From positions 1 through 24,611 of IMG/VR virus record IMGVR_UViG_3300025317_000011: a DNA stretch of 24,611 nucleotides. One strand, 5' to 3'. Shown one piece after another: positions 1-24,611 of the stretch. The translations under genes were made by a program, and so were the position numbers. How positions within the stretch are numbered: the stretch's first letter is position 1; each line of letters starts with the position of its first letter. The notes beneath the pieces were generated by a model that was not told the DNA's origin, made no database searches, and worked only from the letters and a program-made list of their open reading frames with translations. The DNA is from a virus.

Positions 1-1
1 A

Positions 2-106
2 GAAAAAGCTTCTGGTAATCAGGAAAAAGGAGAAAATACTAAGGTCATCGGTAAAAGGATACAAGAGTTAAACTGGATTATTAACAAACTTAAAGAGAAG
101 AAATAA
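2..106 (+). CDS. C-terminal fragment of a small lysine-rich protein (partial)
   Basis: An open frame runs from the left window edge (first full codon at base 2) to TAA at 104-106 and gives the last 34 residues of a protein cut by the window. The tail is charged and probably helical, with motif GKRIQELNWIINKLKEKK. The stop overlaps the next start as TAATG, the same coupling seen through the rest of this plus-strand operon, which is the main reason to call it real. No family can be recognised from the fragment. Confidence 0.5.
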   Translation, partial: EKASGNQEKGENTKVIGKRIQELNWIINKLKEKK

Positions 107-276
107 TGAAAAAACGTAAACATAAGAAAATCTGCGACCACTGGGGAGCTAGGGTAATAGGAGTAATGGAATTAGTGAAAAACTCCGCACAAAAACTTAT
201 TCTGGTATGCCTTGATTGCGAATCTTGGCTGACTGTAAAAATTAAAGACATCACAAAGTTCAAAAGAAAGAAATGA
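106..276 (+). CDS. Small Cys-containing phage protein, 56 aa
   Basis: ATG at 106 overlaps the stop of the preceding frame (TAATG), and the TGA at 274-276 overlaps the next ATG (ATGA). The 56-residue product is very basic at both ends (starts MKKRKHKK, ends KFKRKK). It has C10, H12, C35 and C38, the last two as a CLDC pair, so a small zinc-binding fold is possible but the ligand set is incomplete. Tight overlaps with both neighbours support translation as part of an operon. The function is unknown. Such microproteins are common in early or middle regions of phage genomes. Confidence 0.6.
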   Translation: MKKRKHKKICDHWGARVIGVMELVKNSAQKLILVCLDCESWLTVKIKDITKFKRKK

Positions 277-401
277 ATAACAATCAAACCAAGCGTTGCT
301 CTGCCTGTAAAAATAGTCTTGATATAACTGCTTTTGAAGAGAGTGAAGCGATTTGTAGGGGATGCAAGGCATTTGAGAAAGCGAAAAAGGTTAACAAATA
401 A
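273..401 (+). CDS. Zinc-ribbon microprotein, 42 aa
   Basis: The 42-residue frame starts at 273 in an ATGA overlap with the previous gene and ends with TAA at 399-401. It contains two CxxC pairs, CSAC near residue 9 and CRGC near residue 28, separated by about 16 residues. This is the classic spacing of a rubredoxin-like or zinc-ribbon knuckle. Such single-ribbon proteins usually bind DNA, RNA or a protein partner, but no specific function can be read from the sequence. It lies in a run of five short plus-strand genes, three of which carry Cys pairs. Confidence 0.65.
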   Translation: MNNNQTKRCSACKNSLDITAFEESEAICRGCKAFEKAKKVNK

Positions 402-409
402 AATAATTT

Positions 410-574
410 ATGAAAAAACTTGTACCAATTTTAGCGATGTTGCCTGCGATAGGGATTGTAGTAATCGCATTGACGACATTTAGTTCAACTAGCCTTCTTG
501 TATTATTGATAATCATAATTGCGACACTTTCTCTGGCTTCATTTTTTTGGGGATTAGACCAATTAATAAAATGA
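410..574 (+). CDS. Two-helix membrane microprotein, 54 aa
   Basis: ATG at 410 gives a 54-residue hydrophobic protein ending at TGA 572-574, which overlaps the next ATG at 571. Two apolar segments are visible: residues about 4-22 (VPILAMLPAIGIVVIALT) and about 28-48 (SLLVLLIIIIATLSLASFFW), with a lysine-containing start MKKL. It is predicted to be an inner-membrane hairpin. Position in the operon rather than homology supports it. It could be a superinfection-exclusion or holin-like peptide, but nothing in the sequence decides this. Confidence 0.6.
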   Translation: MKKLVPILAMLPAIGIVVIALTTFSSTSLLVLLIIIIATLSLASFFWGLDQLIK

Positions 575-705
575 AAAAAATGAACAAAGAAAAACGGAGA
601 AAATGCCGAAGATGTGATAAGGGTTTTGCTAAAGAATTTTCTTCTTATTGTAAAAACTGTATTGTGTATATTATAAACAACTGGATGATAAGAAGTTTGA
701 AATAA
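571..705 (+). CDS. Zinc-ribbon microprotein, 44 aa
   Basis: The frame begins with ATG at 571, overlapping the stop of the membrane microprotein, and ends with TAA at 703-705. It encodes 44 residues: a basic N-terminus, then CRRC near residue 12 and CKNC near residue 27, then a hydrophobic tail (IVYIINNWMI). The paired CxxC motifs indicate a single zinc site. The stop codon falls inside the 5' arm of the structured RNA predicted at 704-842, so this is the last gene of the plus-strand operon. Function unknown. Confidence 0.62.
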   Translation: MKKMNKEKRRKCRRCDKGFAKEFSSYCKNCIVYIINNWMIRSLK

Positions 706-842
706 TCATCTTTCGGCGGGGTTAATTTGTAAAGATAAGCCCTGCGATAAACCCCCAGTCTTAACTTCTTTCCGGAATCAGAGTTAAAATTGGACTTTCA
801 CGGTGGGACCGGACTCCGGTCTGGCCTCGCCGAAAGATGGTT
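704..842 (+). ncRNA. Putative structured RNA with 15-bp closing stem
   Basis: Bases 704-718 and 828-842 form a 15-bp closing stem (AATCATCTTTCGGCG with CGCCGAAAGATGGTT; one G-T pair). Inside are three further helices: 719-723 with 750-754 (GGGTT/AACCC); 757-766 with 782-796 (AGTC and TTAACT arms, with a 5-base bulge on the 3' side); and a perfect hairpin 807-821 (GACCGG-ACT-CCGGTC). This resembles a multibranched RNA. It is not a tRNA by anticodon or T-loop, and I do not recognise a riboswitch class. The strand is assigned from the adjoining plus-strand operon; the helices could also form on the minus strand. It may be a free ncRNA or a 3'-UTR element. Confidence 0.55.
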
Positions 843-1028
843 ATTGCGTGATTGTCAAATAAGTGTTAAACTTAAATCAGTAGAAATTCTTGAATTTTTG
901 CCAGTTCTATAAAAGATTTTTTAATAAATTCAGGACCTGGGCATCTTTTCAAAAACTTCAGCTTAATATGCAGCGCGAAACCTGCTTCTGACGATTCGCT
1001 CGTTAGATAAGAGCGATACACAAAACCT
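843..1028. other. Non-coding spacer in convergent junction
   Basis: No credible gene was found on either strand. The stretch is AT-rich and contains one clear small hairpin, TCGCTC (996-1001) pairing with GAGCGA (1011-1016) around a 9-base loop. A weaker AT palindrome lies at 884-897. It sits between the putative RNA at 704-842 and the terminator at 1029-1061, so it may belong to the same transcript. Confidence 0.5.
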
Positions 1029-1061
1029 CCCTTAATTGTCCTCACGGGTTAAGGGATTTTT
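1029..1061 (+). terminator. Intrinsic terminator, probably bidirectional
   Basis: CCCTTAA (1029-1035) pairs with TTAAGGG (1049-1055), followed by ATTTTT (1056-1061), which is a good rho-independent terminator for the plus-strand operon. On the minus strand the same stem is followed after two bases by TTTT, so it may also stop transcription arriving from the HNH gene at 1174. Confidence 0.75.
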
Positions 1062-1070
1062 GTTTGCATC

Positions 1071-1106
1071 CAATAAAGGAAGCGCCCCACAACGCTCCCT
1101 TTATTG
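1071..1106. repeat. 14-bp near-perfect inverted repeat in convergent junction
   Basis: CAATAAAGGAAGCG (1071-1084) and CGCTCCCTTTATTG (1093-1106) pair with one mismatch around an 8-base loop (CCCCACAA). There is no T-tract directly after it on either strand, so it is not a canonical terminator. Together with the 1029-1061 stem it forms a double hairpin separating the plus-strand operon from the minus-strand lysis genes. It could protect 3' ends or be a protein-binding palindrome. Confidence 0.65.
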
Positions 1107-1173
1107 AAGACAAGCATTATATCAAGTTTCATCTAAAGACCTCGCTTTTAAGGCGATTTGTCGCAAGAAATGG

Positions 1174-1533
1174 CTATTTGGGACGATTCAGTATCTTATT
1201 TCTCCACAACTCGCTATCAACCCGAACATTTTTATTGAACGATTTGAAATTCATCAGATGTCCGACAAAAAGATGATGTTCGGGACAAAGTGTAATCAAA
1301 TTATCAGGACTTAATTCAAGACTTTTATCCACCGAAAACATAACACAATGATGCACATTTAATGGTCTTATCAAACCGGCCTTTCGTCCACAGACTGCAC
1401 AGGTTGGAAACTTTCTTAAATATTCTTTCCGCACAGCAGCCCACTTCGGACTGCGCAAACCTCCTAATAATGGCTTGCCTTGAAACCAATCCTGAATCCA
1501 ATAATAGAATTGTATAATTTTCTCTATAATCAT
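1174..1533 (-). CDS. HNH endonuclease, 119 aa
   Basis: This is a 119-residue HNH nuclease of the small phage type. C45 and C48 (CAVC) start the zinc-supported fold. The catalytic region contains VHH (H61, H62), N78 in SPDNLITLC, and C83 with H86/H87 (CPEHH). That order matches the beta-beta-alpha metal core that nicks or cuts DNA. Upstream is only a basic, hydrophobic N-terminal helix. It is the last minus-strand gene before the convergent junction. Stand-alone HNH proteins in phages are either homing nucleases or packaging partners; since another HNH lies beside the terminase genes, this one looks more like a mobile or accessory copy, which is inference. ATG is at 1533. Confidence 0.85.
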   Translation of the reverse strand: MIIEKIIQFYYWIQDWFQGKPLLGGLRSPKWAAVRKEYLRKFPTCAVCGRKAGLIRPLNVHHCVMFSVDKSLELSPDNLITLCPEHHLFVGHLMNFKSFNKNVRVDSELWRNKILNRPK

Positions 1534-1538
1534 AATGG

Positions 1539-1596
1539 CTGGCCCGCTGGATTGGATACCAGAGTTCCCGATGAAGTCGGGAAGTTTCCGGGCCAG
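1539..1596 (-). ncRNA. Three-way-junction RNA element between membrane gene and HNH gene
   Basis: CTGGCCCG (1539-1546) and CGGGCCAG (1589-1596) form a perfect 8-bp stem. Inside it are two hairpins: CTGG/CCAG (1547-1550 with 1559-1562), and TTCCCGA/TCGGGAA (1565-1571 with 1577-1583) around a 5-base loop. The element fills the 63-base gap between the small membrane protein gene and the HNH start, ending five bases upstream of the HNH ATG, so it could control HNH translation or act as a terminator or processing site. The strand is taken from the flanking genes. The inner hairpin resembles that at 14701-14716. Confidence 0.5.
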
Positions 1597-1830
1597 TTAC
1601 TTACCCGCCAATTTTCTAAATGCGCCAATCACTCTTTCTTCCAATGCGAATGTTCGGTTTAGGACCTTAGTTAATTCTCCAACGCCAAGTCCGATTATTG
1701 CCACCACAACTGGCGGTAATTCAAGCAATCCTATATTGGCACTGACAAATGCCAGAAGCGCCGCGAGCGACATTCCCAGTAGACGCCATAGAAAAGATTT
1801 TAATCTGTTTAGAAATTCTTTTGTATTCAT
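1597..1830 (-). CDS. Small two-helix membrane protein, holin candidate, 77 aa
   Basis: The chosen start (MNTKEFL, ATG at 1830) overlaps the amidase stop as ATGA, matching the coupling used throughout this cluster; a longer in-frame start exists at 1854. The 77-residue product has an amphipathic basic N-terminus, hydrophobic segments at about residues 13-36 and 40-58, and a charged C-terminal tail (ending FRKLAGK). Size, two membrane spans and immediate coupling to an endolysin gene fit a class II holin, which would form inner-membrane lesions letting the amidase reach the cell wall. The assignment rests on topology and context, not sequence identity. The other 77-residue membrane protein at 3169-3402 is a rival candidate. 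Confidence 0.65.
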   Translation of the reverse strand: MNTKEFLNRLKSFLWRLLGMSLAALLAFVSANIGLLELPPVVVAIIGLGVGELTKVLNRTFALEERVIGAFRKLAGK

Positions 1831-2366
1831 TTTCTTGTATTTATATCTATACACGGCGAGGAAGCCGACCCCATCTTCCCCGCTTTTAATCTCATAAGCA
1901 AATCCTTAAGGGAATTAAGCAGGGTATTGTAATATGACATATCTGGCTGGAAAAGTTGTTTAATCTCCGATTCTGGCCACATCAATCCGGGACAAGTTTT
2001 AAATTTCGTAAAATTTCTATGACCAAAAACATTATCAGGCAAAATTGAATGCTCCGTCATTTTATGAAGAATCAAATTTTTAACGGCTGATAACTGGAGT
2101 TGGGTCGGTCTTTCGTAATCGTGATTGCCCGCAACTCCAATTCCAATGGAATCTGAATTATATCCTTGAACGTGGGCTTGTTGTTCAGTATCGGTGCGGG
2201 TCTGTATGACCTTGCCATTTCGTTCTAAGAAATAAGTATATCCTATCCAATATCCAAGTGAAGATTTAGGAAAATCCAACTGTCGGTGCCAATTATCTAC
2301 TCTCTCCAGTTGATTGAATGGATATAAATCAGCGGTTGTATGAACAATAATTCTTACAGGTTTCAT
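1827..2366 (-). CDS. N-acetylmuramoyl-L-alanine amidase (endolysin, Amidase_2 family)
   Basis: This amidase_2/PGRP-fold endolysin would cleave the bond between N-acetylmuramic acid and L-alanine in peptidoglycan at lysis. With the start at 2366 (MKPVRIIVH) it is 179 residues. Likely zinc ligands are H9 in IIVHTTAD, H116 in FGHRNF and C125 in KTCPG. Family landmarks IGYTYFLERNG (about 41-51) and SIGIGVAGNHD (about 73-83) are also present. An alternative start at 2399 adds 11 residues, but the 2366 ATG forms an ATGA overlap with the preceding peptidase gene, as in neighbouring genes. Residues beyond about 145 are a helical tail with no recognised wall-binding repeat. The next gene is a holin candidate, giving a compact lysis cassette. 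Confidence 0.88.
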   Translation of the reverse strand: MKPVRIIVHTTADLYPFNQLERVDNWHRQLDFPKSSLGYWIGYTYFLERNGKVIQTRTDTEQQAHVQGYNSDSIGIGVAGNHDYERPTQLQLSAVKNLILHKMTEHSILPDNVFGHRNFTKFKTCPGLMWPESEIKQLFQPDMSYYNTLLNSLKDLLMRLKAGKMGSASSPCIDINTRK

Positions 2367-3172
2367 AATCCCAAAAATCTTAATAATCTCCTCCACCAAG
2401 ATTCTTTCATAATTTTCTCAAGTGAAAATCTCTTGGCTTGTCCGAAAGTAAAATCCCAAGCCAATTTCTTGATACCGGCATCATATGAATCAAAGATTAA
2501 CCAGTATTCGCTCTCCTCATATCCGAATAAACAGACCCAATGATTGGGAGAGCCTTGCGAAATATATAATCCATTCTGTTCGGCCCAGGCAAAAACTGCA
2601 ATTCCCACGGGAGAATACTGTAGGGCAGTTTTTAATCTATTCTCTCTATCTTTTTGATTCTCTCCGCCTTGTAAAACCCATTCGTGGCCGAAGGAGAATC
2701 TAGTAAGCCAATTTTTACCTTCCGCTTCACAATCTTGTTGATTTGCCCCAAGGAACGAGAAATACATCTCTGGCGTAATTAAATTATCCGTGAATGGTAA
2801 CATATCTTCGGAAATCAATCCCGAATGACGAACTGCTTGTGCAATCGCATGAGGTGAATTGCCCGGAGGAAATGTGCCAGCCGCAATTCCTAGAAACCTA
2901 TCAGAATTATTTGTGTCTTCTCCGAATTTCTTTTTATGCAAAATCTCTAATGCGTTCGTAGTTCCAAATGCTGTACAGTTATATGTTTCCAAATAATTCT
3001 TCCGCTGAATTTCCAAGACTGGAAGTTCCTTGTCCCATTGTCCATTGGGCTGGATTATCTGGCCCCCAAGACTAACTCCGCCGCCAAGAACATAATGATC
3101 TTCGGCAATCTTATCGGGAATAAACCCAAGATTGGGAATCTTGCGAATTTTTATTTTATTCTTTTTCTTCAT
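2363..3172 (-). CDS. Papain-like cysteine peptidase, 269 aa
   Basis: The protein looks like a C1/papain-fold cysteine peptidase. C66 sits in YNCTAFGTTNALE, a helix-starting nucleophile context. H211 (SPNHWVCLFGY) and D228 (LIFDSYD) follow with the spacing expected for the His and Asn/Asp of the catalytic triad. No signal peptide or membrane segment is seen. The N-terminal 50 residues (NLGFIPD, WDKELP) could be a propeptide-like lead. It is ATGA-coupled to the gene upstream and to the amidase downstream, so it belongs to the lysis/membrane cassette. Possible jobs are cleaving cell-wall peptide cross-links (as CHAP or C39 relatives do) or processing the exported proteins encoded upstream. The substrate cannot be told from sequence. 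Confidence 0.7.
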   Translation of the reverse strand: MKKKNKIKIRKIPNLGFIPDKIAEDHYVLGGGVSLGGQIIQPNGQWDKELPVLEIQRKNYLETYNCTAFGTTNALEILHKKKFGEDTNNSDRFLGIAAGTFPPGNSPHAIAQAVRHSGLISEDMLPFTDNLITPEMYFSFLGANQQDCEAEGKNWLTRFSFGHEWVLQGGENQKDRENRLKTALQYSPVGIAVFAWAEQNGLYISQGSPNHWVCLFGYEESEYWLIFDSYDAGIKKLAWDFTFGQAKRFSLEKIMKESWWRRLLRFLGL

Positions 3173-3402
3173 TTCTTGTTAAACAAAAACGTGCTGATAA
3201 CCGCCGTGTTGTTTTCAAGAGTTTTATCCAACTTGTCAATCATGTCGGTTTGTTTTTCTATTGAACTGTTAATGTGGGTCAAATCATTAGTCAAAATTTT
3301 AAATAATACATAAGACAAAAACGCTGCTAAAAAAACGCCCCCAACGCTTGTTATCATTACGGCAAAATCTTTCCCGGTTATATTTTTAAGCCAATTAATC
3401 AT
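3169..3402 (-). CDS. Membrane-anchored coiled-coil protein, 77 aa
   Basis: The start chosen at 3402 (MINWLKN) makes an ATGA overlap with the upstream gene; the longer frame beginning at 3432 would add ten very charged residues. The 77-residue product has one hydrophobic segment at about residues 13-36 (AVMITSVGGVFLAAFLSYVL core), followed by a heptad-like helix at about 37-68 (HINSSIEKQTDMIDKLDKTL). This topology fits a hemolysin-XhlA-like or holin-associated phage protein, or a spanin-like subunit. There is no lipobox. It sits two genes before the amidase, so a role in lysis or membrane anchoring is likely but not proven. Confidence 0.6.
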   Translation of the reverse strand: MINWLKNITGKDFAVMITSVGGVFLAAFLSYVLFKILTNDLTHINSSIEKQTDMIDKLDKTLENNTAVISTFLFNKK

Positions 3403-3851
3403 CTTTTTATCTCGCTCCGCTCTGCGTTCCACTTAATCCCCACCCACCCCAGAATTGCCAATAACACAGTCCCGATGACCACCAATAATCCCGCCGGTAT
3501 AAATCCACTTTCGCTATTCACCTCGGGAACGGCAGAACCGATTGGAGTGCTAGTAGACCAATCCAATTTTGCGTCATAGGGTAAATCCGCAGACTTGGTG
3601 ATTAATTTTATTGATTCGGGATAGCCGAGTTTCAGACGGGCGGCGATGTTATATTCCAGCATTGCTTTTGCGGTGCATTGAGCTGGGTCGGTGCCGTAGA
3701 TTTTATTAATAGCAGAATTATTTAAAGACCAGCATTCTTGTTTATTATCCCATCGTTCTTGGCATTGTATTTTGGTATCACGGCATTCCACTGGCAATGC
3801 AAAAGCTAAGAATGGAAATAATAAAAAAGTTGTAATAATAATTTTCTTCAT
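3399..3851 (-). CDS. Secreted or membrane protein with signal peptide and C-terminal anchor, 150 aa
   Basis: The start at 3851 (MKKIIITTFLLFPFLAFA) gives an ideal Sec signal peptide with cleavage likely after AFA near residue 18; the longer frame from 3872 buries this signal and was rejected. The TAATG overlap with the upstream gene supports this start. The exported part is Cys-rich at its N-terminus (CRDTKIQCQERW, then QECW and QCTAK), suggesting disulphides. The C-terminus has a transmembrane span (GLLVVIGTVLLAILGWVGIK) followed by a basic tail. It thus resembles a surface-anchored protein of the host rather than a virion part. No family is recognised. Neighbours are another exported protein and the lysis genes. 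Confidence 0.62.
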   Translation of the reverse strand: MKKIIITTFLLFPFLAFALPVECRDTKIQCQERWDNKQECWSLNNSAINKIYGTDPAQCTAKAMLEYNIAARLKLGYPESIKLITKSADLPYDAKLDWSTSTPIGSAVPEVNSESGFIPAGLLVVIGTVLLAILGWVGIKWNAERSEIKR

Positions 3852-4654
3852 TAAAGTTGTATCCATAACCAAGGTCTTGAATTATTTGGTGCAGTCGCAG
3901 GTCCTGCTTGAGCAGGAACACCATCAATAGAAAGAGTATCAAGCCAAAACGAATCAGAGGAACCACCACTAAATTGAATAGTTCCAGCATTGCCAGTCGT
4001 ATCTAATGTTCTGCAAGTAGACCAAGCGCCGCCATTGAAACTCGCAGTTACTTGCGTTGAAGAACATCCTTTTCCACTACCAAAATCGCCCGCATAATCA
4101 ACCAATACTTGCTGAAATGTATTTTCAGTCCAAGAACCAAGATTATCTGTTCCGCCTGAAGCACGAAGTAACACACTACCGCCCGCACCTGGTCTATTTA
4201 CTATAATTGAAAAAAGCTCTCCAGCATCTGAACAATCAAATTGTCCAAAGACACCATCGGGACAAAAGAAAACTGCATTTCCTTCGCTGTTAGTTTCAGT
4301 AGCTTTACTAAAATAAAAACTAATACGACCGCCTGCTGTAATAGCTCCAAATTGACGATAAACAAAAGTTGCATTGGTGTTTTCTGCTGTTACACAATTT
4401 CCTGATGAAGGAGCTGAACAGGAAGCATCAGCAGTAATTGTCGGGTCTGTTTGCGAAGCGGGCGTAGATGTAAAACTCCAAGCCGAAGTAAAATTACTTC
4501 CGCCATTTTTTCCAATTAAACCTTCGGTCGCAGTATAGTCAAAACCCTCTGTTGCCGTAGCCGCAAAAGCAATTTCTGGAAGACTGAAACTTGTCCAAAA
4601 AATAAACAATCCTATAAAGATTATTAGAAATATCTTTTTAGCTTTCTTCAACAT
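3851..4654 (-). CDS. Exported beta-rich protein, 267 aa
   Basis: The start at 4654 (MLKKAKKIFLIIF) gives a textbook signal peptide with a basic n-region, a hydrophobic core (IIFIGLFIFW) and a probable cut after IAFA near residue 34. The longer open frame from 4702 adds a charged lead that would hide it. The mature part is Gly/Ser/Thr-rich with repeated Cys (CSAPSSGNC, FFCPDGVFGQFDCSD, GCSSTQ, WSTCR) and motifs such as SFYFSKATETNSEG and SDSFWLDTLSIDG. The latter resemble concanavalin-like or jelly-roll carbohydrate-binding modules seen in bacterial surface proteins. The gene lies at the 3' end of the fibre-like block, so it may be a host-surface adhesin or receptor-masking protein. The fold assignment is inference. 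Confidence 0.6.
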   Translation of the reverse strand: MLKKAKKIFLIIFIGLFIFWTSFSLPEIAFAATATEGFDYTATEGLIGKNGGSNFTSAWSFTSTPASQTDPTITADASCSAPSSGNCVTAENTNATFVYRQFGAITAGGRISFYFSKATETNSEGNAVFFCPDGVFGQFDCSDAGELFSIIVNRPGAGGSVLLRASGGTDNLGSWTENTFQQVLVDYAGDFGSGKGCSSTQVTASFNGGAWSTCRTLDTTGNAGTIQFSGGSSDSFWLDTLSIDGVPAQAGPATAPNNSRPWLWIQL

Positions 4655-4718
4655 GAGTTTGCGCGCAATGTTCTTCGCTTCCGCAGATTTCGCATAATTC
4701 ACCCGTGTCTTTAGCCAT
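4638..4718 (-). CDS. 26-aa zinc-knuckle peptide
   Basis: The frame starts with ATG at 4718, one base after the TAA of the long fibre-like gene, and stops at 4638-4640. Its 26 residues contain CEICGSEEHCAQTH, giving C-x2-C-x5-H-C-x3-H, a compact set of possible zinc ligands. The next gene starts inside it at 4654. Spacing and the non-random Cys/His arrangement suggest translation, but at this length chance cannot be excluded. Several other Cys-pair microproteins occur at both ends of this window, which raises the plausibility. Confidence 0.45.
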   Translation of the reverse strand: MAKDTGELCEICGSEEHCAQTHVEES

Positions 4719-4719
4719 T

Positions 4720-6498
4720 TTAGTATGGGTCTCTATAGCCGGTATCGCCGCATTCAACATAGCCATCGGTACTCATATTATCCGAGGTAGTGGCAAAGAG
4801 AGCGACACAGATATTATCCGCTCCTTGTGACATATATCCGATGGTTGTAGTGGCAATTCTGAACTTCAGACGAGGTCTAACCGGTGAAGTTGTGCCATAC
4901 TCGCCATTTGCGTCTACGATGCCAAGCCAATTAAGACGAATACCGTTTATGAGGTCTGTTTTGGGAATGGTAATAATTGAAGTATGTACATCACCGCCAT
5001 AACAGTTCTTATAGACAACGCCCGAACCGTCTTTGTCAAAGATTACGGTAGCGCGAGGCGCTAAAGAGCAATCAAGAGCCACAGTAGTCGTTCCGTTGTT
5101 GGTCGTAGAAGCCATTTGCAAGTGTACGGCGCCGCCTATGTTTAATGACTTGGCAATATCAAGACTTCCCGCAATCGTAGAAGTTCCAGTCGTAGATTGA
5201 ATATCTATAGTGCCAGCAATGGTAGAAGTTCCAGTATTGGAAACTTTAAGCAATCCGACAGAGAGTAAGTCGCCTCCAGCAATTTCCAAGCCACCAGTCA
5301 GAATTCTCAAACCTCCGGTTCTCACCAATAATCCTCCCTCGGTAGTTGAAGTCGCAGAATTGGAAACATATAAAGTCGTTGGAGAAAATAATCCGGTTGT
5401 TACGCCGCCGGCAAAGGTTGAAGTACCAGCATAGGAAGAATCCAAGCGGCCGGATAAATCAATATAAGCCGATTGCAGAAGTGTTGAAGCATTGAGAACT
5501 GGTACAGTTGAGGTGGAAGTATCAATGACCGTTATCTTGCCAGCAGATAGCAAGAAGTCTCCACCAGTGAGCGTTATTCCTTTAGATGATGCCAAACCAC
5601 CACCCGCCACTAAAAGCCCCGCATTTGCCCAGCTGGAGGTCGCTGTGCCGCGATTCTCCAGAGAACTGGTGGCAATCAAAATGCCTGCCTTTGCCGGACC
5701 TTCTACAATCAGATTGCCGATATTGACCTCGTCTTGAACTCCAAGCGATGTTCCGGGCGTTGAAGTGCCAAAACCGCTATAATCCGTTGAAGTGGCGACT
5801 AAGTTAGGTAAGGTTAATTGTCCAAAAAGATAGCCATTGAATCCGAGAATGGAGGTTGTTGCCGTAAGTGAAAGTCCAGCGCCAGGCGTGGTCGTTCCAA
5901 TGCCGAGACGGCCATATCCGGTAAAGACTGCATTGGTAGTAGAAGCCGAAGCCATCCGCAATTCTCCTTTACCGCCAAGATTGTCAATAATAAAATTGGC
6001 ATCGGTGGCAGTGTCCTGCAAAGCAAAGATTATGCTCTTATCGTTGGCAGTTAGAATCTCGGCATCCACAGCGGAGGTATTATAGGCGTCCTGCAAATCC
6101 GCTGAAGTAGCTCCACCACAACCCGTGCAAGTGCCGGTAACGGTTAAATTGGTGGTTGTAATATCTCCTTCAACAATCGTAGTCGTAGCATTTCTGCCGA
6201 TTTTCAATTCATCGTAGACATCAATGGAAGTCGTGGTGGCGTAATCGGCAAATAAATGCGCCCATTTCCTAGTGGAAGTTCCCAAATCGTTATAATTGGA
6301 AACGCTGGAAGTGGCTATTGGAAGCAATGTTGGGGCATAACTTATGTTGCTACCGGCGGCAGTTCCTAGTATATTTTCATCGGAAATGTGCGAACTTGGC
6401 GGTGTTTCCAAACTAGAATTATTAGATAGCAAACGAATACCGCCAATAATTAAGATAGCCGATACGACTCCTAGAATTATTTGAATAGAAGTTTTCAT
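4720..6498 (-). CDS. Membrane-anchored Thr/Ser-rich repeat protein, fibre-like, 592 aa
   Basis: The start at 6498 (MKTSIQIILGVVSAILIIGG) gives an N-terminal signal anchor and lies two bases after the upstream stop; a longer frame from 6528 adds ten residues that overlap that gene. After the anchor comes a long Thr/Ser/Gly-rich beta-repeat region with recurring TST/TTT triplets: LGIGTTTPG, FGTSTPGTSLGV, TSTFAGGVTTG, and GTSTIAG twice. The pattern suggests a beta-helix or fibre shaft. A distinct C-terminal domain of about 130 residues (TVALDCSLAPRATVIFDKDG onward) contains Cys pairs. I associate this repeat style with Parcubacteria surface proteins. A tail-fibre or spike role is possible, but a signal anchor is unusual for a virion fibre. 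Confidence 0.65.
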   Translation of the reverse strand: MKTSIQIILGVVSAILIIGGIRLLSNNSSLETPPSSHISDENILGTAAGSNISYAPTLLPIATSSVSNYNDLGTSTRKWAHLFADYATTTSIDVYDELKIGRNATTTIVEGDITTTNLTVTGTCTGCGGATSADLQDAYNTSAVDAEILTANDKSIIFALQDTATDANFIIDNLGGKGELRMASASTTNAVFTGYGRLGIGTTTPGAGLSLTATTSILGFNGYLFGQLTLPNLVATSTDYSGFGTSTPGTSLGVQDEVNIGNLIVEGPAKAGILIATSSLENRGTATSSWANAGLLVAGGGLASSKGITLTGGDFLLSAGKITVIDTSTSTVPVLNASTLLQSAYIDLSGRLDSSYAGTSTFAGGVTTGLFSPTTLYVSNSATSTTEGGLLVRTGGLRILTGGLEIAGGDLLSVGLLKVSNTGTSTIAGTIDIQSTTGTSTIAGSLDIAKSLNIGGAVHLQMASTTNNGTTTVALDCSLAPRATVIFDKDGSGVVYKNCYGGDVHTSIITIPKTDLINGIRLNWLGIVDANGEYGTTSPVRPRLKFRIATTTIGYMSQGADNICVALFATTSDNMSTDGYVECGDTGYRDPY

Positions 6499-6500
6499 AG

Positions 6501-7268
6501 TTAGGCGGAAATTACTGTTAATATGCATTTCTGGCCAGCCGCAAGCTGGGAACTGGCATCAATCGGGTCAAGAAAAGTGATACTTGTAGGAGAAAATTCA
6601 TAGTCAATATTTTTTCGCAAACTTCCATATGGATACGAACTCAATGAAACGGAGATGATGTTCCAAACAGCGGCAATGTTGAATGTTTTAGTTACGCCAT
6701 CCAAAGAAGCGGAAATATCAATATCCTTGAATAAATCACGACCGGCAATTCCATTTCCACCGATTGGTCGTTGTTTCAAGTTGTTTATGTCTTTGGTAAT
6801 TTCGTCCAATCCTTTAATTGCGGAAGCGTCCAGTCTATCTTCTCCCTGCAGATTTTCAAGTTTATTCCTGATTATCTCGCTAGTATCGGGTGAACCGGCC
6901 GGACCGCGCGATCCAATCATTCCATCTTTTCCGTGCTTCAGATTCTTAATTTTCATATCAGCCATAGAATGCATATTTTTCATCATTGCCATCAAATCAG
7001 CGTGTTCTTTAACCATCTTATCCATCTTCTCACCGACAAAAAGCTTGTCTACTTCCTTGCGGAGTTTATCGTGGGACATCGTGGAATCGGAAGCGAGTTT
7101 ATCGGTTATTCGTTTAATAGCTTGTTTGAGTGCTTCCATTTCAGAATCTTTTTTAGACTCCAAGCGCTTAACGAACTCGGTAATTTGTTGGATAAATTGA
7201 CGCGCCTCGGCTTTTGTGAAGGCTCCGTTCATCAGCATATCTTCTAGAACTGATTTTGTTTCAGGCAT
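6501..7268 (-). CDS. Coiled-coil and short collagen-like fibre protein, 255 aa
   Basis: Residues about 15-120 are predicted coiled coil (ITEFVKRLESKKDSEMEALK and following, with HADLMAMMKNMHSMADMKIK). A short Gly-X-Y stretch follows (GKDGMIGSRGPAGSPD), then more helix (NKLENLQGEDRLDASAIKGL). A compact C-terminal beta domain of about 75 residues ends VISA and includes FNIAAVWNIISVSLSS and DYEFSPTSITFLDPI. This domain is typical of receptor-tip or trimerising modules in phage fibres. There is no signal peptide, unlike the next gene, so this is the best candidate for a true virion fibre or baseplate protein in this block. It is the first minus-strand gene left of the plus-strand island at 7300-7602. 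Confidence 0.62.
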   Translation of the reverse strand: MPETKSVLEDMLMNGAFTKAEARQFIQQITEFVKRLESKKDSEMEALKQAIKRITDKLASDSTMSHDKLRKEVDKLFVGEKMDKMVKEHADLMAMMKNMHSMADMKIKNLKHGKDGMIGSRGPAGSPDTSEIIRNKLENLQGEDRLDASAIKGLDEITKDINNLKQRPIGGNGIAGRDLFKDIDISASLDGVTKTFNIAAVWNIISVSLSSYPYGSLRKNIDYEFSPTSITFLDPIDASSQLAAGQKCILTVISA

Positions 7269-7299
7269 TGTATTATAAGTTTAACATTTTTATTGCTTC

Positions 7300-7327
7300 T
7301 TGACGAGAGAGATGGGTGTGGTATAAG
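7300..7327 (+). promoter_or_regulatory. Sigma70-type promoter predicted to give a leaderless transcript
   Basis: TTGACG (7300-7305, 5/6 to the -35 consensus) is separated by 16 bases from TATAAG (7322-7327, 5/6 to the -10 consensus). The expected +1, seven bases after the -10 box, is base 7334, which is exactly the A of the ATG of the next gene. The GGGAG between box and ATG could otherwise be read as a weak ribosome binding site, but it would lie outside the transcript. Confidence 0.7.
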
Positions 7328-7333
7328 GGAGAT

Positions 7334-7471
7334 ATGAACTTCACAAACGATCCATACGGATTAAAAGCGTGCTTGGTGCTATTTGTACTCATTGGAATTG
7401 GTATATTGCTTTGGAATTTCATTGGTTTAGATTCTGGTTCCGGTGGAACACCTTATAATTTAATTGAATAA
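7334..7471 (+). CDS. Single-span membrane microprotein, 45 aa
   Basis: ATG at 7334 opens a 45-residue frame ending at TAA 7469-7471. The first ten residues are polar (MNFTNDPYGL), followed by one membrane helix (about 11-32, containing CLVLFVLIGIGILLWNFIGL) and a short Gly/Ser tail. It is one of only two genes on the plus strand in the middle of a minus-strand virion block and lies right behind a good promoter. Its stop overlaps the next ATG (TAATG). It could be an early-expressed peptide affecting the host membrane, such as superinfection exclusion or lysis timing. No family is recognised. Confidence 0.65.
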   Translation: MNFTNDPYGLKACLVLFVLIGIGILLWNFIGLDSGSGGTPYNLIE

Positions 7472-7602
7472 TGGAAAATAAAGATTCAAAAGATTTGCGT
7501 ATAATTACCGTAATTTCTTTAGTAATTTTATTCGGTATTCCTTTGTTATTTCTTGTGGATTTCATAATTTCTTTATTCATGATAAGAATAATTATTTATT
7601 AA
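7471..7602 (+). CDS. Membrane microprotein, 43 aa
   Basis: ATG at 7471 overlaps the stop of the preceding microprotein. The 43-residue product has a charged N-terminus (MENKDSKDLR) and one long hydrophobic segment from about residue 11 to the end (IITVISLVILFGIPLLFLVD core), which may make one or two spans. The TAA at 7600-7602 lies inside the 3' end of the converging minus-strand gene, overlapping it by 11 bases. Both microproteins form a two-gene unit reading against the virion genes. Function unknown. Confidence 0.62.
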   Translation: MENKDSKDLRIITVISLVILFGIPLLFLVDFIISLFMIRIIIY

Positions 7603-10600
7603 AAACTTTTTCATAATAAATTCTCAAATCTTCTGGTAAATTTTTTAATCCTTTAGCCCATTCTCCAAGATAAGCGAATCTTTCATGAGTAATCGCATCT
7701 TCGTGCATATTTTTATATAAAGGATTAGTTTCCAAATGTTTATCAATTTGACGCAAAATTAAATTATCTTTTTTGTTTTGTTCCCAAATTTTATCAAATT
7801 CATTCCAAGGCGTAGACATTCCAATAGTTTCCAACCAGCCGTGTAATAACTCGTGTGCTAAAATACTAGAACGAGGATCGGCTAATCCAATTCTTTTAAC
7901 TGCGCCTAGCAATTTTCTTTCTAAAACAAAATTGTTATATTCCGTTACTCCTCCATATGGTTTTATTCCCCTGCGTAAACCTAAAATTACATCCTCAACC
8001 GGGAATTCTTCATCAATATCTATTTTATTAGCTAATTTTTTAAATTGTTCCGTAAAGGGATAATTTTCCATAGCCTCTCGCATCAAAATCCTTTCTGCCG
8101 GAGTTTTCACAATTTTTTCCGTAATTGGGAATTTCCCAAAAAATTCGCGCAAGCCATTGATTATCTTATTAGCCATCCCCTTAATAAAACCTGGCGGTTT
8201 TTCCAATTTTTCATTTCTAGACAAAATAGATTGTATATGCTCACTCCATTGATTTGGATTTTGCATTGATTCTTTATTAGTTTCAAAATTTTGAATATGA
8301 AAATTTAAACTATCTTGTTTATTTTCTTGAAATAAACGGCCTCTTTGTATCTTTTTTTCTTTAGGAATAAATGGCCCTGTAAATTCAGAGATTTCTCCAG
8401 CTTCTTTTAATAAAGTTCGTAGTGCTTTTTCTTTTTCTTGTTCGGCAAAAGTTGCTTGAGTTTGTAAATCAATCGGCTGTATTTTCAAACCAACTAATTT
8501 AAGAAGTTCTTGGGCAGTTGTTCGTCTTTGTGATCTTCCCGCTTCTGTTCCGGTATCTCCTCCGAATAGTTGTTGCCATTGAGCTGGTCGTCTTTCATCT
8601 CCTTTGCGATAACCCCCCGGAATTTGATCTGCTAATAATGGTGGAGCATAAGTTTTAACAAGATGCCGCAAAATATCTCCCATTTGGTCTTCTATATCAT
8701 CACTTTCTCTAAATATCCTATTGCCAAAGAAATCTTGATTTTTGGCTAATTCTTTAATTACATTCAAAAATGGAGATTTTTTTAATAATGCCTCCGGTAC
8801 ACTTTCTTTTAATCCGGTCTCTCTTTTAACATCACGTTTCAATAATTGACCACTTAATAAATCACCGAAAGGCAATATATAGGTCAAATCAAAATACGCG
8901 CTTCTTCCCTCTTTATCTTTCATTGGTAATTTCACAAAGAATCCATCTCTAACCCAAGACGGCTCAGTTTCTCTCTCTGCGGTAAGCTCTTGTAAGTCAG
9001 CTTGATTCTCTATACCCTCTTTAATTTTTCCAATTTTAGATATTTTGGTCGGTTTAGTTACCAATGTCTTGGCTACTTGAGGCGTTACTTTGTATGTAAA
9101 AGTAATGAATGGCAATCCAAATATACTCTCGCGAACCCTGCGGATGAACGGTGTAACTTGTGAATAATTAAAGGTTGCCCTTTCCGCTACTTTGTATGCT
9201 TCCTCTGGAGATAGTCCTTTACTCTTTTGAAAAATGTATTGTGCCATTTTCGCAAACTCTTCTTCTTTCTGATAAACATCAGCAATTTTGTTTAGTGCGG
9301 TTTTGAATTTCCCAGCTTGTTGTCCCAGGTTTTGCGATAAAATATCTCTTAATTCCCCGGAAGCAAAAGTATCTAAGCCCAAACCAGCTTTTTTGGCTTC
9401 TTGATATAAATCCCCCTTAGTTATTAATTGTTTAGCCGCCTTAGCATAAACATCTAAGCGGGCTGGAGATAACCCCTCAAAATCATTTAAGATAAAATTG
9501 CTCATCACATTGCGAGCATGAGTTGCGGGATTCAAAATAACCTTTCCAAATTTGAAACCCTGAACAATACTACTTAATACTTTTTCCGTTGGTGTTTTTG
9601 TTCGGATAATTTCTTGAATATCATCAAATATCGGTGTGGGAACTGCCTTACCCGACAAAGAACCCAACGCTTTAGTTTCTGGGAGTTTTTTCAACCCCTC
9701 TTCAATAACATCGCTTCCCCATTTTGTCGCCACTTCTCCGAAGAATTTGGCGTTTTCTACCGAACGAGTTAATTGGACTAATGCTTTGGCCGTAGGATAA
9801 CCAGCTTCTAAAATCTCTCCCATTGCTTCCCGGACTTCTTCGGGTATATCGGTTCGTTTTTTAAATCTTTGTAAATCAATTCTTTTTGGCTTCGCTTCAA
9901 AAACTCCTTTTACTTTTCCAACAATACCTTCTGGAATTTCTTTCGTTTTATAAAGACGGGCAATATATTTTCCGACATTCTCCGCATAGGTTTCTGCATT
10001 TAATAAACCAACTTTCACCGCTTCCTGTCCCAGTCTATCCAATTCATCAAAAGCAGGCTTTGCCTTGGCTAATAAATCAGCTGGTAAATTATCCAATGTT
10101 CCCGCTTTTCTTGCTTCTGCAATCGCTTTTTGCGAAATATTATCAAGTTTCGTAATTGGTCTTGCCAAATCAAGAACGTTCTGAACTCCTATCCCTGCGT
10201 TCTTAATACTTCTTTCCGCAAGTTCTTTATATGCCGCATCTTGACCGAAACGATATACAAACATTTTTCCGAGTTGTTGTCCCGCTTTTTCCGCAATGGG
10301 TAATTTAGAAATTACTTGTCCAGCGGCTTTTGCCCCCTTACCCGCAAATTGAATAGCTCTTTTTAAAATTCCAAACCCACCCAAATAAGTGAGCGGATCA
10401 ACCGCTATATCCAAAACAATGCCAACAATAGTCCCTGGAATACCTAAATCTCCCAATCCTTGTTCACCTTTTTCTGTAAAACTTGCCCTTGTTTTAACCC
10501 CCTCCGCAAATCCCTTTCCCTGTATCAGGCCAGTAACTCCGTGCTGAAGTAAATTTAGTGTGTCAAAGGTATCTTGTATAAAACCTCCACTAAAAATCTG

Positions 10601-10780
10601 CTCGGGTTTTTCCCCTTTGGTTTCAAGAATCTTCTGTGCTTGTTCTCCTAATCCTGCTCTTTCAGCCGTTGCCTGAAGTCCCGACGGAGTAGTTAAATCT
10701 TGGGCTTGAGCTGGAGAACCAAAAAGACGGCCACCTCCTACCACCTCTCTTTCCGCAGTTGTTCCAAATAATCTTGCCAT
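7592..10780 (-). CDS. Large ejection/polyvalent-type virion protein with C-terminal zincin motif, 1062 aa
   Basis: This is the longest gene of the window and starts with ATG in a TAATG overlap with the upstream stop at 10780. Gly-rich hydrophobic segments near residues 100-160 (LGIPGTIVGIVLDIAVDPLT) could insert in membranes. A central region has NPATHARNVMSNFIL and FNYSQVTPFIRRVRE, motifs I associate with phage large polyvalent or internal virion proteins. Near the C-terminus HELLHG (H976, E977, H980) is followed by ITHERFAYL (E1033), matching a gluzincin-like metallopeptidase signature. Such proteins are packaged and injected with the DNA, forming a conduit or opening the cell wall. The domain naming is from recognition of motifs and not a search. 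Confidence 0.65.
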   Translation of the reverse strand: MARLFGTTAEREVVGGGRLFGSPAQAQDLTTPSGLQATAERAGLGEQAQKILETKGEKPEQIFSGGFIQDTFDTLNLLQHGVTGLIQGKGFAEGVKTRASFTEKGEQGLGDLGIPGTIVGIVLDIAVDPLTYLGGFGILKRAIQFAGKGAKAAGQVISKLPIAEKAGQQLGKMFVYRFGQDAAYKELAERSIKNAGIGVQNVLDLARPITKLDNISQKAIAEARKAGTLDNLPADLLAKAKPAFDELDRLGQEAVKVGLLNAETYAENVGKYIARLYKTKEIPEGIVGKVKGVFEAKPKRIDLQRFKKRTDIPEEVREAMGEILEAGYPTAKALVQLTRSVENAKFFGEVATKWGSDVIEEGLKKLPETKALGSLSGKAVPTPIFDDIQEIIRTKTPTEKVLSSIVQGFKFGKVILNPATHARNVMSNFILNDFEGLSPARLDVYAKAAKQLITKGDLYQEAKKAGLGLDTFASGELRDILSQNLGQQAGKFKTALNKIADVYQKEEEFAKMAQYIFQKSKGLSPEEAYKVAERATFNYSQVTPFIRRVRESIFGLPFITFTYKVTPQVAKTLVTKPTKISKIGKIKEGIENQADLQELTAERETEPSWVRDGFFVKLPMKDKEGRSAYFDLTYILPFGDLLSGQLLKRDVKRETGLKESVPEALLKKSPFLNVIKELAKNQDFFGNRIFRESDDIEDQMGDILRHLVKTYAPPLLADQIPGGYRKGDERRPAQWQQLFGGDTGTEAGRSQRRTTAQELLKLVGLKIQPIDLQTQATFAEQEKEKALRTLLKEAGEISEFTGPFIPKEKKIQRGRLFQENKQDSLNFHIQNFETNKESMQNPNQWSEHIQSILSRNEKLEKPPGFIKGMANKIINGLREFFGKFPITEKIVKTPAERILMREAMENYPFTEQFKKLANKIDIDEEFPVEDVILGLRRGIKPYGGVTEYNNFVLERKLLGAVKRIGLADPRSSILAHELLHGWLETIGMSTPWNEFDKIWEQNKKDNLILRQIDKHLETNPLYKNMHEDAITHERFAYLGEWAKGLKNLPEDLRIYYEKVFNK

Positions 10781-12099
10781 TATCTAAATAGAGAACCAAA
10801 GAATGACCCGACTTTTCCGAATAGTCCAGTTGTTTCTCCAATCTTTTCTGTTTCCTCGGCAGATGTAATTTCGCCGATAATTGCTTCAATCTCTGACTTA
10901 GAAAATTCTGGATAACTTCCTTGAAGTTGTGAAACCAAGGTTTCTTTCTTTATTTTTCTATCAACGCCTATCTGTGTATCTTCCCGCAAATCTTCTTCTG
11001 CAAAATCTCTCGCTCTCGCCACTACTTTACTTCTTATATTTTGAGGAACACTTGAAATTTTAGCAGTTCCCGCATTCACTTGTCTTGCAAATGTATCAAT
11101 TTCATTTTCTGAAATTGTGGTTACCGGCTCCGGCTTTCTAAACACGCCCGCCCCACTAGCAATTTGATTCGCCTCCACCTCCGAATCCGCTCCTTGAATT
11201 CTTTGCAAAACTTCTGAATCAGTTACTCCGGCCCGCACAGCCTCAATAGCAACTTTTTCAATAGCTGATTTTTTTGCTTTTTGTTCTTTTACGAATTCAG
11301 CATCTTTTCCAATACGAGCCAAAACAGCATCTGCTCGTTTTTGTTCTGCCGGTGTAAATTGCTCATAGTTATTTAATATATTATTTCTTTGAATATTTAA
11401 CTTCTTTTCTTGTTCAGCGAATTGGGCATTTACAGCCGTTCGTGCTTGCCTTTCCGCTAAAGCAAAATCGCCCTGCAATGCTTCAGAAATCGCGCTTAAT
11501 TCAATCGCCTTAATAGCTGATTCTCTACGAGCCGCTTGAACAGCCAATCCTGAACCTGCTAGGGTTTCACCCATTTGCCTCGCGGCCTCCTCAGACCGCA
11601 AACTCTCCGCTTGAAACATCTTTATTTGGCGGTTTAATTTTATGATTTCTTCCTGCGCCGGCACGGTTCTTTGAGCTATTTCTCCCTCTACGTCCCTACC
11701 TTCAAGCTGCGCTATAATATCCTCCGCAGTTGCTATTGGTTCAGCGACCTCCACCTTGCCTGGTTCTGTAATCGGGATATTTTGTACATCTGGGAATGGA
11801 ACAGGCCCACCAACCTCAATTTTAAACGGTTGCTGGGGTTGGGGTTGTAGCGAGGCAGGAGTAATAGGGCCGGAAATCAAAGCTCCCGTGGTTATATCCA
11901 CCTTAGCTCCACTCGGAGTTGTAGCGATATTGCCTTGTATCTGCTCTTGTGAATCAGGGACTACTTCAAAATTGGAATCTGCCTTAAAGATTCCCTTCCT
12001 AAATGCTTCTTGAACATCTCCGCCCGCTTCTTTAAGTAATCCTCGTCCTAATGGGGTTAATCCTTTTATGAATTCACTTTCTGTTATTTGTTTTGCCAT
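10780..12099 (-). CDS. Putative internal virion/ejection protein, 439 aa
   Basis: No family is clearly recognised. An N-terminal region (residues 1-60, GLTPLGRGLLKEAGGDV) precedes a Pro/Gln/Ile-rich linker (about 75-125). A long Ala/Glu/Arg-rich helical region follows (about 135-300, e.g. AESLRSEEAARQMGETLAGS, QGDFALAERQARTAVNAQFA). Another helical block precedes a Gly/Phe-rich C-terminus (TTGLFGKVGSFFGSLFR) that could be amphipathic and touch membranes. Its stop overlaps the start of the 1062-residue polyvalent protein, so the two are probably co-translated and packaged together, much like the paired ejection proteins of P22- and T7-type phages. That role is inferred from position and composition. 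Confidence 0.5.
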   Translation of the reverse strand: MAKQITESEFIKGLTPLGRGLLKEAGGDVQEAFRKGIFKADSNFEVVPDSQEQIQGNIATTPSGAKVDITTGALISGPITPASLQPQPQQPFKIEVGGPVPFPDVQNIPITEPGKVEVAEPIATAEDIIAQLEGRDVEGEIAQRTVPAQEEIIKLNRQIKMFQAESLRSEEAARQMGETLAGSGLAVQAARRESAIKAIELSAISEALQGDFALAERQARTAVNAQFAEQEKKLNIQRNNILNNYEQFTPAEQKRADAVLARIGKDAEFVKEQKAKKSAIEKVAIEAVRAGVTDSEVLQRIQGADSEVEANQIASGAGVFRKPEPVTTISENEIDTFARQVNAGTAKISSVPQNIRSKVVARARDFAEEDLREDTQIGVDRKIKKETLVSQLQGSYPEFSKSEIEAIIGEITSAEETEKIGETTGLFGKVGSFFGSLFR

Positions 12100-12100
12100 A

Positions 12101-12631
12101 TTATTTGAATCTTAATAGATAGGTCGGAAAAGTAACCGTATTCGCCAGAGTATTCGTTACTGCGGCGCGAATAAGCAATCTATCACCCTCTATGACATTC
12201 ATTGCGTTAATTGCCACTGAAATTATAAGTGAACGCTTTGTATTGGCGCTTAAAGCCACGCCTCCTGTTGCTTTTGTGGTATTGCCATTGACCGCGCCAA
12301 GCATTGCGGTAGTCCCAGCTCCCGCTTGCCCTAAATTAGTAATTGTCCAAGTAATGTAATTCGTATCACTTGTAGCAAGGGCATCAACGCCAGAAAAATC
12401 TACCGAAATCAATACGCCAGAAATAGGAGCGATAATATAACAATCGGTATTTCCCGTAATCGCTATTGTAACGGATACGACTGGAACTTCAGATGGCGAA
12501 TTGCCGAATAAATCATGGTATTTTACCTGTTGGGTTTCATTGCCATCATGGTCATGTTCAGATAATAATTTTTTAATATCAGATATTTTCTGTTCAATAT
12601 CCGATTTTAAGATTTCTATTTCATTCGGCAT
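12101..12631 (-). CDS. Small virion decoration-like protein, 176 aa
   Basis: The N-terminal 30 residues form a coiled-coil-like helix (ILKSDIEQKISDIKKLLSEH). A short linker with HDHDGNETQQVKYHDLFG follows; I associate HxHDG-type linkers with phage head or tail appendages. The rest (about 55-176) is a beta-rich, probably jelly-roll domain (PVVSVTIAITGNTDCYIIAP, GDRLLIRAAVTNTLANTVTF). Length and architecture suit a trimeric fibre tip or capsid decoration protein. It lies between the propeller-like tail protein, which it overlaps by 11 bases, and the ejection genes. Function is inferred. Confidence 0.55.
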   Translation of the reverse strand: MPNEIEILKSDIEQKISDIKKLLSEHDHDGNETQQVKYHDLFGNSPSEVPVVSVTIAITGNTDCYIIAPISGVLISVDFSGVDALATSDTNYITWTITNLGQAGAGTTAMLGAVNGNTTKATGGVALSANTKRSLIISVAINAMNVIEGDRLLIRAAVTNTLANTVTFPTYLLRFK

Positions 12632-14027
12632 AATCGTAATAAATTATTATTCGTTTAAGACCTTTATTGACCGTGGTGGATGTGGCTCTGAATTTGAAAG
12701 ATGTAACTTTCTGCTGAAATCCCACGAGATTAAATTCATATTTTGAGGTAACATTGCCTCCATCAACGCTCAATGTTTTTGAGCCACTTCCGTCTTGGTC
12801 ATAATATACGAATGACCAACTGCTGGTAGTCACCGCATCTAACCATTCAAGGTGAATCAGTTTTATATTTACCGGCCGGGGAAAATTGTACCAATTCGTA
12901 TATAAATCATAATTATCAGTTGTAGATTTTGCCGTGATATCTACTACCCAAAATCTTTTAGTGGGGGAAGCCGCCGCCGCAAAACAAAGTCCCAATTTTT
13001 GATTTCCTCCATTGAAAATAGCGGTATAAGGATTGGAATTAACATTGTTCTTGATACAATAACGCCATATTTTTCTGCCAGGCAAAACATCTCCATATGC
13101 CAAAATCGCAGGCCCATCCACCACATACAAAGCTCCCTCCATAGTCGCAAAATTATGTTTATAAGGAAGTTTTGAACTATCAAGCGTAACATTTGCCAAT
13201 TTTCTTAAAAATGTTATACCCGAACCAGTGAGATAACCGATATTTGTTCCATATCCGGCAAAAACATTTCCGCCGACAGAATGGAATGCTGTTATCATAT
13301 CTTCAACTATTACGGACTTTAATGGTTTGTTGGAAAATCCATCATACCATAAAACTTTATGAATTGCTGGCAATGTATCGCTTATATTTAACGCATTGGC
13401 AGTGGAAATAAGCATCTTGCCACTTCCTGGATCAATACCCAGGGCCACAATAATCTGGTCGGCTGATAAAGTTAAAATCGTTGCGAGCGCGCCACCAGCC
13501 GAAGTTTGTCGCAAAAGCAAATTTCCATCTCCATAAAAAGCATTATTTTCAAAAACTATTGCCGGATGAGGGTAGGTCGTATTTGTAAAAGATGCAAAAC
13601 TATTATTGAAGGTGCTGGGAGTTTGCCATTCCACAAGTTTCTCTTTTGTTGTCACATATGCCCGACCAGCAAAAGTGATAATATCCGTGAATCCTTTAAC
13701 ATAAGTATTTGTACTATCTGTTTGCAAAGCTACGGCGGGAATTTTTGTCCCATTATAGGAATAATAAGAACCATCATCAGCCACTAAAAGACGATTGGTT
13801 CCCAAATAAACATTCATATCTGGGCTAGAAGCGATTATATTTCCCGTTAATCTTGTATCTGTATCAGCATCCACTATTCCGCTTGGCCCATAAACTACGC
13901 CCGGTTCCGCAATAAGATTTAATCCGCTGGATTCATCAGAAAATCCGCCATCGGAAATCTCTGAACCAGATGACATACCCTTAAGAAATTCCGCCGCGTC
14001 TATGATTAACGGATTGCGTCCTAACAT
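12621..14027 (-). CDS. Beta-rich tail/stabilisation protein, probably propeller-like, 468 aa
   Basis: The 468-residue protein is almost all beta strand, with repeated short blades of the form strand-turn-strand: VYLGTNRLLVADDGSYYSYN, ITFAGRAYVTTKEKLVEW, IVFENNAFYGDGNLLL, VGGNVFAGYGTNIGYL and ATMEGALYVVDGPAILAYGD. These suggest a beta-propeller as in P22 gp10-like tail stabilisation proteins. A C-terminal domain (WSFVYYDQDGSGSKTLSVDG, then KVTSFKFRATSTTVNKGLKR) resembles a carbohydrate-binding or jelly-roll module. Its neighbours, a connector upstream and ejection proteins downstream, fit the podovirus order adaptor, tail hub, ejection. The match is structural inference. Confidence 0.6.
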   Translation of the reverse strand: MLGRNPLIIDAAEFLKGMSSGSEISDGGFSDESSGLNLIAEPGVVYGPSGIVDADTDTRLTGNIIASSPDMNVYLGTNRLLVADDGSYYSYNGTKIPAVALQTDSTNTYVKGFTDIITFAGRAYVTTKEKLVEWQTPSTFNNSFASFTNTTYPHPAIVFENNAFYGDGNLLLRQTSAGGALATILTLSADQIIVALGIDPGSGKMLISTANALNISDTLPAIHKVLWYDGFSNKPLKSVIVEDMITAFHSVGGNVFAGYGTNIGYLTGSGITFLRKLANVTLDSSKLPYKHNFATMEGALYVVDGPAILAYGDVLPGRKIWRYCIKNNVNSNPYTAIFNGGNQKLGLCFAAAASPTKRFWVVDITAKSTTDNYDLYTNWYNFPRPVNIKLIHLEWLDAVTTSSWSFVYYDQDGSGSKTLSVDGGNVTSKYEFNLVGFQQKVTSFKFRATSTTVNKGLKRIIIYYDYAE

Positions 14028-14028
14028 T

Positions 14029-14655
14029 TTATTTATTTGATTCGGTTGATACCCTCATCCTATTTATCCTGTCAGAAAAATAATAATGTGTTCCACTTTG
14101 CGTTCCTGAAGTATTTATGGCCGTTCCCCCGCTTGTAGAGGCAATTCTAAAAGTATCCTCATCCACATAAATCACATAATAATAAGTGTCAACGGAAATT
14201 CCCGTAGGCAATGTCCCGGTAGTAATGAAAGAAATTCTCTGGTCATTAACCAGACCATGATTTTGCTTGGTAATCACACCTGGCGAAGCGATAGTAATGG
14301 CGAATACACTATAATTTCTGCAACCATAGAACCGTATCAATTCCAATTCTTTCATCTGTATCTCGGCGAGAAATCCATTGACACTTCCCGAAACAGTTTC
14401 AACCGCTTTCTGCCAGCAGGCCCAGAGAGGAATTAACTCGTGAAATAAAGAATCCAAGACCGGTGTTGCCGTTCCTGTTGAAAGAGCAGTGGCATCCCAT
14501 AAGGTAGGACGATAATTGTCAATGTATTTTCTTATAATTGAATTTACCCTTTCGTAGCCATTATTAAGAGCAATAAGCATATCAGTGGCGTTAAAAGACG
14601 TGGAGTCCGTCTTGGTCCGCCGATATACATAATTTTTCATTGAGGCCAAATCCAT
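14029..14655 (-). CDS. Head-tail connector (adaptor) with extra beta module, 208 aa
   Basis: Residues 1-115 are helical and resemble gp4/gp6-type head-tail adaptors (MKNYVYRRTKTDSTSFNATD; ALNNGYERVNSIIRKYIDNY; FHELIPLWACWQKAVETVSG). Residues about 122-195 are a separate beta module (NHGLVNDQRISFITTGTLPT, YYVIYVDEDTFRIASTSGGT) of a kind widespread in phage virion proteins. A ribosome binding site AAGGA lies about six bases before the ATG at 14655, and an additional AAGGA upstream can pair with TCCTT. Position between capsid and tail genes supports an adaptor joining portal and tail. The fusion of both parts in one chain is unusual. Confidence 0.6.
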   Translation of the reverse strand: MDLASMKNYVYRRTKTDSTSFNATDMLIALNNGYERVNSIIRKYIDNYRPTLWDATALSTGTATPVLDSLFHELIPLWACWQKAVETVSGSVNGFLAEIQMKELELIRFYGCRNYSVFAITIASPGVITKQNHGLVNDQRISFITTGTLPTGISVDTYYYVIYVDEDTFRIASTSGGTAINTSGTQSGTHYYFSDRINRMRVSTESNK

Positions 14656-14700
14656 TTAAGTTCCTTGGAAGGACAAATTCCTTCTCCTCCCAAGCAACCC

Positions 14701-14716
14701 CCCGACCGAAGTCGGG
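14701..14716 (-). promoter_or_regulatory. UUCG-tetraloop hairpin between signal-anchor genes and connector
   Basis: On the minus strand CCCGAC-TTCG-GTCGGG forms a 6-bp hairpin with an extra-stable C(UUCG)G tetraloop, in the 75-base gap between the 143-residue anchor protein and the connector gene. No T-tract follows, so it may be an RNA end-protecting or processing site rather than a complete terminator. It resembles the inner hairpin at 1565-1583. Confidence 0.6.
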
Positions 14717-14730
14717 CGATAGCTCTCAAG

Positions 14731-15162
14731 TTATCTCAATTCCGTGGTTTGCACTGTTCCGGTAGCTCCCGATCCAGCTCCCCTGACCGCCCAAGTTCCA
14801 CAGCCGAATATCGCGCTGTCAAAACTTTGAGTAGTTGAAGCGGCTACGAAATATCCAAGTGATTCCGCTAAAGAAGTACTGGCAACTGCGGAAGATTCAA
14901 ATTGGATAAACAGAGGCGTAGCCACATCTGTTCCAACTATGCGCGATAAGCATCGCTCTCCGCTGTCAATCTTCCTAAAAAGGATACTGCTGGTTTTCGG
15001 GCCGACTTGAATCGTGGAACTGGTAGCGACAGTCGCATACTGACCACCGTCCGCGGCACCTAATCCATTATTCCGTTCCGGGCGGTTCAGAACGGAATTA
15101 ACAATCACAACCAAGAGAATTATCACTGCACCGCCTACCAAAATTTTAATTATTCCTTTCAT
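14731..15162 (-). CDS. Signal-anchored Thr/Ser-rich protein, 143 aa
   Basis: An N-terminal anchor (MKGIIKILVGGAVIILLVVI) is followed by a short polar linker and a compact domain of about 110 residues rich in Ala/Thr/Ser (TVATSSTIQVGPKTSSILF, SSAVASTSLAESLGYFVAAS). Two Cys (C70 in ERCLS, C120 in FGCGT) may pair. It is predicted to sit outside the cytoplasmic membrane. The gene follows the collagen-like gene after five bases and shares its anchor and composition, so both probably act together. It lies in the capsid-tail module, where membrane-anchored proteins are unexpected. Unknown function. Confidence 0.6.
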   Translation of the reverse strand: MKGIIKILVGGAVIILLVVIVNSVLNRPERNNGLGAADGGQYATVATSSTIQVGPKTSSILFRKIDSGERCLSRIVGTDVATPLFIQFESSAVASTSLAESLGYFVAASTTQSFDSAIFGCGTWAVRGAGSGATGTVQTTELR

Positions 15163-15167
15163 TGTGA

Positions 15168-15923
15168 TTATTTAATGGTTCGCCAGAAACCGCCACACGA
15201 ACCGGTAAGATTAAGCGTTGTCGCAGCCGCTTCAGCTTTGTCTACATTTTTGGCATCCATGGTGACAAGCAGATAATCTGTTTTTGGCTCCCATTTGTTC
15301 ACGAATGCTTCTTGTTTTTCGTAATCAAAGTTACTGCCATCAACATCGCCTAGAATAGACGTAGTTGCGGAAGACAAACTGATGAAAGTAATACCGGCTT
15401 TACCGCTAGCGGCACTAGCTTTCAAGTCAATAGTCGTAGATGCCAATTCAACCGAAGTAGAACTGGTAGCAATACCATAACCATAGTGAGAAGTAACCTT
15501 GCTGAATGTTACGATTGCCCCTTCCGTAGTTGTAGCCGGAAATCTGCACGCGGCATCAACCAATGTTGATGTAGCATAAACTCCGGTGCTGGCCGGATTA
15601 GCCGCAAATAAACTGGTAGTAGCTTGAGCTAAAGGCGCCCAATTTCCTTCCATAACCGCGCCCCCTCCCAATGAAAGCCAACTCGTTGCTAAATCCGGGC
15701 CGGTTAATGCACCAAGGCTATTACCAGCTGGACCTTGCGGGCCGCGTGGACCAACAAGACCTTGCGGACCCACTGGGCCTCTAGAACCAGCCGGACCAAC
15801 CAAACCTTGAAGACCCTGTTCGCCTTTTGGACCTTGCTGACCGGATTTTGCAAGGAGACTGGATACAAGAACCGCCAAACCAACCACCAAAACGAGAGAT
15901 AATACTTTTTGTAGAATTTTCAT
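15168..15923 (-). CDS. Membrane-anchored collagen-like protein, 251 aa
   Basis: A basic start and hydrophobic segment (MKILQKVLSLVLVVGLAVLV) make a signal anchor. About 14 Gly-X-Y triplets follow at residues 28-69 (e.g. GPKGEQGLQGLVGPAGSRGP), which would trimerise into a short collagen-like stalk. The C-terminal 180 residues form a Thr/Ser/Ala-rich beta domain (ATSSTSVELASTTIDLKASA) with C127 and C243. Collagen-like stalks are common in phage fibres, but fibres normally lack an export signal, so the protein may be displayed on the host membrane or be a minor virion component carrying a host-like leader. It lies two genes downstream of the major capsid protein. Confidence 0.68.
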   Translation of the reverse strand: MKILQKVLSLVLVVGLAVLVSSLLAKSGQQGPKGEQGLQGLVGPAGSRGPVGPQGLVGPRGPQGPAGNSLGALTGPDLATSWLSLGGGAVMEGNWAPLAQATTSLFAANPASTGVYATSTLVDAACRFPATTTEGAIVTFSKVTSHYGYGIATSSTSVELASTTIDLKASAASGKAGITFISLSSATTSILGDVDGSNFDYEKQEAFVNKWEPKTDYLLVTMDAKNVDKAEAAATTLNLTGSCGGFWRTIK

Positions 15924-15924
15924 T

Positions 15925-16074
15925 TTATAAGTTGGCTAGTAATTTCTTAAACTCCGCCTCTTTAGCAGCGGCCTTGACTGGATTCTTAAGTTTATAGATT
16001 TCTATAATCTTAAGAATTTTTTCCTTTTGGACAGATACCGCTTCTTCCACTTTCTCTATTTTTTCTTTTGCCAT
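15925..16074 (-). CDS. Small helical protein, 49 aa
   Basis: ATG at 16074 opens a 49-residue frame ending in TAA at 15925-15927, one base before the ATG of the collagen-like gene. The product is Lys/Glu-rich and likely one long helix (MAKEKIEKVEEAVSVQKEKI, ending EFKKLLANL). It follows the double hairpin after the capsid gene. No homologue is recognised. It could be a minor head or cement peptide. Clean spacing and coding-like composition support it. Confidence 0.6.
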   Translation of the reverse strand: MAKEKIEKVEEAVSVQKEKILKIIEIYKLKNPVKAAAKEAEFKKLLANL

Positions 16075-16120
16075 TTGTTTTATTTATTTTTTGTGACCTT
16101 TGTCCTCCGAAGGTTATGTT

Positions 16121-16171
16121 GGGGGCGAGGTGATGGATAGTCGCCCCCGGCAAAACCCCCGGAGGGGTTTT
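16121..16171 (-). terminator. Double hairpin downstream of major capsid gene
   Basis: Read on the minus strand, two strong hairpins follow the capsid stop (16174). The first is AAAACCCC paired with GGGGTTTT (16152-16159 with 16164-16171, 4-base loop) and ends in TTTT. The second is GGGGGCGA paired with TCGCCCCC (16121-16128 with 16141-16148, 12-base loop). This is likely a terminator or mRNA-stabilising end that sets capsid expression apart from the genes downstream. Confidence 0.65.
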
Positions 16172-16173
16172 CA

Positions 16174-17031
16174 CTAGGCAAGCGTGATATCTACTATCAA
16201 TGGCGCTTTCTGTGTCCAAACCTTTATGCCAATCTGGGTAGCAGTCGCTATTTCTTTACCGGTCTTTCCGGTAACATCTTTTTCCATGATGTCAAAGGAA
16301 CGGGGAGAGGCATAAGTCGCAACACCCTTCACTCCGAACACGCGATGTCCGCTATTGGTGAAGGTAAGCGAACCAATCGTATCAGTGACGAAACGACCGG
16401 AACGAACGACATAAATGTCCACGCCCATATATGAACTCATAAATCCATTGTTCAGGACGGCATCGGCCAAACTGAAACCTTGAGAACCTTGAGCTTGAAT
16501 CACTCCTGGCAAGTCGGTATTCTCAATTACCAAGAATAATCCTTTGGCAACGTCCTGATATCCGGCAACCTTTGAAAGTAGGTTGGACATAATGACCAAG
16601 AAGTTGGCAGCTGATGTAAATCCGCCAGCTGGAGTCGTATAAGCTCCCGTGCCTTTATCGCAAACTTCGTTCAGAACGAGTGCGTCAATCTTATCTGCGA
16701 CAGCATAAGATTGGTTATCAACTCTATCAGAGAACAAGTCAAAGTTGGACAACAGTCTTTCAAAACCAAAGACGTGTTCGCCATAAGCAATTTCATCGCT
16801 CACAGTTAGGGTATCATTGGTCGTAGTCCAAGCAGAGACCGAATAAGTGCCCGCAGATGCAATCGCGGTCACGGCAGCAGTCGGCTGTGAAGAATAAGGA
16901 TTGTGAATTGTATAATCCGCGCTCCTATCTACATCACAGATTTTTTCAGCGATGAGCGCATTCCGCAACACCTGTTGCAATCGTGCTTCTCGGAATTTTG
17001 TGCGCCACGCTAGAGTACCGTTAGTATTCAT
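16174..17031 (-). CDS. Major capsid protein, HK97-fold type, 285 aa
   Basis: Length (285 residues), position directly after a scaffold-like gene and before connector genes, and overall composition identify the major capsid protein. It has an N-terminal helix (TLAWRTKFREARLQQVLRNA), a beta-rich middle with the spine-helix-like segment DRVDNQSYAVADKIDALVLN, TSAANFLVIMSNLLSKVAGY, and a C-terminal beta sheet (SPRSFDIMEKDVTGKTGKE, TQKAPLIVDITLA). No delta-domain-like extension or obvious protease site is visible, so the scaffold is probably a separate protein. A double hairpin follows the gene and a 9-bp hairpin precedes it. The fold assignment is by context and sequence style and not by search. 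Confidence 0.8.
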   Translation of the reverse strand: MNTNGTLAWRTKFREARLQQVLRNALIAEKICDVDRSADYTIHNPYSSQPTAAVTAIASAGTYSVSAWTTTNDTLTVSDEIAYGEHVFGFERLLSNFDLFSDRVDNQSYAVADKIDALVLNEVCDKGTGAYTTPAGGFTSAANFLVIMSNLLSKVAGYQDVAKGLFLVIENTDLPGVIQAQGSQGFSLADAVLNNGFMSSYMGVDIYVVRSGRFVTDTIGSLTFTNSGHRVFGVKGVATYASPRSFDIMEKDVTGKTGKEIATATQIGIKVWTQKAPLIVDITLA

Positions 17032-17066
17032 TTTAGTGAATTATCTTTTGTTAATAATCCACCACC

Positions 17067-17095
17067 CAACTAACGGATTCGTGTCTCGTTAGTTG
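17067..17095 (-). promoter_or_regulatory. 9-bp hairpin in scaffold-capsid intergenic region
   Basis: CAACTAACG (17067-17075) and CGTTAGTTG (17087-17095) form a perfect 9-bp stem with an 11-base loop. It starts directly after the scaffold stop (17096-17098) and lies upstream of the capsid start. No T-run follows on the minus strand, so a processing or stability element that allows more capsid than scaffold to be made is more likely than a terminator. Confidence 0.55.
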
Positions 17096-17671
17096 CTATT
17101 TTTTCTGTTTTTTGGCGATTTGAATCGCCTCGGCTAGTTTCTCAATATCAGTTTCGGGAAGTTCTCCTTTGCGAGCTTTTTCAATAAGAACATCGCCTGA
17201 TACTTTCGTAGAACCACGAGCGGAACGAGTATTTGCTACTTGCGCGCTCGTGCGTTCTTCCGCTTTATTGGCTAGGAAATCTTTGGCTAGTTTTTGCTTT
17301 AGGGCTTCGCGTACTGGCATCTCCAAGACTTTGGCTATTCTTTTAACCTCATCTAGGTCTTCCGCCGACACATTGGCCTGCATAATCGCCAACAAATCCT
17401 TTTCCGATAAAGAGCTTTCTGGTTTCTTGGTTTCGGTTGGCTTGGGTTGTTCTTTCGGTTTTTTAACCCATTTACCGTCTACTAACTCAAAACCTTCCGC
17501 TTTCTTCACGCGGGCATAGAGTTTTTTGTTCTGTTCTTTAAGAACTTCTACGTCCTCGGTTTTTTCGTCTTTGGATTCCTCGGTTTCCTCCTGAACGGAT
17601 TCTTCCTTGGTTTCCTCGGTTTCTTCACCATTTGTAGAGTCGGTGGTCTCAATATCTTTTTGTTCTTCCAT
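17096..17671 (-). CDS. Scaffolding protein, 191 aa
   Basis: Highly acidic, low-complexity N-terminus (residues about 1-45, EETEETKEESVQEETEESKD) followed by a coiled-coil segment (VEVLKEQNKKLYARVKKAEG), a Pro/Lys linker and a helical C-terminal half ending in a basic tail (IQIAKKQKK). This acidic-to-basic, all-helical layout and the position immediately before the major capsid gene are typical of phage scaffolding proteins, whose basic C-terminus binds the inner capsid surface during procapsid assembly. An extended -10 promoter and a structured leader lie just upstream, so this may be the first gene of a strong capsid transcript. Confidence 0.72.
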   Translation of the reverse strand: MEEQKDIETTDSTNGEETEETKEESVQEETEESKDEKTEDVEVLKEQNKKLYARVKKAEGFELVDGKWVKKPKEQPKPTETKKPESSLSEKDLLAIMQANVSAEDLDEVKRIAKVLEMPVREALKQKLAKDFLANKAEERTSAQVANTRSARGSTKVSGDVLIEKARKGELPETDIEKLAEAIQIAKKQKK

Positions 17672-17695
17672 TTTTAAGAGGTTGTCTTCCTCAAG

Positions 17696-17756
17696 GATTG
17701 GTTAAGGGCCAATCACCCGTTAATTTAATAATAACAAATTTCAACGATTTCTACAA
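17696..17756 (-). promoter_or_regulatory. Extended -10 promoter and structured leader for scaffold-capsid unit
   Basis: On the minus strand TGTTATTAT (TGn plus -10 box TATTAT at 17728-17733) lies 17 bases after a weak -35 TTGTAG (17751-17756). The predicted start is near 17721. The leader then contains a hairpin GATTGG/CCAATC (17696-17701 with 17709-17714). Closer to the ATG at 17671, GAGG can pair with CCTC, which could hide the ribosome binding site. Confidence 0.5.
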
Positions 17757-17815
17757 GGGGCGACTATTCCATCTTGTTTCGTTGTTTTCAAATCGTTTCG
17801 GGCAATGCAATATGT

Positions 17816-18373
17816 TCACCGCGTGTTATTTTTCCTGTCTCTGATTTCTTTTTCCTCAACTGATTCTTCCTTGCGATTGGCAAGTATTTTCAATTCCTCA
17901 CTCCGAATGTCTATATAACCGAGCAGGATATTTCTTGCTCCTAGATTGATATGTAATTGCTTACAGTGACTGGCGGGTTCTTTTCCGTTAGGCATTAAAT
18001 CAGATAAGAGTATCGGTTTAACTTTCTTACCCTCCACAATATTGAACTGAACATCAAGATATTCTTTCACAATTTGCTTCATCTGAATCTCAAGCCACAC
18101 CGATTCCGAATCTTTGTTGGCGGTAGATACTCCGACAAATAAATCCGCTGACTGTCCGATTGGCGCATCGGCTTCAATTTCTGGCAGAAACAATTTCCGA
18201 ATCACTGGCATTGTCGGACTTTGTCCAATATCCAATATTAATTTAATTTCAACAGGCGTTAATTTTCCCTGTAAAAGAAATTTACGAAGCGTCATCACCG
18301 CTCCCTCGTTATTCTCAAAAATTCCTTTTAGCAAGGCTAATTCACCATCATTAAAACGCATTGTTTGTTTCAT
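17816..18373 (-). CDS. Uncharacterised protein, 185 aa
   Basis: No family recognised. The start was set at 18373 (MKQTMRFNDGELALLKGIF), just after the stop of the small basic gene; the longer frame from 18418 overlaps that gene heavily in another frame, and its extra 15 residues are probably not translated. The first 60 residues are helical (FENNEGAVMTLRKFLLQGKL), then come FLPEIEADAPIGQSADLFVG, a helix WLEIQMKQIVKEYLDVQF, and a very charged C-terminus (KEESVEEKEIRDRKNNTR). It sits between portal and scaffold. It may be a minor head protein, but the sequence gives no direct proof. Confidence 0.6.
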   Translation of the reverse strand: MKQTMRFNDGELALLKGIFENNEGAVMTLRKFLLQGKLTPVEIKLILDIGQSPTMPVIRKLFLPEIEADAPIGQSADLFVGVSTANKDSESVWLEIQMKQIVKEYLDVQFNIVEGKKVKPILLSDLMPNGKEPASHCKQLHINLGARNILLGYIDIRSEELKILANRKEESVEEKEIRDRKNNTR

Positions 18374-18377
18374 TTTA

Positions 18378-18545
18378 TTATTTCTTTCTTTTCCGTCCTG
18401 TGGCTTTATTAGCCGCATTTATGGCAATCGCTATCATTTGTTTCCTGCTTCTCGGCTTGCCATTCGCTCCGCGGGCCTTGCCTTTCTTGCGATTGTCTTT
18501 GTACAATTCACGCATATTCGCGCTTACATTACTTCCTAATGGCAT
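18378..18545 (-). CDS. Small basic protein resembling DUF6496, 55 aa
   Basis: ATG at 18545 starts a 55-residue, strongly basic protein ending with TAA at 18378-18380. It has MRELYKDNRKKGKARG, then SRKQMIAIAINAANKATGRK, and ends KRKK. The RKQMIAIAINAANKA signature resembles the small DUF6496-type proteins often found next to portal genes. It could bind DNA or RNA. The next gene begins four bases after its stop codon. Function unknown. Confidence 0.68.
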   Translation of the reverse strand: MPLGSNVSANMRELYKDNRKKGKARGANGKPRSRKQMIAIAINAANKATGRKRKK

Positions 18546-18597
18546 AATTTTATGCTTTGAATCCTCTTTTCTTCCGACCTTTTTATTTTCCCATCAC

Positions 18598-20406
18598 TTA
18601 ACCCACTGGCGTGATTGCGGGCATAGGAACAACTGGAGGTGTTTGAGTCGCCGGCATTTCAACCGGAGAAACTGCGCCGACAAGAGATAAAATCTTACCC
18701 ACTATCATTTTTGCTGTCGGATTCTGTTCATAATTGGGATTGAGAATGAGTTGCAGAGCTTGAGTCAGCGTGGTGGCAACCACATTTTTATCGGTTGATT
18801 CATTGGTAATAAGAACCTCCGAATCCCATTCTAAATCTTTCAATGCCTCTCTCCATGTAATATCTCCAGGAGACAATGCCCGCTGATTACCCAAAGGAGC
18901 GAGTTCTTGTTTCACGATTTGTTCTTCGGTTGTTTTATTGAATGGAGCAGGAATCTCAAGGTTTAAGATATTTTCCTTGGCCCTGGTGTTATATCTTCGT
19001 ATTGCCTCATTTGGCACATACATTGCATCAATCCTCTTGATATCTTGTTCCTGCATCAAAGCCATAATTTCCTCGCTTGTATCCATTTTAGTTTTCAAAT
19101 ATGGAATTATGAATTTGCGAAGCATATCTTCCAGTGCTAATCCTTTATTCTGCGTCATCTTGTCAAAGAGAGAACCTGCTTGTTGAGTCAATAACGCAGT
19201 CGTTGAATAAGGAGTGCCAGATGGTGGAGTAATGCCGCGCAATGATTCTGGCGTTGCGGTAAGTTCTTGAGCTAATCTACTCCATTGCATAGAGAAATTC
19301 TGCAAAGCCGTAACATCCGCCTTGGAATTATTTATTTGAGTTAGTGGCCTATTCTCCGCATGAGTTAAAATATCTCCAGTTTCTATCGCTGACAAAATAT
19401 TTCTTCCGTGATAATTGGCATCCGCAGTTTGGAAGAGCAGTTTTGAGGAAATATCCAAAGTATCCTTTAGATTTTTCATCGTATGATTTTGCATCCATTG
19501 CGCATCAAAAAGATATTCCACCGCTCCAATTGCTAAAGTTCTGCCATCTTGTTCCAATAAATGAGTAAGCAAATATGGGTCTTGTTCTTCATATCCGCAA
19601 TATAGAGTATATTCATCCAATCCATCATCTTTATTTTTTTGATATGAAATGAGATGCACTTGTTGGCGGTATTCCTTGTCATCGCCATCCTTGATATCTA
19701 TTTTTTTTGCCGCCTTATATGTCGCCACCGATAATTCTCCATGAACCTCAAACAATTCAATGAATTCCGATTGATTGTCTTTTTGATTGCCGGATAAAGT
19801 CTTTCTTGTGTTTATAGCGGTTATGAGATTTTCTACAACGGTCTGGTCAAGTTCTGCCATTTTCCGTAACTGCGCGGGAGTCTTGTAAATTTTCTCTATC
19901 CTTGGCAATGCTTCAAAATCCACCGGATCGCAGACAACTCTGTTCCATGGAACAATTGAGGGAACAAGTCGTCCATCTTTTTTCACAAATTTCACCACTG
20001 CCGAACCATATTGAGCTAACGCAAGTCCCCACTGATTGAGGAAAACTCCGAAGCGCTCTCGGCGCATCCAATCTTGTAAAAGAGCATTGGCAAAAAAGGT
20101 TAGGAAGATGTCCGATTGTCTAGTTTCTCTTATCCGAATATCTTTTCGGTCTATATCCGTAGCTCTGAACCAAATGTTAGCCGCGGCCACAACGATGTTG
20201 AAAAATGGTTTATCTCGGCCTAAAGAATCCTTGTCTCCGCTGATGTGCTTGGAATTGAGGTAAGCCGTAATCCGTTCAATCGTATCGTGCATTGACCACG
20301 ACACATAATCGCCAATCTTGGTGGTGCCGTGAATATAATTCTCTATTGCCGATTGAACTATTTTGGGTATTGTTTCTTGAACCATTGGCCGCGAGCTTTC
20401 CATCAC
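18598..20406 (-). CDS. Portal protein, 602 aa
   Basis: The length, the place two genes after the large terminase and the segment order fit a portal protein, which forms the dodecameric DNA gate at the capsid vertex. Visible landmarks are an N-terminal helical stretch (PKIVQSAIENYIHGTTKIGD), the wing-like middle (WGLALAQYGSAVVKFVKKDG; VPWNRVVCDP), a YSTTALLTQQAGSLFDKMTQ helix region, and a long C-terminal part rich in Pro/Thr (PVEMPATQTPPVVPMPAITP). The frame opens with GTG at 20406 followed directly by ATG at 20403; either could start translation. No internal protease or nuclease domain is visible. The call is by context and sequence style; confidence is good for a structural role. Confidence 0.75.
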   Translation of the reverse strand: MMESSRPMVQETIPKIVQSAIENYIHGTTKIGDYVSWSMHDTIERITAYLNSKHISGDKDSLGRDKPFFNIVVAAANIWFRATDIDRKDIRIRETRQSDIFLTFFANALLQDWMRRERFGVFLNQWGLALAQYGSAVVKFVKKDGRLVPSIVPWNRVVCDPVDFEALPRIEKIYKTPAQLRKMAELDQTVVENLITAINTRKTLSGNQKDNQSEFIELFEVHGELSVATYKAAKKIDIKDGDDKEYRQQVHLISYQKNKDDGLDEYTLYCGYEEQDPYLLTHLLEQDGRTLAIGAVEYLFDAQWMQNHTMKNLKDTLDISSKLLFQTADANYHGRNILSAIETGDILTHAENRPLTQINNSKADVTALQNFSMQWSRLAQELTATPESLRGITPPSGTPYSTTALLTQQAGSLFDKMTQNKGLALEDMLRKFIIPYLKTKMDTSEEIMALMQEQDIKRIDAMYVPNEAIRRYNTRAKENILNLEIPAPFNKTTEEQIVKQELAPLGNQRALSPGDITWREALKDLEWDSEVLITNESTDKNVVATTLTQALQLILNPNYEQNPTAKMIVGKILSLVGAVSPVEMPATQTPPVVPMPAITPVG

Positions 20407-20443
20407 CGCAAAGCCATATCTATAAATATAACATTATTTTCTT

Positions 20444-21262
20444 TCATTCGCAAAGTGGCGTACGGAGCGAAGCGAGTTGCGCAACGCGTTCTTTGTTCCA
20501 ATCACAAGGATAATTAAATTTTTCAATGAGACCAGCGATTTTTTTATTCAAATATCTTTTTCTTAATTCGTTGAGAGTGGCCCTGATATGTTCTTTGTTT
20601 CTTTGATACGGGAATTGGCTTTCTTTTTCCCGAAACATATGAGCGTAATAAACTTTTTTCGCAGTCGCGCACCGCCCGCCATTCAACCATGCCTTAATCC
20701 CCAACTCCGCAGCTTGTCCTCCCCAACTTCCCAAGGATTCATCGCATATATTCCATTTCCAGTAATTCTCGCGCGTAATCATCCACGCCGAACCTTGCAA
20801 GCACATTGTTTCATTCAACAATTCGCTATTCTCGCCCTTAGGATGGTATTGAAATACCAAATTCGTATCAAAGGCGTATGAAGATGCCGGTGTAATTAAA
20901 GGAATTTCCCATTTCTCGGCATCCAATGGCATAAGACGCGGCGCCAGAATGGTTCTATCATCAATATCCTCCAGCATTATCCGGTCAAATCCTTGTGAGA
21001 ACGAAACATGCGCGTCAATCTTCATTACATAATCCGCTTCGGAAAGCCGAGCGAGTTCGTTTGTTATGGCGCGTTGACCAATACTTTTATCTTTCCAAAT
21101 ATATTCCACATTTGGCAAGTTTCGCATTCTATAATCCTTCGTCCATCCATCTAAACCGACAAGAATTTCCGTGTCGGATTCCTTATGCTTCAAAATATCA
21201 TCTATTGTTTTATCAAGATATTTTTCATCTCTGGCCGGAACAAGAATTGAAATCTTGACCAT
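20444..21262 (-). CDS. Family 2/27-like glycosyltransferase, 272 aa
   Basis: GT-A fold glycosyltransferase. The N-terminus (MVKISILVPARDEKYLDKTI) is a typical family-2 start. DAH (residues 83-85, in VMKIDAHVSFS) matches the DxH metal/nucleotide-sugar motif. Farther on, WGGQAAELGIKAWLNGG resembles the acceptor-side motif of ppGalNAc-transferase-like enzymes. It would transfer a sugar from a nucleotide donor to a protein or glycan. The start overlaps the terminase stop (TAATG), so it is translated with packaging genes. A possible role is glycosylating virion proteins such as the Thr/Ser-rich ones encoded downstream; that is inference. Confidence 0.82.
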   Translation of the reverse strand: MVKISILVPARDEKYLDKTIDDILKHKESDTEILVGLDGWTKDYRMRNLPNVEYIWKDKSIGQRAITNELARLSEADYVMKIDAHVSFSQGFDRIMLEDIDDRTILAPRLMPLDAEKWEIPLITPASSYAFDTNLVFQYHPKGENSELLNETMCLQGSAWMITRENYWKWNICDESLGSWGGQAAELGIKAWLNGGRCATAKKVYYAHMFREKESQFPYQRNKEHIRATLNELRKRYLNKKIAGLIEKFNYPCDWNKERVAQLASLRTPLCE

Positions 21263-23265
21263 TATTTTGTTGAGTTCATACCCATTTTATTCTGATTTTT
21301 AGCAAAATATTCATCCAATCTTTGCTTCATTTCCCCGCCATTTTCCGCCATCAGCATTGAAATGCAGTACCTGGTAGCATCGCAATTACTTACCATTATT
21401 CCATTTGCGAGATACATACCACTTTTCGTTTTCAGATTGTAAACGGGTACGCGACCAACGTAACGCTTTCTGACGACAGTTGAGATGGCAGAATCTACCT
21501 CTCTCTGGGTATTTTGTGAAGTATTTTTTTCTGCATAAGTCGCATTTTCGCTCAATAATCGGTCTGTTGTACATGAAATGGGCATTTTGCAACCCCAATT
21601 CTCTCCTACGTTTTTTACCGGTTGGAGTTTTAGACCATTGAGAGGCCAATTCAATAATTGTTTTAATGTTCTCTCTAGCCCACTCGCGCTTTTCTTTCGT
21701 CCAATGATGATGAGCGTGTTCGCCGCGCTCCATAATCCCAAGATTACTAATTGAATTATTGAGGGGATTGCCGTCAATATGATGAACAATGAATCCTTTA
21801 GGCACCTCTCCATTTTTCTTTCGCCAAATATATCTATGTAATCTCTCTCTCTTGCCTCTAAAAGTCGCTTTATTGCCGAGATAATAACTCCTTTCAACCC
21901 ATTTAGGACTGTTTGGATATCTAGTCCAGCCGATACCATCATAAATATTTTTTTCTTTTTCCATACAACATCATCATAACGCAATGTGTCTATATCAATC
22001 AATCCTCTGTTAGTTAGTACGGGATGATTGGGTGTGGCAATTAACTTTTCTTCTGCCACTTCGTACTCGTAAACATTTTCAGTTCCGGTTTTCGTGCCAA
22101 TTTCTTCAATTTTTTTACCATTTACGATAGTTCCGGCAACAAAACACATATGATCTGCGCGCTTTATCGGTTTCTCGTTGGCATTCCGATTATCTTTTTC
22201 TTCATCGTACGAATAACTCTCCAGTTCGGCAATAAGATTTATACATCGCTTATGGATTTTTAATTTGCCGGTCTTAAATAATTCCTGAATTTTGCTTATG
22301 CCGGCTTCTACGCTCCCTTTGCCTTTCGCTACCTCCCTGACATTTACTCGTTTGCGATTCAATTCTTCAATAGCCGCCGGATTTTCCGGATCGGGATATA
22401 CCGCTTCAAAACTGCAGCCAGCTACATACTCGGCTATCTGAATATCGGTCTTTTCCGTCTTGTACCATTCATTTGAAACAAAAAATCTATCACCATCAGA
22501 ATAAATCTCCGCCACTGCCGCTGGATTTCTATATCCGAAGTCTACACCGGCGTATCGTTTGAATGATTTGGGCACCAGATTATCATCTTCATATAAATGC
22601 AAAGCGCGACTAAATCCTTTATAAACCAGTCCGGTTGTCTTTGTGAACTCTGCCAGATATTCCTGACTAAATCTATCCTCTGGCAATGTCTCCTTGGCAG
22701 CATTCAGCTCATCTACCGGCAAATAAGGATTGTCATAACTCGTAAAATGAAATGTTTTAAACTCTCGGTCTTTCAATTCAAGATTGCATAAATCAAAAAA
22801 ATGATTAAAACCCTTGGGCGTACTGGAAAATATGGCAATTCCTTGTCTATCAGTAAGAGTAGGCCTTAAAATCTCATGCCAATTAATCCAAAAATTTCGC
22901 ATTGTCGCCACTTCATCCAAGACGAGCAAATCAAATGCTTGACCGCGTAAATTCTCTACGCTTTCCCATCCACGGAGAACTATCAGACTCTCACCGCCCT
23001 TTAATGTTCTGGTCCGTATTTCCAGTCTTGCTTCGTTGGTATCAATGATCGCTCCCAATAATTCCTTCTTTAGGAATTCCCACATAATATCGCGGGCTTG
23101 CTGATAGTTATTGGCAATATAGGCGATCCTACTGGGTTTGGCAATCGCCACGCCTTTGATTTCCTCGGCATCTAATGAAGTTTTACCCCAGCGCCGACCG
23201 CAGCGAAATACTCTGAATCTATGCTTGTCCTTTGCTATCTGGCTTTGAGTTGGATGTAATATCAT
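21262..23265 (-). CDS. terL: Large terminase subunit interrupted by an intein, 667 aa precursor
   Basis: The packaging motor ATPase-nuclease. Walker A CGRRWGKTS at residues 22-30, Walker B LLVLDE at about 113-118, coupling motif FSSTPKG at about 146-152, and RNase H-like nuclease Asp residues D242 (GVDFGY) and D292 (YPDPENP). The third nuclease motif is split: DHM at 371-373 is followed by the intein (374-627), then CDATRYCISML. Removal of the intein gives a 413-residue terminase with DHMCDATRY restored, so activity should need protein splicing. The start overlaps the small-terminase-like gene by 47 bases. The frame is open through the intein although most of it is also read in the -1 frame as an HNH gene. 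Confidence 0.92.
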   Translation of the reverse strand: MILHPTQSQIAKDKHRFRVFRCGRRWGKTSLDAEEIKGVAIAKPSRIAYIANNYQQARDIMWEFLKKELLGAIIDTNEARLEIRTRTLKGGESLIVLRGWESVENLRGQAFDLLVLDEVATMRNFWINWHEILRPTLTDRQGIAIFSSTPKGFNHFFDLCNLELKDREFKTFHFTSYDNPYLPVDELNAAKETLPEDRFSQEYLAEFTKTTGLVYKGFSRALHLYEDDNLVPKSFKRYAGVDFGYRNPAAVAEIYSDGDRFFVSNEWYKTEKTDIQIAEYVAGCSFEAVYPDPENPAAIEELNRKRVNVREVAKGKGSVEAGISKIQELFKTGKLKIHKRCINLIAELESYSYDEEKDNRNANEKPIKRADHMCFVAGTIVNGKKIEEIGTKTGTENVYEYEVAEEKLIATPNHPVLTNRGLIDIDTLRYDDVVWKKKKIFMMVSAGLDIQTVLNGLKGVIISAIKRLLEARERDYIDIFGERKMERCLKDSLFIILTAIPSIIQLVILGLWSAANTLIIIGRKKSASGLERTLKQLLNWPLNGLKLQPVKNVGENWGCKMPISCTTDRLLSENATYAEKNTSQNTQREVDSAISTVVRKRYVGRVPVYNLKTKSGMYLANGIMVSNCDATRYCISMLMAENGGEMKQRLDEYFAKNQNKMGMNSTK
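21385..22146 (-). other. Intein in the large terminase nuclease motif, 254 aa
   Basis: Terminase residues 374-627. Block A is CFVAGTIVNGKKIEEIG with Cys1 as nucleophile. Block B contains KLIATPNHPVL with the conserved His. Block F is VYNLKTKSGMYLANG. Block G ends IMVSN followed by Cys+1 of the extein; the penultimate residue is Ser rather than the usual His. Residues between about 434 and 590 have no endonuclease motif in this frame because the homing nuclease is encoded in the -1 frame over the same bases. The splicing parts alone add up to roughly 100-130 residues, a mini-intein size. Insertion splits the DHxxDAxRY nuclease motif, a highly conserved site typical for intein homing. Confidence 0.9.
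21386..21964 (-). CDS. HNH homing endonuclease nested in the intein, -1 frame, 192 aa
   Basis: The frame is -1 relative to terL. It opens with ATG at 21964 (inside the terL GTA TGG codons), nine bases after an in-frame TGA, and ends with TAA at 21386-21388, one base before the intein boundary. The protein has RLHRYIWRKKNGEVPKGF, then VHHIDGNPLNN (H61, H62, D64, N66, N70), SNLGIMERGEHAHHH, and a four-Cys zinc finger C141, C144, C159, C163 (CDLC...CHLNC). These are hallmarks of phage HNH homing nucleases. No strong ribosome binding site precedes the ATG. The likely role is cutting intein-less terL genes to spread the intein. Expression by slippage at the A7 run is an alternative to independent initiation. 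Confidence 0.88.
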   Translation of the reverse strand: MEKEKNIYDGIGWTRYPNSPKWVERSYYLGNKATFRGKRERLHRYIWRKKNGEVPKGFIVHHIDGNPLNNSISNLGIMERGEHAHHHWTKEKREWARENIKTIIELASQWSKTPTGKKRRRELGLQNAHFMYNRPIIERKCDLCRKKYFTKYPERGRFCHLNCRQKALRWSRTRLQSENEKWYVSRKWNNGK

Positions 23266-23527
23266 GTTTTTCCGCTACCTCTTGCGAGATTTGAACCACT
23301 AAAGGTTTGTCGGGATTGCCCTCTAATTGCTGAGGAGGATTTCCTTCGGCCATACGGTAACGTAATTCGGGTGCTATTTTTTTGAGAAATTCCTCTTTTT
23401 CTTTATCCGACATTTCTATAAATTTTTTTCTATCATAATCTTTCAATCCTCCTTTAGGACGACCGCTCGGATTTCCAGATTGTCCTGGCTTGAATCTAGT
23501 ATCTGGAGATGGATTAGAATTTGACAT
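23219..23527 (-). CDS. Small terminase-like protein with DUF5681 motif, 102 aa
   Basis: The N-terminus has FKPGQSGNPSGRPKGG (about 12-27), the hallmark of DUF5681 proteins usually encoded just before large terminases, followed by a helical stretch (DYDRKKFIEMSDKEKEEFLK) and a polar tail. It overlaps the HNH gene upstream (14 bases) and terL downstream (47 bases). The position suggests it is the DNA-recognition (small) terminase subunit or a partner of it, although it lacks an obvious helix-turn-helix and is shorter than most. ATG at 23527. Confidence 0.68.
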   Translation of the reverse strand: MSNSNPSPDTRFKPGQSGNPSGRPKGGLKDYDRKKFIEMSDKEKEEFLKKIAPELRYRMAEGNPPQQLEGNPDKPLVVQISQEVAEKHDITSNSKPDSKGQA

Positions 23528-23966
23528 TTTCGTGATTTTTTCCTGTTAGCAGGATTTTTTCTTGGTGAGGACAAATTCTTCCGTCCCATTTGCCAAATTG
23601 ACAGTTATGGCAAAGTGACTGATATCTATTTACTGGAAATTTTTCTACAAAGATTATTTTATAATATAAATCTTTACTGATTAATTTTCTTTTCCTACCG
23701 TATTTCATCTTATCTAAATAACCATCATTATAAATATGATCTATTGTCATGAATTTGGGTTCATTTTCGCCACAACAGACACAAATCCATCCATAATGAT
23801 CAAAAACCTGTTTACGATAACCAGCTCTTAAACTATTTATTCTTTTATTAGTACAATCTTTACAAGATTTTCTTAATCGCCTATTTTGATCTGTTCTAAC
23901 AGCAAATCGCTCTAAAGTTTTTTCTTCATTGCATTGACTACATTTTTGTTTTTCAATTTTAGGCAT
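23514..23966 (-). CDS. HNH endonuclease beside terminase, 150 aa
   Basis: Zinc-supported HNH protein. Four Cys (C9, C12, C35, C38) make an N-terminal zinc ribbon. The nuclease core has CVCC (C62-C65), IDHI (D76, H77), and SLCHNCQ (C119, H120, N121, C122), matching the beta-beta-alpha metal fold. It is encoded immediately before the small-terminase-like gene, where HNH proteins of HK97-type phages assist terminase cutting during packaging, so a packaging role is as plausible as homing. It overlaps the next gene by 14 bases. Confidence 0.82.
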   Translation of the reverse strand: MPKIEKQKCSQCNEEKTLERFAVRTDQNRRLRKSCKDCTNKRINSLRAGYRKQVFDHYGWICVCCGENEPKFMTIDHIYNDGYLDKMKYGRKRKLISKDLYYKIIFVEKFPVNRYQSLCHNCQFGKWDGRICPHQEKILLTGKNHENVKF

Positions 23967-23973
23967 ACATTTA

Positions 23974-24384
23974 TTATATCACAAATTTCCTAATTAAAGT
24001 CCGCACTTGATATTTTGTAATTCCCAGTTGATACAACGAACTTGACAAATTATCCGATAACTCGTCCAAGCATTCCTTAGCCGCCTTTGCTCCCAGCGCC
24101 TTACTAACAAACTTCCATTGATTGGCATATGCTTCAATCTCTTGTGTTTGTCGGAATTCCTTATTGTTTATATATTTCAACCACCATAATTCGGGATTAT
24201 TACTTTGTTGTTTCGCGTGGATTTCCTCATGGAACATTATATCCGCCGGAATATCATTACCTCTAGGATTATACAATTTCTTCCCCCAAGGAAACAATGG
24301 TTGATATTCTGGTGAGTCTATGGGGAAATGTTGTCTTAATTCCCGTGCATTCGGTGGCCAATCCTTAATAATCTCAAAGTTCAT
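23974..24384 (-). CDS. Small putative zinc metallopeptidase, 136 aa
   Basis: Contains HEEIH (H52, E53, H56), a zinc-peptidase signature, followed about 26 residues later by QEIEAYANQW with E82 or E84 as candidate third ligand, the spacing of gluzincins. The rest is helical, with a charged middle and a C-terminal basic tail. No signal peptide. ATG at 24384 overlaps the stop of the small zinc-ribbon gene (ATGA). A role could be trimming of a host or virion protein. A similar HExxH motif ends the 1062-residue polyvalent protein, but the two proteins are not alike in length or context. Confidence 0.62.
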   Translation of the reverse strand: MNFEIIKDWPPNARELRQHFPIDSPEYQPLFPWGKKLYNPRGNDIPADIMFHEEIHAKQQSNNPELWWLKYINNKEFRQTQEIEAYANQWKFVSKALGAKAAKECLDELSDNLSSSLYQLGITKYQVRTLIRKFVI

Positions 24385-24521
24385 TCTTTTGGTGGCGTGA
24401 AATTCTTTATTTGCTTAAGTTGGTTGTCTTTATTTTTAAGAATCTTGTACATCAAATTTCCACACTTATCGCATACATAATAATCATGCTTGGGGAATTT
24501 CTTGGTCTTGATTCTTTTCAT
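24381..24521 (-). CDS. Zinc-ribbon microprotein, 46 aa
   Basis: ATG at 24521, stop TGA at 24381-24383 overlapping the next ATG (ATGA). The 46-residue basic protein has CDKC near residue 17 (YVCDKCGNLMYKIL), a single Cys pair with Lys-rich flanks on both sides; it probably needs a partner or dimer for a full zinc site. It is another of the Cys-pair microproteins that recur at both ends of the window. Confidence 0.58.
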   Translation of the reverse strand: MKRIKTKKFPKHDYYVCDKCGNLMYKILKNKDNQLKQIKNFTPPKE

Positions 24522-24528
24522 ATCTTTT

Positions 24529-24611
24529 CTATTTTCCGCACACCGCTTGAAGATTGGCAACCGTCTTACTCATTTCCGCGATCTGATTAATATATGGAGT
24601 CAAATCCGTAG
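24529..24611 (-). CDS. C-terminal fragment of an unknown protein (partial, starts beyond window)
   Basis: An open minus-strand frame runs from the right window edge to TAG at 24529-24531 and gives 26 residues, TDLTPYINQIAEMSKTVANL then QAVCGK. It looks helical. The gene extends beyond the window, so nothing more can be said. Confidence 0.45.
   Translation of the reverse strand, partial: TDLTPYINQIAEMSKTVANLQAVCGK

Follow-up and report, generated by a model that had tools for sequence, protein, structure and literature searches.

A predicted four-way structure, probably an RNA, at the 3' terminus of an operon of small genes in an uncultured phage

What is the folded element that begins on the last stop codon of a small-gene operon in an uncultured phage? 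The window, the whole stretch of 24,611 nucleotides that was analysed, is a genome fragment from an IMG/VR record. Near its left end, positions 701-845 of the plus strand comprise a 145-nt element predicted to fold into a four-way structure, in which a closing stem (P1) encloses three hairpins (P2, P3, and P4). The element is noncoding and lies directly 3' of the last plus-strand open reading frame (ORF) and 5' of a terminator-like hairpin.

P1 is composed of a 5' arm at 701-718 and a 3' arm at 828-845, which pair in the minimum free energy (MFE) fold and in the pair probabilities (0.84-1.0 over the 5' arm). The stem contains 18 uninterrupted pairs, one of them U-G. The first-pass annotation had described a 15-bp stem at 704-842; the stem is present, and three more pairs extend it to 18 bp. 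It had also placed the 5' arm over the last stop codon, and the TAA at 703-705 indeed falls inside 701-718. At least three enclosed helices had been proposed, and P2, P3, and P4 all appear in the fold.

P2 (719-742) is the least certain helix. About half of the ensemble pairs 719-722 with 751-754 instead. P3 (755-793) corresponds to the bulged two-part stem seen at first pass and is built from 755-759/789-793 and 761-767/781-787. Its pair probabilities are mostly 0.77-1.0, with the exception of 767/781 (0.45). P4 (802-826) consists of an outer segment, 802-804/824-826, and an inner segment, 806-812/816-822, with pair probabilities of 0.97-1.0. The perfect hairpin GACCGG-ACT-CCGGTC, also recognised earlier, maps to 807-821 within P4. 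In addition, the P3 loop presents an 8-nt palindrome, UUCCGGAA, at 770-777. Its unpaired probability is 0.71-1.0, and a loop-loop duplex is predicted at -12.1 kcal/mol. The palindromic loop may allow dimerisation, at a site of a kind expected by chance in 2.4% of random 13-nt loops.

The computed fold is far more stable than expected from composition. The MFE of 704-842 is -57.5 kcal/mol, compared with -37.4 ± 3.7 kcal/mol for shuffled sequences (z -5.4), and none of 200 shuffles is as stable. P1 also has the highest long-range stem score of the window, 51.5. When all 24.6 kb were dinucleotide-shuffled 100 times, the best stems averaged 33.8 and reached 47.5 at most, so that none attained P1. 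The reverse strand of 704-842 folds more weakly (-49.4 kcal/mol, z -3.65), and a direct comparison of the two strands gives -60.8 kcal/mol for plus and -48.6 kcal/mol for minus. Seven of the 49 pairs in the fold are G-U. Because of these G-U pairs and the lower stability of the reverse strand, the element is best read as a plus-strand RNA. The structure at 701-845 is real, and it is probably an RNA. Stability beyond shuffled sequence and a noncoding position, two of the marks of the general kind "phage structured noncoding RNA", are found here.

The element forms the 3' end of the plus-strand small-gene operon, at a convergent junction with the late operon. The last plus-strand ORF (547-705) encodes a CxxC..CxxC zinc-ribbon-like protein, probably starting at the ATG at 571 or 580, and its stop codon lies inside P1. 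About 180 nt downstream of the element begins a hairpin at 1028-1061 (+), TCCCTTAA..TTAAGGGA followed by TTTTT, with a stability of -14.4 kcal/mol (z -2.3). This hairpin is a probable terminator, which would make the transcript stop some 215 nt beyond P1; its loop exceeds the length allowed by the terminator scan. The spacer between P1 and the hairpin is weakly structured (z -1.0 and +0.6). A promoter scan gave no convincing promoter for the element itself. On the other side of the junction, the late operon encodes, from the junction inward, an HNH endonuclease (1174-1533, minus strand; PHROG 144, E 1.1e-13), a small holin-like protein, an amidase/endolysin (1827-2399, minus strand; PHROG 822, E 5.8e-21), a peptidase, tail, capsid, and portal proteins, and the large terminase TerL. 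The HNH gene is the last of this operon.

Portal protein relatives of this phage comprise 206 viral stretches and seven genome-collection contigs, and the set of relatives was built from the best 80 of the 206 viral stretches matching the portal protein. Neither the portal nor the capsid protein has a detectable homologue among 50,697 deposited phage records. Complete-looking relatives are ~36-41 kb in size. The contig of one relative is filed under a Parcubacteria metagenome-assembled genome (MAG), and others are filed under archaeal or unclassified MAGs; given these mixed filings, the host is not established. The relative L043 shares many identical proteins with the window. At the right end (23974-24560) the two differ, with 91% protein identity, while they are 100% identical in the adjoining genes for packaging and head, a divergence that we read as a strain mosaic. 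The TerL ORF of the window (21262-23265, minus strand) carries an apparent intein-like insertion (CFVAGTIVNGKKIEEI... to ...GIMVSNC), within which a free-standing HNH-like ORF (21386-21964) occupies another frame.

Homologues of the element were sought at the levels of RNA, DNA, and neighbouring proteins. Rfam 15 covariance scans, as suggested at first pass and including a permissive scan of the target, matched no known family; the best chance match was to a snoRNA model (E 3.6). A covariance model built from the single element sequence retrieved only the window itself from ~1.5 Mb of relatives (~90 loci from this uncultured family of phages). The same model found nothing in 379 genomes of the host phylum of one relative, where the filters were stricter than in the relatives. 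A DNA pattern of 9+9 bases of the closing stem matched 41 stretches in 2.9 million viral contigs, and among the matches listed the folds are unrelated. A pattern on the P3 loop and the following junction had no match in the viral contigs. Searches with the protein sequences of the nearby peptidase and amidase yielded no relative containing this genome end, and distant peptidase homologues were obtained only via searches in known records. Most close relatives are fragments that end short of this genome end, and the absence of the element from relatives is therefore weak evidence.

The element was compared with known kinds of structured RNA. Neither ARAGORN nor the tRNA covariance model (RF00005) finds a tRNA at the element, in agreement with the first-pass view. 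The P4 loop has 3 nt rather than the 7 nt of a T loop, and the 3' end is AUGGUUAUU rather than CCA. A resemblance to packaging RNA, proposed at first pass, is not supported. Up to E 10, no Rfam packaging-RNA family matches, the phage packages its DNA with a classical large terminase (TerL PHROG 2, E 9e-52) and not with an enzyme of the phi29 type, and TerL lies ~20 kb away on the record. The element shares with phi29-type packaging RNA a compact multi-helix architecture in a phage, and a self-pairing loop is conceivable, but it is remote from the packaging genes. Of the earlier interpretation, a structured RNA that is neither a tRNA nor a member of an Rfam family stands, and the packaging analogy lacks support. 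The element is not an intrinsic terminator either. P1 is followed by ATTGCGTG and not by a U tract, the element is multi-branched, and it is absent from the terminator scan. Like intrinsic terminators and 3'-end stabilising hairpins, it sits directly after the last stop codon, but here the hairpin at 1028-1061 is separate.

Phages often encode structured RNAs with unknown roles, such as ROOL, GOLLD, and manA. ROOL and GOLLD are phage and prophage RNAs of unknown function found near tRNA islands. The element resembles them as a phage-encoded folded RNA, and relatives have tRNA-like genes in a comparable place. It differs in that any homo-oligomer of it would be hypothetical. At 145 nt it is also much smaller than these RNAs of several hundred nucleotides, and it matches neither family in Rfam. 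The ROOL RNA env-120 is 659 nt long, and many of the GOLLD RNAs are longer than 800 nt (PMC12286853).

The manA RNA is found in T4-like cyanophages. It is documented in cyanophages and marine bacteria (PMC2864571, PMC9964418). The element itself has no covariance model match to manA; both are structured phage RNAs, but manA occurs in potential 5' UTRs whereas the element follows a stop codon. The phage lineage does contain a sub-threshold manA relative. A second RNA of ~200 nt lies on L043 at 4434-4638 (+), upstream of TerL, with the manA relative mapped to 4427-4622, and has homologues at L159:12971-13167 (+) (genome G030), L194:1505-1700 (-), and L195:10687-10878 (-). These four RNAs share the invariant blocks GUGGC-GAA, UCCGAAGGGG, and AUUCUAGAUA, contain compensatory pairs, and conserve the palindrome UCUAGA in the region of the last loop. 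They align end to end with manA (RF01745) at sub-threshold E values of 2.6e-4, 0.0034, 0.005, and 0.44, and the single-genome E value is ~1e-6 for three of the four. The range of manA-like RNA thus probably includes this family of phages.

Long-stem elements also occur elsewhere in the family. A count of closed long-stem elements in noncoding DNA gave 20 in relatives (12 multi-branched) in 748 kb, 87 kb of it noncoding, and three (one multi-branched) in seven classical phages in 293 kb, 30 kb of it noncoding. Two shuffled sets gave zero and one. The difference between 20 per 87 kb and three per 30 kb is not significant (p 0.12). The complete relative G024 has a matching convergent junction with late genes ending in lysis genes, and on the strand of its non-late genes carries two elements with closing stems of 18 (22748-22850 and 22606-22738) and a tRNA-like gene (22431-22509, 40.6 bits). 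In G012, three tandem elements, mostly three-hairpin, lie beside lysis-region genes, between the peptidase and downstream genes (L140:15039-15388). G038 has one such element with a weak tRNA-like match, also beside lysis-region genes. In G026, a tRNA-Ser (7379-7450) is contained in an extended stem formed by its leader and trailer (L157:7355-7475). Pairwise nhmmer searches among the structured elements of the relatives detected sequence similarity only in the manA-like pair and none to the target. The slot common to G024 and the window is suggestive, and may be coincidental as the elements are unrelated in sequence.

Several further structures were seen in the relatives. A weak tRNA-like gene in G026 (L157:7497-7589) also lies within a long leader-trailer stem. 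G034 has a 113-nt tRNA-like gene (L182:1501-1613; 24206-24318 + of the genome). This gene encodes its CCA, its anticodon arm is enlarged, and its variable arm is long and contains GGCGGCGCCGCC. A long-stem RNA in G032 (L162:12845-12982, equivalent to L099:4860-4997) contains a T-arm-like GCAGGGUUCGACGCCUGC close to the 3' end and is not called as a tRNA. A single very stable stem of 28 positions, in a stretch that may or may not be coding, occurs upstream of packaging genes at L045:1253-1365 (+).

In the reading that we tentatively prefer, with a probability of about 0.4, the 3' end of the plus-strand operon transcript gives rise to a structured RNA domain as a discrete molecule. We infer the following course of transcription, processing, dimerisation, and action. 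RNA polymerase would transcribe the small genes and then 701-845, and terminate at the downstream hairpin. Release of the ribosome at the stop codon would free P1 to close. The P1 duplex would fix both ends, by double-strand cutting of the RNase III type or by 3' trimming to the stem, to give a stable RNA of ~140-150 nt with a four-way core. This RNA would probably act in trans and may self-pair through its palindromic loop. It would sit beside the late operon's lysis end, the sort of position at which tRNA-like or other structured RNA elements are found in some relatives. Against this reading, the searches found no homologue and hence no covariation, and the element has no convincing promoter of its own. 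The domain may instead act in cis, as a 3' terminus that protects the operon mRNA with no separate RNA, which is nearly as likely. Exonucleases would then trim from the terminator back to P1, and the coding part would be kept up to the stop codon. The start of P1 on the stop codon, the downstream terminator-like hairpin, and the weakly structured spacer all fit this reading, as they fit the unusual 3'-end structure suggested at first pass, and non-conservation is accounted for if any stable stem suffices. A plain hairpin would be enough for protection, however, and the three helices inside P1, with their internal G-U pairs, exceed that need. Published work also describes structured domains in bacterial 3' UTRs as highly unusual (PMC2864571). 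The discrete RNA is slightly favoured because of the enclosed helices and the G024 slot.

The remaining explanations have less in their favour. It is unlikely that the element works as a DNA-level inverted repeat, in a replication origin, a recombination site, or a small mobile element, with the RNA fold incidental. A comparable long stem does lie within the annotated origin of phage Sfi21 (34565-34689), and 18-bp terminal inverted repeats with a size of ~145 bp recall a miniature mobile element. On the other hand, the seven G-U pairs become A-C mismatches on the other strand, which folds less well, the stem arm has no second copy in the window, no related copy was seen among the matches listed for the 41 viral stretches sharing the stem bases, and no target-site duplication was seen at the ends. 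A degenerate or highly unusual tRNA-like RNA, a cloverleaf derived from a gene of a phage tRNA cluster, would match the four-way layout and the tRNA-like genes near such elements in relatives, some in extended stems as in G026. The negative tRNA searches, the 3-nt loop beside the 3' strand of the stem, and the missing CCA make it very improbable. Least credible is a short noncoding gap that folds by chance; the lack of homologues would be expected of it, but neither the local nor the whole-window shuffles reproduce the structure.

The element is a compact and easily made RNA candidate from a large phage family; its predicted fold is clear and its ends are defined. More speculatively, and with low probability, it may represent a new class of long-stem four-way RNAs that this uncultured family encodes at the lysis end alongside tRNA-like genes, each phage having its own version, excised by double-strand cutting and self-assembling through palindromic loops such as UUCCGGAA. 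If the element merely protects the message, it would provide a well-defined case of bacterial-type 3'-UTR structure. As a discrete RNA, it would raise the question of why these phages keep fold-rich RNAs between their convergent operons.

What the first reader, a model, noticed from the sequence alone, without database searches (positions are those of the whole stretch)
21385..22146. Intein whose homing endonuclease is encoded out of frame inside it (dual-coded DNA)
The terL frame carries complete intein splice blocks A, B, F and G, while the bases between and over block F/G also encode a 192-residue HNH nuclease with zinc finger in the -1 frame. The HNH stop ends one base before the intein boundary. 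In ordinary inteins the nuclease is an in-frame domain; here it is a nested gene in another frame, and the terL reading frame remains open across about 193 codons. By chance a random frame stays open that long with probability of order 1e-4 (3 stops in 64 codons), so selection for terminase translation must keep it open. Known arrangements with a free-standing nuclease involve split inteins; I know of no continuous intein with an out-of-frame nested nuclease. Either a nuclease gene invaded a mini-intein, or two compensating indels detached an in-frame HNH domain.
Basis: partly seen in the sequence, partly recalled or inferred. Interest (0 to 1): 0.9.

Follow-up and report, generated by a model that had tools for sequence, protein, structure and literature searches.

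The report
Intein with nuclease in another frame
A phage DNA-packaging gene is interrupted by a self-excising protein segment (an intein), and the same stretch of DNA, read one base out of step, also encodes a DNA-cutting enzyme that probably spreads the element; related phages show this two-in-one coding to be the usual form at this site, not a freak.

Summary
The terL gene (21262-23265, minus) carries a 254-residue intein (21385-22146). A 192-residue HNH_3/zinc-ribbon nuclease ORF (21386-21964) lies inside it in the -1 frame. The sequence is base-identical in two other metagenome contigs, so assembly error is unlikely.

A relative at about 57% identity keeps both frames. Of 120 TerL-intein junction loci, 100 carry an HNH in the same -1 frame, 2 in +1, 1 in frame (a frameshifted copy). 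Among 112 distinct contiguous loci the terL frame has no stop, against about 256 expected from synonymous shuffling; free-standing HNH relatives show no depletion. The nested genes have their own ATG (91 of 104 against 29 expected). Near-identical inteins without the HNH differ by in-frame deletions. About a dozen relatives are split: TerL-IntN, HNH and IntC are separate ORFs.

Best reading: a cis-splicing mini-intein hosting an independently translated homing-endonuclease gene whose codon choice keeps terL readable. Splicing, cutting and homing are inferred. An out-of-frame HNH in a phage methylase (ShiLan, not an intein) is published; a 2025 preprint on actinophage inteins, which I could not read, may overlap. 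New variant of a known kind.

The parts
21262..23265 (-). terL, large terminase subunit precursor (667 aa) interrupted by the intein
   Evidence: Terminase_6N E=5e-15, Terminase_3C E=6e-7; phrog_2 terminase large subunit E=9e-52
21385..22146 (-). intein, 254 aa, inserted in the TerL nuclease motif DHM|CDATRY
   Evidence: splice blocks read directly; Intein_splicing in 49 of 50 members of the family alignment; AlphaFold2 Hint halves at high confidence, best PDB folds are inteins
22108..22146 (-). block A (CFVAGTIVNGKKI), Cys1 nucleophile
   Evidence: sequence; Cys1 in all 97 relatives whose N boundary was located by a Cys-anchored pattern
22024..22035 (-). block B (TPNH)
   Evidence: sequence; T38 and H41 of the intein invariant in 50 inteins
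21406..21453 (-). block F (RVPVYNLKTKSGMYLA), also coding for the HNH C-terminus in the -1 frame
   Evidence: sequence; both frames 85% identical to L003 here
21382..21405 (-). block G (NGIMVSN) plus +1 Cys (21382-21384); penultimate residue Ser instead of the usual His
   Evidence: sequence; HN in 83, SN in 11 of 97 relatives
21386..21964 (-). nested HNH endonuclease gene, 192 aa, -1 frame relative to terL; its whole length is dual-coded
   Evidence: HNH_3 E=8e-16; phrog_15471 E=4e-21
21713..21844 (-). HNH_3 domain (residues 41-84 of the nuclease)
   Evidence: H61, H62, N70, N74, H83, H87 invariant in 40 nested HNHs
21476..21544 (-). zinc ribbon, C141xxC144 ... C159xxxC163
   Evidence: all four Cys invariant in 40 nested HNHs
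21962..21964 (-). HNH start codon ATG, only candidate, just after block B and about two codons after the HNH frame opens; no Shine-Dalgarno motif

Best explanation
This is a cis-splicing TerL intein that carries its homing endonuclease as a separate, nested gene in the -1 frame instead of as an in-frame domain. Ribosomes translating terL read straight through and make TerL-N/intein/TerL-C. The two halves of the Hint domain (about residues 1-60 and 222-254 of the intein) fold together around the out-of-frame stretch, which acts as a long, mostly disordered linker, and the intein excises itself to restore the TerL nuclease motif. Other initiations on the same message start at the ATG just after block B and make the free HNH/zinc-ribbon nuclease, which cuts intein-less terL so that the intein DNA is copied into the break. 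Because one stretch must serve both readings, nuclease codons that would create terL stops are purged. Shown here: architecture, conservation of both frames in relatives, absence of stops, conserved start codons, presence/absence of the nuclease by in-frame indels. Inferred: splicing, initiation at the ATG, cleavage, homing.
For: Both frames intact in L003/L004 at about 57% identity and in phage records L006 Highwayman, L007 TJE1, L008 LS06 and L012. An HNH-based scan found 64 of 80 loci nested, all in the -1 frame, with intein blocks flanking the HNH. A junction-based census found 100 of 120 with HNH in -1, 2 in +1 and 1 in frame. 112 distinct contiguous loci: 0 terL-frame stops against 256 expected. 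Not selected for openness: 54 of 64 open against 5.7 expected; HNH relatives outside contiguous inteins have 7.3 stops observed and 7.3 expected. Own ATG in 91 of 104 against 29 expected, mostly 1-6 codons after the frame opens; Shine-Dalgarno-like motifs 36 against 17. AlphaFold2: Hint halves pLDDT 92-97 and up to 98, dual-coded middle mostly under 60. HNH-less mini-inteins with 79-94% identical flanks differ by 489, 582 or 387 nt, all multiples of three. TerL homologues without the intein read across the site. No group I intron or other Rfam family at the locus.
Against: No splicing, cleavage or homing test exists for any member. The window intein has Ser for the penultimate His and lacks the usual block F His, so it may splice slowly. 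The window HNH has no Shine-Dalgarno motif, although most genes of the window lack one too. Pfam Intein_splicing and NCBIfam intein_Nterm score below their cut-offs for this intein on its own.
Confidence: 0.82

Rival explanations
1. The nuclease is made as a fusion to the TerL N-part and IntN by programmed -1 frameshifting (or polymerase slippage on the A-tract after block B), not from its own start codon.
For: In the window the HNH start region holds AAAAAGAAAAAAA, and the HNH frame opens about two codons before the ATG, so the overlap needed for a shift exists.
Against: The A-tract is not conserved in L003. An ATG is present in 91 of 104 loci against 29 expected, which a frameshift would not need. 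Some members have a clear GGAGG 7 nt upstream (L008, L147, L151).
Confidence: 0.1
2. Two sequencing or assembly indels have thrown an ordinary in-frame intein-HNH fusion out of frame.
For: One census locus (L092) does have HNH in frame with the C-part and a broken TerL; it is the frameshifted copy of an HNH that is -1 in L058, L072 and L110.
Against: Exact identity in two other contigs; same frame relation in 100 census loci and 64 HNH-scan loci; both frames kept at 57% identity.
Confidence: 0.01
3. The HNH frame is real, but the terL frame over it is not used: the intein is inactive or TerL is made in pieces (split intein), and the openness is chance.
For: About a dozen relatives are split: TerL-IntN ends in a stop, HNH follows, IntC has its own ORF.
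Against: 54 of 64 open against 5.7 expected; natural HNH presence/absence keeps the terL frame; window/L003 blocks F and G conserved at all codon positions.
Confidence: 0.04
4. The nested nuclease is no longer a homing enzyme but has been kept for another job (for example TerL-associated HNH activity in packaging).
For: HNH proteins that aid terminases are known in some phages (cited in PMC11855218); the window has two further HNH genes.
Against: HNH-less mini-inteins with nearly identical flanks exist, and intein-less TerLs are common, so the nuclease is dispensable.
Confidence: 0.08

Closest known systems
Canonical HNH-containing inteins (e.g. cyanobacterial GyrB intein, from memory; RNR intein at L242 found here)
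   Same: Hint splicing halves with an HNH homing nuclease between blocks B and F
   Different: There the HNH is an in-frame domain of the intein; here it is a separate gene in the -1 frame. L242 shows the in-frame form.
ShiLan element, out-of-frame HNH in phage DNA methylase (Arsenault, Gosselin, Gogarten 2025, PMC11855218)
   Same: HNH/zinc-finger ORF nested out of frame, host frame left open, HNH stop at the very end of the insert, no obvious ribosome site
   Different: ShiLan has no intein splicing domains and is thought to stay in the protein; here blocks A, B, F, G and a Hint fold are present
Fractured genes with split inteins and a free-standing nuclease (Dassa et al. 2009, recalled, not read here)
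   Same: A nuclease gene sits between the two intein halves; relatives of this element with exactly that layout were found
   Different: In the window and most relatives the intein is contiguous and the nuclease overlaps it
Mycobacteriophage TerL inteins (Kelley et al. 2016, PMC5050341)
   Same: Inteins in phage TerL; five were tested for splicing there
   Different: All of those lie in the ATPase domain; this one is in the nuclease motif, and the passages found in that paper do not describe out-of-frame nucleases
I-HmuI (PDB 1u3e), phage HNH homing endonuclease
   Same: Only solved structure matched by the nested-HNH profile, E=0.006
   Different: Intron-encoded, not in an intein; weak similarity confined to the HNH region
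Gosselin, Arsenault, Gogarten 2025 preprint 'Actinobacteriophage Inteins ... Non-Canonical Architecture' (bioRxiv 2025.01.02.630785)
   Same: PMC11855218 cites it for overlapping reading frames being frequent in actinobacteriophages; it may describe the same kind of intein
   Different: Text not held; content unknown to me

Membership tests
Intein (class 1, cis-splicing) | Cys or Ser at position 1 | tested here: met
   Cys1 at 22144-22146
Intein (class 1, cis-splicing) | Block B TxxH | tested here: met
   TPNH at 22024-22035; conserved in alignment A5
Intein (class 1, cis-splicing) | C-terminal Asn followed by Cys/Ser/Thr | tested here: met
   VSN|C
Intein (class 1, cis-splicing) | Penultimate His in block G (usual, not universal; not treated as defining) | tested here: not met
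   Ser in the window; 11 of 97 relatives also end SN, 83 end HN
Intein (class 1, cis-splicing) | Hint fold | tested here: met
   AlphaFold2; Foldseek top hits all inteins, best E=0.006, prob 1.00; family profile matches gp41-1 intein E=6e-21
Intein (class 1, cis-splicing) | Insert absent from homologous host proteins | tested here: met
   Intein-removed TerL aligns in one piece across the site in many phages
Intein (class 1, cis-splicing) | Protein splicing | not testable with these tools
   needs expression
Intein with in-frame homing endonuclease domain | Nuclease in the same frame between blocks B and F | tested here: not met
   HNH is in the -1 frame
Split intein / fractured gene | Host gene and intein broken into two ORFs | tested here: not met
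   terL open throughout; met in about a dozen relatives
HNH_3 homing endonuclease | HNH motif and zinc ribbon | tested here: met
HNH_3 homing endonuclease | Cuts the insert-free host gene and promotes transfer | not testable with these tools
   needs biochemistry or a cross
ShiLan-type out-of-frame HNH insertion | No splicing domains in the host frame | tested here: not met
   splice blocks and Hint fold present
Group I intron with nested HNH | Intron RNA detectable, host frame interrupted | tested here: not met
   no Rfam match at E<=1; host frame open

The most novel reading that the evidence does not exclude
Dual-coded inteins are the standing form of the TerL nuclease-site intein across phages of very different hosts, and they are a natural source of split inteins: once the nuclease is an independent gene, a single stop in the terL frame over it, with a start codon ahead of IntC, turns a cis-splicing intein into a trans-splicing one. 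The split relatives keep the HNH in the -1 frame relative to IntC (12 of 12) and arise at least twice on the HNH tree.
Probability: 0.35. Interest if true: 0.85.

Novelty: new variant of a known kind. Interest (0 to 1): 0.76.

Why it matters
It changes the textbook layout of an intein: the homing enzyme need not be a domain but can be a separate gene hidden in another frame of the same DNA, and at this TerL site that is the usual layout found. Such nucleases are missed by annotation (TJE1, Highwayman and LS06 list only a terminase there). The frame is predictable (-1 partner frames have about six times fewer stops). Close pairs with and without the nuclease, and split forms with the same nuclease, make the homing cycle and the origin of split inteins directly testable, and long gene overlaps in which both products have a recognisable function are useful material for studying dual coding.

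Tried and rejected
Sequencing or assembly error: rejected by two base-identical contigs and by relatives. Group I intron: no Rfam hit, host frame open. Programmed frameshift at the A-tract: tract not conserved, ATG strongly conserved. A strongly conserved second protein in the terL frame for the whole family: 32 independent pairs show only slightly slower third positions in the overlap than in the single-coded intein N-part (0.49-0.51 against 0.55), so openness, not sequence, is mainly selected; the window/L003 pair is an exception in HNH codons 1-96 (0.25 against 0.57), based on one pair only. Direction of the contiguous/split change: not resolvable on the HNH tree, whose deep branches are weak and which was a quick search. 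Paper searches for out-of-frame nucleases in inteins found only the ShiLan work and a genome announcement that mentions an out-of-frame HNH in a methylase.

Full report
Observation. The minus-strand terL gene of this phage contig (21262-23265) is a single 667-codon ORF with terminase domains on the N-terminal side. Residues 374-627 (bases 22146-21385) interrupt the final nuclease motif, DHM|CDATRY, with intein blocks A, B, F and G. Inside, a second ORF (21386-21964, 192 aa) in the -1 frame encodes an HNH_3 nuclease with a zinc ribbon. Its stop ends one base before the intein boundary. The terL sequence is base-identical in contigs from two other datasets, with exact identity over more than 6 kb, so a chance pair of indels in one assembly is not the explanation.

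Is it more than chance? Shuffling synonymous codons of this HNH leaves the terL frame open in 0.11% of trials; sampling from the codon usage of the window's genes gave none open in 5000. Relatives settle the matter. L003 and L004 encode the nuclease at about 57% identity with both frames open. The protein search of phage records gave the same layout in the TerL genes of Acinetobacter phage Highwayman, Tetrasphaera phage TJE1, Rhodobacteraceae phage LS06 and a human-gut phage. A scan with an alignment of these nucleases returned 442 related loci; of the best 80, 64 lie inside a longer ORF in another frame, always with the HNH at -1. The enclosing ORFs are TerLs with intein blocks before and after the HNH. 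Nine of 26 loci examined in cellular assemblies do the same, in contigs assigned to a Thermoplasmatales archaeon, Nitrospiraceae, Bacteroides, Parabacteroides, Desulfovibrio, Patescibacteria and others.

A census that does not start from the nuclease. Upstream of the junction, 100 loci have an HNH in the -1 frame, 2 in +1, 1 in frame and 17 none, some of these being fragments too short to tell. The in-frame case, L092, is a frameshifted copy of a nuclease that is -1 in three sister loci. After merging near-copies, 54 of 64 distinct -1 loci are open in terL against 5.7 expected by chance. Over all 112 distinct contiguous loci there are 0 terL-frame stops against 256 expected (these were chosen as open, so the 54 of 64 is the fair test). 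HNH relatives outside contiguous inteins show 7.3 stops observed and 7.3 expected in that same frame, a clean control; and in the contiguous loci the unused third frame has 19.1 observed and 19.3 expected. The numbers also explain the frame: an HNH of this family placed at -1 creates about 3 host-frame stops to be purged, at +1 about 20.

How both products are made. The nested gene's frame opens only a few codons before its ATG, right after block B. An ATG is present in 91 of 104 loci against 29 expected from base composition. Shine-Dalgarno-like motifs are about twice as common as expected (36 against 17), but the window's nuclease has none, as is true of most genes in this window. Independent initiation is therefore favoured over frameshifting, but this is inference. 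On the host side, AlphaFold2 gives the two intein halves high confidence (residues 1-60 at 92-97, the end up to 98) and the dual-coded middle low confidence; the best PDB matches are all inteins.

How strongly is the second reading constrained? In 32 independent pairs of contiguous loci, third-position divergence in the overlap is barely lower than in the single-coded N-part of the same inteins (0.49-0.51 against 0.55). So in general the terL frame is kept open but its amino acids are free, as expected for a linker. The window/L003 pair differs: in nuclease codons 1-96, third positions differ at 0.25 against 0.57 in the single-coded N-part, and the terL-frame protein is 61% identical there; codons 99-165 look like nuclease-only coding; and over blocks F and G, where this lineage's nuclease also reads, all positions are conserved.

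Presence, absence and splitting. L074 and L062 have flanks 92-94% identical, but L074 lacks 489 nt of the nuclease and keeps the tail of it; L026/L038 and L053/L112 differ by 582 and 387 nt in the same way, L053 too keeping a nuclease tail. All are multiples of three, so the terL frame was kept: natural evidence that it is translated, and that the nuclease is dispensable, as in the classic homing cycle. About a dozen relatives are broken into TerL-IntN, HNH and IntC ORFs, with IntC starting inside the nuclease gene and the N-part's frame drifted in several. On the HNH tree these need at least two changes by well-supported branches (quick search, weak deep branches). This suggests, without proving it, that contiguous dual-coded inteins give rise to split ones.

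What is known. In-frame HNH inteins are established, and one (L242, ribonucleotide reductase) turned up here. Arsenault and colleagues (PMC11855218) described an out-of-frame HNH in a phage methylase that has no splicing domains. They cite an unheld 2025 preprint by the same group on actinophage inteins with 'non-canonical architecture' for frequent overlapping reading frames; it may contain the same observation for actinophages. Kelley et al. (PMC5050341) place mycobacteriophage TerL inteins in the ATPase domain, and the passages found there do not report out-of-frame nucleases. I found no held paper that describes dual-coded TerL inteins as a class. I therefore file this as a new variant of a known kind, not as a canonical intein (in-frame nuclease tested and not met), and leave priority open.

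Limits. I know of no biochemistry for any member. The census covers one junction pattern and 120 rows. Merging used shared 5-mers, and expectations rest on synonymous shuffling within genes already depleted of stop-making codons, which makes them conservative.

Noticed in passing
L003 and L004, L003 nt 400-3900: The two contigs differ (about 50% identity) over the first 450 nt of terL and then are mostly 97-100% identical through the intein to about 3.7 kb: a recombination break about 0.6 kb upstream of the intein, as co-conversion or phage mosaicism would give.
   Followed up: partly
L077 versus L084 (nested HNH): Intein N-part and nuclease C-half are 98-100% identical but the nuclease N-half (the HNH part) is only 74% identical, which looks like local replacement inside the dual-coded stretch.
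   Followed up: no
L097 (junction at nt 6250) and L112: Two TerL inteins carry the HNH in the +1 instead of the -1 frame, with the terL frame still open although about 20 stops would be expected there on average.
   Followed up: partly
L241, L244, L247: Archaeal contigs (Nanohalarchaeota, Woesearchaeota, an uncultured archaeon) encode 450-530 aa proteins with a signal-like N-terminus, Cys-rich region, membrane helix, coiled coil and a C-terminal HNH-like domain.
   Followed up: no
23514-23966 and 1174-1533, minus strand: Two more HNH-type nuclease genes in this small contig; the first also matches endonuclease VII-like and Lar-like profiles.
   Followed up: no
window, upstream of most genes: Most genes lack a Shine-Dalgarno motif and many have A-rich leaders before ATG, hinting at a host that does not rely on Shine-Dalgarno, such as a Bacteroidota.
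   Followed up: no
7592-10780, minus strand: 1062-aa protein matching a virion structural family over residues 289-574 only; the rest is unexplained.
   Followed up: no
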